Shown here in pieces: positions 1 to 64,000 of a DNA stretch of 64,000 nt. The position numbers were made by a program, and so were the translations under genes. Below the pieces are notes generated by a model that saw nothing but the letters and a program-made list of their open reading frames with translations, was not told where the DNA came from and made no database searches. The stretch covers positions 558,001 to 622,000 of the forward strand of contig NZ_PZPO01000001.1 in the NCBI RefSeq assembly GCF_013306565.1, written 5' to 3'. Numbering within the stretch: the first letter of the stretch is position 1; each line of letters begins with the position of its first letter. Source of the DNA: Hyphomicrobium sulfonivorans. Its GTDB lineage: Bacteria > Pseudomonadota > Alphaproteobacteria > Rhizobiales > Hyphomicrobiaceae.

Positions 1-275
1 GCCTTGTCCTTGATCGAAATTCGCACTGTTACGGTGTCGCCGATACGCCGCGCACGCAGATCCGAGAACAGGTCCGCGCGCGAATCCTGCCAGATAGACG
101 AGTTGCCTCGATAAACATTCTGCGGCGCAGCTTCCGTGATCATGGAGACGCGCTTGGGCACCATGCCGCTGCCGACCGGCGTCATGTGCGGCTCGCGATT
201 GAAGTCACGCACATCAACAGCGCACGCGCCCATGATGGGCGCGACAATCAAGAGCACTGCAAGCCTTGCGATCAT
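1..275 (-). CDS. flgH: Flagellar L-ring protein FlgH (N-terminal part, cut by window edge)
   Basis: FlgH forms the outer-membrane L ring around the flagellar rod. About 91 residues are visible. They begin with a short hydrophobic lipoprotein signal ending in a lipobox (Pro-Ile-Met-Gly-Ala-Cys) and continue into the conserved FlgH block NSSIWQDSRADLFSDLRARR followed by VGDTVTVRISIKDKA-type sequence. The ATG at 275 overlaps the stop of motE in an ATGA arrangement, so the two are translationally coupled. A purine-rich GGGGGAAGA stretch precedes the start. The gene continues beyond position 1. In rhizobial clusters fliL and fliP usually follow here, but they cannot be seen. Confidence 0.93.
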   Translation of the reverse strand, partial: MIARLAVLLIVAPIMGACAVDVRDFNREPHMTPVGSGMVPKRVSMITEAAPQNVYRGNSSIWQDSRADLFSDLRARRIGDTVTVRISIKDK

Positions 276-1204
276 GATCTTCCCCCGCCTGGGTAGGCTT
301 GCGCTGGCATTTCATCTACCGGCTGCGCAACACCCGGCGTCGGAGTGGAGGATGTCGGCCGACGCGGCGCTGCGACGGCTTTAGGTCTGCGGACGGAGCC
401 AGCAATCGTGCCGGCAAGACGTGCAGCTTTTTCCGGTGCCATCTCGTTCAGAATCGCGCTGGCATTCTGCGGCTCCAGCTTCAGCAGCAGAGACGCCGCG
501 GTTTCTTCATCCATCTCGACCAGCTGTGGCGCCGCGGAATCCGGCTCCATCTGCGCGTAGATGTTCACCAGCGAAGCATTGGCGCGCAGCAGGAACGCAT
601 CGCGACGTTCCACCCAGCTGCGCAACTCCTGCGTCTTCTGTTCCAGCGTCGCAATCCGCTGCGCGACCTGCTGCTCCATTTCCGTCAGCTTCGAGCGCTG
701 CACGGCAATGCGCGCGTCCGCCGCTGCGCTGGAAATGGCAACGCAGTATCCCTTCGCAAGATCGGAATTTGCATCGTCGACCGAGCCGGTCACGATCGGA
801 TCGCCGACCATCTGCCCATCATCGTTGAACAGCCGCGCGCTTTCTTCCAACGGTGGTGGAACACGCGCGCCGCTGCTGGGAATCGATCCCGTGACGATTT
901 CGTCGAACTCATCGATCGGCTCAGCTTTACCGCTGACAGGCGCAGCTGCGGCAACCGGCGGCTGCGGTTTCATCTTCGGCAATGGCGGCGAAGCTGCCGG
1001 CCTGGGCGCTGGAATAGAGCGAGCGGCACGGGCGAGCGCGCTAGACGGAGACAACCTCCCCGTGGCGGCATCCGTCGGCGCTTCATCAACCGACGCTGCC
1101 CATCCCATTTGCGCCGACGACGGCGACACGGTGCCGACCAATGCGATCCAGAGCACCGTCAGCGCCGCGCATGCAGCATATCGATCAACAGCGCTCATCA
1201 TCAT
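272..1204 (-). CDS. motE: MotE-type flagellar chaperone protein
   Basis: 310 residues. A hydrophobic N-terminal signal/anchor (about residues 8-30) is followed by a Pro/Ala-rich stretch, a coiled-coil segment (about 165-205) and a C-terminal module of the MgtE-N-like type (LLLKLEPQNASAILNEMAPE). That architecture is typical of MotE, which in rhizobia is the periplasmic chaperone of the motor protein MotC. The position between flgI and flgH is the rhizobial one and supports the call more than sequence identity does. Both ends overlap neighbours by 4 bp. motC itself is not in the window, so the partner is inferred from the family. Confidence 0.8.
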   Translation of the reverse strand: MMMSAVDRYAACAALTVLWIALVGTVSPSSAQMGWAASVDEAPTDAATGRLSPSSALARAARSIPAPRPAASPPLPKMKPQPPVAAAAPVSGKAEPIDEFDEIVTGSIPSSGARVPPPLEESARLFNDDGQMVGDPIVTGSVDDANSDLAKGYCVAISSAAADARIAVQRSKLTEMEQQVAQRIATLEQKTQELRSWVERRDAFLLRANASLVNIYAQMEPDSAAPQLVEMDEETAASLLLKLEPQNASAILNEMAPEKAARLAGTIAGSVRRPKAVAAPRRPTSSTPTPGVAQPVDEMPAQAYPGGGRS

Positions 1205-2376
1205 TGCACCACGAGGTCAGCTTGCAGCGCGCCGGCTGATTTGATTGCCTGAAGCACCGCGATAACGCCCTGCGGCTTGAGACCCATTCGATTCAGGCCG
1301 AGCACCAGCACATTCAGGTTTGTACCTTGAACGATGCGCAAGGCGCCGCCCTGCTCGAATGACGATATGTTGGTTTCCGGCGTCACGACTGTCTGGCCTT
1401 CGGAGAACGGCAACGGTTGCGACACCTGCGGAGTTTCCGTCACGGTCACGGTCAGATTTCCGTGACTGACTGCGACGGTCGAAATGGTCACGTCGCGACC
1501 GATAACGATCGTGCCTGTGCGTTCGTCAACGACCACGATCGCCGGCACATCCGGCTCGACTATCAATTCACCTATTTCCGCCATCAAACGCGTTGGCGAC
1601 ATGTTGGGTGGACGCTTCACTGCAACGCTGCGCAGATCGGCGGCGCGCGCAAGTTCCATTCCGAACCGATCGAGGCCATAGGCATTGATGGCATCGGAGA
1701 TGCGAATAGCCGTTGCAAAATCCGGGTTGCGCAGTTCAAGGCCCAGAAACTCGACTTCCAGGAACTGGCCCGGTGCCTCGCGCTCGACCAGCGCGCCGTT
1801 GGGAATGCGCGCCGAGGTCGGCACGTTCTGCGTCATCGTCTGGGCAGCGCCCGTGATTTGATACCCGGAAACTGTCAGCTGTCCCTGTGCTACCGCATAG
1901 ACCAGATTATCCGCGCCATGCAGCGCTGTCATGATCAGCGTGCCGCCCAGCAGCGATGTCGCATCGCCAAGCGATGAAACTGTAACGTCAATAGTGGTTC
2001 CGGTTTGCGCGAACGCCGGCAGTTCTGCCGTCACCACCACGGCGGCAGTGTTGCGCGTGCGCGTGTTCTGCCGCCGGATGTTTACGCCAAGCCGATCCAG
2101 CATCGCTTGCATCGACTGTTGCGTGAACGGCGAATTGCGCAGGCTGTCGCCCGTTCCGTTGAGGCCGATCACCAAGCCATAACCAACAAGCTGGTTCGGC
2201 CGCACGCCCTGAACACTGACGATGTTTTTCAGGCGCGTCGGCGATCCGACCTTAGGCAACCCGGACGGGCCCATATCACCATAAAACTGGCCACCGACAT
2301 CAGCACTGTAGGTGCCGCCGGAGCCCAGCAGAAAGATGGCGCACAGCAGGCTCGCCAGTGCCAACGCTCGCGTCAT
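1201..2376 (-). CDS. flgI: Flagellar P-ring protein FlgI
   Basis: 391 residues, normal length for FlgI, which forms the periplasmic P ring around the rod. It has a cleavable signal peptide (hydrophobic residues 4-20) and the family hallmark RLKNIVSVQGVRPNQLVGYG near residue 48, followed by GTGDSLRNSPFTQQS. The C-terminal part keeps the TNLNVLVLGLNRMGLKPQG-type motif with a terminal hydrophobic helix. It overlaps flgA upstream and motE downstream by 4 bp each, so it lies inside a tightly coupled operon. Confidence 0.96.
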   Translation of the reverse strand: MTRALALASLLCAIFLLGSGGTYSADVGGQFYGDMGPSGLPKVGSPTRLKNIVSVQGVRPNQLVGYGLVIGLNGTGDSLRNSPFTQQSMQAMLDRLGVNIRRQNTRTRNTAAVVVTAELPAFAQTGTTIDVTVSSLGDATSLLGGTLIMTALHGADNLVYAVAQGQLTVSGYQITGAAQTMTQNVPTSARIPNGALVEREAPGQFLEVEFLGLELRNPDFATAIRISDAINAYGLDRFGMELARAADLRSVAVKRPPNMSPTRLMAEIGELIVEPDVPAIVVVDERTGTIVIGRDVTISTVAVSHGNLTVTVTETPQVSQPLPFSEGQTVVTPETNISSFEQGGALRIVQGTNLNVLVLGLNRMGLKPQGVIAVLQAIKSAGALQADLVVQ

Positions 2377-2849
2377 TGATCCCCCACATGCACAGATCCG
2401 TCCGGACCGATCCGGCCATGAATGATCCGCCCGCTGTCAGGATTGCGAACCGAAATAACATCACCGGAGCCGCCGTTCTGCAGCGCGATTGCATTCGCGG
2501 TGATGGTCAGAGCGCCTGCCTTGAACACAACCAACGTAGACTGGCCTTGCTTTACTGCATGAGGCTCGCGGACAGCGGCGTGTGCAATCGGCTTGCCCGG
2601 CAGCAATGTGAGACGGGAGATCTTGCCAAGCAGAGCTTCCCGGTCCGTCGTTACCGAGGTGTCACCATTCAGACGGAAGGCGCGGTCGACGAGCATGTTG
2701 CTCTCGATCACCTGACCTGGATAGATCGTAACGCGTGGCACCGGCAGCATCGTCGGCTGCGCAGGCGCTGGCGCAACGCTGACAAACGCCGTCGCGAACA
2801 TGACGATCGCTATCTCAAGCAAACGGGTTCCGAAAGAATGAGTTTTCAC
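2373..2849 (-). CDS. flgA: Flagellar P-ring assembly chaperone FlgA
   Basis: 158 residues with an N-terminal signal peptide. FlgA is a periplasmic chaperone needed to assemble FlgI into the P ring. The C-terminal SAF-like domain is visible: residues around IYPGQVIESNMLVDRAF, GKISRLTLLPGKPI and the final GGSGDVISVRNPDSGRIIHG segment are typical of the family. It is short, as in other Alphaproteobacteria, lacking the longer N-terminal domain of enteric FlgA. It sits 2 bp after flgG and overlaps flgI, the client gene, by 4 bp. Confidence 0.92.
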   Translation of the reverse strand: MKTHSFGTRLLEIAIVMFATAFVSVAPAPAQPTMLPVPRVTIYPGQVIESNMLVDRAFRLNGDTSVTTDREALLGKISRLTLLPGKPIAHAAVREPHAVKQGQSTLVVFKAGALTITANAIALQNGGSGDVISVRNPDSGRIIHGRIGPDGSVHVGDQ

Positions 2850-2851
2850 GG

Positions 2852-3634
2852 CTATCTCCGTGCAACCGTGCTGTACATTTCATCCACTGCCTGGATGACC
2901 TTTGAGTTCATCTCATAGGAACGCTGCGCGGTGATCAGCTCGGTGATTTCCTTCACCGGATCAACATTCGACAGCTCAAGGTAGCCCTGCTCGATTGTAC
3001 CGAAGCTCGGATCGCCCGGCACACCGACAACAGCCGTGCCCGAGGCTGGCGTCTCGCGATAAAGATTGCCACCCATGGGCGACAGGCCCGCATCGTTGGC
3101 GAAGTTTGCCAACGTCAACTGACCCAGCGACTGCAACTCAGTCTGCGTGCCGATACGCGCAAACACTTCGCCGGTCTGGTTGATCACAACCTCGACGGTG
3201 TCCTGCGGAAACGTAATCTGCGGCTGAATGAGATAGCCATCCATCGTCACAAGCTGGCCTTCAGCGTTCTTGTTGAACGCACCAGCGCGCGTGTAATAAG
3301 TCTCGCCATTCGCTGCTTCGATCTGGAACCAGCCACGGCCGTTGATGGCCACGTCTAGCTTGTTATTGGTGCTGCTCAGCGCGCCCTGGCTGTGCAGATT
3401 GCGGATCGCCGCATTCCGCACACCGAGACCTACGTGCGCACCTTCCGGAATAGGCGTCTGGTTGCCACGGTTCGGCACGCCGGCAGAACGCTCGGTCTGA
3501 TACAGAAGATCGGTGAACTCTGCGCGCGAGCGTTTGAACGAAGTGGTGTTGATGTTCGCGATGTTGTTCGCGATCACTTCAACGTTCAACTGCTGGGCGT
3601 TCATGCCGGTAGCGGCGATGGCGAGCGCTCTCAT
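2852..3634 (-). CDS. flgG: Flagellar distal rod protein FlgG
   Basis: 260 residues, usual FlgG length. The N-terminal rod/hook motif [20 protein letters not shown] and [14 protein letters not shown] identify a flagellar rod/hook family protein. The central [13 protein letters not shown] and the C-terminal [20 protein letters not shown] with a final helix are the FlgG signatures. FlgG builds the distal rod through the P and L rings. It lies between fliE and flgA in the flgBC-fliE-flgGAI block. Confidence 0.97.
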
Positions 3635-3644
3635 GATCTATTCC

Positions 3645-3962
3645 TCAAATTGTCATGCGGCTGACTTCCAGGTACGCCGCGACAACCTTGTCGCGTACCG
3701 CTACCGCAGCCTGGAGTTGCTGTTCGGCGGCCATCACGGACTCGACCACCTTTTGCACCGACGCCTTGTCCTGCACGCCCGAGATGGAAACGGCCTCGGC
3801 AGTCTTGAGCGTTTCCATCGCGTCAGAAGCCATCCGCGTCAGCATCGATCCGAAGTCGCTGGACGCTTCCTGCGTAGCATCACTCTTCCGGATCGACGTG
3901 CTGCTCTGAACAGGCGCACTCTGCGATACTCCGGATACGCCGGTGATCATCTGATCCAGCAT
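3645..3962 (-). CDS. fliE: Flagellar hook-basal body protein FliE
   Basis: 105 residues. The C-terminal half (DKASVQKVVESVMAAEQQLQ and RDKVVAAYLEVSRMTI) matches the FliE signature with its terminal rod-like helix. FliE joins the MS ring to the proximal rod. Start and stop are consistent with coupling: its ATG shares a base with the flgC stop codon (TAATG). Placement between flgC and flgG is the standard alphaproteobacterial order. Confidence 0.93.
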   Translation of the reverse strand: MLDQMITGVSGVSQSAPVQSSTSIRKSDATQEASSDFGSMLTRMASDAMETLKTAEAVSISGVQDKASVQKVVESVMAAEQQLQAAVAVRDKVVAAYLEVSRMTI

Positions 3963-4381
3963 TACGTGCTCCTCAACAGGTCGACGGTCATCATGACCAT
4001 GGCGCGGGACTGCTTCATCATCTGCAGGTTCGCTTCGTAGGAGCGATTGGCCTCGCGCATGTCGGCCATTTCAACCAGCATGTTGACGTTGGGATATTTC
4101 ACGTTGCCATCCTCGTCGGCAGCGGGATGGTTCGGATTGCGTTCGATGCGGAATGGCGCCTGATCGGTTCCAATCTGATCGACCGCGATCACGCTCGCGC
4201 CAAGAACATCGTCAAACCGGTTGACGAAATTTACGGTTTTGCGGGCATACGGATCGCCACCAGGTGTATTGGCGGTCGAATGCGCGTTCGCCATGTTTTC
4301 GGCGATGACACGCATGCGGCGAGACTGAGCATCGAGGCCCGCCGCGGAGATCTTTTGAGATACGTTGAGTGGATCAAACAC
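3962..4381 (-). CDS. flgC: Flagellar proximal rod protein FlgC
   Basis: 139 residues, usual length. The N-terminal LDAQSRRMRVIAENMANAHS motif and the C-terminal PNVNMLVEMADMREANRSYE helix are the FlgC signatures. FlgC is one of the proximal rod subunits exported through the flagellar type III apparatus. Two bases separate it from flgB upstream, and it overlaps fliE by one base. Confidence 0.96.
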   Translation of the reverse strand: MFDPLNVSQKISAAGLDAQSRRMRVIAENMANAHSTANTPGGDPYARKTVNFVNRFDDVLGASVIAVDQIGTDQAPFRIERNPNHPAADEDGNVKYPNVNMLVEMADMREANRSYEANLQMMKQSRAMVMMTVDLLRST

Positions 4382-4383
4382 GG

Positions 4384-4764
4384 TCAGACCTTCGTGCTCG
4401 TTAGCAGCATGCGATGAAACGCTTTGATCACGCCGTTATTCAGGGAGAACGCAGCGTTGACTTCTCCCGACTTCACCAACTCACGTTCAATGCTTACGGA
4501 GTTTCCCGATTCAGTGGTGTGCCAGGCGGCCTCATTGGTCACGGCATCACCGCCACCGTAAGTGCTCGTATCGCGCAAATGGCCCGGATCGCTGGCCGCA
4601 AGATCAGGACGAACGGCCTGCAGAACTTCCGCAAACGGCTGCACGTCGCGCGCTCTGTAGCCAGGCGTGTTGGCGTGCGCGATGTTGCTGGTGATCGTTT
4701 CCTGCCGCACCGATAGCCAGGTGTTGCGCTGAGAAGCGATGCCGAAAAGATATATTGAGTTCAT
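4384..4764 (-). CDS. flgB: Flagellar proximal rod protein FlgB
   Basis: 126 residues. The rod-family N-terminus is present (WLSVRQETITSNIAHANTPG and YRARDVQPFAEVL) with the C-terminal helix ending in AFSLNNGVIKAFHRMLLTS. FlgB is a proximal rod subunit. It begins the flgBC-fliE-flgGAI-motE-flgH block, 41 bp after a small unrecognised gene that separates it from flhB. Confidence 0.94.
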   Translation of the reverse strand: MNSIYLFGIASQRNTWLSVRQETITSNIAHANTPGYRARDVQPFAEVLQAVRPDLAASDPGHLRDTSTYGGGDAVTNEAAWHTTESGNSVSIERELVKSGEVNAAFSLNNGVIKAFHRMLLTSTKV

Positions 4765-4805
4765 GCCGATAGCCGCGCTTTATGTCTGCGTAGCTGAATA
4801 CCGGC

Positions 4806-5297
4806 CTAAGCTTGTCCCAGGCTTGTCGCAGCCTGATCAGCCGCTTTCCACAAAGCCAGCTCGGTGAAATCGGCCACAGGGTCGAGGCGCGCATCGGCGA
4901 GAGCCTCAACCAGCCGCCGCGTATTCTCGTCTGGCGAATCAGCAGCGCCTTCGAATGTCAGATAGGTAATTTCGACGCCAGCCTGTTCGGCTTCGAGGAT
5001 CAGCCGGAAATAGACGCTGACGCTGCGGTGTCGAAATTCCATATCAAGCGCGATCGCAGGCTGACGATCCCAAGACAGCTCAACGTCGCCAGATTGACCG
5101 AATGCGATGGTGCCGGGCTTGAAGAACAGCTCGGCCGACGAAGCAACAAGATTGGCAATGTTGGCGAAGCGCTCAGTTCGGACAAACGTAATGTAATCCG
5201 CCGGCTCAACCAACCGAAGGTCGGAAGCCAATTCTCGGATGCCGAGACCTAATGCCCGTTCGCGATCGTAGGTGAATCTATCGCCGTTGCTCTTCAT
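4806..5297 (-). CDS. Unrecognised protein inside the flagellar operon
   Basis: 163 residues, soluble, acidic, without signal peptide or membrane segment. I do not recognise a family. The start codon overlaps the flhB stop by 4 bp (ATGA) and it precedes flgB, so it is co-translated with export-gate and rod genes. This argues for a flagellar role and against a spurious ORF. Its predicted alternation of beta-rich middle (ELSWDRQPAIALDMEFRHR) and helical C-terminus would fit a small folded cytoplasmic chaperone or regulatory protein, but that is speculation. Confidence 0.8.
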   Translation of the reverse strand: MKSNGDRFTYDRERALGLGIRELASDLRLVEPADYITFVRTERFANIANLVASSAELFFKPGTIAFGQSGDVELSWDRQPAIALDMEFRHRSVSVYFRLILEAEQAGVEITYLTFEGAADSPDENTRRLVEALADARLDPVADFTELALWKAADQAATSLGQA

Positions 5298-6385
5298 TTA
5301 GTCGACCCGCTGGAGGGGACCGGCTTTCCGCGCGACATAAGATACAGGATCACGTTGGCCACAGCCCTGTAGAACTCTGGCGGAATAAGCTGATCAATCT
5401 CCACTTTATCGTACAGCGACCTTGCCAGAAGCTTGTCTTCGACAACAGGAATGTCGTGTTCTTCTGCGATCGATCGAATTTTCAGCGCAATGATATCCAG
5501 GCCCTTTGCGACAACGACGGGGGCCTGATTTTCCGTGCGGACGTAACGCAGCGCAATCGCATAGTGCGTCGGATTTACTATCACGACAGTCGCTTCAGGC
5601 ACGCGTGCGATCATGCGCTTGCGTGCCCGATCCCGCGCCAGTGATCGCATGCGCGATTTGACGATCGGATCGCCGTCGGATTGCTTGTGCTCGTCTTTGA
5701 CTTCCTGCTTGGTCATCCGCAATTCGCGCCGCCAATAGAAGCGCGACCAGAGCAGATCCAGAATGACGAGCAGCATGATGCCAACGACCACTGACGCAAA
5801 CAGCCAGATGATCATGCCCTGCAACAGTCCGGGCAGAGCATAAGGCGACATGAACATCGAGTTGAAAACGTCATAACGTGCCGCGCGCATGATGACGTAA
5901 GCGAGACACGCAAGAATAATGAACTTCGACGTGCCCTTGAGGAATTCAATCCAGCCCTGAACACCGAATAGGCGCTTCCATCCGGACTTCAGAGAGATAC
6001 GCGACAGCTTCGGTTGCACACGGTCGATCACCATGCGCGGCTGATTCTGGATCAGCGAGCTGCCCAATCCGGCTGCGGCAAGAATGAGAACGACGGGCAG
6101 CACCAGCTTGGCTGCATCAAGGTTCACGGCACCGAAAACCTGCACCACGTCGGCAGTGTTTTCTAACTGCCACTTGCCGGGGTTATCGAGAAACCCCTTC
6201 AGCGAAGCCGCAAGCTCGATTGCACTACCGACAATGAAAAATGCAGTGATGACAATCAAGGCAGCGAGCGAGCCAAAGACCGGCAGCTCTTTCGAGAAGG
6301 GGACGTTGCCCTTTTCCAAGGCGTCCCGAACTTTCTTGTCGGTCGCCTCTTCTGTCTTGCTGTCCTTATCGGTGTTCTCGGACAT
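5294..6385 (-). CDS. flhB: Flagellar type III export switch protein FlhB
   Basis: 363 residues, usual length. It has a charged N-terminus (KTEEATDKKVRDALEKGN), four transmembrane segments between about residues 30 and 215, and a cytoplasmic C-terminal domain carrying the autocleavage motif Asn-Pro-Thr-His (VIVNPTHYAIALRY). FlhB controls the switch from rod/hook to filament substrates in the export apparatus. Six bases separate it from fliG upstream. Confidence 0.97.
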   Translation of the reverse strand: MSENTDKDSKTEEATDKKVRDALEKGNVPFSKELPVFGSLAALIVITAFFIVGSAIELAASLKGFLDNPGKWQLENTADVVQVFGAVNLDAAKLVLPVVLILAAAGLGSSLIQNQPRMVIDRVQPKLSRISLKSGWKRLFGVQGWIEFLKGTSKFIILACLAYVIMRAARYDVFNSMFMSPYALPGLLQGMIIWLFASVVVGIMLLVILDLLWSRFYWRRELRMTKQEVKDEHKQSDGDPIVKSRMRSLARDRARKRMIARVPEATVVIVNPTHYAIALRYVRTENQAPVVVAKGLDIIALKIRSIAEEHDIPVVEDKLLARSLYDKVEIDQLIPPEFYRAVANVILYLMSRGKPVPSSGSTK

Positions 6386-6391
6386 TCACGA

Positions 6392-7420
6392 TCAATCGGG
6401 ACTGTCGTCGGTTATACGATCTTCCATCGTAATCTCACCGCGCCCCATCAATGCAAGCACGGTAGCCACAATGGCACGGCGAGCTTCATCGATATCCCGC
6501 GCACGGGCCGGCGGCGCTGCCTCCAGCTCGGCCTCGACCATACGGCGCTGACGGGCCGTCATGGTTTGCAGAATGGCTTCCTGCAGATCCGAATCAGCGC
6601 CATTCATCGCCAGCACGACCTGCTCCGTCGGCACCTTCTCGATGACAAGCGCCCGCGCCCTCGACTTGAGGTTCGCGATATCGGCAAACGAGAACAGCAT
6701 GCTCTTGAGTTCGTTCGCATCATCGGGCCGCGTTGCGGCGATGCTTTTCAGAATCTCGTTCGCCTGAGAACCGTCCAGCTTGTTGATGATACCAGCGATC
6801 GTTTTGCGCGTTTCCGGATTTGGCGCCGACATCATCGTAGCCATCAAATCCTCGCGGATTCCGGTCTCAATGGCTGCCATCGCCGCTGCCGAAATGCCCT
6901 TAAGACCAAGCATGCGCCGCAACAGCGAATGGCGAGCTTCAGGTTCGAGCGTGCGCAGCAACCGTGCGCCGACGTTTGAATCGAGGCGCGAGAGTATCAC
7001 CGCAATCGTCTGCGGATGTTCCTTCAGGATCAACGGCTGCAATACGTTATCGCGCAGCGGGACCAGACGCTCCCACACGGGCTGCGAATCATCAGGCTGA
7101 TCGCTCATATACTGAGCAATCTCGTCCTCGCTCATCACATCGGTGAGCAGGCTTTTAACCTCTTCCGCCGTCCCCGCGAAATTGATGCCGCCGGTGAAGC
7201 TCTCGGCGAATTCCTCAATGAGCTCCTCAACTTCATCGGAGCTCACCGGGCGCAGCTTCGAACTGGAGCGCGTCAACATTCGCAGCTCGTCGGGATCGAG
7301 CCGGCGCAAAAGCTTGGCCGCCTTCGTCTTACCCAGCGCAAGCAGAAGTATGCCGACCTTTTCAGGGCCGGTCAGAGCATGGCGCTTTCCGCCGCTGCGA
7401 TGCTGGTGAGAGGCGACCAT
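6392..7420 (-). CDS. fliG: Flagellar motor switch protein FliG
   Basis: 342 residues. The N-terminal domain (LTGPEKVGILLLALGKTKAA) binds FliF. The middle armadillo-like domain contains EHPQTIAVILSRLD, the EHPQ motif that contacts FliM. The C-terminal torque helix contains the charged residues facing MotA (KSRARALVIEKVPTEQ and QTMTARQRRMVE). FliG transmits torque from the stators to the rotor. It lies between fliN and flhB in the motA-fliM-fliN-fliG-flhB block. Confidence 0.97.
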   Translation of the reverse strand: MVASHQHRSGGKRHALTGPEKVGILLLALGKTKAAKLLRRLDPDELRMLTRSSSKLRPVSSDEVEELIEEFAESFTGGINFAGTAEEVKSLLTDVMSEDEIAQYMSDQPDDSQPVWERLVPLRDNVLQPLILKEHPQTIAVILSRLDSNVGARLLRTLEPEARHSLLRRMLGLKGISAAAMAAIETGIREDLMATMMSAPNPETRKTIAGIINKLDGSQANEILKSIAATRPDDANELKSMLFSFADIANLKSRARALVIEKVPTEQVVLAMNGADSDLQEAILQTMTARQRRMVEAELEAAPPARARDIDEARRAIVATVLALMGRGEITMEDRITDDSPD

Positions 7421-7428
7421 TCAGGATC

Positions 7429-7800
7429 TTATGCCAGAGTTTCAGCCCCGGACGGGCCCACCACTTCAGTCAGCGAAATACCCAGGCGCGACGGATCATC
7501 ATCCATGACGACCACTTCGCCGCGCGCAACGACACGCCCATTCACGATCACATCTACGGGCTCACCAAGCTTGCGATCAAGAGGGATGAGCGCGCCTCTC
7601 CCAAGTTTCATCAAGGCCGCAACAGGCATCGATGCCGAACCCAGCACGATTTTCACCGTCACCGGGATGCGCATGATGGTATCGAGGCTCAACCCCTCGG
7701 AGGCCGCTGCGGCCGCGGCAGCGTTGGGGATCTGATCGTAGAGCTGCGGTTCATCCGGCGCACCCTCCGTTTGCAGATTCAATGGGTCGAAGTCCGACAT
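7429..7800 (-). CDS. fliN: Flagellar motor switch protein FliN
   Basis: 123 residues. The C-terminal about 80 residues form a SpoA/C-ring domain (IPVTVKIVLGSASMPVAAL, LGRGALIPLDRKLGEPVDVI, VNGRVVARGEVVVMDD), the full FliN signature. The N-terminal part is acidic and includes a short alanine run (AAAAAAAS). FliN forms the base of the C ring and docks the export ATPase complex. It is 39 bp downstream of fliM and 8 bp before fliG. Confidence 0.95.
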   Translation of the reverse strand: MSDFDPLNLQTEGAPDEPQLYDQIPNAAAAAAASEGLSLDTIMRIPVTVKIVLGSASMPVAALMKLGRGALIPLDRKLGEPVDVIVNGRVVARGEVVVMDDDPSRLGISLTEVVGPSGAETLA

Positions 7801-7839
7801 TCTATTTCCTCAACGTGCGCGCGTATCCCGGCCTGCTCG

Positions 7840-8772
7840 TTAGCTGGCAAGGATATCGTTCATGAATTCCTGCTCCTGATCGATGAAATCGCGAATACGC
7901 AGCGCGTAAGCGCCGTTCGACTTCCCGATCTCGCAATTGATCAACCGCTCACCATTACACTCGACTCGCAGAACGCTGTCCGGCGTAGCACCCAATCTGA
8001 TGACCTTACCCACGGCAAAGCGCGCCACATCCGCCAGCGTCAGCTCCTGCTCATCGAGCACTGCCACAAGATCAACATTGGCGCGCGACACCTCGCTCTG
8101 GATTTTCTGGCTCCAGGCCGGATCGGGACGAACTGATTCGGGGCCAACGGTACGCGAAAGCTCATTCCGCATCGGACTGAGTACAGATTGAGACAGCATC
8201 AGTGTGACAGCGCCGCCAAAGCCATGCGCAAACATGTGGAACTTGGCCACCACAACCGGAACATTCATTCGCCCCAGCACATCATAGCTGACGCTGTGCT
8301 CCGTTGGGCCGACGGTGAAATTCGTCGGCGCAACGCTGGCAAACGCAAGCTCCAGCGCACTCGCGAACTGATTGAAGGCGAGTTGTGCAAGCCCCAGTTC
8401 GGTGCGCGTCAGCTCGCGGTCGGCCGACGCTGCAGGCTCAGAACCGTCGCCGCCGAGCAGCATCTCCACCAGCGTGAACACAAACTCGTGCTCTGCGCAC
8501 AGGATGAGACGCGCATTCCAGTTCGGCGCTTCAACCACGCATGCAACCGCCTGTGTCGCACTGGACGGCATGACCGCGTTGGGCGGGCCGCTTTCTACCC
8601 CAACTAGCACGACCTCAGGCGTAGTTGAGGAAATGCTGCGGATCTGCTCGCTCCAGGAAGACGCAACCTTTTGCAGAATGGTGCGCAGCATCGGCATGCG
8701 CTCGACCAAATCCTGCGGACCGGCGAACAGGCCATCGCTCTTGCCACGTGTCTGGGTACTCGCCTGCACCAT
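7840..8772 (-). CDS. fliM: Flagellar motor switch protein FliM (divergent, alphaproteobacterial type)
   Basis: 310 residues. The C-terminal SpoA domain (VDLVAVLDEQELTLADVARF and VIRLGATPDSVLRVECNGER) and the middle domain (AFNQFASALELAFASVAPTN) mark FliM, the C-ring subunit that receives the CheY-P signal. The canonical N-terminal CheY-P binding motif (LSQxEIDxLL) is not visible in the first 30 residues, which read VQASTQTRGKSDGLFAGPQD. Identity therefore rests on the SpoA domain and on the position between motA and fliN. Confidence 0.9.
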   Translation of the reverse strand: MVQASTQTRGKSDGLFAGPQDLVERMPMLRTILQKVASSWSEQIRSISSTTPEVVLVGVESGPPNAVMPSSATQAVACVVEAPNWNARLILCAEHEFVFTLVEMLLGGDGSEPAASADRELTRTELGLAQLAFNQFASALELAFASVAPTNFTVGPTEHSVSYDVLGRMNVPVVVAKFHMFAHGFGGAVTLMLSQSVLSPMRNELSRTVGPESVRPDPAWSQKIQSEVSRANVDLVAVLDEQELTLADVARFAVGKVIRLGATPDSVLRVECNGERLINCEIGKSNGAYALRIRDFIDQEQEFMNDILAS

Positions 8773-8775
8773 ACC

Positions 8776-9666
8776 TTAAGCGGCCTCCGCGGCTGCTGCG
8801 TCTCCGCCGACATTTGAGGAGCTGAGCGCGATTTGCTCGACATCATCAATCGAGGGACGCTCGTTGAGGGAGATCGTCTTGCGACCGTGTTCAAGCGCGA
8901 CCTGCGGCATCGCACCGTTCATGAAAGCCAGCAGCGTTTGCTTCACGATGACGTAAGCCCGAAGCTGCTTGTCACGCAATGTCTTGATCTTGGTGGCGAC
9001 GGGAGAAACCACTGCATAAGACAGGAAAATGCCGGCGAACGTGCCAACCAGTGCCGCACCGATAAGTCCGCCAAGCACTTCCGGCGGCTCGTCCAGCGCG
9101 CCCATAGCCTTCACGACACCCAGAACCGCAGCAACGATTCCCAACGCCGGCAAGCCTTCGCCGACGCTGACCAGCGCATGATAGGGCTTCATCTTGTCGG
9201 TGCGCGCGGTTTGAATCTCTTCATCCATCAACGACTCAATCTCATGCGTACGTGCATTGCCGATAATGATCAGGCGGCAGTAATCGCAGATGAAGGTCGT
9301 GAGATCCCGGTTGGCTGCAACCGATGGAAAGCGCTGGAACAGAGGCGATTCGTCCGGACTGTCAATATGCTCTTCAACCTCATTGCGCGGCTTGCTCCTC
9401 AATTCGCGCATCACGAAGTAGAGGATGCCAAGCACCTCCAGGTATTCCTGCCGCCCCGGCGCATCACCCGTAAAAGCTTCCTTAATGCCCTTACCTGTAT
9501 CCTTTATCGTTTTCACAGGGTTCGCGACGATGAATGTTCCAAGCGCGGCGCCGCCGATGATCACGTATTCCCACGGTTGCCATATGACGGCGACATGGCC
9601 GCCCATGGCGACAAAGCCGCCGAGCATGCACACCATGGTAACGAATAGACCTAGGGCAATGGTCAC
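8776..9666 (-). CDS. motA: Flagellar stator protein MotA
   Basis: Proton-channel stator subunit in the inner membrane. Four transmembrane segments are visible: [16 protein letters not shown] and [17 protein letters not shown] near the start, and [18 protein letters not shown] and [20 protein letters not shown] near the end. The conserved large cytoplasmic loop carries the torque-related segment. The frame is open back to an ATG at 9837, but that would add about 57 non-conserved residues. I chose the GTG at 9666, which gives the usual MotA N-terminus ([11 protein letters not shown], then [10 protein letters not shown]). The ribosome-binding site is weak. It heads the operon running to flgH. 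motB is not nearby, as in rhizobia. Confidence 0.9.
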
Positions 9667-9826
9667 GTGACGGAATCCGAATGATTTTATCCTGTCTGGA
9701 GTTGAAGCATCACATCCTTGCGTGAAGCTGTAGGCCGCGGGCGAACCGGTGGCGGTTCTGGCACCAGCTTCGGGAAAGCCAACACGTGCAACCTCTGCGC
9801 CGCCGCTTACCCTAGGAACCCGTGCC
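9667..9826. promoter_or_regulatory. Divergent control region between motA and the DUF1217 gene
   Basis: This 160-bp stretch separates the two divergently transcribed flagellar operons, so it must hold at least one promoter in each direction. No convincing sigma-70, sigma-54 or sigma-28 element is clear by eye. A TGGCAC sequence near 9758 resembles a sigma-54 -24 element but lacks a matching -12 element. A good AGGAA ribosome-binding site lies at 9814-9818 before the GTG of the DUF1217 gene. Confidence 0.45.
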
Positions 9827-12001
9827 GTGACCACCACCCTCGCCAGCTTCTATCTCATCAATAGCAACCTGCAGCGCACGCTGACCACGACGGCCAACAA
9901 GCCGATGGTTGCACGGGAAACTGAGTACTATCTGGCCAACATCGGCAACGTAAAATCTGTCGACGATTTCCTCGCCAACGACCGCGTCTTCAAATACGCC
10001 ATGAAGGCTTGGGGGCTGGAGGAAATGAACTACGCCAAGGCCTTCATGCGAAAGGTGCTTGAAAGCGACCTTAACGACAGCTCCAGCTTCGCGAACAAAC
10101 TTACCGACAAGCGTTACCTGGAATTTGCCAAGGCCTTCAATTTTCTGCCCACCGGCGACGTCGAGCTAGGCACCCTCCGCGCTCAGGATTCGGGCAGTGA
10201 AGACGCCATGATTGGCCTCTACACGCAGCAGCGCATCAGCAAAGGTGAAACTGCGGCCGCCGAAGCCAAATACTTCTCGGACAATATCGGCAGCATTACC
10301 TCGGTTGATGACCTGCTCGCCAATGAGCGGCTGTTCAACTTTGCGCTGACATCCCAGGGTCTCGACGCCAAGCTTGCGTCCGTATCGGCCATTCGCAATG
10401 TTCTGACGAGCGATCTCAACGATCCGAACAGCGTCGCCAACGTCTATGGCGAGAAGTACCAGAAGCTTGCAGGTGCGTTTTCGTTTGCCCCTGATGGATC
10501 GGTAGCGCCGGGCAACGTCGCACAGACCGATCAGCAGACCAAGCAGATGATGCTTGCGTACTATGAGGCGACCGATAGCGATCAGTCACCCGCCGCTGCA
10601 GCATTCAAATCCGCCTATTTCAATCAGGCTATGGCCAGCGTCAGCAACGTTGACGACCTGGTCAACAACAGCTTCCTGCGCGATTTCGTTGCCACCGCCG
10701 CCGGACTCAATCCGTTGTACACAACCGCTGCAACGATCCGGGGCATCCTCGTCAGCGACCTTGATGATCCAGACAGCATCGCCAACCAGAGCGCGCTGCA
10801 CAAAGCCGTTGCCGCAACCTTCAACTTCAACACGGACGGTTCGCTCGACAGCGGCGTAGCTGCACAAGACACCGTCCAGGCAAAAGCGCTAAGCGATCTC
10901 TTCACCAAGTATCACGATGGCGATTCCATCAGCGCGGAGCAGGCAAGCACCGATTATTATCGGAACGCGATGAAATCCATTCAGCATGTTGATACGCTTC
11001 TGTCGGACAGCAAGCTCTATAACTTCATCCTGTCATCCTTCCACATCAATCCGGACGACGTCTCGAAAACAAAAATCAAGCGCATCCTTCTCAGCGATCC
11101 TTCAAGCCCCACAAGCTATGCCAATCTGCTGCAGGATTCGCGCTTCAAAGACCTTGCCGCAGCCTTCAATTTCGATTCCGATGGCTTCGCCCTTGGCGCC
11201 CGGCAGGTTCAAACAGCAGACGGCGCCAAGAACGCGATAGCGCTCTACAAGGCGACGCTGGGCGATTCCTCATCGGCGCAGACGCTCGGCAACGCCGAAG
11301 CGCAGTATTATGATCGCACCATTCTCACACTCTCGTCGGTCGACCAGCTGCTTAAAAACGACCGCCTGAAGAGCTTCATCGTCAAGGCTTACGGCCTTAA
11401 GGACGCAACCAACGACACGCTGCGCAAGATATTGACCAGCGACCTTCTCGACGAACGCAGCTTTGTAAACAAGTCGGGCAACGAGGCCTACAAAGCCCTG
11501 GCCGCTGACTTCAAGTTTGACACTGACGGCTCCGTTCGCAGAGCAGAGCTTGGTGTTGCGCAAAGCAAGCCCGACATCATGCGGACGCGCGCGCTCTACT
11601 ACCGCCAGGCCGTTGAAGAGGATGCCGGCAACGAGAACGAAGGCGTGCGACTTGCGCTCTATTTTGACCGCAAGGCTTCGTCAATCACGTCGCCGTACTC
11701 GATCCTTGCCGACAAGGCCCTGCTTCAGGTTGTGCAGACCGCACTGAGATTGCCGACGCAGATGTCGCTGCTCGATATCGACCGTCAGGCAGACATGATT
11801 TCAAAAGCCCTTGATGTCAAAGACTTCAAGGATCCAAGCAAAGTACAGGCGTTCCTCACCCGCTTCACTGCCGCATGGGAAATGGACAACTCGACGGCTA
11901 GTCAGTCGGCGGCCAGCATTCTTATCGGCCAACCTCTTGAAGCGAGTATCAGCACAAGCTTGCTGACCAACATCCAGAATCTAAGGTTGGGCGGAGCCTA
12001 A
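9827..12001 (+). CDS. DUF1217 repeat protein of the flagellar cluster
   Basis: 724 residues from a GTG at 9827 preceded by AGGAA at proper spacing. The ORF is open to 9749, but [19 protein letters not shown] is the expected N-terminus of DUF1217 proteins. It consists of tandem repeats of about 115 residues. Each starts with a tyrosine-rich YY/YF element, then S-V-D-D-L/F-L-x-N/D, a GL-type helix, an I/L-L-x-S-D-L-x-D-x-x-S-x-A-N core and an A-x-x-F-x-F end. Five are clear, beginning near 9924, 10267, 10614, 10952 and 11302, and a degenerate sixth begins near 11659. No signal peptide or TM segment. Its stop overlaps flgF by one base. In rhizobia a homologous ORF precedes flgF, but its function is not established. 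Confidence 0.88.
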
Positions 12002-12726
12002 TGCAGCCAGCACTCTACGTTACACTCTCGTCGCAGATGTCACTTCAGCGGCGCTTGGAAACCATCGCCAACAACGTCGCAAACACCTCAACTCCCGGCT
12101 TCCGCCGCGAGGAGATAAAGTTTGAAACGCTGCTGAGCCAATCGTCGACGGAACCGGTCGCATTCGCTTCCGATGGTGCTTCGTTCATCAAGCGCGACGC
12201 AGCCCAGGTCACTCCAACCGGCAATCCATTGGATATGGCGGTTGAAGGCGATGCCTGGTTTGCAATTCAAACCCCTGCGGGCACTGCGTACACCCGCGAT
12301 GGCCGCATGCAGATAACCGCTGAGGGCGAGCTACATTCAATTGCCGGCTATCCGATACTCGATGTTGGCGGCGCACCACTCCAGATCAATCCGAACGGCG
12401 GTCCGATCACGATCGGCAACGATGGCATGGTCACACAGGACAACAATCAGCTTGGCGCGGTCGGGTTGTTCACTATCGACCCACAAGCAAAGCTGAGTCG
12501 CTTCGACAATTCAGCCGTCATTCCCGATCTCGCAGCGATCCCGGCACTCGATTTCAATCGCGTCGGCGTAACGCAGGGCCATATCGAAGGCTCGAACGTC
12601 AACCCGATGTGGGAAATGTCGCAACTGATCATGGCGTCACGACACTACGACATGGTGTCGAACGCGATGAACCAATCAGACGACACAATGCGCGAAGCTA
12701 TTAAATCGCTATCGCCGACTTCGTAA
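12001..12726 (+). CDS. flgF: Flagellar proximal rod protein FlgF
   Basis: 241 residues, usual length. The N-terminal motif LSSQMSLQRRLETIANNVAN, central DMAVEGDAWFAIQT and C-terminal EGSNVNPMWEMSQLIMASRH are typical of FlgF, a rod subunit. The ATG uses the last base of the upstream DUF1217 stop (TAATG), so translation is coupled. FliI follows 12 bp later. Confidence 0.95.
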   Translation: MQPALYVTLSSQMSLQRRLETIANNVANTSTPGFRREEIKFETLLSQSSTEPVAFASDGASFIKRDAAQVTPTGNPLDMAVEGDAWFAIQTPAGTAYTRDGRMQITAEGELHSIAGYPILDVGGAPLQINPNGGPITIGNDGMVTQDNNQLGAVGLFTIDPQAKLSRFDNSAVIPDLAAIPALDFNRVGVTQGHIEGSNVNPMWEMSQLIMASRHYDMVSNAMNQSDDTMREAIKSLSPTS

Positions 12727-12738
12727 CAGAGCGCTGCA

Positions 12739-14130
12739 TTGACAATCGATACCCTGCCGCCATCGGCATTATCCAGGCTGGCTACCCGTGTGTCCGCCGC
12801 TGCAGCGACACAGCCTCTGGTGCTTGCCGGCGGAACGATCACCCAGGTAACGCCGGCATTCTGCAATGCCTCCGGCCTGTCGCCATTTGTTAAGCTGGGT
12901 GACCGCGTCACGATAGGCAGCGAGCACGGCGCTTCGCAGCTAGGTGAAGTGATCCGGCTTGAAGAGTCACAGGTAACGATCAAGACTTTCCAGGAGCCGA
13001 TCACCGCCGGGCTGGGTGCCAAAGCGTGGAAGATGGGTCAGGCCGCCATCTATCCGCATCCGTCCTGGAAGGGACACGTGTTCAACGCACTCGGCATTCC
13101 AATCGGCGAGAACGTTTCCCTTGCGCACGGCGACCAGCCCGCATTCCCCGATCGCAATGCTCCCTCTGCTCTGCGCCGTCAGCGCATAAACGCCCCCATC
13201 AAAACCGGCGTGCGCGCAGTCGATCTCTTCACGCCAATTTGCCTTGGACAGCGCATCGGCATTTTCGCCGGCTCCGGCGTCGGCAAATCCACACTGCTGG
13301 CCATGCTTTCACGCGCGCAGGGATTTGACACTGTCGTCATCGCGCTTGTCGGCGAACGCGGCCGGGAAGTGCGCGAGTTTCTGGAAGATACGCTTGGCGA
13401 AAGCCGCGAGCGGGTCATTGCCGTCGTATCCACCGGCGATGAAAGCCCGATGATGCGGCGCCTGGCGCCCAAAACGGCAACCTGCATTGCTGAATATTTT
13501 CGCGATCGCGGCGACAAGGTTCTGCTGATCGTCGATTCCATAACCCGCTTTGCCCACGCCGCGCGCGAGGTTGCGCTTGCCGCTGGCGAACCTCCGGTCG
13601 CGCGCGGTTATACGCCAAGCGTGTTCAGCAATCTGCCCAATCTACTTGAGCGCGCTGGCCCCGGTGAAATCGGAACGGGCTCCATCACCGGCATATATTC
13701 CGTGCTTGTCGATGGCGATGACCACAACGATCCGATCGCCGACAGCATCCGCGGTACGCTCGACGGTCATATCGTGCTTGAGCGCAGCATTGCCGATCAG
13801 GCGCGCTATCCCGCGATCAATGTCATGACGTCAATTTCGCGTCTGGCTCAACACGCATGGACGCCCGAAGAGACAACTCTGATTGGCAAGCTGCGGTCGC
13901 TGATCGCTCGCTTTGAAGATACCCGGGATCTGCGTTTGATGGGCGGCTACCGCGCAGGTTCGGACGCAGAACTGGATAAGGCGATTGAGATCGTGCCGCG
14001 CTTGTTCGATGCGCTCAAGCAATCTCCGCCAGACCCGCAAAGCACCGACGCATTTCAGGAAGTTGCCCGCGCTCTGCAAAATGCTGCTGCGGCCGCGGGT
14101 GCGCCACCACCGCAACAGCAGTCGCAATAA
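12739..14130 (+). CDS. fliI: Flagellum-specific export ATPase FliI
   Basis: 463 residues from a TTG at 12739; no ATG is available nearby. FliI is the F1-beta-like ATPase of the flagellar type III export apparatus. The Walker A motif GSGVGKST is at about residues 178-185, followed by the catalytic GERGREVREFLED block and the Walker B region KVLLIVDSITRFAHA. The C-terminal GYRAGSDAELDKAI is family-typical. It ends the short DUF1217-flgF-fliI operon and is convergent with the next minus-strand operon. The partner fliH is not in the window. Confidence 0.96.
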   Translation: MTIDTLPPSALSRLATRVSAAAATQPLVLAGGTITQVTPAFCNASGLSPFVKLGDRVTIGSEHGASQLGEVIRLEESQVTIKTFQEPITAGLGAKAWKMGQAAIYPHPSWKGHVFNALGIPIGENVSLAHGDQPAFPDRNAPSALRRQRINAPIKTGVRAVDLFTPICLGQRIGIFAGSGVGKSTLLAMLSRAQGFDTVVIALVGERGREVREFLEDTLGESRERVIAVVSTGDESPMMRRLAPKTATCIAEYFRDRGDKVLLIVDSITRFAHAAREVALAAGEPPVARGYTPSVFSNLPNLLERAGPGEIGTGSITGIYSVLVDGDDHNDPIADSIRGTLDGHIVLERSIADQARYPAINVMTSISRLAQHAWTPEETTLIGKLRSLIARFEDTRDLRLMGGYRAGSDAELDKAIEIVPRLFDALKQSPPDPQSTDAFQEVARALQNAAAAAGAPPPQQQSQ

Positions 14131-14232
14131 AGCCAAACAATGTGCAGCTGCCACAGCAACGCGCGCACACATCCGCGCCTGCGTTGACGAATTGCAAACA
14201 TCCACCAGTTGAAGATTCGCCTAAGGCGCGCG

Positions 14233-14718
14233 CTAGAATTCGGGGCGCGCCTTGACCTGCTCCATGCCCTGTCGGGTCTGGTCTTTGGAGACGAAATTAA
14301 ATTTCTCGATCAACACATCCGCCACGAAATCATGGCCGAAGCGCTCATTCACGCGCTTCTTGATCGCTGACGTCAGTTTCTGGAAATCCTGCTTTTTGGA
14401 GCCGCTCAGCGTCTCCGCATCGGTTGCATAGATCGTGCGGAATGCAGCATCCAGCAGAAACACGTCTGGCGTGATCGACATCCGATTAACAATCTCGGAA
14501 TTCATCGTGAACGTGAACTGCGCCAGCACGTATCCCTGCACGCCGCCGTTATCGATGACGGGCACGCTGATCGTGCTTGTCTGCATCGACCGCAAACCGC
14601 CGAAAAGCTGATCCACTTCCGTCGCCGGTGTGGTCTTGGATTCCCACATCGTCGCCGCGTAAGTGGAAAGTGCCGTCACCAGACAGATCCAAAGCCCTGT
14701 GGCAATCAGGCGGATCAT
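14233..14718 (-). CDS. Single-TM periplasmic protein at the end of a flagellar operon (unrecognised)
   Basis: 161 residues from the ATG at 14718, chosen because it overlaps the upstream stop as ATGA; the frame is open to 14766. One N-terminal transmembrane/signal segment (LIATGLWICLVTALSTYAAT) is followed by a periplasmic domain ending KFNFVSKDQTRQGMEQVKAR. The topology and the C-terminal pattern recall FliL, the stator-associated protein. However, rhizobial fliL normally follows flgH, which would be just beyond the left edge, so this may be a second FliL-like protein or something different. Operon membership supports a flagellar role. Confidence 0.75.
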   Translation of the reverse strand: MIRLIATGLWICLVTALSTYAATMWESKTTPATEVDQLFGGLRSMQTSTISVPVIDNGGVQGYVLAQFTFTMNSEIVNRMSITPDVFLLDAAFRTIYATDAETLSGSKKQDFQKLTSAIKKRVNERFGHDFVADVLIEKFNFVSKDQTRQGMEQVKARPEF

Positions 14719-15110
14719 CGTTGAGCACCGCCGCTTCCAAGATGCTCCGAATAGGTGCCATCCCAATCCCTGTCGCGGATTGTATCCGCTACGATGGTGG
14801 CAACTTCCCGCACAGCTTCCAGATGGAGCTGCAGCATGGCCTGATTGCGCTCCAGCTTGCCACGCAGTCCGCGCAAACGCTCCGCAATGTCCTCGTCCAA
14901 CACGCCGCCTTCAAGCGCGCGGGCCGCCAGCCCCAACTCCAGCAGCGCCTGACTTTTGCGATTGTTCGTGTCCTTGAGGTCAATCTCGCTTCTTGACCGC
15001 AACGCTTCTGTTTCCTGATCCACCAGCAGCTCTATGCGCCGCATGGTGGTGGTCATTGAGTTCATCAGCGCCCGCCGCTTGCGCTCCACTCCTGCTTCAT
15101 TAGCCATCAT
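14715..15110 (-). CDS. FlgN-like flagellar chaperone
   Basis: 131 residues, entirely helical and coiled-coil in character, with no membrane segment. The segment DLKDTNNRKSQALLEL and the C-terminal QLHLEAVREVATIVADTIRD and DGTYSEHLG resemble alphaproteobacterial FlgN-family proteins. These are export chaperones for the hook-filament junction proteins FlgK and FlgL, both encoded upstream in this operon. Four-base ATGA overlaps on both sides. The family assignment rests on pattern and context, not on strong motifs. Confidence 0.65.
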   Translation of the reverse strand: MMANEAGVERKRRALMNSMTTTMRRIELLVDQETEALRSRSEIDLKDTNNRKSQALLELGLAARALEGGVLDEDIAERLRGLRGKLERNQAMLQLHLEAVREVATIVADTIRDRDWDGTYSEHLGSGGAQR

Positions 15111-15631
15111 GCGTCACCGGTTTTCGTGTTTGCCGCGGCGCGGGCGGACGTCAATGCTTCCTGACCCGCTGCAATTTGTTCTGCGATGCCAAGCGCTCCC
15201 GACTTTGCGATCTGCTCAGCAATCTTTTCAGCCAACATGGACTTCCACATATTGCCAGCCGTACCGCTGCCAAACATCGCCTGGCTGTCTTTTGGCATCA
15301 TTTCCTCGACCATGTTCTGCAGCAACACCGCCTCGAACTGCGTGTAGACATCCGTTTCGCTGCCGGAGTTTTCAATCACACGCGTGCGCGGCGTGTGCGC
15401 CACCGTCTGCGTCTTCGCACCATGCGAACCGGATTCGCTGACTAGCGCAGACCAAGTATCGGCAGCGACACCTGCGGAGCTATCCGACTGCCTGGCAGCG
15501 GAAGAACTTGCAGCGGTCGCCAGCTCCGACTTGCCGTTGTTCAGTTTTTGAAGCTTAGCCATTGCCTCACGCTGCCTGACGGCATCGGCGGCGTTGGCGA
15601 CGCCGAGAACGAGATCGGAGCCGATTATCAT
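15107..15631 (-). CDS. Rod-binding protein, FlgJ N-terminal type (CheL-like)
   Basis: 174 residues from ATG 15631; a TTG at 15640 is an alternative. The central segment FEAVLLQNMVEEMMPKDSQA and MWKSMLAEKIAEQIAKSG is the rod-binding domain of FlgJ. The muramidase domain of enteric FlgJ is absent, as in most Alphaproteobacteria where such short proteins are often named FlgJ or CheL. The role is as a rod cap or scaffold during assembly. It overlaps the FlgN-like gene by 4 bp. Confidence 0.82.
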   Translation of the reverse strand: MIIGSDLVLGVANAADAVRQREAMAKLQKLNNGKSELATAASSSAARQSDSSAGVAADTWSALVSESGSHGAKTQTVAHTPRTRVIENSGSETDVYTQFEAVLLQNMVEEMMPKDSQAMFGSGTAGNMWKSMLAEKIAEQIAKSGALGIAEQIAAGQEALTSARAAANTKTGDA

Positions 15632-15691
15632 ACCCTGCAACTATCCTTGGGCGGTCCATGAAAGGTGTAACAACATGGTCGCCTAAATAGC

Positions 15692-16093
15692 TTATGGGAG
15701 GCTTGCGTCACTCTTCCTCAGCACACGCTCGATCACCTCGTGCAGCGCTTTTTCTTCAACCGCACGCTTATGTTGCAGTTCATATTCCTTTGTCAGGCGT
15801 TCTGAGAACTTCGCGCGCGTCGCAACAGTGCGTAGCGACGTCGATCGCGCGGTAATTTCGGTTTCCAAAGCACGCTGTCGATCTTCCAGCTTGCGAAGCC
15901 GTTGCAGCACCATCGGAGTCGGCAGTGCCTGCATGTCAGAAACACCGCTCAACGTATCGATAAGATTGTCCTGCTCCTCGCGCAGTTCGGCCTGCTGTCC
16001 GCGCGCCGACACCAGCTTTTCTTCCTCAAGCTTCTGCATTTCTCGATTGAGCTTCAGCAGTCGCTGCGCCTTCTCCAAGCGTATCCGCGTCAT
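15692..16093 (-). CDS. FliJ-like coiled-coil protein
   Basis: 133 residues, charged, almost entirely coiled coil (REMQKLEEEKLVSARGQQAE, then long Lys/Glu/Arg-rich helices). Size, composition and location immediately after fliR fit FliJ, the central stalk of the export ATPase ring and chaperone recycler, but the family is so variable that sequence alone is not decisive. It starts 3 bp after the fliR stop. A generic coiled-coil flagellar protein is the alternative. Confidence 0.62.
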   Translation of the reverse strand: MTRIRLEKAQRLLKLNREMQKLEEEKLVSARGQQAELREEQDNLIDTLSGVSDMQALPTPMVLQRLRKLEDRQRALETEITARSTSLRTVATRAKFSERLTKEYELQHKRAVEEKALHEVIERVLRKSDASLP

Positions 16094-16096
16094 CGC

Positions 16097-16855
16097 CTAC
16101 AGCCTCTGAAGCCACTGGGAGAATGTCACAATGAAAATCTGCAGGAACTCAGCCGACGTGAAATACAAAATGAACCCGCCGCCCGCGAGCACGAACGGGA
16201 TCGAAATAAAGTAGACCGGAATCTGCGGCGTGAGCTTTCCCAGAATACCGAACAGCAGATTGACGAGCAGCGAATAGACGATAAACGGCGAGCAGATCCG
16301 CAGCGCCAGCATGAAGCCATCGGTCACGGCGTCGACCAGCTTCACCAGGCCGAAATTCGCCGCCATCTGATGCGGCACCGGAACGGTTCCGTACGAATCG
16401 ACCACAGCGCGCAACATTTCCCAGTGCAGCTCCGTCAGGAATATCAGCACCGTGGCCGTCAGCGTTATCAGCGTCGTCAGACTGGCAGCGGGCTCGTCCT
16501 CGTCAATCATCGTATCTGGCGTATTGGAAAGGCCGATTAGCATTCCGATCGCCGCACCGGCGAACTGCAGCGACAGCAGGAACATGCGCGCCATCAGGCC
16601 GAGGATCGCGCCGACAAGCGCTTCCGATGCGATCAAGCCCAGCAACGCAACCGGCGTAATGTTGCCCGTCGTTGCCGGCTCCACCGCCGGAACCAGCAGC
16701 GGTGCCAGCGCAAACGTCAACGACAACGCTATAAACAGGCGAACGCGCATAGGCACGCGCTGCGCACCAAACCCCGGCATCAGCATGAGACAAGTGCCGA
16801 CCCGGCAGAAAATCAGAAACGTGGCCAGTACTGTCGTCGGGCCAATCGCCGTCAC
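16097..16855 (-). CDS. fliR: Flagellar export gate protein FliR
   Basis: 252 residues with about six transmembrane segments, usual for FliR, which is part of the FliPQR export gate in the inner membrane. The segments [40 protein letters not shown] and [13 protein letters not shown] are family-like. The GTG start at 16855 overlaps the flhA stop by 4 bp (GTGA). fliQ is three genes upstream in the same operon; fliP is not in the window. Confidence 0.94.
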
Positions 16856-18945
16856 GAGATCGTACCGAGGGATTTTATCTGTACGCCCCGCGCAATTTCT
16901 AGATGCGACAGCACCGGCAATGTTGCGAACAGACGCTCCGTAATCATGCGCACATACGGTCGTGCATCAGGCGCGGCGACCAGAACGAACTTGTGGCGTT
17001 GATCCATGAGCTTGCGGATTGCCGTCGTCGCCTCAGTGCTGAACTGCTCAATCTGCTTGGGATCGATGTCGAACTCAACCACCTCACCTTTGGGGTCGCG
17101 GCGCAAGGCCTGGTGGAAAGCCAACTCCCACCGATTGCCGAGACGCAGCACTTTAAGTTCGCCACCTTCCGATGACTCGCCGCAGATCTGCTGCGCCATA
17201 CGCAGGCGTACGTGCTCTGCAATCTGCTCGGCGCGCGATGCATGCGGCGCGATCTCCGCAATCGCTTCAAGGATGAGATGCAGGTTGCGGATCGATATAC
17301 GTTCGGCCAGCAACAGCTTCAATACAGCCTGCAGACCTGAATACGATATGCGCGACGGGATGATCTCTTCGATGAGACGACGATATTCTGGCTCAAGCCG
17401 ATCCAGCAGCGTCCGCATATCCTTGTACGACAGCAGCTGCGCCAGATTGTTGCGGATGACCTCGCCCAGATGCGTCAGCAGCACCGACATGTTGTCAACG
17501 GCGGTAAAGCCATCGCGCTGCAAGGACCCCATGAACATTTCCGACGTCCACATGGCCTTCATGCCGAACGCCGGCTCGCGCGCTTCATCGCCCGGAACAT
17601 CCGGTGCTGGCCCATCGCCAACGATGACCATCACATCGCCGATGCGCAGCTCTTCACTGGCCACCACCGTGCCATGTATTTTGATCTGATAGCTCTTGGG
17701 CGGAATCGACAGGTCGTCGGTGAGACGAATCTCCGGCACGACAAAGCCATACTGGCGCGCAAACTTGTGGCGCATTTTGCTGACGCGCTGCGCGAGCTCG
17801 TTATGCGCCGATAACAACGTGCCCGAAATCTGCTTGCCGAGGCAAAGCTCCAGCTCAACAGTCTTGAGCGATTCCTTGACCGACTGGCGAACTTCTTCCT
17901 CTGCCTGGTTCCTGGCCTCAAGCTCAAGCGCTTCTTCGTGCGCCTTCGCTGCGGCGGCACGGCGCGGAATTGCATAGGCTACGAAGCCCATTGCGCTGCC
18001 AAGAACCGCGAACGGCAGGAACGGCAGACCCGGCGCAACTGCAAGCACGAACATAACGACAGCCGCCAGCGACAGGGCTCTCGGATGATTGCCGAGCTGG
18101 CCGAACACTGCCTTGTCCGCGCTTCCCCGGGTGCCACCTTTTGAAACAAGAAGGCCGGCCGCAAGCGCAATGATCAGCGCCGGAATCTGCGTTACGAGAC
18201 CGTCACCCACCGAAAGCTTGGTGAACACATCAACTGCGGCCGACACCGACATATCATGTCGCGTAACGCCGATGATGATGCCGCCAAAGATGTTGATCGC
18301 GGTGATGATGAGACCGGCGATCGCATCACCGCGCACAAACTTCGACGCACCGTCCATGGAGCCGAAGAACGAGCTTTCTTCTTCGAGCTCACGCCGGCGG
18401 TGCATGGCCTCTTTTTCATCGATGAGGCCTGCCGAAAGATCGGCATCGATCGCCATCTGCTTGCCGGGAATGGCATCAAGGGTGAAGCGCGCACCCACTT
18501 CGGCGATACGCGTCGCACCCTTGGTGATGACGATGAAGTTCACGGTAATCAGAATCAGGAACACGATGGTTCCGATAATGAAATCGCCGCTCATCACGAA
18601 GCTGGAGAAACCGGCAATGACGTGTCCCGCAGCGTCGTGTCCTCCTGCACCATTGGAAAGGATAAGACGCGTCGTGGCGATATTCAGTGCCAATCGCAAT
18701 ATCGTTGCAATCAGCAGGACCGTGGGGAAAGCGGAGAAGTCCAGCGGACGCTGAATCCACAGCGCAACCATCAGAACAAGAACAGCCAGCGCAATGGAGA
18801 AGGCGAGGCCAATATCAATGATGGCCGCAGGCAGCGGCAAAAACAGCACCGCCAGAATCAGAACGATACCGATGGCGAGGCTTACGTCGTGGTTTCCGCC
18901 ACGCTTGCGCGGTACCGCCCCTGCTGCAACAACGCTTTCGGCCAT
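16852..18945 (-). CDS. flhA: Flagellar export gate protein FlhA
   Basis: 697 residues from ATG 18945, preceded by GGGGGAG; the frame is open to a GTG at 18957. FlhA is the largest export-gate component. The N-terminal half has about eight transmembrane segments with the FHIPEP-family region ([20 protein letters not shown], then a conserved cytoplasmic loop). The C-terminal cytoplasmic domain ([19 protein letters not shown]) binds chaperone-substrate complexes. It lies between fliQ and fliR. Confidence 0.97.
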
Positions 18946-19016
18946 GCTCTCCCCCACTTAGACGCGAAAGAGATAGATGCCGAAGCTTGCGCGAAGGTCG
19001 CCCGCAACGGAGGCTG

Positions 19017-19283
19017 TTAGAAACCTTGCTCTATGCGGCCGTAAATCTGCTCGGCAAACGTGTAAATCACGGTTCCGATAAACGGCGCCATCAGCGATGC
19101 CACCAGCAATGTGGCAACGATCTTGGGAATGAAGGTGAGCGTGATTTCCTGCACCTGCGTCAACGCCTGCAACAGGGCAATGACGACGCCCACCAGCATC
19201 GCGACAACAACGGCGGGGCTGGACGCAACAATAATGGTCCAGATAGCCGCCTGCACGAGATCCAGAGCGTCAGCTTGGTTCAT
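19017..19283 (-). CDS. fliQ: Flagellar export gate protein FliQ
   Basis: 88 residues with two transmembrane helices (ATWTIIV-type and GTVIYTFAEQIYG-type) and the conserved loop ALTQVQEITLTFIPKI, diagnostic of FliQ. It assembles with FliP and FliR into the helical export gate. Its ATG overlaps the flgD stop by one base. Confidence 0.95.
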   Translation of the reverse strand: MNQADALDLVQAAIWTIIVASSPAVVVAMLVGVVIALLQALTQVQEITLTFIPKIVATLLVASLMAPFIGTVIYTFAEQIYGRIEQGF

Positions 19284-19708
19284 CAGGAAATTTCCACGCC
19301 CGCGCCCAGCAGAATCTCGGTGCCATCCTCAAGCACCGCGACGGTGCCACCGGTAATAATGCGCACCGATTCAATCTTGCCGCTAAAACCATCCTCAAGC
19401 AGCGTGAGATTACGCCCGACCAGGCTGTCAGCTTGCGATAACGCCATCGACGTCATCAGCGAATCAAGCTTCGCGTTGGTCTGCATGCTCTGCTCAACGC
19501 CGGAGAACGACGCAAGCTGACCAATCCACTGCGCCGGATCCGTCGGGTTGGTCGGATCCTGGTTCTTCATCTGCGCAATCAGAAGGCGCAAGAAGGTGTT
19601 GTAGTCAATAGTTGCGCCGGTGCCTGCCTGCGTGCTGCTTTGGGTGCTGCTTTGGGTGCTGCTTTTCTGCTGCGTGCTTTCAGTGCCTGTTGTTGCAGGA
19701 ACGTACAT
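19283..19708 (-). CDS. flgD: Flagellar hook-capping protein FlgD (short form)
   Basis: 141 residues from ATG 19708, chosen because it shares a base with the flbT stop (TGATG); an upstream ATG at 19723 is possible. The core DYNTFLRLLIAQMKNQDPTN and WIGQLASFSGVEQSMQTNAK is the FlgD signature. FlgD is the scaffold cap for hook assembly. The protein is short, lacking the C-terminal Ig-like/Tudor insertions of enteric FlgD, as in other Hyphomicrobiales. The N-terminus carries a Ser-Ser-Thr-Gln tandem repeat, annotated separately. Confidence 0.92.
   Translation of the reverse strand: MYVPATTGTESTQQKSSTQSSTQSSTQAGTGATIDYNTFLRLLIAQMKNQDPTNPTDPAQWIGQLASFSGVEQSMQTNAKLDSLMTSMALSQADSLVGRNLTLLEDGFSGKIESVRIITGGTVAVLEDGTEILLGAGVEIS
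19632..19667 (-). repeat. Three 12-bp tandem repeats in the flgD N-terminus
   Basis: Two exact copies of GTGCTGCTTTGG (19632-19643 and 19644-19655, plus-strand view) are followed by GTGCTGCTTTTC. On the coding strand they encode Ser-Ser-Thr-Gln units in the flexible N-terminal tail of FlgD. In-frame copy-number changes would leave the frame intact. Confidence 0.9.
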
Positions 19709-20145
19709 CAGCGGGCCTCGCATTCATGCTGGATTTCCGTGCGCTCAGGGCGCATGCCCTGCGCGATGATCTCATCTTCGATGACAAACAGCGGACGGAG
19801 AATCTTGAGTGCATCGAAGGGTCGGCCCCGCTCGAACGCATCTCCCACTTCAACCAGACCGTTGATGATTGTCGAATTCTTGAACGATGCCAGCAACGCC
19901 GCATGGGCGGAGTGGAACATGGAGCGTGCGTCTTCGCTGTTAGCCGGATCGATAAGCACCGTCTGAATGATGAAATAGAGCTGCCGCAGCGGTGTGTGCG
20001 TGTCGCCAGGCTGCAGCACGTGATGCTCCAGCAGGAACGTCACGTCATTCAGAAACTCGATCGAAACCTTGCGATCAACCTTGAGTACCGCGCCGTTGAC
20101 ATAAATGCGGCCGCCCGGCTTCAGCGATATCTGCAGCTTTTTCAT
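19708..20145 (-). CDS. flbT: Flagellin translation regulator FlbT
   Basis: 145 residues. The N-terminal LKPGGRIYVNGAVLKVDRKV and the middle LLEHHVLQPGDTHTPLRQLY are clear FlbT signatures. In Caulobacter FlbT binds flagellin mRNA and prevents its translation until the hook is finished; in Brucella and rhizobia it can be an activator. No flagellin gene is visible here, so the target lies elsewhere. It overlaps flaF by 4 bp and flgD by one base. Confidence 0.95.
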   Translation of the reverse strand: MKKLQISLKPGGRIYVNGAVLKVDRKVSIEFLNDVTFLLEHHVLQPGDTHTPLRQLYFIIQTVLIDPANSEDARSMFHSAHAALLASFKNSTIINGLVEVGDAFERGRPFDALKILRPLFVIEDEIIAQGMRPERTEIQHECEAR

Positions 20146-20489
20146 TGCAGACCTTCATACAGCGCCGTTGTGATGTCGATCAGCGGTTTGAAATCCGCGG
20201 TTTTACCCAGTCGGATATTCTCGGCTTCACGCACAGCCCAAATGCCAATGGATATGATTTGCGCGCGCAGCTCATCGGGAAGCGCGTTGTCTGGGCTTGC
20301 CAGATCTTCCAAAAGCGCAGCCCACATGCGTCGACTGAACGTCAGCGCTTCGACCGCCTCTATGGAGTTTGGTCCCTTTTCGTCAGCGGCTTTCAGCAAT
20401 TCGATGCTGCGCTCAAAAACCTGCCGCTCACGCTCGCGCGCAACCTTCGGGCTGGTCTCAAGCACATCGGCATAGGAGAATTGATACAT
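20142..20489 (-). CDS. flaF: Flagellin biosynthesis regulator FlaF
   Basis: 115 residues. The N-terminal SYADVLETSPKVARERERQV and the middle RRMWAALLEDLASPDNALPD with the terminal helix match FlaF. FlaF works with FlbT on flagellin expression and secretion, with the opposite effect in Caulobacter. It is cytoplasmic, without signal sequence. It sits 47 bp downstream of flgL and overlaps flbT. Confidence 0.94.
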   Translation of the reverse strand: MYQFSYADVLETSPKVARERERQVFERSIELLKAADEKGPNSIEAVEALTFSRRMWAALLEDLASPDNALPDELRAQIISIGIWAVREAENIRLGKTADFKPLIDITTALYEGLQ

Positions 20490-20536
20490 TGTTCCATCTC
20501 ACTTACGAATTGCTACGCGCTGACACTCTACGCACG

Positions 20537-21586
20537 TCAGATATACTTCAGCAGGCTAAGCCCCATGATACGTGACGTTAGTGCGTACGAAATTTCCATC
20601 TGAGTCAGCATCTGATTAATTCGGACGGCTGCCTCGTTAGGATCAACTTCTTCCAGGGTTTTCACCTGGCGCGTGAGAATATCGACTTGCAGCTTCATGC
20701 GCTCACTTGCGTCACCGACGCGCTGCTCAGATATGCCGAGCCGCGCCTGCAGATCGCCCACCTCCTGAATCGCTTCGTTCACAAGCTGGGTGGCTTTGTC
20801 GATGATGGCTTCGAACGCCGGCTGCCCGAGGTTCTCCACACCAAGATCGGCAATCATCGTGTATGCCTGAGCAAACTTGCGGAAGGCTGACTCATTGGCG
20901 TTGGTTGATGTCTCAAGCAGCTCTGAACTTGAAATTCGACTGCGAGCATTTTGCGACGATGCCGACGACCAATCGGACGTCCATGCGGGATCGGCAAACA
21001 AATCCGAGAACGTCGTGTCCAGGAACGTCTGCATGTCTGCGGCGCTGATGTTAGCCGCAGCAGGATCATCTTGATAGATTCCGAACTCGGCAAAGAAGGC
21101 GTTCGCAACGCTCTGCTTGCTCGCGCTGGCCGGTGTGCTGAAGTAATCGGCCATCGGCTTCACGTCCGAATTGACGCCGGCAAACAGGTAGCCGTCGCCA
21201 AATGCCATGTTCATGGCGTCGATGAAGCCGTCGAGGCGCGACTGGGCCTCCGCTTTGACGTTCAGGGCGCTTGCCCCACCCACACGCGAACCGAGTAGCT
21301 GACCGACGAAATCGCGCCCCGTATCAACGAGGTTCTGAAGAACCGACTGAGACGATTTAAGGCGTGAGGTTACTGTGCTGTTGGTATCGATTATGGTGTT
21401 GAGGCGGGCAAACTCCTGCCGCAACGAGATCGTATCGCCCGCTTTGTAACCAAGCGTTTTGCCGACATCCGCATACCGGCTGGTCGTCATTTCCAGGTGC
21501 GCATCGGCAAGCTGCTGCTGCACCTTCGCCAAAGCCTGGCGCGTAGCGGCCGACATGGAATTTGTGGAGATGAATGTTGTCTTCAC
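20537..21586 (-). CDS. flgL: Hook-filament junction protein FlgL
   Basis: 349 residues. It has the flagellin-like N-terminal coiled coil (STNSMSAATRQALAKVQQQL) and a C-terminal D0 helix ending in ISYALTSRIMGLSLLKYI. FlgL joins hook to filament together with FlgK. It is separated from flgK by only 3 bp. Length and the alphaproteobacterial N-terminus favour FlgL over a flagellin, which would not normally lie between flgK and flaF with this divergent centre. Confidence 0.92.
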   Translation of the reverse strand: MKTTFISTNSMSAATRQALAKVQQQLADAHLEMTTSRYADVGKTLGYKAGDTISLRQEFARLNTIIDTNSTVTSRLKSSQSVLQNLVDTGRDFVGQLLGSRVGGASALNVKAEAQSRLDGFIDAMNMAFGDGYLFAGVNSDVKPMADYFSTPASASKQSVANAFFAEFGIYQDDPAAANISAADMQTFLDTTFSDLFADPAWTSDWSSASSQNARSRISSSELLETSTNANESAFRKFAQAYTMIADLGVENLGQPAFEAIIDKATQLVNEAIQEVGDLQARLGISEQRVGDASERMKLQVDILTRQVKTLEEVDPNEAAVRINQMLTQMEISYALTSRIMGLSLLKYI

Positions 21587-21589
21587 AGC

Positions 21590-23059
21590 TTACCTCACCG
21601 CTGCCAGCAGCGACGCCAGCATCGAATCGATTGTTGTTATGACTTTGCTCGATGCCTGAAATGAACGCTCCAGCTCGAGCATCAGCGCCATTTCTTCGTC
21701 AAGGTTCACGCCGGTGATTTTATTCAGCGACTCCGACGCACGCCCCAAAACGGTTTCGCGATACGCGTACTCGCTGTTCGAAGACCGGCGCGCTTCTTCC
21801 AGCCACGCAGCGGAATTGGAAGCGAAGCCAACCAGCGTAGCCACGGTGGCGATCTTGGAGTCGGAGGAATAAGTCTGTGTTGCACGCATCTGGTCTACGA
21901 GCGCATCCAGGCGTCCGGTATAGCCAGCAACTCCGTCCGAGTTGTAGACGTACGCAGCGCCGTTCATGCCGCCATCACGCAGCCGTTTCACGTCGCCGCC
22001 CTGATCTGGGTCGACCGCCGCATTGAGACGAATTGTGCCGGCCAGCCCCGACGTGATCGAACCCGAAGGTGGTAATCCGGGACCGCCATTCCAGCTGAAC
22101 AAGCCCGCTACATCAGCCAGTGCTGGCGTCGCGCTTTGATCGCTTTCAGAAAACGCGACGATCAATCCGCGCGCAAGTTCATCAAGCTGATTTTGATAGG
22201 TTATGCCGACATCATCACGAACCTGCACAAGCCCCGTGATACGTCCATTGCTGACACCCATCGTTGCTGTGCTGCCTGTGATCGGCACGCCGTCTGCATA
22301 AACGATGTTACCGGCCACGCCCGGCGCCAGCATCGGCGTTGGCTGGAACGTAACCTGACGCGGAACGACATCGAAAAGCGTCACGCCGCTTTCCGTATAA
22401 ATGTTCATACCGCCGTCTGCACGTGCCACCGTACGAATGCCGATTTCCTGCGATATCTCCAGCAGCAACGCATCGCGTTGATCCTGATAGTCGGTCACGT
22501 CGCTGCCGTTGATCGTGCCTTTGACGATCTGCTTGTTGACGGTCTCGAAGCGCGACAGAAGCGTGTTGAGAGAACTAACCGCGCTGGAAATTTCGGCGTC
22601 TGCCTGGCTGCGTACATCCTGCACGAGCGTAGTGGCGCTGTTCAGCGCGTTGGCAAGATCACGCGCGGCAGCCACTGCCGATTGAGCGAACGCCGCGCTT
22701 TCCGGCGACGATGAGTACTGCTGCAGCGCGTTGTTCAGCTTCTGCACCAGCGCAGCCGGTGAAAAATTAAGCTCGGTATCGTTTATAGTCGCTTCAAGCT
22801 TGTCCAGCGCCTCAACCAGCGCGCGCTGACCTGCGGCGCTGGATGAGTTATTCAAAACACTCGTGAACAGCGCATCGTTCACGACACGGGTTACGGCGGC
22901 CATACGCACACCGTAACCCGGAACCGTGATGATCTGCGCCGTCTTCCTCGACGCGGTCGGATCTCCCGCACGAGCGACGTTGCGGGAAAGCACGGATGTC
23001 TGCTCCGCCAGAGTAGCTAGGCTGGATACTGCAGTATTGAGACTGGCAGAAAGTGACAT
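21590..23059 (-). CDS. flgK: Hook-filament junction protein FlgK
   Basis: 489 residues. The N-terminal LNTAVSSLATLAEQTSVLSR and the C-terminal LDEEMALMLELERSFQASSK with the final helix are FlgK (HAP1) signatures. The N-terminus deviates from the usual SLNxALSGLxAxQ pattern in the alphaproteobacterial manner. It is the first junction protein added to the hook. Order flgE-flgK-flgL is standard for the group. Confidence 0.95.
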   Translation of the reverse strand: MSLSASLNTAVSSLATLAEQTSVLSRNVARAGDPTASRKTAQIITVPGYGVRMAAVTRVVNDALFTSVLNNSSSAAGQRALVEALDKLEATINDTELNFSPAALVQKLNNALQQYSSSPESAAFAQSAVAAARDLANALNSATTLVQDVRSQADAEISSAVSSLNTLLSRFETVNKQIVKGTINGSDVTDYQDQRDALLLEISQEIGIRTVARADGGMNIYTESGVTLFDVVPRQVTFQPTPMLAPGVAGNIVYADGVPITGSTATMGVSNGRITGLVQVRDDVGITYQNQLDELARGLIVAFSESDQSATPALADVAGLFSWNGGPGLPPSGSITSGLAGTIRLNAAVDPDQGGDVKRLRDGGMNGAAYVYNSDGVAGYTGRLDALVDQMRATQTYSSDSKIATVATLVGFASNSAAWLEEARRSSNSEYAYRETVLGRASESLNKITGVNLDEEMALMLELERSFQASSKVITTIDSMLASLLAAVR

Positions 23060-23097
23060 CCGATAATTCCGCGTCTTAGAGTGCTAAAGCGCTGCTA

Positions 23098-24360
23098 TTA
23101 GCGCTTTAGGTTGACCAGTACGTCCATTAGTTCGGCGCCGGTCTGGAACACTTTGGAGTTGGCGGTGTAGTTACGCTCCGCCTCAATCATCGTGGTCAGC
23201 TCCGATGCCAGATCGACGGTGGATTGCTCCAGCGCGCCGGCAATCATCGTGCCGAAGCCACTCTCACCGGGGAACCCGATCTGCATTTCGCCTGACTTTG
23301 ACGTTGCAACGAAAACGTTGCCTGCCATTGGCTGCAGGTTGTCAGGGCTCGCTACGCCGCCGAGTGGAATCTTGTAGGTCGCAATGCGCGTGCCGCTGCC
23401 GAATACGGAATACATCGTGCCATCTTCGGCGATCTCGATGCGATCCACGTCTTCCGGTGCGTTGCCGTTGACGACCGTCGCATCCAGCAACTGATAATCG
23501 CCGGCCAGGTTAGTGCTACCCGACATATCGATCGACAGGGTTGCACCGTTCGGAACTGCTACGCTGACGGCCGTTGGGCTGGTCGATGTAAACTTACCGT
23601 TGGTCGTATCGAACACCAGCGTCTCGGTTGCCATTGCACCGCCAGCATACGGGAACCCGCCACCAGGAGCCGCATCCGCACGATTAAACACGGAGACTTC
23701 CCAATTGCCGCCGCCAAGATTCGTCGAATAGACGTCGAGCGTAAGCTGGTTACCGAGATTGTCGTATGCTGTAAGCGAGGTCATCGCCGTGTGTTGTGCA
23801 TTCGCCGCATTTGCCGACGGCAGATTAGCGGCCGGCACAACAGCGGCATTCAACGGCATGTTGACCTTCAACCGGCCTTCGGTCGAAGCGTTAGCCTGCA
23901 GGCCAAGCTTGCCGATCGAGACCACTTCCAGTCCGGCCGTTCCGTTCGCAACAATGCTCGGCGGACCGTTGAGAACGCTGTAGCCCATAAGCTTGAAGCC
24001 GGCAGCATTGATCAATTCGCCATTGCCGTTCGGTACGAACGAGCCGGCGCGGGTCATGAACGTCTGGCCGTTCTCGTTGCTGACGATGAAGAAGCCATTG
24101 CCCTTCACGGCCAGATCGGTGCCGGATGTCGTAAAGCTTCGCGCACCCTGCTCGCTGATCATGTAGCGCGTGTGCGATTCAACGCTGCCCGAGACATACT
24201 CGGAGCCGCCGCCATCCAGAACCAACGACGAAAACTCGATCGTCGAGCGCTTGTAACCCGCCGTCGTAGCGTTCGCGATATTATCGGAAACCGCACCCAA
24301 CCGATTGGCCTGCGCAGCCATACCGGATGCGCTCGTCCGCATCGTACTATAAAGACCCAT
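23098..24360 (-). CDS. flgE: Flagellar hook protein FlgE
   Basis: 420 residues. The N-terminal MRTSASGMAAQANRLGAVSD and NIANATTAGYKR, central DLAVKGNGFFIVSNENGQT, and C-terminal ELTTMIEAERNYTANSKVFQ mark the hook protein. The variable middle region contains the FlgE D2 domain (GTMYSVFGSGTRIATYKIPL). It is the first gene of the operon that continues through flgK to the single-TM gene at 14233, and lies 94 bp downstream of ftcR. Confidence 0.96.
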   Translation of the reverse strand: MGLYSTMRTSASGMAAQANRLGAVSDNIANATTAGYKRSTIEFSSLVLDGGGSEYVSGSVESHTRYMISEQGARSFTTSGTDLAVKGNGFFIVSNENGQTFMTRAGSFVPNGNGELINAAGFKLMGYSVLNGPPSIVANGTAGLEVVSIGKLGLQANASTEGRLKVNMPLNAAVVPAANLPSANAANAQHTAMTSLTAYDNLGNQLTLDVYSTNLGGGNWEVSVFNRADAAPGGGFPYAGGAMATETLVFDTTNGKFTSTSPTAVSVAVPNGATLSIDMSGSTNLAGDYQLLDATVVNGNAPEDVDRIEIAEDGTMYSVFGSGTRIATYKIPLGGVASPDNLQPMAGNVFVATSKSGEMQIGFPGESGFGTMIAGALEQSTVDLASELTTMIEAERNYTANSKVFQTGAELMDVLVNLKR

Positions 24361-24454
24361 CGGCTAATGCTCCCTCGTCATGCCTAGTGCGGCCGATTGG
24401 AACATTCACGCCTTGCGCGAAACTGAATAGGCGCGCGTGCTTTGATACAGTTTC

Positions 24455-25126
24455 TCAGCAGTCGTTCAGGCGGTATCCTAAATACCGCTGTGAATCGATC
24501 GGATCGTGGCCCAGCCGATGCCGCAGACGCTTACGCAGCTTGCTGATGTGGCTCTCGATCACGTTCTCGTCGATGTCCTCAGAGAACAGTCCGTACACAA
24601 AATTGAAGATCTGCCCCTTGGTGACGCGACGTCCCTTGTTGCTCACAAGGTATTCGAGAATGCGACGCTCACGGCGAGGCAAATGCAGCGGCTCTCCGCC
24701 GACCTCAGGATCGCGACCGTCACCAAACACGAGAATCTGGCCGCTCACTTCGCCTGCAGGCTCAGAGCCCGCGCGACGCTTGATCGCTTTGATCCGCGCA
24801 AGAATTTCATGGATGTGCGTTGGATCAGCAATGACGTCGTCGACGCCAGAAGCAAAAAGATCCAGCGTCTCCTGCAGCGAGCGACCGCCGTTCAGCGCCA
24901 GCACAGGCGCATGCGTGCGCTGCTTGATGATCTTCGGAAAGAAGCGCCGATCATCAAACTGGCCCAGCACGAATGCTTCGACTGCTGCAAGCTCCGGCTC
25001 AGGCGCGGTCCGCACCCATTCCTTGAAATCGCTAGCGGCTAAGCCTTCGGTCGAGATGCCCTCGCGACCAAACCCGAGAGTGTCCGCACGCTCCAACGCA
25101 TCACAATCGTCCACAATGATGATCAT
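24455..25126 (-). CDS. ftcR: Flagellar master regulator FtcR/Rem-type response regulator
   Basis: 223 residues from ATG 25126 (the frame is open to 25144). An N-terminal receiver-like domain (MIIIVDD start) is followed by an OmpR-type winged-helix DNA-binding domain (PRRERRILEYLVSNKGRRVT and NVIESHISKLRKRLRHRLG). Overall similarity to Brucella FtcR and Sinorhizobium Rem is strong by eye. These proteins activate hook and filament genes and usually have no cognate kinase. The usual phospho-acceptor aspartate after beta-strand 3 appears to be replaced (sequence VEAFVLGQFDD), consistent with this atypical family. flgE lies directly downstream. Confidence 0.92.
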   Translation of the reverse strand: MIIIVDDCDALERADTLGFGREGISTEGLAASDFKEWVRTAPEPELAAVEAFVLGQFDDRRFFPKIIKQRTHAPVLALNGGRSLQETLDLFASGVDDVIADPTHIHEILARIKAIKRRAGSEPAGEVSGQILVFGDGRDPEVGGEPLHLPRRERRILEYLVSNKGRRVTKGQIFNFVYGLFSEDIDENVIESHISKLRKRLRHRLGHDPIDSQRYLGYRLNDC

Positions 25127-25147
25127 CGCTGCCCCCCGAATCACACG

Positions 25148-25217
25148 GCGATCATCTCATCCTTTAAGTTATGCACAACATCTTACTTTCGCGATCAGTC
25201 ATCCTTTAAATTATTGA
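25148..25217. promoter_or_regulatory. Pair of direct repeats upstream of ftcR
   Basis: An AT-rich stretch between ftcR and the divergent gene at 25329 has two near-identical copies of GCGATCA-(TC or G)-TCATCCTTTAA-(G/A)TTAT, at about 25148-25173 and 25191-25214. The shared TCATCCTTTAA cores begin at 25157 and 25199. They are 42 bp apart, about four helical turns, so both would face the same side of DNA. OmpR-family regulators bind direct repeats, so autoregulation by FtcR or control by an unknown regulator is plausible but unproven. Confidence 0.55.
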
Positions 25218-25328
25218 GTTCAAAGGGTGATGCACTATCGCACCTATAGTTGCGCATGCGGTTTCAAGGCGAATTCATAGCCACGCAAGCTTGGCGCAGG
25301 CTGTACGCCCTAGAAAGTCCACGATTGG

Positions 25329-26075
25329 ATGACTGGGGCCGACACACCGATGCTGCACAAGGGATCGCCATTTCTTCTCGCCGCTGCGATCATCGTGTTG
25401 CTCGTGCATGCATGCATTCTAATTGGCGGCGCCAAGGTTGCCGTAGTGCTTTGCACATTTGCATTGATGATCGGCGGGCCAGTTGCGTTGCTGATCTGGC
25501 TTGGATCGCTGCCGGATCTTGAAGAGCGCCAACGACAACAGCGACGCGACCGCCATCAGGCCCATGCTGACGCCGCACTGTGGCAGCAGACGTTAAATGC
25601 GATGCAGGCGACATACCCTGCTCCGCTTCACATGCAGCACACCGGAGCAGTCGCTTCGGCCACCGCTGTCAGAACCCCAACTCGCACCGCTCGCGCCAGC
25701 GGACACCTCCCATCACACACACCGTCAGGCATACGCGGATGCATCCGCCCCATTTTGGCACTGTCAGCAATGGTTGCATCAGCCATCGGCGTTGCAGGAT
25801 GTGCCACTGAGATCCCGCCTGAAGCCTGGAGCGCTGTACGGCCCGGCATGAAAACCGCCGAACTCGTCTCATTGATCGGCGGCCCGGACTACGTGCGCTC
25901 CAACGGCGCTGCCGAAGTCTGGCAGTACTGCCGCGACTCATATGGTCGCGATGAAGGGCGCAACGCGCTCTATTACACGGCGATTCTCATCGACAAGCAG
26001 GAGATTCGCGACGTGAAGGTGCATCCTGTTTACTCTGGCGCTGGCTGCCAGGAATTTTATCGCGCGAGCTTCTGA
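25329..26075 (+). CDS. Two-part membrane protein with internal lipobox and BamE/SmpA-like C-terminus (unrecognised)
   Basis: 248 residues from ATG 25329; ATG 25350 is an equally possible start. The N-terminus has two hydrophobic segments (FLLAAAIIVLLVHACILIGG and VAVVLCTFALMIGGPVALLI), then a charged Arg/Gln-rich linker. Around residue 140 the sequence looks like a fresh lipoprotein signal: arginine-containing start, hydrophobic core and Val-Ala-Gly-Cys lipobox. The last 90 residues (RPGMKTAELVSLIGGPDYVR, EVWQYC) resemble the small beta-barrel assembly lipoprotein fold BamE/SmpA. No normal start codon lies at the internal signal, so the ORF reads as a fusion. Function unknown. Confidence 0.7.
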   Translation: MTGADTPMLHKGSPFLLAAAIIVLLVHACILIGGAKVAVVLCTFALMIGGPVALLIWLGSLPDLEERQRQQRRDRHQAHADAALWQQTLNAMQATYPAPLHMQHTGAVASATAVRTPTRTARASGHLPSHTPSGIRGCIRPILALSAMVASAIGVAGCATEIPPEAWSAVRPGMKTAELVSLIGGPDYVRSNGAAEVWQYCRDSYGRDEGRNALYYTAILIDKQEIRDVKVHPVYSGAGCQEFYRASF

Positions 26076-26194
26076 GCCAGCTCAATCATCCCAAGCTGAA
26101 ACGTTAACGCGATGGCTCACAGCCACCACAGGCATTGGCACGCCGATTGCTGAAGGAGACCTAAACAGTTTGCGTAAAATGTAGCGTAGCACCC

Positions 26195-26425
26195 ATGGCA
26201 TCATCGCGTAGCATCGTCAGCAACAGCATCACCTGGCGCAATCGGCCCATCGATACCCTCAGCGGCCCGGAACTTCGCCGTGCCCTGCATGATGCAGTAA
26301 GTGAAATTGCGTGGTCGCGCACAGCGCCCAGCTCGACCACATTTTTCTCGGCGTTGATGCTCGGCTTTTCGGCCGGTGCAATCGTTTCCGCCACCGCCGC
26401 GATCACATTCGCCATGATCGCCTGA
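26195..26425 (+). CDS. Small hypothetical membrane protein
   Basis: 76 residues with an amphipathic middle (LSGPELRRALHDAVSEIAW) and one C-terminal transmembrane helix (ALMLGFSAGAIVSATAAITF). Codon use has the GC-rich third positions of neighbours. No strong ribosome-binding site lies directly before the ATG; a GGAG at about 26155 is 35 bp away. An 84-aa ORF on the opposite strand covers the same DNA but looks less protein-like. Moderate confidence that it is real. Confidence 0.45.
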   Translation: MASSRSIVSNSITWRNRPIDTLSGPELRRALHDAVSEIAWSRTAPSSTTFFSALMLGFSAGAIVSATAAITFAMIA

Positions 26426-26451
26426 GCAGCCGCGACGTTGCTCGGGCCCGG

Positions 26452-27417
26452 TCAGGCCACCTTCTCGATCACGCCCGCGCGCGCCATCTTGTATTTCACG
26501 TAGGCTTCGCCGCGCAGACCAAAATCGCACACGTCGGGATGCATGATCTCAGCCAGGATCTCGCAGCTTTCCACCAGGCGAGGCCCCGGCCGATTGAAGA
26601 ATGCATTGCCGTCAGCAAGAAACACATTGCCCTCGCGCACCGCACGCATCTGCTGCCAGATGGCATAACGCGCCAGCGGCCGCACCTCGCGCTGCGTAAT
26701 TTCAAGATCGTAGCCGCACGGCGCTATCACGATCACATCCGGATCGGCCGCCGCAACGTCTTTCAACGTGATCCAGGGCGAAGGCTGCCCCGTCGTCCCG
26801 AACACGCTTTCACCGCCGGCAATGTCGATCAGTTCCGGCATCCAGTGCCCGCCCGACATCGGCGGATCAACCCACTCAATGAATGCCAGGCGTTTGCGCG
26901 GCTGATCGGCGACCTTGTCGCGAATCGCTGCGAAGCGCTTCTTCATCGATGCCACGAGCTTCTTGCCCGCCTGCGGATCGTCGATCGCATCGGCAATCGC
27001 CCCGATATCGTGATAAATATCATCCAGCGTATGCGGATGCAGCGAAACGATGCGCGGATCGGCGTGCAGCAGCTTGCAGACCGCCTTCTCGACATCGCGC
27101 AGCGAAACAGCACACACCTGACACTGGTCCTGGGTCAGGATCACATCGGGGTGCAGCGCTTCAAGCGCATCGGCGTCGACCTCGTAAACCGACAGCCCCT
27201 TTTCAACCAGCGTGCGAACGCGCCTGTCGATTTCGGCACTGCCGCCACGCACACTGAACTTCGGCCGTGTGATAGCCGGCAGATCGAGAACCGACGGCGG
27301 ATAATCGCATTCATGCGATCGCCCAACCTGCAGTTTGCCGGCGCCAAGCGCGTTGAGGATTTCGGTGGAACTGGCGATCAGCGAAACGACGCGAAGGTTT
27401 GGCTTCTTCTTGGTCAT
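26452..27417 (-). CDS. Cytoplasmic BtuF-like (PF01497-type) cobalamin-binding family protein
   Basis: 321 residues from ATG 27417; the frame is open to 27573 but the added part is not conserved-looking. The fold is that of the periplasmic B12/iron-chelate binding family (RVVSLIASSTEILNALGAGK, GRSHECDYP, LHPDVILTQDQCQVCAVS, then the second lobe with PCGYDLEITQREV). It has no signal peptide and no ABC permease or ATPase neighbours. It therefore belongs to the cytoplasmic subgroup annotated as cobalamin-binding proteins. B12-dependent ethylmalonyl-CoA mutase is encoded 7 kb away; a role in cofactor handling for it is inference only. Confidence 0.8.
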   Translation of the reverse strand: MTKKKPNLRVVSLIASSTEILNALGAGKLQVGRSHECDYPPSVLDLPAITRPKFSVRGGSAEIDRRVRTLVEKGLSVYEVDADALEALHPDVILTQDQCQVCAVSLRDVEKAVCKLLHADPRIVSLHPHTLDDIYHDIGAIADAIDDPQAGKKLVASMKKRFAAIRDKVADQPRKRLAFIEWVDPPMSGGHWMPELIDIAGGESVFGTTGQPSPWITLKDVAAADPDVIVIAPCGYDLEITQREVRPLARYAIWQQMRAVREGNVFLADGNAFFNRPGPRLVESCEILAEIMHPDVCDFGLRGEAYVKYKMARAGVIEKVA

Positions 27418-27708
27418 GGTTTCGTCTGTCGCCTCCAAAAGCTGGTTTTCAAACACCGGCTGCGCCGCACACGCGGCGTCTTCACGCTTAAGATGATCAG
27501 GCAGCAAACGGTTCGCAAGACCCAGCGCTGAAACTGCCCGCCGCAGATCACGCTCACCCACAGATGCTGCCACACGCTTGATGAAGCCGCATCAAAACAC
27601 GCCCCGCGCTGGAATCCGCGTCGGCTGGTTTCCAAAGCATTGCGCGCGCCAAGTAAATCATCATCACCCAGGCGAACCGGAGCAGTTGTTCTCCGCGCTT
27701 ACCGGACA
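27418..27708. other. Intergenic stretch with no gene found
   Basis: About 290 bp upstream of the BtuF-like gene, up to the mcd terminator. It presumably contains the promoter of the BtuF-like gene. I looked for a cobalamin riboswitch (B12 box and preceding stems) because of the gene's family and saw none. A GGAGG sequence lies 14 bp before the ATG at 27417. Confidence 0.5.
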
Positions 27709-27742
27709 AGAAAAAACCCGGCGCCAATGCTGGCACCGGGTT
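27709..27742 (-). terminator. Rho-independent terminator of mcd
   Basis: On the minus strand a 12-bp stem with AACCCGGTGCCA and TGGCGCCGGGTT arms and a GCAT loop is followed by six T residues. It lies 45 bp after the mcd stop. It is a textbook intrinsic terminator and separates mcd from the BtuF-like gene. Confidence 0.9.
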
Positions 27743-27787
27743 CTCCTATCGACCTGACTTCTGACGGCAGCGCCGTCAGCCGCTGGC

Positions 27788-29461
27788 TTACTTGTCTTCC
27801 AGCAGGCGGCGCGCGATCACCTGCGCCTGAATTTCCGCTGCACCCTCGAAGATGTTCAGAATGCGCGAGTCGCACAGAACGCGGCTGATCGGATACTCCA
27901 GCGCGAAGCCATTGCCGCCGTGGATCTGCAGCGCGCAGTCGGCATTCGCCCACGCAACGCGCGCGCCCAGCAGCTTCGCCATGCCCGCCTCAAGATCACA
28001 ACGGTGGCCCTGGTCCTTCTGGCGCGCCGAGAACAGCGTGAGCTGACGGGCGATCATCGTTTCCACCGCCATCATCACGATCTTGTTGTAGATGCGCGGG
28101 AACGAATAGATCGGCTTGCCGAACTGGATACGCTCCAGCGCATACTTGAGGCCAAGATCCATCGCCGCCTGCGCAACACCGACAGCGCGCGCCGCCGTCT
28201 GGATGCGCGCCGCTTCGAACGTGTTCATCAGCTGCTTGAAGCCCTGGCCTTCCTTGCCGCCCAGAAGCTGATCGGCCGGAACCTCGAAGCCATCGAAGGA
28301 AATGTCGTATTCCTTCATGCCGCGATAGCCGAGCACTTCAATCTCGCCACCGCTCATGCCATCGGCAGGGAACGGATTGGCGTCATCGCCGCGCGGCTTC
28401 TCAGCCAGCAGCATCGAAAGCCCGCGATAGCCCGGCTCGTCCGGATTGGTGCGCACCAGCAGCGTCATCAGGTCAGCGCGAACCGGATGCGTGATCCAGG
28501 TCTTCTGGCCCGTCACCTTATAGGTGTCGCCTTCCTTCACCGCGCGCGTCTTCAGCGAGGCCAGATCCGAACCGGTGTTCGGCTCGGTGAATACCGCTGT
28601 CGGCAGCAGCTCACCGGAAGCAATCTTCGGCAGATACTTTGCCTTCTGCTCGTCGGTGCCGTTGTTGAGGATCAGTTCGCCCGCGATCTCGGCGCGGGTG
28701 CCAAGCGAGCCGACGCCGATATAACCGCGCGACAGCTCCTCAGAGACGATGCACATGCTCTCCTTGCCGAGGCCCATGCCGCCGAATTCTTCCGGCATCG
28801 TCAGGCCGAACACGCCAAGCTCGGCAACCTTCTGGATCACTTCCAGCGGGATGTACTCGTTGGCCAGATGCCATTCGTGGGCGAACGGAACAACCTCCGC
28901 CTCGGAGAAGGTGTGCATCTGATCGAGGATGGCGGCATGCGTCTCATCGAGGCCAGGATCGCCGAACGTGGCCGCGTTGGGCTGCGCCGAAATAAGATCG
29001 GCCAGCTTCTGCTTCACTGCCTGCGTCGAGCCGGCGGCGATCATGTCCGCCACTTCGTCCTCATAGGCGCGGATGATCGAGCGAGCGACGCCAAGCTGCT
29101 CGGGACGCACGAACTCAAGCTGGCTCATCGGCACGCCGCCGGAAATCTGCGCCAGATACTCGCCAAAGCCGATCAGCAGAATGAGCTGCTCGAACTCGCT
29201 GAAACGGCCTTCCGCAGAAAGGTTGGTGCCCCAGACCTGCAACTGGCGCAGACCTTCAACAGCGGTCGCAAGCCATGCCAGGCCATGAGCCGTGTGCTGG
29301 ACATTATCGACGCCGGCTTCGGCAACGATGGCCTTGACGCCCACCTTGGCGGCATCAAGCACGCGATCGGCTGAAGCCACCGCACGTTCCGCGCGCTCCA
29401 GCAGCGCGCCCGGGCCCGCCGCAAGCAAATCCTGCTCGGCCGTCATCACCGACGTCGTCAT
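27788..29461 (-). CDS. mcd: (2S)-methylsuccinyl-CoA dehydrogenase
   Basis: 557 residues, longer than ordinary acyl-CoA dehydrogenases because of an N-terminal extension of about 150 residues, characteristic of Mcd. The FAD-dependent acyl-CoA dehydrogenase core shows FTEPNTGSDLASLKTRA, KTWITHPVRADLMTLLVRT and QIHGGNGFALEYPISRVL. The conserved glutamate region NIFEGAAEIQAQVIARRLL lies near the C-terminus. The enzyme oxidises methylsuccinyl-CoA to mesaconyl-CoA in the ethylmalonyl-CoA pathway, passing electrons to ETF. A strong AGGGAGG ribosome-binding site precedes ATG 29461. ccr and ecm lie within 6 kb, which supports the specific assignment. Confidence 0.94.
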   Translation of the reverse strand: MTTSVMTAEQDLLAAGPGALLERAERAVASADRVLDAAKVGVKAIVAEAGVDNVQHTAHGLAWLATAVEGLRQLQVWGTNLSAEGRFSEFEQLILLIGFGEYLAQISGGVPMSQLEFVRPEQLGVARSIIRAYEDEVADMIAAGSTQAVKQKLADLISAQPNAATFGDPGLDETHAAILDQMHTFSEAEVVPFAHEWHLANEYIPLEVIQKVAELGVFGLTMPEEFGGMGLGKESMCIVSEELSRGYIGVGSLGTRAEIAGELILNNGTDEQKAKYLPKIASGELLPTAVFTEPNTGSDLASLKTRAVKEGDTYKVTGQKTWITHPVRADLMTLLVRTNPDEPGYRGLSMLLAEKPRGDDANPFPADGMSGGEIEVLGYRGMKEYDISFDGFEVPADQLLGGKEGQGFKQLMNTFEAARIQTAARAVGVAQAAMDLGLKYALERIQFGKPIYSFPRIYNKIVMMAVETMIARQLTLFSARQKDQGHRCDLEAGMAKLLGARVAWANADCALQIHGGNGFALEYPISRVLCDSRILNIFEGAAEIQAQVIARRLLEDK

Positions 29462-29600
29462 CCTTGACCTCCCTGGGAATTTGGCAGCGGGAACACCTTA
29501 GCGGCGCCGCTAATTTGCAAACTTTGAATTCACAATTGCTGGCCGACTGCGTTGCGGGTAAATGGCCCGCTCGTCAAGGCAATCGGTGCCGCAGGCCCCA

Positions 29601-30191
29601 TCATTTTCCAGAAAGCGCCTTTATAAAGCGGCTTCCGGCGCTACGCCCTGCCACCGCCGCGATGCGCTCCGACAGCGATGCGGGCTTCTCAGCCCGAGTG
29701 GGCGTCGCACCGAGCAACTCCGGAACGGATTGATCGGGATAGATAATTTCAACTTCGGCTTCCTCGCGCAGAGCGCTGAGCACGCCAACCTCATCGCTGT
29801 CGGCCACAGCGTCCGGCTCTGCAGGCTCGACGACCATCGACGGATAACCATCCCGCACTGATAATGACGCCGAGGGCTGCCCCTCACGCTGAGCGGCCCC
29901 GAATGGCCGTGCAGGAGCCGGCATCACCGTCGCCTCGATGATCGTCACCGACGCTTCACCGGAAAAATCATCAGCGGATTCAGACGAATAGTCGGGCTCA
30001 AGGCTGGTCATTGCCCCCAGCGCGGCAAGCATTCTCAGCCCATCCTCGTCGTCGCTGCCGAAGCCATCCGGATCAAATTCAACGGGCGATGGAACCGGTG
30101 GCGGCTGTTGCGGCACAGCATAGCCGGCCGCCGACTGCCGGGCCTCCGGCCGGCCAGCACCTTCCGCGTCACGCTTCCACTCACGCTCCAT
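29601..30191 (-). CDS. Acidic low-complexity hypothetical protein
   Basis: 196 residues from ATG 30191 (frame open to 30239). It is Asp/Glu/Pro/Ala-rich and probably disordered (FDPDGFGSDDEDGLRMLAAL and PAEPDAVADSDEVGVLSALR), with a short basic, possibly helical C-terminus (SERIAAVAGRSAGSRFIKAL). No signal peptide or domain recognised. A purine-rich GGGCAGG precedes the start. It lies upstream of mcd on the same strand, 139 bp away. Compositional bias means part of the ORF length could be incidental. Confidence 0.6.
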   Translation of the reverse strand: MEREWKRDAEGAGRPEARQSAAGYAVPQQPPPVPSPVEFDPDGFGSDDEDGLRMLAALGAMTSLEPDYSSESADDFSGEASVTIIEATVMPAPARPFGAAQREGQPSASLSVRDGYPSMVVEPAEPDAVADSDEVGVLSALREEAEVEIIYPDQSVPELLGATPTRAEKPASLSERIAAVAGRSAGSRFIKALSGK

Positions 30192-30464
30192 TGACCTGCC
30201 CGTACCTACTCCAAACGCGTCCCTGCGGGGCCACAGCATTCTAGACGGCGGCCACTATTGCGTCCACGAGCGCCTTGCCAGCGCCCAACGCTGAACCAGC
30301 CATCCGCCTATGTTCACCAGTAACCGCAGCCCGAAATGCCGTCTAACTGGGCGTAAATCCCCAGAACCTGCGGCAATCCAATGGCGCGGCATCGCCGGGC
30401 ATAGACCGGCACGCCTTGCGCCGTTAGGTTCCGGCCAAAATTTTTAACGTTCCGGGAGAAACGA

Positions 30465-31343
30465 ATGCAGCGCTACCGCACATTGCTCGAGGCAATCTAT
30501 CGCCTCTATGAGCACAGCGGCTTTGCCATGGCCGGCGCGGTGGCATTCTCATTCGTGGTCTCGCTGTTCCCGTTCTGCATCTTTCTAGGCGCACTGGCCG
30601 GCATCTTCGGCGGTCGCGAACTGGCCAATCACGCCATCGAGCAGTTGTTCGAGATTCTGCCCAGCGGCGTTGCGGCCGGCCTCGCCCCTCAGGTTGAAGC
30701 CATCATGGGCCGAACCCGTATCGACCTGCTCACGGTCAGCGCTGGCCTGTCACTGTTCTTCGCCACCAACGCCATCGAAACCCTGCGCACTGCCCTCAAC
30801 GGCGCCTATCGCGTGGTCGAGAAGCGGCCGTATCTTTACTGCCTCGTGCGCAGCATGGGCTTCGTGCTCGCGTCGGCCGCGTCGATGCTCCTGCTCACAT
30901 GGGTCGTCGTGGTCGGCCCGGCGCTGGCGGAAAGCTTCGACCCGACGCTCACGCAGTCTTTCACCCTGATGCGGTCGACGTGGCTGGGCGCCACCATGCG
31001 CTACGTTTCGGCCGGTTGCCTTATCGCCGCGCAGCTCTTCGCGTTCCATCTGTGGCTTGCCGCGGGAGAGCGCCGCATCAAAGACGTCTGGCCCGGCGTA
31101 CTGCTTTCGACCGCGCTCTGGATTTTGCTGGCCAGCCTCTATTCCTATTATCTCAACCTGTCCGACTACACGCGTTTCTATGCCGGCCTGTCGCAGCTCA
31201 TGGTGGCGATGATCTTCTTCCAGATGACAGCCGTCATCGTCATCCTCGGAGCAGAACTTAATCGCGGCATCTTCGAGTTCAAACGCATGGGCGCCGTAGG
31301 CTTGGGCGCGGTGTCGCCGCCGCAGGCCCATCGCACACGCTGA
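30465..31343 (+). CDS. YihY/BrkB-family inner membrane protein
   Basis: 292 residues with about six transmembrane segments. The family pattern is visible: an early GAVAFSFVVSLFPFCIFLGA helix, a SAGLSLFFATNAIETLRTAL-type loop, and late LLASLYSYYLNLSDYTRFYA followed by MVAMIFFQMTAVIVILGAEL. This is the YihY (formerly wrongly named RNase BN) family, whose function is unsettled. ATG 30465 has a GGGAG ribosome-binding site 7 bp upstream. It is convergent with ccr. Confidence 0.9.
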   Translation: MQRYRTLLEAIYRLYEHSGFAMAGAVAFSFVVSLFPFCIFLGALAGIFGGRELANHAIEQLFEILPSGVAAGLAPQVEAIMGRTRIDLLTVSAGLSLFFATNAIETLRTALNGAYRVVEKRPYLYCLVRSMGFVLASAASMLLLTWVVVVGPALAESFDPTLTQSFTLMRSTWLGATMRYVSAGCLIAAQLFAFHLWLAAGERRIKDVWPGVLLSTALWILLASLYSYYLNLSDYTRFYAGLSQLMVAMIFFQMTAVIVILGAELNRGIFEFKRMGAVGLGAVSPPQAHRTR

Positions 31344-31400
31344 TCCCCCCTATCATCAGGCGTGTAACGCACAAGCGGCAGTCGCCGGATCGCGATCGAC

Positions 31401-31437
31401 AAAAAGAAAGGCGGGCCACCGATATCGGTAACCCGCC
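31401..31437 (-). terminator. Rho-independent terminator of ccr
   Basis: On the minus strand GGCGGGTTACCGAT folds back on ATCGGTGGCCCGCC (two G-T wobbles) and is followed by TTTCTTTTT. It lies 35 bp after the ccr stop and also sits between the convergent YihY gene and ccr. Confidence 0.85.
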
Positions 31438-31471
31438 CATTCATCTCATGTAGCTCAGCTAGCAGCAGCCC

Positions 31472-32791
31472 TTATTTGGGGCCGTGAATGCGCTCGCTGG
31501 CCTCAATGGCGTCTTCAAACGTGCGCAGGCCGGTCGTCGGAGCCGAAACCAGCACCGCCATGTTGCCCGGCTTATGCTCGTTGCGCATCATGCGCATGTG
31601 CGCCTTCGGGATCTGCTCCCACGGGAACACTTCCGACATGCACGGATCGATGCGTCGCTCGACGACCAGCTTGTTGGCCTGAGCGGCCTGCATCAGGTTG
31701 GCGAAGTGCGAACCCTGAACACGCTTCTGATGCATCCAGAGGTAGCGCGCATCCATCGTCAGGTTGTAGCCAGTGGTGCCGGCGCAAATCACAACCATGC
31801 CGCCGCGCTTCACCACCTGCACTGAGACCGGGATTGTCGACTCGCCCGGGTGCTCGAACACGCAGTCGACGTTGACGCCCTTGCCGGTGATGTCCCAGAT
31901 CGCCTTGCCGAAGCTGCGCATCTCCTTGAGCCATTCGTGATACTCAGGCGAGTTCACCTTCGGCAGCTGGCCCCAACAGTTGAAGTTCTTGCGGTTGATG
32001 ACGCCCTTAGCGCCGAGCTGCATGACGAAATCGCGCTTATCGTCCTCAGAGACAACGCCAATGGCGTTGGCGCCCGACGTCGCGCAGAGCTGCACGGCGA
32101 ACGCGCCGAGGCCGCCGGCTGCACCCCAAACCAGCACGTTATGGCCCGGACGCAGCACGTGCGGACGGTGACCGAACAGCATGCGGTAGGCGGTGGCGAG
32201 CGTGAGCGTGTAGCAGGCGCTCTCTTCCCAGGTCAGATGGCGCGGACGCTCCAGAAGCTGGCGGTCCTGCACGCGGCAGAACTGCGCGAACGAGCCATCC
32301 GGCGTCTCATAACCCCAGATGCGCTGGCTGGTGGAGAACATCGGATCGCCGCCGTTGCACTCCTCGTCGTCGCCGTCGTCCTGGTTGCAGTGGATGACGA
32401 CTTCGTCGCCAACTTTCCAGCGCTTCACCTTAGAGCCAACGGCGTAAACGATGCCGGACGCGTCCGACCCTGCGACGTGGAAAGGCTGCTTGTGGACGTC
32501 GAACATTGAGATCGGCGTGCCGAGCGAGGCCCAGACGCCGTTGTAGTTGACGCCGGCGGCCATCACGAGGACGAGCACGTCGTGGCTGTCGAGCTCCCAG
32601 GTCGGCACCACCTCAACCTGCATGGCAGTGTCGGGCTCGCCCTGGCGCTCCTTGCGAATGGCCCAGGCATACATATTCTTCGGGACGTGGCCGAGTGGCG
32701 GGATCTCGCCGATTTCGTAGAGATCCTTTTTCTCGGTCGTCACCGGTGCGCCCATGGCGATTTCCGGCCTGGCGGCGCTTTGGCTCGTCAT
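31472..32791 (-). CDS. ccr: Crotonyl-CoA carboxylase/reductase
   Basis: 439 residues, usual Ccr length. This medium-chain dehydrogenase/reductase converts crotonyl-CoA, CO2 and NADPH to ethylmalonyl-CoA. The nucleotide-binding Rossmann motif GAAGGLGAFAVQL is present. So are Ccr-specific regions NYNGVWASLGTPISMFDVHK, FEHPGESTIPVSV and YLWMHQKRVQGSHFANLMQA; the last two match the segments known in other Ccr enzymes to carry CO2-binding residues. A GGGAG ribosome-binding site lies 7 bp before the ATG. It is the diagnostic enzyme of the ethylmalonyl-CoA pathway and lies divergently from the gene preceding ecm. Confidence 0.97.
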   Translation of the reverse strand: MTSQSAARPEIAMGAPVTTEKKDLYEIGEIPPLGHVPKNMYAWAIRKERQGEPDTAMQVEVVPTWELDSHDVLVLVMAAGVNYNGVWASLGTPISMFDVHKQPFHVAGSDASGIVYAVGSKVKRWKVGDEVVIHCNQDDGDDEECNGGDPMFSTSQRIWGYETPDGSFAQFCRVQDRQLLERPRHLTWEESACYTLTLATAYRMLFGHRPHVLRPGHNVLVWGAAGGLGAFAVQLCATSGANAIGVVSEDDKRDFVMQLGAKGVINRKNFNCWGQLPKVNSPEYHEWLKEMRSFGKAIWDITGKGVNVDCVFEHPGESTIPVSVQVVKRGGMVVICAGTTGYNLTMDARYLWMHQKRVQGSHFANLMQAAQANKLVVERRIDPCMSEVFPWEQIPKAHMRMMRNEHKPGNMAVLVSAPTTGLRTFEDAIEASERIHGPK

Positions 32792-32959
32792 TCTTGGCTC
32801 CCGTCCGTGGATGAAACGCCGGCCTGCGGCCGGCTGAAGAATTCGACCGCGGCGTCCCGAGGGTCAGGGGCCGCAAAGTCAGATGGCGTTTCAAGCACGA
32901 TTTCGCGCTGCAATGAAGAGGCTGTTGCGCCGCTATGTAATCGTGTCAACGAACCTTTA

Positions 32960-32988
32960 ATCTGAACGGTCGTAAAAAACCCCGTCAA
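32960..32988 (-). promoter_or_regulatory. Possible ccr promoter
   Basis: On the minus strand TTGACG (32988-32983) is followed 17 bp later by TCAGAT (32965-32960). The -35 matches the sigma-70 consensus at five of six bases; the -10 matches at three of six. It would give a leader of about 165 nt before the ccr start. Confidence 0.3.
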
Positions 32989-33047
32989 ACCCAACTCTGG
33001 ATTAATGAAGTCCGGGTAGAGGTGGCCGCGAGAGTTCAGGGTAGCGC

Positions 33048-33428
33048 ATGTCGGATTTTCTCCATCAGGCCATCACCGTCGACACTTATACTCTGGTAGT
33101 TGTTGCCCTGCTTTCGGGTTGGGGTGGCGTACTCACCATGCAGGTGCTGTCCCGCACAATGCTGGCCTTGATTTTTGTCCCCGGCCTGGTTTTTGGCGCT
33201 CTGACGGCCAATTACCTTTTCAACGCCTACCATTTTTATCCCACCCCCGATCGGGAGGTGAACGTCGTCATCGCCTGCACGCTGGGCCTGATCGCGGCAC
33301 TGCTCGTGTTGCTGGTAAGCCTTCGGCTGATGGCTATTGTTTCGACGCTCTTTTTGCAGAATTACGCCTTCAAGAGCGACATGGTGCAGGCACCCTCGCC
33401 CTATGGGCGTCAGATCCGCCGCGTCTAA
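33048..33428 (+). CDS. Small inner membrane protein between ccr and ecm
   Basis: 126 residues with three probable transmembrane helices (VVVALLSGWGGVLTMQVLS, LALIFVPGLVFGALTANYLF, VVIACTLGLIAALLVLLVSL) and a soluble C-terminal tail. No family recognised and no signal peptide. It starts 256 bp divergently from ccr and ends 116 bp before ecm, on the ecm strand. Co-transcription with ecm is possible. Whether it belongs to the pathway is unknown. Confidence 0.78.
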   Translation: MSDFLHQAITVDTYTLVVVALLSGWGGVLTMQVLSRTMLALIFVPGLVFGALTANYLFNAYHFYPTPDREVNVVIACTLGLIAALLVLLVSLRLMAIVSTLFLQNYAFKSDMVQAPSPYGRQIRRV

Positions 33429-33544
33429 GCGACCCAGCCCCTTAAATTTGCCTGTCCACGTTGCGGCAAAGATCATTTTGCCTTGCGCGAGGTGTTAAGG
33501 GTACTTTAGGGCAAAACGCCTGAACCCAATCGAGGTTGAATTTT

Positions 33545-35539
33545 ATGAGCGAAGGCAAGAGCGGGGCCGAGAAGCGGGCTCCCGACCGCCCATGGTTGCT
33601 GCGCACTTACGCCGGCCACTCGACGGCCGCCAAGTCGAACGAACTTTATCGTCGTAACCTCTCCAAGGGTCAGACGGGCCTGTCGATCGCTTTCGATCTG
33701 CCGACACAGACCGGCTACGACAGCGACAACGAGCTGGCGCGTGGTGAGGTGGGCAAGGTTGGCGTGCCGGTGTCGCATCTCGGCGACATGCGCACTCTGC
33801 TGGACGGCATTCCGCTCGACCAGATGAACACCTCGATGACTATCAACGCCACCGCGGCGTGGCTGCTGTCTCTGTATGTCGCTTTCGCAGACGAGCAGGG
33901 CGCCTCGCGTGACAAGCTCACCGGCACCATCCAGAACGACATCATCAAGGAATATCTTTCGCGCGGCACCTACGTGTTCCCGCCCGAGCCCTCGCTCCGG
34001 CTGATCAAGGACACGATCGTGTTCTCGTACCAGAACGTGCCGAAGTGGAACCCGACCAACGTCTGCTCCTACCATCTGCAGGAAGCAGGCGCGACGCCGG
34101 TACAGGAGCTAGCCTTCGCGCTAGCCACCGCCCTCGCCGTGCTCGACACAGTGAAAGCTTCGGGCGAGGTGCCGGAAGAAAACTTCGGCCTGGTGGTCGG
34201 TCGCGTGTCGTTCTTCGTCAACGCCGGCATGCGCTTCGTCACTGAGATCTGCAAGATGCGCGCCTTCAACGAGTTGTGGGAGGATATCACCCTCAACCGC
34301 TATGGCGTGACCAATCCCAAGGAACGCATGTTCCGTTACGGTGTGCAGGTGAACAGCCTCGGCCTCACCGAGCCGCAGCCTGAGAACAACGTCTATCGTA
34401 TTCTGCTGGAAATGCTGGGTGTGACGCTGTCGAAGCGCGCCCGCGCCCGCGCCGTGCAGCTTCCCGCCTGGAACGAAGCGCTCGGCCTGCCGCGCCCGTG
34501 GGATCAGCAGTGGTCACTACGCATGCAGCAGATCGTTGCTTACGAGACCGACCTGCTTGAATACGGCGACATCTTCGATGGCTCGAAGGAAATCACGCGC
34601 AAGGTCGAAGAGCTGAAAGAGCAGGCCCTGAGCGAACTAGCCGCCATTGAAGCCATGGGCGGCGCCGTTGCTGCCATCGATTACATGAAGCGACGTCTGG
34701 TTGAGAGCAACACGGCGCGCCTTTCCAACATCGAGAGCGGCGCGCAGATCGTTGTTGGCGTCAACAAGTGGACGGAAACGGAGCCTTCACCGCTCACCGC
34801 CGGAGAAGGCGCCATCATGGTCGTCGATCCGGCCGTCGAGGCGGAGCAGATCGAACGCCTGAAGGCTTGGCGCGCTTCGCGTGACAACAAAGCGGTCGAA
34901 AAGGCGATTGCCGAAGTTGAGCGCGCGGCCAAGGAAGGCCGTAACATCATGGAGTCCTCCATCGCGGCGGCACGCGCAGGCGTCACCACCGGCGAATGGG
35001 GCACCACGTTGCGCCGCGTGTTCGGCGAATATCGCGCCCCGACCGGCGTTGCTCAGGCAGCTGTTGTCCGCGACAGCGGCGCGCTCGATGCGGTCCGCGC
35101 CGAAGTGGACGACCTCTCCGACAAGCTTGGCCGCCGCCTGAAGTTCCTGGTCGGCAAGCCCGGTCTCGATGGCCACTCAAATGGCGCCGAGCAGATCGCC
35201 GTGCGCGCCCGCGATGTCGGCATGGAAGTTGTTTATGAGGGCATCCGACTGACGCCGACGCAGATCGTGCGTGCTGCGGTGGATGAAAGCGTACACGTGA
35301 TCGGCCTGTCGATCCTTTCCGGCAGCCACGTGCCGCTGGTTCAGGAAGTGATGGAGCGGCTGCACAAGGAAGGCATCAGCGACGTTCCGGTCGTCGTCGG
35401 CGGCATCATTCCGCCCGAGGACGAGGCGAAGTTGAAAGCGTTCGGCGTCGCAGCCATCTACACGCCGAAGAACTTCCAGCTCAACGACATCATGAGCGAC
35501 ATCGTGCGCCTCGTCGGCACCCAGTCTCTGGCTGCCTGA
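33545..35539 (+). CDS. ecm: Ethylmalonyl-CoA mutase (B12-dependent)
   Basis: 664 residues from ATG 33545 with GAGG 9 bp upstream (TTG 33536 is in frame but unlikely). The N-terminal TIM-barrel mutase domain (SIAFDLPTQTGYDSDNELAR, MNTSMTINATAAWLLSLYVA) is followed by a C-terminal cobalamin-binding domain. Its DxHxxG motif (DGHSNG, Asp542/His544) and the SILSGSH segment are intact. Ecm converts ethylmalonyl-CoA to methylsuccinyl-CoA, linking Ccr and Mcd. It resembles methylmalonyl-CoA mutase, but the single-subunit length near 660 and the ccr/mcd neighbourhood favour Ecm. Confidence 0.94.
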   Translation: MSEGKSGAEKRAPDRPWLLRTYAGHSTAAKSNELYRRNLSKGQTGLSIAFDLPTQTGYDSDNELARGEVGKVGVPVSHLGDMRTLLDGIPLDQMNTSMTINATAAWLLSLYVAFADEQGASRDKLTGTIQNDIIKEYLSRGTYVFPPEPSLRLIKDTIVFSYQNVPKWNPTNVCSYHLQEAGATPVQELAFALATALAVLDTVKASGEVPEENFGLVVGRVSFFVNAGMRFVTEICKMRAFNELWEDITLNRYGVTNPKERMFRYGVQVNSLGLTEPQPENNVYRILLEMLGVTLSKRARARAVQLPAWNEALGLPRPWDQQWSLRMQQIVAYETDLLEYGDIFDGSKEITRKVEELKEQALSELAAIEAMGGAVAAIDYMKRRLVESNTARLSNIESGAQIVVGVNKWTETEPSPLTAGEGAIMVVDPAVEAEQIERLKAWRASRDNKAVEKAIAEVERAAKEGRNIMESSIAAARAGVTTGEWGTTLRRVFGEYRAPTGVAQAAVVRDSGALDAVRAEVDDLSDKLGRRLKFLVGKPGLDGHSNGAEQIAVRARDVGMEVVYEGIRLTPTQIVRAAVDESVHVIGLSILSGSHVPLVQEVMERLHKEGISDVPVVVGGIIPPEDEAKLKAFGVAAIYTPKNFQLNDIMSDIVRLVGTQSLAA

Positions 35540-35583
35540 CCCGACGCACCGCCGCCAAAACAGGGCTGAAGGCCCGATAAAAA

Positions 35584-35940
35584 ATGGCAATGCGTGAAGA
35601 GACACGTCGCAAGCTGGACCGCGTTATCCGGGTCCAGCGGCTGAAACGGATCGGGATCGGCGCCATGGCGCTGGTCGCGATCGGTGCCTACTTCGTTTAT
35701 GAGGATCTGGACGCGCGCATCGAAAACGTGCGCGTCCCGGCCACCGTCGCCGCGATCACACCGCTAAACGTGAAAAGCACGCGGATGATCGAAGACGGCC
35801 TGACCGTAGACATGCTGCTGAACGATGGGCGCCACGTTAACGTCATCGCCCTCAAGACCAGTTCGCCCCACGTCGGCGATCATGTCGAAATCACCGAGCA
35901 CCACCACGGAACCGGCCGCATCACCTATTCCTGGAAGTGA
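35584..35940 (+). CDS. Small single-TM protein downstream of ecm
   Basis: 118 residues: a basic N-terminus (REETRRKLDRVIRVQRLKRI), one transmembrane segment (IGIGAMALVAIGAYFVYEDL) and a beta-rich periplasmic domain ending in HVEITEHHHGTGRITYSW. No family recognised. It starts 44 bp after the ecm stop on the same strand and could be co-transcribed. The His-rich stretch near the C-terminus could bind metal, but this is speculative. Confidence 0.75.
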   Translation: MAMREETRRKLDRVIRVQRLKRIGIGAMALVAIGAYFVYEDLDARIENVRVPATVAAITPLNVKSTRMIEDGLTVDMLLNDGRHVNVIALKTSSPHVGDHVEITEHHHGTGRITYSWK

Positions 35941-36103
35941 CGGGTTTCGAGCTCGGCTGCATTCAGCACGCGGCGACCGCAGCGCCCGATTATTCCTGTC
36001 GGGCGCTTGGTCACCAATGCTTAACCACCGCCGCAAATCAAATCTGACTGACCTCTTTTCCGGCCCACAGCCTGCATATGTTTCCGCCATGGAGAGCAAG
36101 GCT

Positions 36104-36418
36104 ATGGAACGCAGAATTAATCACCGCCAATCCGTGCGGCGTCCGGGGCGCATTTCGCTCGGCGGCAACGATTCCGTGCCGTGTTCGATTTGCGACCTGT
36201 CGCATACTGGGGCAAAGCTGGAGATCCCCTCAGCCCGCAGCGTTGGCAATTCATTCGAGTTGCGCGATGTGATGACCGGAGCTGCGCGCAAGTGCACCGT
36301 GGCATGGCGCGATCATCTCACCATCGGCGTTCGCTTTACCGACCGGGGCACATGGCCGTCGGCGCAGGACATCCGCCAGTCAGGCACTTTCGGCCGACGC
36401 CAGACATCGCGCGCGTAG
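36104..36418 (+). CDS. PilZ-domain protein
   Basis: 104 residues from ATG 36104, preceded by GGAGAG 7 bp upstream; ATG 36089 is an in-frame alternative. The c-di-GMP binding pattern is visible: RRINHRQSVRRPGRISL (RxxxR-type box) and DLSHTGAKLEI (D/N-x-S-x-x-G box). It consists of the PilZ domain alone. Such proteins act as c-di-GMP effectors, often on motility or polysaccharide, which fits the flagellar and envelope genes in the window but gives no target. Confidence 0.85.
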   Translation: MERRINHRQSVRRPGRISLGGNDSVPCSICDLSHTGAKLEIPSARSVGNSFELRDVMTGAARKCTVAWRDHLTIGVRFTDRGTWPSAQDIRQSGTFGRRQTSRA

Positions 36419-36482
36419 TTTAGCCTGAGATCCAGCCCATGAACTGGGACTGGACGGCTCAGGCGGCCGGGCCTCCGCCCGC

Positions 36483-37535
36483 TCAAGCTTCGTCGTCAAC
36501 CTTCTCGCCGGCAATCGTGACCTCTTCGCCAAGCGTCTCATGCACGTAGAGGCGCCGCACGGCGACATCGATGACAATGGCCAGCGGATAACCGAGCAGC
36601 AGGCCCAGCGGGCCGAACAGGATGCCCAGCGCCACAACGGCAAACAGTCCAACCGCCGGGGGCAGGTCGACCGCCTTGCCCGACAGCAGCGGCATGATGA
36701 TGTTGCTCTCGATCTGCTGCACGACCACGAACACGCCGAGCGTCCACCAGACGAGATTCCAACCATCGGCCGACGCCAGCAGCAGCGCGGGAATCGCCGC
36801 TATAACCGGGCCGACAATGGGAACGAACTCCAGCACGCCGGCGATCAACCCTAATGCCAACGCTGAAGGCGCGCCGATAATTGCAAGCCCGATGGCAATC
36901 AGAACGCCCACCAGGATCATCGCAACAAGCTGAGCCCCCAGCCACATGCGCAGCGCGTCAAAGGCATCGCTCAGCGTTGCACTGACCCGTTCCTGCGCCG
37001 ACTTTGGAAACAGCTTCAGCAGCCCGTCGCGATAGATCTTCGGCTCGATTGCGATGTAGATGCCGGCAATCAGCACCACGATGAACGTGGCAAACGCGCC
37101 GAATATGGTCGATCCCCACGACACCGCATTCATGATCAGATTGCCAACGGACGATCCCTTCACGATATCCGAAACCGACAGGAACGGCTCTGCCCGCGAC
37201 AGGCTGGATACCGCTTCCGGCAGTTTCTCAATCAGCGCATAAAGCTGATCGGCGATTTCGGCGCCGAACAGATAAACCACCAGTCCGATCAGCGTCGCGG
37301 TTCCGAACCCCGCCACCGCCAGCGACGTCCGCTCACCCCAACCGGTGAGCCTGCGTACCGGAGCCGCGATGGCATGCAGCACCACAGCCACCAGCACCGC
37401 TCCGAAGATCAGCAGCAGAATGTCCGAGAGCACATAAAGCGCGGCGGCCAGCGCCAGGATGCCGACGACAATAAGCACGCGGCGGATGAATTGAGCTTCG
37501 CTCAGCACCGACGAAGGGGTCAGCAAGTTGGTCAT
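36483..37535 (-). CDS. AI-2E/PerM-family transport protein
   Basis: 350 residues with about seven to eight transmembrane segments in the PerM/AI-2E pattern: paired N-terminal helices (VLIVVGILALAAALYVLSDI), central VGVLIAIGLAIIGAPSALAL, GLIAGVLEFVPIVGPVIAAI, and a late LGILFGPLGLLLGYPLAIVI. Family members export autoinducer-2, exchange Na+/H+ or have unknown substrates. ATG 37535 has GGGAG directly against it; an in-frame TTG at 37526 would have better spacing, so the exact start is open. Confidence 0.88.
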   Translation of the reverse strand: MTNLLTPSSVLSEAQFIRRVLIVVGILALAAALYVLSDILLLIFGAVLVAVVLHAIAAPVRRLTGWGERTSLAVAGFGTATLIGLVVYLFGAEIADQLYALIEKLPEAVSSLSRAEPFLSVSDIVKGSSVGNLIMNAVSWGSTIFGAFATFIVVLIAGIYIAIEPKIYRDGLLKLFPKSAQERVSATLSDAFDALRMWLGAQLVAMILVGVLIAIGLAIIGAPSALALGLIAGVLEFVPIVGPVIAAIPALLLASADGWNLVWWTLGVFVVVQQIESNIIMPLLSGKAVDLPPAVGLFAVVALGILFGPLGLLLGYPLAIVIDVAVRRLYVHETLGEEVTIAGEKVDDEA

Positions 37536-37824
37536 CTCCCATGGGAACAGGCCGCACCAGAGACCGGACGCCCAAGCCCTGGGCGTCGGTCCCTGCCATC
37601 TGGTGGGAGGAGGATCTCACCGGAGCGTTACGGAACCGCTCACCGGCCGCAATAACTCAGCTGGATTTCACCAGGTTGCATCACCTTTTCCGGCGTGTGG
37701 TCCGTCGAGAGCCCACCTTCGCCATATCCCATGTGGCGCCGCCCAGTGTGCCGCACGGAAACAGGATTCGAGACGCTTCCCTTCGCCGGACAAAAGCTGT
37801 AGCAAAAGCTCTCCGCAGTGGTAC

Positions 37825-37911
37825 GCCCGAGTGGTGGAACTGGTAGACGCACGGGACTCAAAATCCCGCATCCGCAAGGGTATGTCGGTTCAAGTCCGAC
37901 CTCGGGCACCA
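37825..37911 (+). tRNA. tRNA-Leu (anticodon CAA)
   Basis: 87 nt with the acceptor stem GCCCGAG pairing CTCGGGC, an A discriminator and an encoded CCA end. The anticodon stem-loop is CGGGA-CTCAAAA-TCCCG, placing CAA as anticodon, which reads UUG leucine codons. A long variable arm (class II) and a GGTTCAAGTCC T-arm are present. Nearby short ORFs on both strands are artefacts of this gene. Confidence 0.96.
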
Positions 37912-38107
37912 CAGCGCGGAACTCTCAAAATCTCTGATCGGCAAAGCTGCGCCCGCTCAAGCCGGGCCATACATATTTTCGCGCATCGTATGTGGCGCCA
38001 AGCGAGTGCGGCCCAGCGATCGCACCTCCGCCGCCCCCAAGCCCGTCTGCGGCCTGTTAAGGCCTTCGTGCGAAACTGCCCGCCTCATCAATCCGCGGGA
38101 CAGCAAC

Positions 38108-38746
38108 ATGCGCAAATTATCCGTCGGCGACTGCATCAGCTTCGGCTGGGAGACCTTTAAAAAGCGGCCCTGGTTCCTCATCGGCACGCTTCTGCTCGTG
38201 TTGATCATCACCTCCATCCCCGGCTCCTTCGGCCCGGACCTTCCGGACATTGACCCTGATGGCGAATTCATTCCCGAACCCGTCACCGCCATAAGCCTCA
38301 TCGCCCTGCTGGCCAGCATCATCGTTTCAACGCTGGCGGCCTGCGGAATCGTGACGTTCTATCTGCGCGCGCACGACAACGTCATGGGCGTACAGCTCAC
38401 CGACTTCTGGAATCCCGGCCCGTTCTGGCGCTTTCTTGGCGCGCACATCCTCACCGGCATCGCCGTCACCCTGGGGCTCATGGCCTTCATCGTACCCGGC
38501 ATTATCATCGGGCTCGGATTGATGTTCGTGCCCTATCTCGTGGTGGAACGCGGGCTTGGGCCGGTGGCAGCCATCAAGGAAAGCTGGCGTATCACCAAGG
38601 GCAACAAGTGGCAGCTTGCGCTGCTGATGCTTGCGCTGCTCGGCATCGTCATCCTTGGCCTGCTCGCGCTTGGCGTGGGTGTATTCGTGGCCCTGCCCAT
38701 CGCTATACTGGCCAGCGTACATGCCTATCGCACGCTGACAAACTGA
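38108..38746 (+). CDS. Multi-pass membrane protein, function unknown
   Basis: 212 residues from ATG 38108. A short cytoplasmic N-terminus (MRKLSVGDCISFGWETFKKR) precedes about five hydrophobic segments (PWFLIGTLLLVLIITSI, ISLIALLASIIVSTLAACGI, LTGIAVTLGLMAFIVPGIII, LALLMLALLGIVILGLLALG, VFVALPIAILASVHAY). The AIKESWRITKGNKWQLALL loop is of the kind seen in DUF975/YciC-like integral membrane families; I cannot assign one firmly. Confidence 0.8.
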   Translation: MRKLSVGDCISFGWETFKKRPWFLIGTLLLVLIITSIPGSFGPDLPDIDPDGEFIPEPVTAISLIALLASIIVSTLAACGIVTFYLRAHDNVMGVQLTDFWNPGPFWRFLGAHILTGIAVTLGLMAFIVPGIIIGLGLMFVPYLVVERGLGPVAAIKESWRITKGNKWQLALLMLALLGIVILGLLALGVGVFVALPIAILASVHAYRTLTN

Positions 38747-38937
38747 GCCCTGCACCGGAATAAGGCAGCCGTCGCGAAGGAGCGTATGTTCCCCCCTGCG
38801 CACTGATCGCACGGTTGCCTCATTTGGCGTCTCTGTGTGCGCCTACTGACACAGTGCACAACAAAGGGCCCGGCCGCGCGTTGCGGCCGCAGCACAGGAT
38901 ATGGTATCCGCCGAGCATGAGCAGTTGGGGGAGTTGC

Positions 38938-40047
38938 ATGCGCAGCGGCACCGCATTCGTTGCCCTGATGCTGATCGCGATGTTTGCATCGCGGCCGGCC
39001 ACCGCAGCCCCTGCCCTCGTTGTTGAGCACACGAACAGCAAAGTGCTGTACGCCGAAGCTGCCGACGACCTCTGGCATCCCGCTTCCCTCACCAAGATCA
39101 TGACCGCCTATCTGGTGTTCGGCGCGATCAAGGAAGGCAAGCTGACCCTTAAATCCAGGGTGACCTGCTCGGACGATGCCCACACCCAACCGCCCAGCAA
39201 GATCGGGCTCGCCGTTGGCGGACAGCTCACCGTCGATAAAGCGCTTGAATCCCTGATAGTAAAATCTGCCAACGATGTCGCCGTGATGCTGGCCGAAGCG
39301 GTCGCCGGCAGCACCGTTGCCTTCGTCGCCAAGATGAACGCCACAGCCCATCGCCTCGGCATGAGCCGCACCGTGTTCGTCAACCCGAACGGACTGCCCG
39401 CTCCGGGGCAGGTGACGACAGCGCGCGATCTTGCCAAGCTCACGCGGGCGGTCATCGACGAATTCCCGGAGCACGCCCATTACTGGGGTATGTCGGAGAT
39501 GCGCCTCGGCAAGCAGCGGCTTACATCGCACAATGGCCTGCTGCGGTCGTTTGATGGCGCCGATGGCTTCAAAACCGGCTTCATCTGTGATTCCGGCTTC
39601 AACGTTGTTGCCTCGGCTACCCGCGACGGCCGTCGCATCATTGCTGTCGTTCTGGGTGACGTGACCAGCGCGGAGCGCAACATCCGCGCCGCCAGCCTGC
39701 TGGAACATGGCTTTCAACAGCCGGGCTGGAAGCAGCTTTTCAATTCAACCACCATCGACAACATGCCGTTGGCGCCCGCCGTTCCGGTGCGCAGCGTGCG
39801 CAAGGATGTGACGTCCTGGGGCTGTAATCCGCCGCCCGCCAAAAAGCGCAAACCTAAACCGGCGACGGTGAAGGCCAAGGACGACGGCAAAAAGAAAGAA
39901 GCCAAACGCGCCCCGCGCGGCGATGGGGGCGAGCCACGCCCCGCTCCGGTGACCGTTGAGGTTGAAACCGGCAGCGGCGACACATCGGCGATCCAGCTTC
40001 GCGGCACGATGCCACCACCGGCAGCAGCTTTCCAGGCGCCGCACTAA
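38938..40047 (+). CDS. D-alanyl-D-alanine carboxypeptidase (DacA/DacF family)
   Basis: 369 residues from ATG 38938 (ATG 38917 is in frame). A signal peptide (FVALMLIAMFASRPATA) precedes a serine peptidase S11 domain with all three active-site motifs: SLTK (Ser50, Lys53), SAN (Ser110) and KTG (Lys212 in DGFKTGFI). It trims the terminal D-Ala of peptidoglycan stem peptides in the periplasm. A long Lys/Pro-rich low-complexity tail (about residues 290-369) replaces the usual C-terminal membrane anchor helix. Confidence 0.94.
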   Translation: MRSGTAFVALMLIAMFASRPATAAPALVVEHTNSKVLYAEAADDLWHPASLTKIMTAYLVFGAIKEGKLTLKSRVTCSDDAHTQPPSKIGLAVGGQLTVDKALESLIVKSANDVAVMLAEAVAGSTVAFVAKMNATAHRLGMSRTVFVNPNGLPAPGQVTTARDLAKLTRAVIDEFPEHAHYWGMSEMRLGKQRLTSHNGLLRSFDGADGFKTGFICDSGFNVVASATRDGRRIIAVVLGDVTSAERNIRAASLLEHGFQQPGWKQLFNSTTIDNMPLAPAVPVRSVRKDVTSWGCNPPPAKKRKPKPATVKAKDDGKKKEAKRAPRGDGGEPRPAPVTVEVETGSGDTSAIQLRGTMPPPAAAFQAPH

Positions 40048-40218
40048 CCAACCGCGTCAGCTTTGATGGAACGGCGCGTGTGAGCGGATGCCGTCCGTCC
40101 AACGTCAGGCCGGCTGAAGTAATTTGCCCGGCACTGGTCCGAGCGGGCGCTATAAAATCTCGCCTGCTCCAATCGACGCAATGGTGAGCTCAGTCAGCTG
40201 CGCTGCGAGCAATCGCCA

Positions 40219-40464
40219 TCAGGCGATGAGTTCCAGCTTGTCATTGCCCCAATATGGGCAGCCCGCGGGAACGTCGATCAACGGCTTCACATTCGGATCG
40301 CGCCGCGGCGGCGCGTTATCCGCAGGCGCGGGCTGCTCCAGCTGTCGATCTTCCGACCCGCTGCCTTGCGGCGCTCCGGCTTCTTCAGCCAGTGCAGATC
40401 CTGCAATCCCGAAAGCCATCACAACGGCAGCGCAACGGATGGTTAACCGCAACGATAGGGACAT
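40219..40464 (-). CDS. Small secreted hypothetical protein
   Basis: 81 residues from ATG 40464 with GAGGTG 7 bp upstream. It has a clear signal peptide (LTIRCAAVVMAFGIAGSALA) and a short Pro/Asp-rich mature part ending NVKPLIDVPAGCPYWGNDKL. No domain recognised. It is probably periplasmic or secreted; one cysteine remains in the mature part. Confidence 0.65.
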   Translation of the reverse strand: MSLSLRLTIRCAAVVMAFGIAGSALAEEAGAPQGSGSEDRQLEQPAPADNAPPRRDPNVKPLIDVPAGCPYWGNDKLELIA

Positions 40465-40621
40465 GGGTACACCTCGCTGTCCATTCACCCCGAACAAACG
40501 CCAACGCGAGATTATCACGGAGCGCACGGGTTGGCTTTCACAGTTTCAAAACGGGGCAACTCGGGCTGGCGTGCTTCTTGCTATCCCTACCGCAAGATGC
40601 ACCACACGGGATTCCAAGACG

Positions 40622-40837
40622 ATGTCAAATGTCTGGCAACACAAGCCGTCCATAGACGAGCCTGAATTCGACGCCATGGCGATCGTGTTGGAGGCCAAGC
40701 ACGGCCAGTTTGCGGCCGAGGTGGCGGATTTCTTCTCAGCGGTGCACTTCAAAAATGGCGACCGAGACAGATCCGATGCCTGGGCCGACGTCGCCGAGCG
40801 TTTGCGCGAGCGCGAAAACGAGCGGCTGCTTGACTAA
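40622..40837 (+). CDS. Small hypothetical protein upstream of the flippase gene
   Basis: 71 residues from ATG 40622 (MSNVWQHKPSIDEPEFDAMA). Charged and helical, with no membrane segment. The frame is open far upstream, but that part is compositionally unlike a protein. It ends 22 bp before the flippase start, suggesting an operon. Function unknown. Confidence 0.55.
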   Translation: MSNVWQHKPSIDEPEFDAMAIVLEAKHGQFAAEVADFFSAVHFKNGDRDRSDAWADVAERLRERENERLLD

Positions 40838-40859
40838 AAGTGGCGCTGAACGGGAAACC

Positions 40860-42257
40860 ATGGCTCAGAGCACAACCGATACTCTCAGGGCTTCCCCCTT
40901 AAATCGCATCAAAAACGTCATTCGCGTTTTTCCGGCACAGATCCTGACCATTCTGCGCGGCGAGACTGACCGTCACCGTGCACAGCGGGACGCGATGACT
41001 GCGTTCTCCGTTCGCTGCGCCAGCGCCGCATTGATGTATCTGTCGCAGATCGCGCTGGCGCGGTGGATGGGCAGCTACGAGTACGGCATCTACGTTTTCG
41101 TTTGGACGTGGGTGATGGTGCTTGGCGGTCTGGCCGATCTCGGGCTCGGCGTCGCCACGATCCGCTTCATTCCTGGCTATCGCGAAACCGGCGAAACCGA
41201 TCTGGTGCGCGGCGTGGTCCGCGGTTCACGCTGGCTTTCGGTCGGCGTTGCGACGCTCATCATGCTTGCGGGCTTGGCCGGGCTTTATCTCTTCGAGCCG
41301 CTCGACAGCCATTACATGGTGCCGGCGTATCTCGCGCTGGTCTGCATCCCGCTATACACGCTGACCTGGGTTCAGGATGGCATCGGCAAAGCCTTCGCGT
41401 GGATGGGGCTGTCGCTTGTTCCGCCCTATATTCTGCGCCCGGCGCTACTGCTTGCAGCCATGGTCGCCGCGCACGAAGCTGCACTGCCGATGGATGCAAA
41501 TACCGCCGTCGCTGCAGCCATCGTCGCCACATGGATCACGGGCGTTGTGCAAACGGTGCTGATGGATCGCCGCATCAAGGCCACCATCGGCGCGGGCGTG
41601 CGGCGTTACAATTTTCCGCTGTGGCTGAAGGTGAGCTGGCCGCTGCTGGTCATCAACGCCAGCGAGTTCGCTTTGCAGAGCGCCGACGTACTCATCGTAT
41701 CGCACTACATGAACCCGACCGACGTTGCGATCTACTTCGCTGCAGCCAAGACGATGTCGCTCATCCTGTTCGTGCATTACGCGGTCGGCAGTTCGGTGGC
41801 GAACCAGTTTGCAGCGCTCTATGCACGCGGCGATCATAGCGAACTCGACAGATTCGCGCGCGAAGCCTCGCACTGGACCTTCTGGCCGTCTCTGGCCGCA
41901 GGTGTTGTGCTGCTGGCGATGGGCATGCCGCTGCTCTGGCTGTTCGGCCCCCAGTTCACCTCAGGCTATCCGGTGATGCTGATCCTCATCATCGGCTTCC
42001 TGTTCCGCTCCGCGATGGGCCCGGCTGAATTCCTGCTCAACATGCTGGGCAAGCAGAAAATCAGTGCCGCCGTTCAGGTGACGATGGCGGTGCTGACGAT
42101 TGTGCTCAATCTGATACTGGTGCCGCTGTACGGCTTGATCGGTGCGGCGACCGCAACATCGATCGCGCTGGCAACCGGCGCGCTGCTGAACAGCATCGTC
42201 GTCAGCCGTTCGCTGGGCATCGAGGTTGCGATCTGGCGCAACATCTTCCGCCACTAG
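40860..42257 (+). CDS. Wzx-like polysaccharide flippase (MVF/MATE superfamily)
   Basis: 465 residues with about twelve to fourteen transmembrane helices. The N-terminal SAALMYLSQIALARWMGSYE-YGIYVFVW segment and the later SEFALQSADVLIVSHYMNPT and LTIVLNLILVPLYGLIGAAT are typical of polysaccharide-biosynthesis flippases that move lipid-linked oligosaccharide across the inner membrane. No glycosyltransferases or polymerase are adjacent, so the exported glycan cannot be named. ATG 40860 has a GGGAAA upstream. Confidence 0.9.
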   Translation: MAQSTTDTLRASPLNRIKNVIRVFPAQILTILRGETDRHRAQRDAMTAFSVRCASAALMYLSQIALARWMGSYEYGIYVFVWTWVMVLGGLADLGLGVATIRFIPGYRETGETDLVRGVVRGSRWLSVGVATLIMLAGLAGLYLFEPLDSHYMVPAYLALVCIPLYTLTWVQDGIGKAFAWMGLSLVPPYILRPALLLAAMVAAHEAALPMDANTAVAAAIVATWITGVVQTVLMDRRIKATIGAGVRRYNFPLWLKVSWPLLVINASEFALQSADVLIVSHYMNPTDVAIYFAAAKTMSLILFVHYAVGSSVANQFAALYARGDHSELDRFAREASHWTFWPSLAAGVVLLAMGMPLLWLFGPQFTSGYPVMLILIIGFLFRSAMGPAEFLLNMLGKQKISAAVQVTMAVLTIVLNLILVPLYGLIGAATATSIALATGALLNSIVVSRSLGIEVAIWRNIFRH

Positions 42258-42266
42258 AGTCTAGTT

Positions 42267-42307
42267 AGCACCGGCGACTCCCCTGCGGGGAGCCGGCCGC
42301 CGGTGCT
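42267..42307 (-). repeat. Palindromic intergenic repeat, copy 1
   Basis: A 41-bp hairpin: outer arms AGCACCGGCG and CGCCGGTGCT, inner arms CTCCCC and GGGGAG around TGC. Read on the minus strand its centre is CGGCCGGCTCCC, three variable bases, AGGGGAGTCGCCG. The same sequence recurs in the opposite orientation at 51202-51242. It is immediately downstream of the flippase gene and may act as a terminator or belong to a REP-type family. Confidence 0.8.
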
Positions 42308-42312
42308 GGGTT

Positions 42313-42357
42313 ACAAAATAAAAAATGCCGCCTAAGCCATAAAGCCGGGCGGCATTT
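42313..42357 (-). terminator. Terminator of the CAP-domain gene
   Basis: On the minus strand ATGCCGCC pairs with GGCGGCAT across a 15-nt loop, followed by a T-rich run (TTTTTTATTTTG). It lies 55 bp after the stop of the minus-strand CAP-domain gene. On the plus strand the hairpin is followed by TTGAATTTTC, so it could also serve the convergent flippase gene. Confidence 0.82.
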
Positions 42358-42411
42358 GAATTTTCAGGCGGTGCTCAGTGCCCACGCGCCTTTTGCGCGG
42401 GCCGCGAAAAC

Positions 42412-43095
42412 CTACATCGGCGTGCCGATCACCAGCGTCCAGAATGACTTGAACTCGGTGCGCGGATCCTGCACCAGCGCGATGCCCATGTGGGTCGCAT
42501 CCTTTAGCAGCAGGTTCTTGTTGTGGCCGGGGCTATCCTTCCAGCCGCGCATCACCTCAAGAAAATCCACCTGACCGGTGCCGACGTTCTCCGCTGCTAG
42601 CTTCGCGTTGAAGCCGGTGCGCTTGACGCGATCCCATGGATTGGAGCCATCCGAGCCGTAGTGCGAAATGCGGTCCCACTTGGCGAGATCGCGCGAATGG
42701 CCCTTGGCAGCCTCCGATAGCTCGGCGTTCAGGCGCAGCGGCTTCAGCCCCTTGTCGCGGCGATACTGATTGATCACGTCGCGAGCTTTTTCGGGATCGA
42801 GCGCCGTGTGCGAATAATCGCGATCGGAAAGCGCGCCGGTTGTCGCCTTCTCGTAGGAGCCCTTCGGCGCCTGATCGCCCAGGCTGGCGTACTGCTGTCC
42901 GGCTACCGCTGTCTTTCGACCGCGCGGCGCACCGGGATCACCGCCCAGAGCAACACTCTGCATGTTCGGCGACGAAGTTATCGACCCCGTTGTGTCAGGC
43001 TGAGCATAACCGGACGAAATGGTGGAGTTGGAAGAGCCGAGACTGCATGCAGCCAATGCAATGGCTGCAATTGCGCAAAGCGCGACGCGATACAT
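42412..43095 (-). CDS. CAP-domain (SCP-like) lipoprotein
   Basis: 227 residues from ATG 43095 with GGGAG 9 bp upstream (frame open to 43140). A lipoprotein signal with an Ala-Ala-Cys lipobox (IAAIALAACS) leads into a Ser/Thr-rich linker and a C-terminal CAP/SCP domain: KARDVINQYRRDKGLKPLRL, then HSRDLAKWDRISHYG, AAENVGTG and GWKDSPGHNKNLLLKDATH. The last is the typical histidine motif. Bacterial CAP proteins are often envelope-associated, of unclear activity. A candidate CtrA site lies 58 bp upstream. Confidence 0.9.
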   Translation of the reverse strand: MYRVALCAIAAIALAACSLGSSNSTISSGYAQPDTTGSITSSPNMQSVALGGDPGAPRGRKTAVAGQQYASLGDQAPKGSYEKATTGALSDRDYSHTALDPEKARDVINQYRRDKGLKPLRLNAELSEAAKGHSRDLAKWDRISHYGSDGSNPWDRVKRTGFNAKLAAENVGTGQVDFLEVMRGWKDSPGHNKNLLLKDATHMGIALVQDPRTEFKSFWTLVIGTPM

Positions 43096-43484
43096 ACGAA
43101 CCACTCCCGCGTGGATGATTGCGGTACATTGATCAATCATCGCGATAACCCGTTAACTCGCCGTTAATGCTAACAGCCCGGAACCATATGTGCAGATCCG
43201 GACCACCGCCCAATCCAGCCATGATTTGAAGGGCTTCCCTACTCTCCGCAGGCTCCAGCAGCGTTTCGGAGCCAAAGCGCGCCTAACATTATGACGACGC
43301 CAATTTGGCCCAGTTGAGGCCAAACCCCGGCACCAATCAGACAAAAGCCCGCAGCGGGCGATGCAACATTTGGTGTCAGTAACTTCCTCAGCCCCTTGAT
43401 GCATCGGGGACTTCAAACACAATCCAATTTCAGTGGCTGCTGATTCGCGCGTTCGGCCGAAGGTCTACGAAGGAGAAGCCTTGT
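43096..43484. other. Intergenic region with no gene found
   Basis: About 390 bp between the divergent CAP-domain gene and the winged-helix gene. It must contain promoters for both. The only clear element is the CtrA-like site at 43153-43167. A strong AAGGAGAAG ribosome-binding site (43470-43478) serves the ATG at 43485. No hairpin with T-tract was seen. Confidence 0.6.
43153..43167 (-). promoter_or_regulatory. Candidate CtrA binding site
   Basis: TTAA-N7-TTAA: TTAACTCGCCGTTAA, the exact spacing of the alphaproteobacterial CtrA box. It is 58 bp upstream of the CAP-domain lipoprotein start and about 320 bp from the divergent winged-helix gene. CtrA controls cell-cycle, motility and envelope genes in this class. 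A short motif like this can occur by chance. Confidence 0.5.
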
Positions 43485-44633
43485 ATGTCGGCGCCGAGCT
43501 TGAGCGCGCAGGCGCTGCCGGTGAACGGCAGTGGACCGAAGCAGGACGCAGCTAGCCCTATCGAGCATCTCATTCTTGTGCGGGCAGCGTGCGCAGGCGG
43601 TGCCAGCCGCGCGCAGGTCATTCGCGACCTTGCCCCGCTTTTCACACCCAAGGTGCCGTCTACCCGTTGGCGCTCGAAAGCCGACACCGCACTGACGAAG
43701 CTGATGCTTGGCGGCTTCATCACTGAAGCGCGCAGCAAACTGAAGCTGACTGAAAGCGGCGAAGAGACCGTCGCCCGATACTTCGGCGAAAGGGAAGCTC
43801 ACAACCGCACCTGGAACGAACAGCGCGATGTGTGGCTGACGGCCAAGGCACTTGGCGTCGATCCTCGCAAATCGGCGCTGCGTTCGGCGCTTTCACGCAA
43901 AGATGGCCTCAGCGCGCTGGTGGTGCAGCATACGTTTGGGCTGTCGGTCCGTCAGGCGCTTTCGCCATCAAAGCTGCGCGCCGCACTTGCGTTGCTGGCA
44001 CTTGAGCGTGCGTTTGGCGACAACGTGAAAGACGGCCTCGGCAAAGGCTCACCGCTTTCCGCCAAGGCGGGGCGCGTACTCGCCGGGCAACTGCTAAAAA
44101 AACCGCGCGAACTGCCGACTGATGCGCGCCTGATCACTGCGCTGTGCGCCGATCAGGCCGGCAGCATCCGTTACGACGTCGAAAGCCTTCGTCTGGCGGT
44201 ATTGCGCAAATTGGCATCCGCTGAGGTGTCGAAACTTTCGCGCATTGCCGACAGAACCCCCTTGCCGCCGCCAAGCGAATCGCTTTCGCAAAGCGTCCTC
44301 CAGTTCACACCGCAACCGGAAGAAGCGCCGCAGCGCCCTGGATTGGCGCAATTTTCTGCCGGTGTGCTCCGGGCGGCACGGAGCAACGCCGAGGGCTGGC
44401 CAGGGGCCCGGAAGGCGTTTATCTCAAAGGTGTGGGACGCGATTCGCACCTCGCACCCCGAATGGGGGCTTTCCGAGATCGAGTTCAAAGACATGCTGGC
44501 CGGGGCTCACCGGGCAGGCCAACTTGTGCTGGCCGGCGCAGACCTCAAAGACAAACAAAACATCAAGGAGTTTGAGGATTCAGCGATCCTCTACAAGAAC
44601 ACCGTCTGGCACTACGTGCGCGTCGAAGACTAG
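43485..44633 (+). CDS. Winged-helix-like protein paired with a dual NTPase (unrecognised)
   Basis: 382 residues with an excellent ribosome-binding site. Residues 27-105 look like a winged-helix domain: helices around HLILVRAACAGGASRAQVIR and TALTKLMLGGFI, then a wing-like TEARSKLKLTESGEETVARY. The middle (110-260) is helical and Lys/Arg-rich, the rest Pro-rich then helical (HPEWGLSEIEFKDMLAGAHR). No catalytic motif, signal or TM segment. The next gene starts 21 bp later on the same strand, so the two are almost certainly an operon. The winged helix suggests DNA binding or a kleisin/adaptor-like role for the NTPase; this is inference. Confidence 0.85.
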   Translation: MSAPSLSAQALPVNGSGPKQDAASPIEHLILVRAACAGGASRAQVIRDLAPLFTPKVPSTRWRSKADTALTKLMLGGFITEARSKLKLTESGEETVARYFGEREAHNRTWNEQRDVWLTAKALGVDPRKSALRSALSRKDGLSALVVQHTFGLSVRQALSPSKLRAALALLALERAFGDNVKDGLGKGSPLSAKAGRVLAGQLLKKPRELPTDARLITALCADQAGSIRYDVESLRLAVLRKLASAEVSKLSRIADRTPLPPPSESLSQSVLQFTPQPEEAPQRPGLAQFSAGVLRAARSNAEGWPGARKAFISKVWDAIRTSHPEWGLSEIEFKDMLAGAHRAGQLVLAGADLKDKQNIKEFEDSAILYKNTVWHYVRVED

Positions 44634-44654
44634 GACGTCGAGGACCGTCGACTG

Positions 44655-47600
44655 ATGCAGCTTAATCAAGCTTCCCCACAGCCAGCTTCCGACCGGCTGT
44701 TCTCAGCGTTCGAACACTCCATCACGTGGGAGGACGATATCTGGCGGGCTGATCCCGTCGATGTTGTCGAGGTTCACGCCAAGGCACGCCGCAAGTTTTC
44801 CGAGCTGCTTTCCGGCATCGTTTCCGGTCGCGGCCCCGGCACGCAGGATCGCATTCTGCTGTTTCACGGCCAATCTGGCGCTGGCAAGACGCATCTTCTG
44901 CGTGCGCTGCGCACTTCTGCGCATCGGGAAGGCCGCGCCTATTTCGGCTATGCGCAGATGACGCCGGATGTCGCCAACTACGCCGATTATTATCTGCGCC
45001 GTCTCGTGCACTCGCTGGAAAAAACCTACGACCCGGATGCTTCCGGCGAGAGCGCTCTGGCACGCCTGACGAGCCGCATGATCGACAACGCCGATGTCGA
45101 TCCCAAGGATCTGCAGAACCTGCGCGAAGCAAGCCTTGATGAAACGCGGCTGGCGCAGCTCGTGCTGAAGATGGCCGACGACATTTTAGCTTCGCCCCGC
45201 TATGCCGAGCTCGAACTCGACATCAACGTCGTCCGCGCGCTGCTGTATCTCGAGCGCCGCGATCCGCGCATCGATCAGCGTGTGCGCCAGTATCTGCATG
45301 GCCGCCCGTTGACGGAGCTTGCCCATCAGGCTGTTGCTGCGCTCGACCCCAATGACGGCGAAGATCGCGCATTCGAGATCATCGCCGCGCTCGGCGGGCT
45401 GATGTGGAGCATCGATCGCGCGGCACTGGTGTTCTGCGTCGATCAGGTCGAGGACTTGCGCTTCTTTTCCGACGCTGAAGAACGCTTCCAGCGCGCGGTG
45501 CGCGACCTCATCCAGATGGCCAACCGGGTGCCGAACGCCATCCTCATCATCTCGTGCCTGGAAGATTTTTACGGCCAGGTGCGCGGCGTTCTCGCACAAT
45601 CCTACATTGACCGCATTGAGAAGTCGGGGCCGGTGGCGCTGCTGGAAAGCCGCACGCCGGAGGAAGCGCGCCTGATCATTGCGAAGCGGCTGGCGCACAT
45701 CGCCGAAGCCGCTGAGCAGGGCACCCATTATTCCGATCCGTCGGCATACTTCGGCCCGCAGTTCTACGAGGAATTCGCCGGTCTTTCGACACGCCGACTG
45801 TTGGAGCACGCCTACAATCGGCTGCGCACCAAGACCACGTCGGACGAACCCGACGACGAAGAGACAGAAGACAACGCAAGCGTCGCGCAGTCGGAGCCTA
45901 GCGGTTTCATCTCGCGGCTCGCGGCGGCGCTTGGCCTCGGCGTGCCAGAAGAGATGGGCGGCGCTCCGGCATCGACGCGGTCTGCTGGTGCAAGCGTTGC
46001 ACCCGCTTTTGACTATCGTGAAACGTGGGAACGTTTCCAAAGCGCATCCGAAGCTGAAATTCCTTCTGACGAGAGCGAACTGCTGGATGTGCTGGCCGGT
46101 GCTATGCCGCTGGCACGCGACGAGTGGGCCGGCACGCTGCAGCTTTCCGTCGAGCGGCTTGAGCTTGGCGATGACGTGGCAGCGCTCGACTTTACACTGC
46201 GCCACGAACAAGGCTTCGCCACCGATGGGCGCGTATTCATCTGCAATCGTCCGACGCAGGGCGGTGGCCTGAAGCGCCAGCTTGACCGTGTGCTTTCCAG
46301 CATGGGCACCAAGCAGTGCTTCATGCTGCGCGCTTCAGATTTCCCGCCCAACCGCAAGAACCAGACGGCGCAGGCCGTGCGCAAGTTCCGCGAAAATGGC
46401 GGTCGCACGCTCACCGTTCCCATCGCCGAATGGGAGCGCATGATGATGGTGCGCGAATTCCAGACCCACCATCGTCTCGATCCAGGTTTCATGGATTGGC
46501 TGGCCGGCGCGCGGTTGTTGTCGAACCTCACGGTCATTATTCAGTTGTTGCGGCTCGATCTGCTTGGGCGCACGTTGCCGCGCTCGGCCATGATGGAGTT
46601 GCATGGCGTGCATCAACCGGAAGCGCCTGCCGCCGGTCAGCCGGATGCAGCGACACCGGCGCGCGGCCTGATGGGCACACTGGAAACGATGGCGCCCGCT
46701 GCGCCGGACGCTGCACATGCAGCTGATGCTGTCGACGAAGAGGGCTCAGACGCTCCCGTTGTTGCCGAGGCGGAGGAACAGCTCCCGCTGTCAGTCATCC
46801 TCGATGAAAACAGCGACGGCGACAGCATTTTCGGTGGCCGCGAGCTACGCCCTGGCGGTCGCCCGGTCACGCTGAACAAGAACGTTCTGAAGCGTCACGC
46901 TGCGGTGCTGGGTGGTTCCGGCTCCGGTAAGACAACGCTGGCGCTGAGCCTCATCGAACAGCTTCTGCTGCGCGGCATTCCCGCCGTTCTGCTGGACCGC
47001 AAGGGCGATCTTTGCTCCTACGCCAACCCGGATGTCTGGCGCGAGAACGACGAGGAATTTTCCGAGCGACGCGGTGAGCGCGAAAAGCTGGCCGACGCGA
47101 TCGACGTTGCAGTGTTCACGCCGGGACGCTCTTCCGGGCGGCCAATTTCGATCACGCTGCTGCCCAACGGCATCAACGAATTGCCCGACCACGAGCAGCA
47201 GCTGCTGGCGAACCTTTCGTCCGCCGCGCTCGGCGAAATGCTGCATCTGAAGAACTCGGCAACCCATCAGAAGCAGTCGGGCACGCTTTCGGTTGCACTG
47301 CGCATTCTGGGTTCGCGCCACAGTCGCGAAGTGACGCTGGCCGATCTCATCAACCTGCTTGAGGACGAAGATCCCGAGCTTTCCGATCTGACGCAGCGCA
47401 TGGATCCGTCCGGCAAGCTGCGTCGCGACCTGGTCGCGCAGCTCGACAGTCTCCGGCACCGTAACGCGTCGCTGTTCGAAGCGGGCGGCGAAACGCTCAA
47501 CATGGAATCGCTGCTTGGGCTTGGACCTCATGCACGCGAGGGCCGCACGCGCCTTTCCATCATCTACACAGGCTTCCTGGGCGACAACGAGAACATCCTG

Positions 47601-48146
47601 TTCTGGGTCTCGCAGTTCCTGTCCGAAGCGCTGCGCTTCTGCCAGCGCAACCCGAACGATGAGCTGCAAGCCGTCGTGATGTTCGACGAGGCCGACCTTT
47701 ACATTCCGGCCAACGCGAAACCGGCAACCGCTGAGCCGCTGCAGAGCCTTCTGAAGCGCGCCCGTTCGGCCGGTCTCGGCATCATGCTCGCTACTCAGTC
47801 GCCGGGCGACCTCGACTACAAGAGCCGCGATCAGATCACGAGCTGGTTCATCGGCCGCGTGCGTGAGGATACCGCGCTGCGCAAGCTCAAGGCCGCATTC
47901 CAGAGCGAGTCCGGACTCGACCCGGCGGCGGTGCTGCCCGGCCAGACAGTCGGCGAGTTCCATCTGGTGCAGGAAGGGCTGGTGCGTTCGATGAAGGCGC
48001 AGCGCTCGCTGATCATGGCGGAGCAGGTGCCATTCGACCGGATCGAGCAGCTTTCGCGGGAAACGAAAGGGCAGGACGAGCGCCAGCTCCGCCTTTTCGA
48101 CGCGCCGCTGCGGGCCATCGCGGGCGGTCTCAGCAAGCGTGGCTGA
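44655..48146 (+). CDS. Dual P-loop NTPase with HerA/FtsK-like C-terminal module (unrecognised system)
   Basis: 1163 residues. Module 1: Walker A GQSGAGKT (about 72-79), then a helical domain and a Walker B-like LVFCVDQVED, resembling AAA+/STAND or DptF/BrxC-type ATPases. A middle region (about 430-660) follows, with RVFICNRPTQGGGLKRQLDR. Module 2: LKRHAAVLGGSGSGKTTLAL (Walker A 753-760), AVLLDRKGDLC, Walker B VVMFDEAD (Asp at about 1011) and LATQSPGDLDYK. This is the HerA/VirB4/FtsK arrangement of hexameric DNA translocases. No TM segment, so cytoplasmic. Two NTPase modules in one chain beside a winged-helix partner recall phage-defence or DNA-processing machines such as Dnd/Dpt and BREX, but I recognise no known system. 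Confidence 0.9.
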   Translation: MQLNQASPQPASDRLFSAFEHSITWEDDIWRADPVDVVEVHAKARRKFSELLSGIVSGRGPGTQDRILLFHGQSGAGKTHLLRALRTSAHREGRAYFGYAQMTPDVANYADYYLRRLVHSLEKTYDPDASGESALARLTSRMIDNADVDPKDLQNLREASLDETRLAQLVLKMADDILASPRYAELELDINVVRALLYLERRDPRIDQRVRQYLHGRPLTELAHQAVAALDPNDGEDRAFEIIAALGGLMWSIDRAALVFCVDQVEDLRFFSDAEERFQRAVRDLIQMANRVPNAILIISCLEDFYGQVRGVLAQSYIDRIEKSGPVALLESRTPEEARLIIAKRLAHIAEAAEQGTHYSDPSAYFGPQFYEEFAGLSTRRLLEHAYNRLRTKTTSDEPDDEETEDNASVAQSEPSGFISRLAAALGLGVPEEMGGAPASTRSAGASVAPAFDYRETWERFQSASEAEIPSDESELLDVLAGAMPLARDEWAGTLQLSVERLELGDDVAALDFTLRHEQGFATDGRVFICNRPTQGGGLKRQLDRVLSSMGTKQCFMLRASDFPPNRKNQTAQAVRKFRENGGRTLTVPIAEWERMMMVREFQTHHRLDPGFMDWLAGARLLSNLTVIIQLLRLDLLGRTLPRSAMMELHGVHQPEAPAAGQPDAATPARGLMGTLETMAPAAPDAAHAADAVDEEGSDAPVVAEAEEQLPLSVILDENSDGDSIFGGRELRPGGRPVTLNKNVLKRHAAVLGGSGSGKTTLALSLIEQLLLRGIPAVLLDRKGDLCSYANPDVWRENDEEFSERRGEREKLADAIDVAVFTPGRSSGRPISITLLPNGINELPDHEQQLLANLSSAALGEMLHLKNSATHQKQSGTLSVALRILGSRHSREVTLADLINLLEDEDPELSDLTQRMDPSGKLRRDLVAQLDSLRHRNASLFEAGGETLNMESLLGLGPHAREGRTRLSIIYTGFLGDNENILFWVSQFLSEALRFCQRNPNDELQAVVMFDEADLYIPANAKPATAEPLQSLLKRARSAGLGIMLATQSPGDLDYKSRDQITSWFIGRVREDTALRKLKAAFQSESGLDPAAVLPGQTVGEFHLVQEGLVRSMKAQRSLIMAEQVPFDRIEQLSRETKGQDERQLRLFDAPLRAIAGGLSKRG

Positions 48147-48788
48147 TGCAAATCGGCCACGCATCCACAGATTGCTGATCTCTTGAGCAAACCAGCCTGC
48201 GCAGTCGGCAGGTCGCACGACATTGTGTGGCGCAACCGGCGCAAGCCTTTGGCTAGACACCAATTTTTACTGGTACAGGCGCCTCGACAACTTCGCCCTT
48301 GCGCCTAATCTCTTCGCACTTGCGAAGCGACTCAGGGCTGACTCAGCAAACAACGCGTGTCAACTGCTTTATTCTGATGTAAATTATACATGTCGCTGAA
48401 CATTAAGGGGGCTCAGCGGCAACGTCTTGAACGGGTTGCTAGTTTGCGAGTTGGGCGCCGCTGCGGCATTGGCGGCGTTCGTGCGGGGTATAGTGTTATG
48501 GTTGCCAAGTCTTTCATGATGCTTGTCGTTGCGACAGTATTGGGGCCGGCAGTGGGCGTTGGTCTTTTTGTGCTGTTGAATACGTTCTGACAGGTGGCTT
48601 CCTGCAGCATACGTATCGTTGGCGCGATTACCTCGGGGCGCATTAGCTGCCCGCGCCGTATCGCGCTTGCGCCATGCCACCGGGCCAATGTCGCCATAAA
48701 AAACGGCTAGCTGTAGCTTGTGTCGAGCGCCTCCCGCGCTCGTTTTATTGAGCCCGCAACGACGGCGCTCAACCGCAAGCGGGCCGCC
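48147..48788. other. Long intergenic stretch with a possible 30-aa membrane microprotein
   Basis: About 640 bp between the dual NTPase and the PBP gene. The only protein-like signal is at 48498-48590 (plus): a 30-residue, strongly hydrophobic peptide (SFMMLVVATVLGPAVGVGLF), in frame with a longer 66-aa ORF starting at 48390. No strong ribosome-binding site precedes it. The upstream part around 48355-48395 is AT-richer than its surroundings and could hold a promoter. A GTG at 48720 is an alternative start for the PBP gene. Confidence 0.3.
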
Positions 48789-51194
48789 ATGCTTGTTCCA
48801 TTTCGCGTGTTGTTTCGGGCGGTTGAGCTGCTGCTCCTGCTACCGCTACGCATCCTGCAACTGCTGTTCAGCGGTCTTGCATTCAATCCCAGACTGGGCG
48901 TGCTGCGCTACGTGTTCGGCGCTGCGCTGGTCTATGTCGTGTTCGCGGTTGCGCTGGTCTACGTGCTGGCGCCAATCCGCGGCGAGATCGGCCATTATAC
49001 GCTGGGTCCGAAGCTGCACTACGACGCCGAACGCTGGCTGGCGACGGCTCTGCACGACAGCCGCGGCAGCTTTGTCGGCACGTTTGACCCGCGCCTCGAC
49101 AGCCTGCGCGACGTGAATTTCACCGGCGAAGCGATCGACTTGGGCGCCTACGTGGCCAACCCGGATCATAAATCAATACCCGTGCGTCAAGTGCCGGAAA
49201 GCTTCTGGCAATGCATCGTTTATCACGAGGACCGCAATCTGGGCGGTCTGCTCAATCCATTCGGCATCGACCTGCCCGGCGTGCTCAAAATTCCATTCTC
49301 GACAGTCCGCCGCTCGGTCGCGTCGCGCCGCCCTGTGCTGGGTGTCGGCGGCTCGACGCTGTCGATGCAGTTTGTGCGCGTGATCTATAAGACGCCGCCA
49401 CACAGCAACGAGGGCGCCTTCATAAAGCTGAAGCGCAAGCTGACGGAATGGTGGCTGGCACCTGTCGTCTATCGCGAGCTGACCGCAGGCGGTGACGATG
49501 CCGGATTGAAGCAATGGGCGGCGAACCATCTCTGGCTGGCGCAACGCACCGGCGGATCGCCCCTGCACGGCATCGAGGTGACGAGCCGCATCGTGTTCGG
49601 CAAGGAGGCCGCCGACCTGACGGTGGCGGAGCAGTTCGTGCTGGCGTCGGCGGTGAACCGCCCGATCATTCTTCTAGAAGGCAGCGAACGCCTCAACGCC
49701 GTGCGCCTCGACCGCTGGCGCTACATTATAGAAGTGCGCGCGCGCACCTGCGCCGAGAAGCTCATCACCGATGAAGCACAGCAGAAGGAAGTGCTGTTCG
49801 AACTGGTCGCGATGGCGTCCGGTCCGCCGGATCCCAAGATGAAGCCGCGTCTGCACCGTGCGCTTGAGGCCCATGCTCCCGCGCTCGCAACCGTGGCGCA
49901 GGCCAACCCGGTCATCCGCGCCAACGCGCTGCTGCCATCCGCCCGCTATGGTATCCGCGAGGAGATGAAGCAGCGCTTCGGCTTTGCCTGGCGCGAGCAT
50001 ATCCGCGGCGTAACGACGACACTGGACGCGGCGCAGAACCTTGATTTCCGCGACAGCGCACGCACGGCGCTGGCTACCATCAACACCAGATATGCCGACC
50101 GCATTTCACCGGGCTACACGCTTGACCCGGCAGCGATCAATGACACGCAACGCAGCCCCGGCGTAGTCATTGCAGCCGCCAACGCGCGCGGCGAAATCGT
50201 GCGCTACTATGAGCAAGGTGACAACGCCGCCTATTTCGGCTCACCGTTTGCGCGCCGTGCCGACGACGGCCACTATGATGCAAACCGTGAAAGCCGCATG
50301 GTTGCATCGACCGGTAAAATATTGGCTGCAATCGCCATTGCCAACACGCTGCGCGACACACCGCAATCGGTTTATGTCGATCCGCGTGCGCCAACTGCCG
50401 GACTGGATACCTGCGCGCGTGGCAACGAACGGCAAGGCCGCAGCGCGCTGGTGTCGTTTGCCTGTTCGCTCAACGAACCACTGCTGACGCGCACCGCGCA
50501 GATTGGCCAGCGCCCCATCAAGCGACTGATAGATGGCTTCGGCTTCACGATGCCGCCGCCCAACGCAAACGGCGAAGGCACGCCGCCTTCAACCGCTGCC
50601 GTACTGGGACAGATCGCCGGCGCGCCGAGACGCGTGCACCACATGGCAGGCGCCGTGCTGGCGAGCCTGACCGGCAATGGCGCGCAACCACTGCCGCAGC
50701 CGACGCTGATCAAAAGCTATGACTTCGCCCTTTCCGAGCCCACACCATCGGACGAACTGGCCATCGTGCCGAACCGTCTGATCCGCGCCGATGGTCGCTC
50801 AACGCTGCGCGCGTTGCTGGAAGCGCCGCTATGCCACCAAGCGGCGGGACGTGCTGCGGGCACGCTGAAAGAACTGGCGCACTGGTGCGCGCGTCGCCGC
50901 AACAGCGTGCAGCTGCACTTCGCAAAGACGGGCACGCAGGTGACGGAGGATCGCGACGCGACGGTGGATGCTTGGATTGCTGGCGGTGTGCAGTTTTCTA
51001 ATGGCGCCGCGTATTCATATGTCGTGGTTGTCGGCACCGGCTCGGGTTCGCAACCGTGGGCGCACAAACTGCACGCGGCCCAGGTTGCTGCGCCACTTGT
51101 GGATGCGTTGCTGGCGGATCTGGAAGCCGAGGCACTTGGTCGGCAGCCACGAAAGCGCACTGCAGGCACCCGATCCGCTGCTGCGAGCAATTAG
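48789..51194 (+). CDS. Divergent class A penicillin-binding protein (GT51 plus transpeptidase)
   Basis: 801 residues from ATG 48789; the frame is open to a GTG at 48720. It has two N-terminal hydrophobic segments (VELLLLLPLRILQLLF and GVLRYVFGAALVYVVFAVAL). The GT51 domain keeps the catalytic Glu-Asp (HEDRN, Glu147) and GGSTLSMQFVR, but the usual Phe and His-x-Gly of motif 1 are missing and motif 4 is altered (KQWAANHLWLA). The transpeptidase domain has STGK (Ser507, Lys510), SLN (Ser560) and KTGT (Lys713). It should be a periplasmic peptidoglycan synthase with weakened or altered glycosyltransferase activity. It is a different gene from the PBP1C at 60992. Confidence 0.88.
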   Translation: MLVPFRVLFRAVELLLLLPLRILQLLFSGLAFNPRLGVLRYVFGAALVYVVFAVALVYVLAPIRGEIGHYTLGPKLHYDAERWLATALHDSRGSFVGTFDPRLDSLRDVNFTGEAIDLGAYVANPDHKSIPVRQVPESFWQCIVYHEDRNLGGLLNPFGIDLPGVLKIPFSTVRRSVASRRPVLGVGGSTLSMQFVRVIYKTPPHSNEGAFIKLKRKLTEWWLAPVVYRELTAGGDDAGLKQWAANHLWLAQRTGGSPLHGIEVTSRIVFGKEAADLTVAEQFVLASAVNRPIILLEGSERLNAVRLDRWRYIIEVRARTCAEKLITDEAQQKEVLFELVAMASGPPDPKMKPRLHRALEAHAPALATVAQANPVIRANALLPSARYGIREEMKQRFGFAWREHIRGVTTTLDAAQNLDFRDSARTALATINTRYADRISPGYTLDPAAINDTQRSPGVVIAAANARGEIVRYYEQGDNAAYFGSPFARRADDGHYDANRESRMVASTGKILAAIAIANTLRDTPQSVYVDPRAPTAGLDTCARGNERQGRSALVSFACSLNEPLLTRTAQIGQRPIKRLIDGFGFTMPPPNANGEGTPPSTAAVLGQIAGAPRRVHHMAGAVLASLTGNGAQPLPQPTLIKSYDFALSEPTPSDELAIVPNRLIRADGRSTLRALLEAPLCHQAAGRAAGTLKELAHWCARRRNSVQLHFAKTGTQVTEDRDATVDAWIAGGVQFSNGAAYSYVVVVGTGSGSQPWAHKLHAAQVAAPLVDALLADLEAEALGRQPRKRTAGTRSAAASN

Positions 51195-51201
51195 CTTGGT
51201 G

Positions 51202-51242
51202 GCGCTCGACGGCCGGCTCCCTGAAGGGGAGTCGCCGAGCGC
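51202..51242 (+). repeat. Palindromic intergenic repeat, copy 2
   Basis: A 41-bp hairpin with outer arms GCGCTCG and CGAGCGC and inner CTCCC and GGGAG around a TGAAG-type loop. The central CGGCCGGCTCCC-TGA-AGGGGAGTCGCCG matches the reverse complement of copy 1 (42267-42307) with few differences. It starts 7 bp after the PBP stop codon. Confidence 0.8.
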
Positions 51243-51487
51243 AACAAAAAGACTCCGATCACGCCCTGTGCGTAACAGGGTCGAACGCGCGATGTTTAGC
51301 TCACAGTCACCTTAGCGCCGCACTCAAGACAAAAATCGCGCGTAACAAAATCAAGGATCACTTACCGGCACGATGACAAGACACTGAAGTGCGGACGAGG
51401 CGTTGCGCGCATCGGTGGGAACGGCTTTGCGCATCAACGCGCTCAGCCGACGACCACGTGTGCGCAATCGATTGAGCGGGTTTCGAA

Positions 51488-54400
51488 ATGTCGTTGCGGA
51501 CCAATGCACCGTGGTCGCATATGCGCGAAGCAGGCGCTGGCTACGGATATGGATTTGAATCCGACAGCGATTGGGCAGAGCCCGAAGCCAAAAAACGCGA
51601 CTGGAAAAAGATCGTTCTGATCGTCGGCCTGGCGGCATTATCGTGGGTTGCAACCTACGTCGGCATGCTGGAGCTGATCGAGAGCAACATGGGCTCGCTG
51701 CCTCTAGTGCATAAGGCGATCATCGGCTTTTCGGTGGCGATGCTGATGACGATGGTCGTGTGGCTGCTCGACCAGATGTTTTCGCCCATCGATTGGTTCA
51801 CCCGTCTCACGTACATATTCGGATACATCTTTCTTACCCTCATTTCCGTCGGCTTCGGTTTCGGCTTCTACTGGAAGGTGCTGGAAAGCCGCTCGGAAGC
51901 TGCGCGTTCGGCGGAAAGCGCGGTTGGCCAGGTTCAGTCTGCGCTGCACGGTGCAACAACCCGCCTTGAACAATTGAATTCCACGCTAATTCAGCTTGCT
52001 GCCGTCTCAACGCAGAAGGCAACGCTGGAACGCGAAAAAGGTTCAACCTGCCCGAACTCGTCGCCGGGCGATGGCCCGCGCCGCAAGCTGCGCGACGAAG
52101 ATGCCCAGCGCTTCAGTTTTGCTTCCGATTTTGTGACGGGCCGCGTGGGTTCGATCAAGAGCGACATGGCGCTGCTGGATGGCGACATGGCGAAGATCGT
52201 GAAGAACGACGCGTCAACGATGGACGCGCACGGCACGCGTAACGAATTCATGCGCTCGCTGGGACGCCGCCTTGACATGACCGTGACCGGTTTCAACGCG
52301 TTCCGCACCGATCCGCAGCTGCGCCAGATCCGCGCCGATCTTGCCGACCGCGCCGAGCGCTCAAGCTTCAGCGCCGACAACGGCAAGACGTTCGCATGCC
52401 CCGATGCACAATTGCAGGCGTCACTGCGCGGTGTGGTGCGCGCGATCGATCAACTTCCAACGCTTGAGAAACCGCAGATAGCAGCCGTTGAAGGCTCGGA
52501 AGCCACCATCGAAGCCTTCCGCCGCCTGACCGCAACGTTTGTTGGCCTGCTGTCGTTTGAGCTGCCGCCATCGGCCGATGAGCTGCGCACGCTGCAACAG
52601 CGCGCTGTGCAATCGATCGACAATCCGGCTGCATTGGCGGCGCTGAACAATGAGTCCGTCGGCCTTTCCCAGCGCGATTACATTCCGCTCGGCGTGGCGC
52701 TGTTCGTTGATCTCTGTCTGCTGCTGGTTTCAATCGGGCGGCCGATGAACCGTTTCGTTGCTACACGGCAGAGCATGATCGATGCGGAACGCGGGCCGGT
52801 GTTTCCGATCCTGTCGCGGTTTTCGCAGATCCATAACCACGACGAGATGCGCGGCACGTTCGATGTGTTTCGCGAAGTGATCTTTGAATCCGGCGGCACC
52901 TATTATGTCGCCGTGCCATTGAACGCGCCGCGCGAACACCCCCAGCGCGATGAGCTGCTGCGGGAAGCGCAGATGCTGGCCAACCTGTGTTACGCGCTGG
53001 AAGGGCAGGGTATTCTGGCGCGTCCGTGGAAAATCGCGCCGGGTCTGGTGGCGGCGCGCAAGCTGCGTCGACAGGGCTCCAAGTTCATCGAGTGTTACCG
53101 CGACGCTCAGGTGGCGCCGGTACCGCGCGCGATGCGTGCTCTTGGCGGCATGTTCATCGCCGACAATGCCGGTGAGGACAGGCCCGCGTTCAGAATTTAT
53201 GCCTTCAAGCGCGGCGCGTGGCCGGAGATGATCCTGGGCGCGGTGATGGGCGCAGCGCGGCGCATGGAGACTGAGCAGCAGCGCCAGCGCGTGCTTTCGC
53301 TTGCGGTTGTAGAGGACGCGCACGTCAGGGCGGAGTTTGAGCGCTCGATCCTTGAAGACCGCGCGCCGGAAAGCGGGCGCGGGCATGCGCACCGGACGGT
53401 TGATAGCGACGCGCTCGACGTCGGTGGTGATCATGATGCCGATGAGCGGGATGTGGATCTAGCCCCGCGTCGCCACCGCAGCGAGCCGCGCAGCTATCGC
53501 CCGTTCCGGCATCGGCCGGGGATGGCTGAGGAGATGGCCGAGCCTATTCTGGATGTGGTCGGCCGACCGATCGACGACGATGATGGCTTTGCATTCGATC
53601 CCGAATGGGATGCCGCTGCGGACGAGGGGCCGGAGGAGCGGGAGCAATCCGAGCAGCCGGGCGCGGACGAGTTGCAGGCGGAAGTTTCGGATGAGATCCG
53701 TGAGCCGGTGGCAGCGCCCGTGATGGCGGCGCCCATGAAGGCGACGCCCGCATCGGCGCCTCCGGCAGCCGTGTCGCCCGCAGCTGCCACGCCGCAGCCG
53801 AAGGTCGGCAAAGAGCCGGACGCCGCGTTGCGCCAACGCTTCGGCAGCTATGCCGGGCTCGCGGAGGCCGAGCTGGCATCCTATCAGGACATCGAAGACG
53901 ACGCCGACGAGGCTGAAGACGCGATCCATGCGGACGCTGAGATAGCGGCAGGGGCGGACCAGCGTCCGGCAGACGCCAACGCGTTTGGGCGCGGGGAAGC
54001 GGTAGCAATCGAGCCGGAGCAGCCCGGCAATGCGACGGCGGTGGTCGTGCCGTTCCCGCATCAGGTCGCGACGACGCCTGCGGGGGCCGAGAAATATAGT
54101 AACGGCGCTGCGGCATCATCGTCTGAGGCGGCGACTGGATCGGACCTGGCCGCACGCCTCGCCGCAGCGCTTGCAGCCTCGGATGGCAGCGAAGAACCCG
54201 GCGGCTGGCAAAGCATCGACCTGGAACTGAAGCGCGAGACAGCGACGCTGCGGGTGCCGGTAAGCCACGCCGCGCTGCCCGCCGAGTTGCTCCGGCTTGC
54301 CCGCTCAACGCCGGGCGCAACGTTGCAGATATCCGAAATCACCGCGGACGAACCGCAACTGGAACTGGCTTTCGAGACAACCCGGCTGACCGAATCAGCT

Positions 54401-54580
54401 CCGACACGGCCCGAAACGGTCGCCCGGATTGCTCAACTGCCATCCGATCAGCCTTTGTCGGATGCCGAGGAGGCTATGGGGGCGCAATGGGTTGCACCAC
54501 TAGATGCTGATGGCGACGCCAGCGATTTCGATCAACCGGCGCTCAAACGGCCTCGGGTACTGCGCAATATGGCGGAATAA
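51488..54580 (+). CDS. Large membrane protein with coiled coil and acidic disordered tail (unrecognised)
   Basis: 1030 residues. Three transmembrane helices lie near residues 42-63, 76-97 and 108-129. A coiled-coil/helical periplasmic or cytoplasmic region (130-395) and a fourth helix (IPLGVALFVDLCLLLVSI, about 398-415) follow. A globular domain (about 430-620; GTFDVFREVIFESGGTYYVA, RAMRALGGMFIADNAG) is next, then about 400 residues of acidic Ala/Pro/Glu-rich low complexity with a last ordered patch (LRVPVSHAALPAELLRLARS). Topology resembles DUF4407-type four-helix membrane proteins, but I cannot assign it. ATG 51488 follows GAGCGGG. Upstream on the same strand are the PBP and dual NTPase. 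Confidence 0.85.
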   Translation: MSLRTNAPWSHMREAGAGYGYGFESDSDWAEPEAKKRDWKKIVLIVGLAALSWVATYVGMLELIESNMGSLPLVHKAIIGFSVAMLMTMVVWLLDQMFSPIDWFTRLTYIFGYIFLTLISVGFGFGFYWKVLESRSEAARSAESAVGQVQSALHGATTRLEQLNSTLIQLAAVSTQKATLEREKGSTCPNSSPGDGPRRKLRDEDAQRFSFASDFVTGRVGSIKSDMALLDGDMAKIVKNDASTMDAHGTRNEFMRSLGRRLDMTVTGFNAFRTDPQLRQIRADLADRAERSSFSADNGKTFACPDAQLQASLRGVVRAIDQLPTLEKPQIAAVEGSEATIEAFRRLTATFVGLLSFELPPSADELRTLQQRAVQSIDNPAALAALNNESVGLSQRDYIPLGVALFVDLCLLLVSIGRPMNRFVATRQSMIDAERGPVFPILSRFSQIHNHDEMRGTFDVFREVIFESGGTYYVAVPLNAPREHPQRDELLREAQMLANLCYALEGQGILARPWKIAPGLVAARKLRRQGSKFIECYRDAQVAPVPRAMRALGGMFIADNAGEDRPAFRIYAFKRGAWPEMILGAVMGAARRMETEQQRQRVLSLAVVEDAHVRAEFERSILEDRAPESGRGHAHRTVDSDALDVGGDHDADERDVDLAPRRHRSEPRSYRPFRHRPGMAEEMAEPILDVVGRPIDDDDGFAFDPEWDAAADEGPEEREQSEQPGADELQAEVSDEIREPVAAPVMAAPMKATPASAPPAAVSPAAATPQPKVGKEPDAALRQRFGSYAGLAEAELASYQDIEDDADEAEDAIHADAEIAAGADQRPADANAFGRGEAVAIEPEQPGNATAVVVPFPHQVATTPAGAEKYSNGAAASSSEAATGSDLAARLAAALAASDGSEEPGGWQSIDLELKRETATLRVPVSHAALPAELLRLARSTPGATLQISEITADEPQLELAFETTRLTESAPTRPETVARIAQLPSDQPLSDAEEAMGAQWVAPLDADGDASDFDQPALKRPRVLRNMAE

Positions 54581-54732
54581 GCCGTTGTCGGATCATGCAG
54601 AAGGGCAAGCGATCTGAGGCAGCCGGCAACAATTGTTTAACCGAAATGACAGCTTAATGCTGACCAACACAGCAACAAACCCGGTGCCGCTTTCGGCGTG
54701 GCTATCGGGGACAACACGGGGGATTACGGGTC

Positions 54733-55305
54733 ATGTCGACAGAAACACCAGCACAGGTTCATGGCCTTTCCGTCGCTGAAAAGGTTTCCAGACTTACCGC
54801 CTTTATCACCGACGACCTCGACGCACGCGATGCATTGGGTATGCGCGAAGCAGGCGATTGCTACCTGCTCATCGCCCGGTCGCCCGAAAGCCCCATCGCC
54901 CAGGCGCTGCTTTCCCACGCTGAGCGTCTGTCGGTGATGGGCGTAAGCGTCCGCGCCATCTTCAGCGAGATGGAGCCGGCCAACGGCCAGCAGGTAACCA
55001 CGATTTTCAACACCTCCGCAGAGTGCCGCGTGATCCGCGACAGCCGCCTGCTCGCCGCCCACGAACAGCTCGTGCTGACGCCGACGCGGTCCTGGGTTGG
55101 CGATTCCATGCGCCGCGACCCGCACAAGCGCGACGCTCTTGAGCGCTATGCCGCCGACTGTGCCGAAACGGCCGCATTCGCCCGCCGCTCCTTCGAGAAC
55201 CTGTGGCGCGCCACCACCCCCGTGGTCGCCATGCCTTCGCTGGCCTCGCTCACCCAGATGCCGCAGCTTGCCGAAAACGCAGCCCCTGACATGCGCCGGC
55301 AGTAA
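54733..55305 (+). CDS. Hypothetical soluble protein
   Basis: 190 residues, no signal peptide or TM. The first 130 residues form an alternating alpha/beta pattern (REAGDCYLLIARSPESPIAQ, LSVMGVSVRAIFSEM, RDSRLLAAHEQLVLTPTRSW) like a small Rossmann-type fold or phospholipase D-like half domain. The C-terminus is helical. No family recognised. A strong terminator follows 30 bp after the stop, so it ends a transcription unit that may start at the large membrane protein gene 152 bp upstream. Confidence 0.8.
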   Translation: MSTETPAQVHGLSVAEKVSRLTAFITDDLDARDALGMREAGDCYLLIARSPESPIAQALLSHAERLSVMGVSVRAIFSEMEPANGQQVTTIFNTSAECRVIRDSRLLAAHEQLVLTPTRSWVGDSMRRDPHKRDALERYAADCAETAAFARRSFENLWRATTPVVAMPSLASLTQMPQLAENAAPDMRRQ

Positions 55306-55335
55306 TTCCGGCCGCCACAATTCGATCTCCGAAAG

Positions 55336-55367
55336 GGGGCTGATGCGAAAGCATCGGCCCCTTTTTT
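55336..55367 (+). terminator. Rho-independent terminator
   Basis: An 11-bp stem GGGGCTGATGC / GCATCGGCCCC (one G-T wobble) with a GAAA tetraloop is followed by six T residues. It closes the transcription unit ending with the 190-aa protein and isolates it from the alpha-2-macroglobulin gene. Confidence 0.93.
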
Positions 55368-55548
55368 CATGGCTTTACCGGGGAAAGCGCCAGATCACGA
55401 CAACGCCCCGCAACTGGCGGGAAAAAGCGATAAGCCGCTCCTTGTCGTCATTCTATGGACATTGGCCGCTGCTCCCTTTTCCGCCGCAGTAGACTTCTAA
55501 ATAATTCAGCCTGACCGCTCCCGGCTCAGCCCTTTGATGGTGGCCCCA

Positions 55549-58500
55549 ATGACGTTCCTTGCCCGATTACTCCTGACACTAACCATGCTGCTGCCACTGG
55601 CCCCCGCCATGGCTTCGCAAGCTAAACAAAACAGCGATCTCCCCTTTGCCCATCAGGGCGTGAAGGACGACGGCAAACGCTACGAGGACTACCTGAAGGC
55701 CAACTGGAAGCTTGATGGAAAGCGGGCCGCCGATCTGCGCCGCGAAGGCGAGCGCGCCATGCACTCCGATCCGCGCGCGGCAGCGCGGGGCTTCGCCAGT
55801 GCAGCCGTAGCCGATCCCAAGGATGTGGAATCATGGATGGGTCTGGCGCGTGCACTGCTGGCCATTCCCGCTGATCCGAACAACTCCAGCGAGCGTTACG
55901 ACCTGCAGGTGAACGCCTCGGGCGCGGCCTACATCGCCTATGAGCGCGCGAAAGATAAGCCGCAGCGTGCGCGCGCGCTTGCCGTTCTCGCCAGCGCACT
56001 GGAACAGCGCTCCTACTGGCGGCCTGCACTGGATGCATTGAAGACGAGCCTTGCACTGGCCGACAATGGCGCCGTGCGCGAAAGCTATGACCGCCTGCGC
56101 GCCGAGCGCGGCTTCCGCATGACCGACTACAAGACGGAATCGGAAGCAGCGGCCCCGCGCCTGTGTCTGCAATTCTCCGAAAGCCTTTCGCGTCAGGAAA
56201 CCGACTTCACCAAGTTCGTTACCGTTGATGGCAAGGACCCGCAATCGGTCAACGCTGAAGACAGCCAGCTTTGCATCGATGGCCTGACGCACGGTCAGCG
56301 CTATCGCGTGCAGTTGCGCGCCGGGCTTCCGTCTGCGGTCGAAGAAGAACTGCAGAAGAATGTCGACATTGCCGTTTACGTACCCGACCGCAAACCGTTC
56401 GTGCGCTTCTCCGGCCGTTCGTATGTGCTGCCGAGCCGTGGCCAGCAGGGCATTCCGCTTGTCACCGTCAACACCGCCAAGGTGGAAGTTGAAGTATTCC
56501 GCATCGGCGATCGCAATCTTGCAGGCGCGCTGCAGAGCGGCGACTTCCAGCGCCAGCTTCAGCGCTATGACGTGGAGCAGATCCGCAATACGTCCGGCGA
56601 GAAGGTCTTCAGCGGCACCATGGACGTGCCGCAGAAGCTGAACGAGGAAATGACCACGGCGCTGCCGGTTACCGATGCTGTCGGCGCGCTGAAGCCGGGC
56701 GTGTACATTGCGATTGCGCGGCCGACCGAAAAGTCGAACCGCAATGGCAACGAATACGGCCCCGAAGCGACGCAGTGGTTCATCGTTTCCGATCTCGGTC
56801 TGACCGCGTTCTCTGGCAACGACGGCGTGCATGCGTTTGTGCGCTCGCTGGCTGAAGCCAATGTCTCGGCCGACGTGAACGTGAAACTCATCGCCCGCAA
56901 CAACGAGGTTCTGGGCACATCCAAAACCGATGCACGCGGCTATGCGCGCTTCGACGCTGGCCTGACGCGCGGCGAAGGCGGATTGCAGCCCGCGCTGCTG
57001 GTTGCTGAAAGTGCTGGCGGTGAATACGCCTTCCTCGATCTCACCTCTGGCGCGTTCGATCTAACCGATCGCGGCGTGAAGGGACGTGAAGCACCGGGTC
57101 CGATCGACGGCTATCTCTACACCGAACGCGGCGTCTATCGCCCCGGCGAGAACGTGCACATTGCCGGCCTTGTCCGCGACACAGCCGGCATGGCTGTGCC
57201 GCTACCGGTTACGCTGATCGTCACGCGCCCCGATGGCGTTGAACATGCGCGCTACACGCTGAAGGATCGCGGTCTCGGCGGACGCGACTTCACGCTGCCG
57301 CTTGCGCCTTCATCGATGACGGGCACGTGGCGCGCGAAGCTGCACACCGATCCGGAAAAGCCCGCGCTGACGCAGGTTTCCTTCCTGGTGGAAGACTTCG
57401 TGCCTGAACGGCTCGACCTGAAACTGAAGGCACCTGAATCTGCTCTGACGCCGGACAAGCCGCAGACCATCGAAGCATCGGGACGCTATCTCTACGGCCC
57501 GCCTGCTGCCGATCTGGCGATTGAAGGCGACATCGTCGTGCGCCCTTCAACGAAGGAGTTGCCCGGTTACGCAGGCTTCCAGTTCGGTCTTGCCGACGAG
57601 CGGATCGATCCGGTTCGCAAGCCGCTGGATGTTGCGACCACCACCAATGCTGAAGGCATCGCCAAGGTTGCCGTGTCGCTGCCCGCAGTGACCAAGACCG
57701 CAAAGCCGCTGGAAGCCAGCGTTATCCTGCGCATGCGCGAATCCGGTGGCCGCACTATTGAACGCACGATCACGATACCGGTTGACATCGCGCAGCCGCG
57801 CATCGGCGTGAAGCCGCTGTTCAAGAACGATCGAATTGATGAAGGGCAGACGGCTTCGTTTGACGTTGCCAGCATCAATGCCGCCGGCGCGCGCATCGGC
57901 GAAAGCGACCTGAAATGGACGCTGAGCCGCCTCGACACCAACTGGCAGTGGTATCGCCGCGACGGCTACTGGAACTATGAAGCTGTGACGCTGACCCGCA
58001 AGGTGGCGGACGGCACGATTGCAACCGGCGCGGAAGGCGACTTTGCGAAGATCGCCGTGCCGGTGGAATGGGGCCGCTATAAGCTTGAAGTTGCATCCGC
58101 CGATCCGAACGGCCCGGCCACCAGCACGATCTTCTATGCGGGCTGGTATTCCACGGCCAACGACTCGGAGAGCCCGGAAATTCTGGACGTTGCTCTCGAC
58201 CGCGCAACCTACAAGCCGGGCGATACGGCCAAGCTGCGCATCGCCAGCAAGCTGGGCGGCAAGGCGCTGGTTTCGGTGCTGTCCGGCGATGTGATTTCCA
58301 TGCAGGAGGTCGACATCCCGAACGGTGGCGGCGAGGCGACTGTTGCTGTCGGCGACAACTGGGGTCCGGGTGCTTACGTCACCGCGATGATCTATCGCCC
58401 GCTGGATGAAAAGCTGAAGCGCATGCCAAGCCGCGCCATTGGCGTTGCATGGCTGGGCCTCGACCAGAAGGAGCGCACGCTGGACGTTGCGATCAGCGCG

Positions 58501-60864
58501 CCGGAGAAGATCAAATCCGGCACCACGCTGAACGTGCCGGTGAAGGTGGATGGCCTGAAGGCTGGCGAGGAGGCTTACGTTACGCTGGCCGCTGTCGATC
58601 TCGGCATTCTGAACCTGACGCGCTTTGCTACGCCATCGCCGGAAAGCTGGTTCTATGCGCAGCGTCGCATGGGGCTGGAGATCCGCGACTTCTATGGCCG
58701 CCTGATTGACGGCATGCGTGCGGAACGCGGTTCGCTGCGCTCCGGCGGCGACGGTGCCGACATGGGTATGCAGGGATCTCCGCCGGTTGAGGCCACGGTA
58801 GCGGAGTTCTCCGGCATCGTGCGCGTCGGCAAAGACGGTACGGCGAAGGTTGACTTCGAGCTGCCGGACTTCAACGGCACCGTGCGCGTGATGGCCGTTG
58901 CGTGGAGCGCCGACAAGCTTGGTCATGGCCAGCAGGACGTGATCGTGCGCGACGCGGTTGCGCTGACGGCATCGGGCCCGCGGTTCCTGACGCTTGGCGA
59001 TGAAGCACGCCTCGACATCGCGGTGCATAACGTTGAAGGGCCGCAGGCTGCGTATACGGTAGAGCTGACCAATGACGGCAAGCCGGTGCACACCGGCGCG
59101 CTGGACCTGAACACCGGTGAGCGCCGTGCGCAACACATCGCCATCAAGCCGACAGTTGTTGGCCTGACGAACTATGATGTGCGCGTGACCGGCCCCGACG
59201 GCATCGACGTGAAGCGTCCGCTGACGTTCGACGTGAAGCCGCCGGCCGGTGACATCAAGCGCACCACGGTTGCGACGCTGAAGCCGGGTGGCAACATCAC
59301 GCTGAACCCGGATCTGGTGCGCGACATGATCGCCAACCGCACCCGCGTTTCGATCAGCACCGGACCGACAGCACGCTTCGACATTCCGGCGCTGCTGACC
59401 TCGCTCGACCGTTACCCCTATGGCTGCGCCGAGCAGACCGTGAGCCGCGCGCTGCCGCTGCTTTACGCCAACTCAGTTGCTAAGGGTGTGGGGCTTGCAT
59501 CGGATGGCGAGCTGAAGGAGCGCGTGCAGGCGGCTGTTGATCGCGTGTTCGACATGCAGGATGGCAGCGGCGCGTTCGGCACCTGGGGTCCGTCGAATGC
59601 GGATCTGTGGCTGACCGGCTACGTGACCGACTTCCTCTCCCGCGCGAAGGAGCAGGGCTTTACCGTGAACGCGAACGGCTTCAGCCGCGCGCTGGACCGG
59701 CTGCAGAACTTCATCGCCTACGCTGAGGATTTCAAGCAGGGCGGCGAAGACCGTGCCTACGCGCTGTATGTGCTGGCGCGTAATGGCCGCGCACCGATCG
59801 GCGACCTGCGTTACTACGCCGATACGCGTCTTGATCGCTTCTCGACACCGCTGTCACGCGCTCAGTTGGGCGCAGCACTGGCGATGATGGGCGACAAGCC
59901 GCGTGCGGAAACGGCGTTCGCTTCGGCGCTGGATGCGTTGCATCTGCCGGAAGCGACGGGGCTGGGTGGCTATCGCGCCGACTACGGTTCCGACCTGCGC
60001 GACAGTGCGGCACTCATCACGCTGGCATCGGAAACGCGGATGGCGAATGTGGAAGCGCCGAAGCTGATCGATGTGGTTGCCAAGGCCTACTCCGGCCGCA
60101 GCAACACCTCGACGCAGGAACAGGCGTGGATGCTGCTGGCCGCCAATGCGCTGGCGGAGGAAGGCAACGACCTGAAGCTGATCGTCAACGGTGCCCCGGT
60201 TGTTGGCCCCGTGTCGCGGTCGCTGTCGGCGGAGACGATCCTGCGCGAACCGCTGATCGTAACCAACGATGGCGATGCGCCGGTGGATACCGTCGTGACG
60301 GTGATCGGTTCGTCGCTGACAACGGAACCGCCGGTTGCGAAGGGCTTCACCATCGAGCGGCAGTACTTCAAGCTGGATGGTACGCCTGTTGTGCTCGACA
60401 GCGCCAACGGTGGCAGCGCCAGCATCGGCCAGAACGAACGTCTGGTGACGGTGCTGAAGGTGAGCGGTGAGCAAGCCGGCGGCCGCGTGCTGCTGGTGGA
60501 TCACCTGCCTGCTGGCTTCGAGATCGACAATCCGCGTCTCGTCGACAGCGGCGATGTGAAGGCTCTGGAGTGGCTGAAGACAACCGTGCAGCCGGAGCAT
60601 TCGGAATTCCGCGACGATCGTTTCGTGGCAGCGTTCAACTTCTCCGGCAAGGCGGCTTCGGCAAACAACGACGCCGATGAAGCCACCGGTGAGGGCCAGG
60701 AAAACGCCTCGCCGCCAGCAAGCAGCGCGACGGTTGCCTATCTCGTTCGCGCGGTGACCCCGGGTGTGTTCGTGCACCCCGCCGCAACCATCGAAGACAT
60801 GTACCGACCGGAGCGCTATGCGCGTACCGGCGCGGGCACGCTCACCGTGCAGCCGAGCAAGTGA
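55549..60864 (+). CDS. Bacterial alpha-2-macroglobulin (thioester type)
   Basis: 1771 residues from ATG 55549; an ATG at 55537 adds four residues. It has a signal peptide without a lipobox cysteine (LLLTLTMLLPLAPAMASQ), so it is probably a soluble periplasmic protein, unlike lipoprotein YfhM. MG-type domains (DGYLYTERGVYRPGENVHIA is the diagnostic macroglobulin segment) lead to the thioester motif YGCAEQ (Cys at about residue 1293) and the helical TED domain (DMQDGSGAFGTWGPSNADLW, LTGYVTDFL). Such proteins trap proteases in the periplasm. pbpC follows 127 bp downstream, the conserved partner order in many bacteria. Confidence 0.95.
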   Translation: MTFLARLLLTLTMLLPLAPAMASQAKQNSDLPFAHQGVKDDGKRYEDYLKANWKLDGKRAADLRREGERAMHSDPRAAARGFASAAVADPKDVESWMGLARALLAIPADPNNSSERYDLQVNASGAAYIAYERAKDKPQRARALAVLASALEQRSYWRPALDALKTSLALADNGAVRESYDRLRAERGFRMTDYKTESEAAAPRLCLQFSESLSRQETDFTKFVTVDGKDPQSVNAEDSQLCIDGLTHGQRYRVQLRAGLPSAVEEELQKNVDIAVYVPDRKPFVRFSGRSYVLPSRGQQGIPLVTVNTAKVEVEVFRIGDRNLAGALQSGDFQRQLQRYDVEQIRNTSGEKVFSGTMDVPQKLNEEMTTALPVTDAVGALKPGVYIAIARPTEKSNRNGNEYGPEATQWFIVSDLGLTAFSGNDGVHAFVRSLAEANVSADVNVKLIARNNEVLGTSKTDARGYARFDAGLTRGEGGLQPALLVAESAGGEYAFLDLTSGAFDLTDRGVKGREAPGPIDGYLYTERGVYRPGENVHIAGLVRDTAGMAVPLPVTLIVTRPDGVEHARYTLKDRGLGGRDFTLPLAPSSMTGTWRAKLHTDPEKPALTQVSFLVEDFVPERLDLKLKAPESALTPDKPQTIEASGRYLYGPPAADLAIEGDIVVRPSTKELPGYAGFQFGLADERIDPVRKPLDVATTTNAEGIAKVAVSLPAVTKTAKPLEASVILRMRESGGRTIERTITIPVDIAQPRIGVKPLFKNDRIDEGQTASFDVASINAAGARIGESDLKWTLSRLDTNWQWYRRDGYWNYEAVTLTRKVADGTIATGAEGDFAKIAVPVEWGRYKLEVASADPNGPATSTIFYAGWYSTANDSESPEILDVALDRATYKPGDTAKLRIASKLGGKALVSVLSGDVISMQEVDIPNGGGEATVAVGDNWGPGAYVTAMIYRPLDEKLKRMPSRAIGVAWLGLDQKERTLDVAISAPEKIKSGTTLNVPVKVDGLKAGEEAYVTLAAVDLGILNLTRFATPSPESWFYAQRRMGLEIRDFYGRLIDGMRAERGSLRSGGDGADMGMQGSPPVEATVAEFSGIVRVGKDGTAKVDFELPDFNGTVRVMAVAWSADKLGHGQQDVIVRDAVALTASGPRFLTLGDEARLDIAVHNVEGPQAAYTVELTNDGKPVHTGALDLNTGERRAQHIAIKPTVVGLTNYDVRVTGPDGIDVKRPLTFDVKPPAGDIKRTTVATLKPGGNITLNPDLVRDMIANRTRVSISTGPTARFDIPALLTSLDRYPYGCAEQTVSRALPLLYANSVAKGVGLASDGELKERVQAAVDRVFDMQDGSGAFGTWGPSNADLWLTGYVTDFLSRAKEQGFTVNANGFSRALDRLQNFIAYAEDFKQGGEDRAYALYVLARNGRAPIGDLRYYADTRLDRFSTPLSRAQLGAALAMMGDKPRAETAFASALDALHLPEATGLGGYRADYGSDLRDSAALITLASETRMANVEAPKLIDVVAKAYSGRSNTSTQEQAWMLLAANALAEEGNDLKLIVNGAPVVGPVSRSLSAETILREPLIVTNDGDAPVDTVVTVIGSSLTTEPPVAKGFTIERQYFKLDGTPVVLDSANGGSASIGQNERLVTVLKVSGEQAGGRVLLVDHLPAGFEIDNPRLVDSGDVKALEWLKTTVQPEHSEFRDDRFVAAFNFSGKAASANNDADEATGEGQENASPPASSATVAYLVRAVTPGVFVHPAATIEDMYRPERYARTGAGTLTVQPSK

Positions 60865-60991
60865 GCCACGCAAATTGCGCCCCGCTGTCTGATCCGAACA
60901 GGATTTGGCGGCGGGGCGTCATTGCACAGAAGCGATTACAGCACCGCACGTCTAATTGTTCTGCATTTCCTGGACGGGTTTGAAAATTTCG

Positions 60992-63205
60992 ATGAACGAC
61001 GCAGCCAGCAACGCCAGTCATGAACAACGCGGCATAGGAGCGTTATTGCGCCGCTGCCGCCACGCGGTGACGCGGCGCAAACTGGCGATGGCGTCGGCGG
61101 TGTTTGGTGCTTTCGGTCTCTGCGCGACCGCTGCGATTGTATTCACCGTTTCCCGCATGCCACCACCGGATCTTGCTGCGGCGGAAAAACTTTCAACCGT
61201 AGTGCTGGACCGCAACGGCCAGCTGCTGCGCGCGTTCACCACTTCCGACGGCCGCTGGCGACTGCCGGTTGAAGTCGCCGATGTCGATCAGCGCTATCTG
61301 GCAATGCTGATGGCGTTTGAAGACAAGCGCTTCTACAGCCATGGCGGCGTGGACGTACGTTCCGTTGCGCGCGCATCATGGCAGCTCATAACGCACGGCA
61401 GGATCGTATCCGGCGCTTCGACCCTTACGATGCAGGTCGTGCGTTTGCTAGAGGGCCGCTACGAGCGCTCCGGCAATGCAAAGTTGCGTCAGGTTGTCGG
61501 CGCATTGCGGCTTGAGCATAAACTGACGAAAACCGAAGTGCTGGCATTGTATCTGCGGCTGGCACCATTCGGCGGCAACATCGAAGGTGTACGCGCGGCT
61601 TCGCTGGCCTACTTCGGCAAGGAACCGCAGCGCCTTTCGATCGGGCAGGCGGCACTGCTGGTGGCACTGCCCCAGTCGCCGGAATGGCGCCGCCCCGACC
61701 GCAACCCGAAGGCTGCGCGCATCGCCCGCAATCGTGTGTTGCAGCGGGCGGTTGAAGAGGGCGTCATCAATCAGGCAGAGGCAGACCGCGCGATACTGGA
61801 GCCGGTGCCGACGCACCGCCGCGCCTTCCCGCAGCTTGCGCCGCACATCGCGGAATCTGAAGTGCGTGCCGATCCGATTGCGGCCGAACATCGCCTCACG
61901 ATAGACCGCAACATCCAGCGCGCACTGGAAACGCTGGCGCGCGAACAGACCGCCCTGCTGGGCCAGAAGCTCTCCGCCGCCATTCTTGCCATCGACCACA
62001 CCAGCGGCGAGATCGTCGCCCACGTGGGTTCGGCCGGATATCTGGATGGCACACGGGCTGGTGCTATTGATATGGTCAGCGCCGTGCGTTCACCGGGTTC
62101 GACGTTGAAGCCGTTTATTTATGGCCTCGCATTTGAAGCCGGGCTTGCCCATCCCGAGACACTGATTGAAGACCGCCCGGTGCGTTTCGGCTCCTACGCG
62201 CCCAAGAATTTCGACGAAGATTTTCACGGCACCGTCACCATCCGCCACGCGCTGTCGCAATCGCTGAACATTCCGGCGGTGAAGGTGCTGGCCGCTGTTG
62301 GCCCCGGCAAACTGGCCGGACGGTTCCGCAAGGTTGGCGCCGAAACGGTATTCCCCGACGCAACGCAACCGACGCTGGCTATGGCACTCGGTGGCGTTGG
62401 CCTGACCTTGCGCGACGTTGCAACGCTTTACACGGGGCTGGCGCGGGGCGGCGATGTTATCCAGCTGACGCATCGGCGCGCCGACGCGGAAGCTGCTGCC
62501 AAGGCATTGCTTCACGGGAAACAGCGCAAGCATGAAACGCTGCTGTCACCGGTTGCGACCTGGTATGTGAGCGACATTCTGAAGGATGCGCCGCCGCCAT
62601 TGAATGCGCGTGCGGGTCGTTTCGCCTACAAAACCGGTACATCCTACGGCTATCGCGACGCCTGGGCTGTTGGCTATGATGGCAAGTATACCATCGCGGT
62701 GTGGGTGGGCCGCCCCGATGCCGCATCGACGCCGGGCCTTACCGGCCGCCTTGCAGCCGCGCCCATTCTGTTTGATGCCTTCGCTCGCATCGGCGAAAAA
62801 CGCGTGCCGCTTGCGGGCGCACCGGCCGGCGCGTTGCGCGTTTCGGGATCGGATCTGCCACCACCACTGAAGCGCTTCCGCGAGGGCGGCGCCGAGACGG
62901 TGCAAGGCCCGTTTCTGGAGCCGCGCGTTGTGATCTCTTATCCGCCGGACCGATCCGAGGTTGAGACCGAGAGCGAGGATGCGCTGCTGCTTAAAGCCAG
63001 CGGCGGCGTGCTGCCGCTGACGTGGCTGGTGAACGGCGCGCCGATTGAATCCGATCCGCGCACACGCGAGGTGATCTGGCAGCCCGATGGCGATGGCTTC
63101 GTCAGGCTGTCGGTGGTGGATGCGAAGGGCCGCGTTGATCGCGTCACAGTGCGCCTCAAATCACCCGAAATGGCGGCCGTTTTTCTGCCCGACCACGGGG
63201 AATGA
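60992..63205 (+). CDS. pbpC: Penicillin-binding protein 1C
   Basis: 737 residues from ATG 60992. One N-terminal transmembrane helix (MASAVFGAFGLCATAAIVFT) is followed by a complete GT51 domain (FEDKRFYSHGGVD with Glu110; GASTLTMQVVRLL), a transpeptidase domain with STLK (Ser370, Lys373), SLN and KTGTSYGYRDAWAVG, and a C-terminal PBP1C-type domain (about 630-737; KRFREGGAETVQ, PLTWLVNGAPIE). All catalytic motifs are intact. It polymerises and crosslinks peptidoglycan, and pairs with the alpha-2-macroglobulin gene upstream, thought to repair walls after protease or host attack. Confidence 0.96.
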   Translation: MNDAASNASHEQRGIGALLRRCRHAVTRRKLAMASAVFGAFGLCATAAIVFTVSRMPPPDLAAAEKLSTVVLDRNGQLLRAFTTSDGRWRLPVEVADVDQRYLAMLMAFEDKRFYSHGGVDVRSVARASWQLITHGRIVSGASTLTMQVVRLLEGRYERSGNAKLRQVVGALRLEHKLTKTEVLALYLRLAPFGGNIEGVRAASLAYFGKEPQRLSIGQAALLVALPQSPEWRRPDRNPKAARIARNRVLQRAVEEGVINQAEADRAILEPVPTHRRAFPQLAPHIAESEVRADPIAAEHRLTIDRNIQRALETLAREQTALLGQKLSAAILAIDHTSGEIVAHVGSAGYLDGTRAGAIDMVSAVRSPGSTLKPFIYGLAFEAGLAHPETLIEDRPVRFGSYAPKNFDEDFHGTVTIRHALSQSLNIPAVKVLAAVGPGKLAGRFRKVGAETVFPDATQPTLAMALGGVGLTLRDVATLYTGLARGGDVIQLTHRRADAEAAAKALLHGKQRKHETLLSPVATWYVSDILKDAPPPLNARAGRFAYKTGTSYGYRDAWAVGYDGKYTIAVWVGRPDAASTPGLTGRLAAAPILFDAFARIGEKRVPLAGAPAGALRVSGSDLPPPLKRFREGGAETVQGPFLEPRVVISYPPDRSEVETESEDALLLKASGGVLPLTWLVNGAPIESDPRTREVIWQPDGDGFVRLSVVDAKGRVDRVTVRLKSPEMAAVFLPDHGE

Positions 63206-63362
63206 AGCATGAGGCCGCGCAGGCCTGCTATGGTTTGCACTCGCGTCCCACGCGCAATGCTGCAAAAGCACAGCACCAGCGGCGATTTATGTGTTGGAAA
63301 ACCGGTTTCCACCTCAACGCAAGCGCTTTAGGCTGCCGCTATAGATACAGCGAACCCATGCG

Positions 63363-64000
63363 ATGATGCCACGACTGATACCGGCCGCTCTCTTTGCCGT
63401 TGCGGCATTGCTTTCCGGCTGCGGTGAGCAGCCCGCCGACACCCTGCCTGCGCTCGGCGCCCAGCGCGATACAACCTCCGTGTCCGGAATTTCGTCCGGC
63501 GCATACATGGCGGGGCAGTTTCAGTTCGCGCACGGCAAGGATGTCATCGGCGCTGGCATCATCGCGGGCGGACCATACGGTTGCTCGCAAAGCGTATTCG
63601 CCGACCTCATTCCCGGCCCGGGCATGGCGCTGCTGAACCTGAACAAGGCCATCAACGGCTGCATGCTGAATGCGCTGCAGGCCTTTGGCGTTCCAGACCC
63701 GGAGCTGTTGGCGCAGCGTGCCGAACGCCTTGCCGAGAAGGGCCGCATCGATCCGATCAGCGCGACGCAATCGGACCGCATCTATTTGTTCTCGGGCAAG
63801 AATGACAGCACCGTTGTGCCCGCGATTGTCGAGGCCGCGAACAGGTTCTATGCGGAAATCGGCGTGCCCAAGGAACAGATCGAGTTCGTTGGCGACATGC
63901 CGGCGGGGCATGCGTTTGTCACCGTCGATCGTGGCGCAGCGTGCGATTACACCGGCAAGCCGTACATCGTCGATTGCGACTACGATCAGGCCGGCGCGCT
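63363..64000 (+). CDS. Lipoprotein PHA depolymerase-like hydrolase (C-terminus cut by window edge)
   Basis: At least 212 residues from ATG 63363, continuing past 64000. A lipoprotein signal (ALFAVAALLSGC, lipobox Leu-Leu-Ser-Gly-Cys) is followed by an alpha/beta-hydrolase domain of the extracellular short-chain-length PHA depolymerase type: SVSGISSGAYMAGQFQFAHG (nucleophile at about Ser44) and GIIAGGPYGCSQ. The catalytic Asp is probably in FSGKNDSTVVP and the His in MPAGHAFVTVDRG. It likely degrades polyhydroxybutyrate or related esters at the cell surface. Products would enter acetyl-CoA assimilation through the ethylmalonyl-CoA pathway encoded earlier in the window. Confidence 0.88.
   Translation, partial: MMPRLIPAALFAVAALLSGCGEQPADTLPALGAQRDTTSVSGISSGAYMAGQFQFAHGKDVIGAGIIAGGPYGCSQSVFADLIPGPGMALLNLNKAINGCMLNALQAFGVPDPELLAQRAERLAEKGRIDPISATQSDRIYLFSGKNDSTVVPAIVEAANRFYAEIGVPKEQIEFVGDMPAGHAFVTVDRGAACDYTGKPYIVDCDYDQAGA

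Follow-up and report, generated by a model that had tools for sequence, protein, structure and literature searches.

A nuclease-free AAA+/HerA gene pair as a core locus of the Hyphomicrobiaceae, akin to predicted capture systems

Introduction

HerA/FtsK-type motors recur in defence systems, in which they are usually assumed to feed a nuclease. The closest described relatives of the gene pair treated here are the ORC/Cdc6-HerA/FtsK "capture" systems, which Rakesh, Aravind and Krishnan (NAR 2024) predicted to comprise winged helix-turn-helix (wHTH) proteins and an active nuclease in addition to the AAA+ and HerA/FtsK modules, the latter residing in one or several chains (PMC10853773). As the main text of that paper describes them, these systems usually have an active restriction endonuclease (REase) in the operon and a mobile gene neighbourhood, carry an inactive REase inserted after the AAA+ core and, in a subset, use a fast-evolving DndG-related protein as wHTH component; the class is read there as anti-invader. 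Two of these authors carried the concept over to capture systems related to BREX in a 2026 paper (PMC12839542).

The window, by which we mean the whole 64,000-nucleotide stretch of Hyphomicrobium sulfonivorans DNA that was analysed, holds a gene pair (A-B) in which a motor, a predicted loader and a putative DNA reader are kept in nearly all examined genomes of the family without the nuclease of their relatives. This nuclease-free retention offers a natural separation of the pump from the cutter, and a predicted defence module may here have become a housekeeping DNA machine. The initial annotation did not recognise a single chain joining an AAA/STAND-like module to HerA as any system; the fusion itself is real, but it had already been printed as part of a predicted class (PMC10853773).

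Architecture of the gene pair

The features of the locus are collected in Table 1. The coordinates of both genes, their spacing of 21 nt, the ribosome-binding site, the two Walker A motifs and the DQVE and DEAD motifs given in the initial annotation all agree with the sequence.

Table 1. Features of the A-B locus (positions in the window).
Feature	Position	Strand	Residues or length	Basis or remark
Ribosome-binding site AAGGAG	43470..43475	+		Sequence; 9 nt 5' of the ATG of A
Gene A, winged-helix protein without Pfam family	43485..44633	+	382 aa	Conserved directly upstream of B
A, N-terminal winged helix	43548..43790	+	22-102	AlphaFold2 model
A, all-helical middle module	43812..44252	+	110-256	AlphaFold2 model
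A, C-terminal winged-helix-like domain	44340..44630	+	286-382	AlphaFold2 secondary structure
Gene B: AAA+ module, alpha/beta module, HerA/FtsK module	44655..48146	+	1163 aa	
B, AAA+ (ORC/Cdc6-STAND-like) ATPase module	44778..45836	+	42-394	Pfam
B, first Walker A, GQSGAGKT	44868..44891	+	72-79	
B, first Walker B region, DQVE	45441..45452	+	263-266	D263 and Q264 invariant
B, middle module	46071..46421	+	473-589	Element order of the model
B, HerA/FtsK-type translocase module	46788..48062	+	712-1136	
B, second Walker A, GGSGSGKT	46911..46934	+	753-760	
B, second Walker B, DEAD	47685..47696	+	1011-1014	D1011, E1012 and A1013 invariant
B, R1037 (arginine-finger position) to Q1048 (sensor glutamine)	47763..47798	+	1037-1048	Both invariant

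Searches with A returned nothing from Pfam (E up to 0.1), PADLOC or NCBIfam (the last two at E up to 0.01). The winged-helix-like N-terminus that had been suspected from the letters reappeared in the AlphaFold2 model, and the C-terminal winged-helix-like domain is, judged by eye from the alignments, the best conserved region of the protein. As modelled, A would be expected to read or grip DNA through its winged helices. Other identities were considered and set aside: Foldseek returned weak matches (E 0.08-0.33, none below 0.001) that include the kleisins JetA (Wadjet) and MukF, and with rmsd values above 20 an assignment as SMC kleisin was kept as a lead only; a fused nuclease was dismissed given no similarity to the nuclease profile (see below) and no Pfam match; and a comparison of profiles for kinship with DptG came out blank, though with two DptG sequences only.

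At the N-terminus of B, the Pfam families AAA_22 (42.5 bits), AAA_16 (35.4) and nSTAND1 (30.0) each score over their cut-offs, and DUF87 (47.3 bits) and HerA_C (43.4) match the C-terminus. Together with the invariant residues R320 and R380, the former matches point to an AAA+ module of the ORC/Cdc6-STAND type, an assignment made by matches and residues rather than by a tree placing the module in the ORC clade itself; a weak similarity to BrxD was also seen. The arginine finger and the sensor glutamine are hallmarks of HerA/FtsK proteins (PMC10853773), and the HerA/FtsK motor of B is complete. In both ATPase modules, the catalytic residues are invariant or at least 90 % conserved among 50 aligned sequences, so that Pfam and conserved residues alike bear out the proposed fusion of a HerA-type translocase to an AAA/STAND-like module. 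The overall model of B is of moderate confidence (pTM 0.47).

In this model, the middle module begins with the order alpha-beta-beta-beta-alpha-beta (residues 473-559), and by its secondary-structure order alone it may be an inactive REase-like domain; the alignments hold no conserved D/E..K catalytic pair and sequence searches with the module gave no REase match. A profile of the middle module also matched PDB entry 9szu (PLZ2.3) over 33 residues (B ~569-601, E 7.6e-5).

The best PADLOC match of the HerA part is mad8 (5.8e-21). Many of its HerA relatives of solved structure are defence proteins, in line with the kinship to defence systems that the initial annotation named for HerA-type translocases, with DNA-repair HerA, VirB4 and TrwB also present, and the HerA of the archaeal HerA-NurA pair ranks among the best structural matches. 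The latter, along with the core presence of the locus (100 of 103 family genomes, see below), would fit a HerA-NurA-like machine for DNA repair or the processing of DNA ends that recruits a host nuclease as its partner. We consider this quite improbable, as there is no nuclease gene in the pair, the closest profile kin of the HerA part is mad8 or, in the related family f30, DndH (within a library of defence models only), and AAA+ and wHTH partners are not known as part of HerA-NurA. A role as conjugation coupling protein was likewise rejected, the TraD and VirB4 models matching far below their cut-offs.

Distribution and vertical inheritance

The initial annotation had raised a patchy distribution, which is not what was found: B is present in 100 of the 103 genomes of the Hyphomicrobiaceae, some of these matches crossing a stop codon or being split between contigs, and in 74 of the 76 with at least 90 % completeness and at most 5 % contamination. 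The three genomes without B are all draft assemblies of 400-580 contigs, and one has a completeness of 54 %. Named relatives mostly belong to Hyphomicrobium, Filomicrobium and Hyphomicrobiaceae bins, the nearest being that of Hyphomicrobium sp. D-2 (96 %). Of the 397 genomes sampled from the order, 40 had a match at E 1e-30, namely 21 from the window's own family, eight from family f33 (B in 8/8 genomes), eight from eight other families and three (G030, G048 and G218) with the three-gene form discussed below. At E 1e-20, the window's own genome alone matched in the class sample (0/288 others). Four of 72,556 plasmid records matched B, and two scans of viral contigs with single-protein queries, which find close relatives only, gave no relative of B.

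Both genes are readable in 69 of 77 named loci, the other eight being without one of the ORFs in the available stretch, and in 69/69 A directly precedes B in the same orientation, at a distance of 10-332 nt (median 46), which confirms the proposed linkage across neighbourhoods. Further upstream, a CAP-domain gene was matched in 47 of the 56 loci with enough sequence; a D-alanyl-D-alanine carboxypeptidase (28/47 loci) and a flippase (19/54) are also recurrent neighbours. Across loci, the identity of B to the window tracks that of six neighbour genes (Pearson r 0.76-0.98, n=18-52), and GC and GC3 of A and B resemble those of the genes around them. Purifying selection on both genes is shown by dN/dS estimates from four pairs (0.04-0.11 for B, 0.05-0.23 for A), with A evolving faster (median identity to the window 42 % vs 70 % for B).

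Linkage, neighbourhood, identity tracking, dN/dS and GC together fit a core locus that is inherited vertically, and its presence in 100/103 genomes within a largely conserved neighbourhood is unlike an ordinary defence island. A mobile element was rejected in view of the viral-contig scans and the neighbour-like GC and GC3. It is scarcely credible that A-B is a functionless, decaying remnant of a mobile defence operon: the missing nuclease and a truncated member on the Xanthobacter plasmid pXAUT01 (see below) could be read in this way, but dN/dS values of 0.04-0.23, the catalytic residues, conserved in both ATPase modules across 50 sequences, and the near-universal B all argue against decay.

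Some features of the surroundings may be recorded here. A tRNA-Leu (CAA) gene is located at 37825-37911 of the window, 5.6 kb before A; an island at this site is disfavoured because the neighbourhood is conserved. Positions 51488-54580 encode a conserved protein of 1030 aa without a Pfam match over cut-off, beside a transglycosylase-domain protein, and an alpha-2-macroglobulin gene followed by a PBP1C-like gene (55534-63205) lies about 7 kb after B.

Three-gene relatives and the missing nuclease

Six distant relatives of the pair (loci L114, L115, L116, L120, L121 and L122) are operons of a DUF559 nuclease, a wHTH protein of ~230 aa and an AAA-HerA protein, the last being a full-length B homologue of 21-23 % identity from G030, G048, G218, Methylobacterium aquaticum, Tsukamurella and Nonomuraea. 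The order nuclease, wHTH, B holds in all six loci, with gaps of -19 to 16 nt. Three of the nucleases were scanned with Pfam, and each exceeded the cut-off of DUF559; N, D, E, D, H and D positions of the nuclease domain are common to all six and to a fragment from Xanthobacter. PADLOC returned mad8 for the HerA part and otherwise weak part-matches. The three-gene form is sporadic (1/398 phylum genomes at E 1e-40). Between its wHTH protein and A of the window's clade, similarity is weak (probability 26, P 7e-4), and for the A proteins of family f30 the probability is 1.5.

In Tsukamurella tyrosinosolvens (L121 6262-12981), the operon sits inside a ribosomal protein operon, between the L14 and S17 genes, in the company of a PIN/VapB pair and a DEAD helicase. 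The operon of G048 (L115 4720-12000) adjoins a bacterial alpha-2-macroglobulin homologue; together with the macroglobulin gene in the window, this could be a shared insertion spot. Ten flanking ORFs of the three-gene relatives, chosen by length so that some may not be genes, revealed no clear defence island: seven were matched (TonB receptor, esterase, NYN, HlyD with M50 peptidase, glycosyltransferase, PAS and DEAD helicase) and three were not.

The initial annotation saw no nuclease in the pair. This is true of the operon in the window, but a nuclease gene is present among its distant relatives. The six nucleases were combined into a profile that excludes the Xanthobacter fragment; in the loci fetched for the window's clade, which extend to as much as 10 kb on each side where sequence was available, it had no match below E 0.7, and the window's genome has no match to DUF559 (E 0.01) or MTES_1575 (E 0.1), families found in 4/14 and 8/14 control genomes, respectively. 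The nuclease of the relatives is hence absent from the loci and the genome searched. On the Xanthobacter plasmid pXAUT01, on the other hand, an ORF of 101 aa with a hit to the nuclease profile (E 6.2e-5; DUF559 0.013, below cut-off) is followed by a homologue of A (profile E 2.8e-13) and by a B truncated to 455 aa. This locus provides moderate evidence that A-type pairs once had a nuclease. Loss in the window's lineage is likely, the choice between loss and gain depending on the root of trees that are midpoint-rooted.

A nuclease of another family, encoded elsewhere, may be the partner of A-B. The pair could be a working anti-invader system, fixed in these families, which recognises and pumps foreign DNA and either passes it to a nuclease encoded elsewhere or disables it without cutting. 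The nuclease genes of the relatives, the many defence proteins among the HerA relatives of solved structure (DNA-repair HerA, VirB4 and TrwB standing next to them), the faster evolution of A, as might be expected of a target reader, and the published interpretation of the class (PMC10853773) are consistent with such a role. It nevertheless appears somewhat unlikely to us, considering that B is found in 100/103 genomes with largely conserved neighbourhoods, that neither DUF559 nor MTES_1575 occurs in the window's genome, and that five neighbours scanned in the window matched no PADLOC model.

A related family with a different HerA motor

Family f30 has a B homologue in 8/8 genomes and an A homologue in 8/8 fetched loci (E 1.7e-15 to 8.8e-4). 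The B ORF is closed in seven of the eight, the eighth contig ending inside the region, and no nuclease matched in these loci at E 0.01. The A proteins of f30, in an alignment that includes the Xanthobacter protein, are related over their length to those of the window's clade (hhalign probability 99.3, E 1.8e-20). The N-terminal and middle modules of most f30 B proteins align throughout the B profile of the window's clade (~33-640; the profile also contains three three-gene rows), with L148 aligning in two pieces, and the HerA part aligns solely around its motifs.

In a tree of HerA modules, f30 and DptH group together (100/100), apart from both the window's clade and the three-gene group, and the mean HerA identity of f30 is 30.8 % to DptH vs 19.9 % to the window's clade. 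The best PADLOC match is DndH (2.4e-28) in f30, as compared to mad8 in the window. Among members of one group, HerA is more conserved than the N-module, and identity between the window's clade and the three-gene group amounts to 25.7 % in HerA vs 17.1 % in the N-module. Given the DndH-like HerA module of f30, these sequences suggest that the motor was probably exchanged between lineages. Both the HerA and the N-module tree are midpoint-rooted, with some long branches flagged by the program; the exchange is graded as likely rather than shown because the N-module tree comprises three groups only and cannot conflict with the HerA tree. As to direction, it may have been DndH that acquired its HerA from a protein like those of f30.

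In three f30 loci, B is followed by an ORF of 243 aa (L147 11336-12067, L149 11807-12538 and L150 11108-11839), which in L147, the one scanned, had no Pfam match. Genome G030 (L114 and L145) harbours the three-gene form and, in addition, a two-gene form whose HerA is DndH-like.

Proposed function

Weighing these observations, we favour the view, with a probability of roughly 0.6, that A-B is a domesticated machine that loads and translocates DNA and has no nuclease of its own, core and vertically inherited in the Hyphomicrobiaceae and akin to the capture systems. The AAA+ part of B, together with A, would form a loader or sensor that recognises and loads DNA, and the HerA part would assemble as a hexamer and use ATP to move double-stranded DNA. 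As the pair has no cutter, it would likely work on DNA in transit, conceivable substrates being the cell's own chromosome (segregation, repair or termination) or incoming DNA, which it would hold or displace. A cellular use is preferred because the locus became fixed without a nuclease, the main rival being standing defence with a nuclease in trans.

The Hyphomicrobiaceae are known for an unusual biology, hyphal budding, from which one may guess at a role of A-B in this process. A defence-type ORC/HerA machine might have lost its nuclease and become a second chromosome pump beside the presumed FtsK, perhaps to move or clear DNA in hyphal budding, a change that would have occurred in at least two lineages whose HerA motors differ; we regard this scenario as unlikely.

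Comparison with known systems

The HerA translocase fold of B is in common with HerA-DUF4297, HerA-Sir2 and HerA-NurA, from which A-B differs in that the chain with HerA also holds an AAA+ module and in having a wHTH partner; neither A nor B matched DUF4297, Sir2 or NurA in PADLOC, NCBIfam or Pfam (for B, among the best 25 of 38 Pfam matches). The mad8 model of MADS is 314 residues long and covers the HerA part of B alone, and of the other mad models only mad3 gave a match, a weak one to B, among seven proteins of the window scanned. BREX models remained below their cut-offs (NF033438, 31.7 bits vs 350; PF10923, 21.6 vs 22.2), as did the anti-phage HerA model NF042943 (29.3 bits vs 800). SspBC of the Ssp phosphorothioate system, compared by its description only, resembles A-B in combining a wHTH protein and an AAA+ protein of the ORC/Cdc6 type, and is described there with no HerA module (PMC10853773).

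DndFGH (DptFGH) has the HerA/FtsK module in common with A-B, and f30 carries a DndH-like one on the A-B core; DndH itself, unlike B, is described with an REase and other domains (PMC10853773). The DndF and DndG models of PADLOC matched neither A nor B, and its DndH model matches the HerA part only. Closer are the three-gene operons, which share the order of AAA+, middle module and HerA in B as well as a wHTH gene just upstream, but differ in their DUF559/MTES_1575 nuclease and in a ~230-aa wHTH protein of uncertain kinship that is without the long helical middle of A.

Literature searches and the main texts of PMC10853773 and PMC12839542 yielded no description of a nuclease-free, family-wide form, and the main text of the former makes no mention of Hyphomicrobi-, Rhizobi- or DUF559. 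Capture systems, as portrayed there, nonetheless share with A-B the AAA+ ATPase, the wHTH protein and the HerA/FtsK module, possibly also the inactive REase-like insert, as well as HerA modules of different sources and a fast-evolving wHTH gene alongside. A-B is unlike them in being without an active nuclease and a mobile neighbourhood and in being near-universal in whole families. Because the first two of these are stated features of the capture class, we set A-B down as a variant rather than a member of it.
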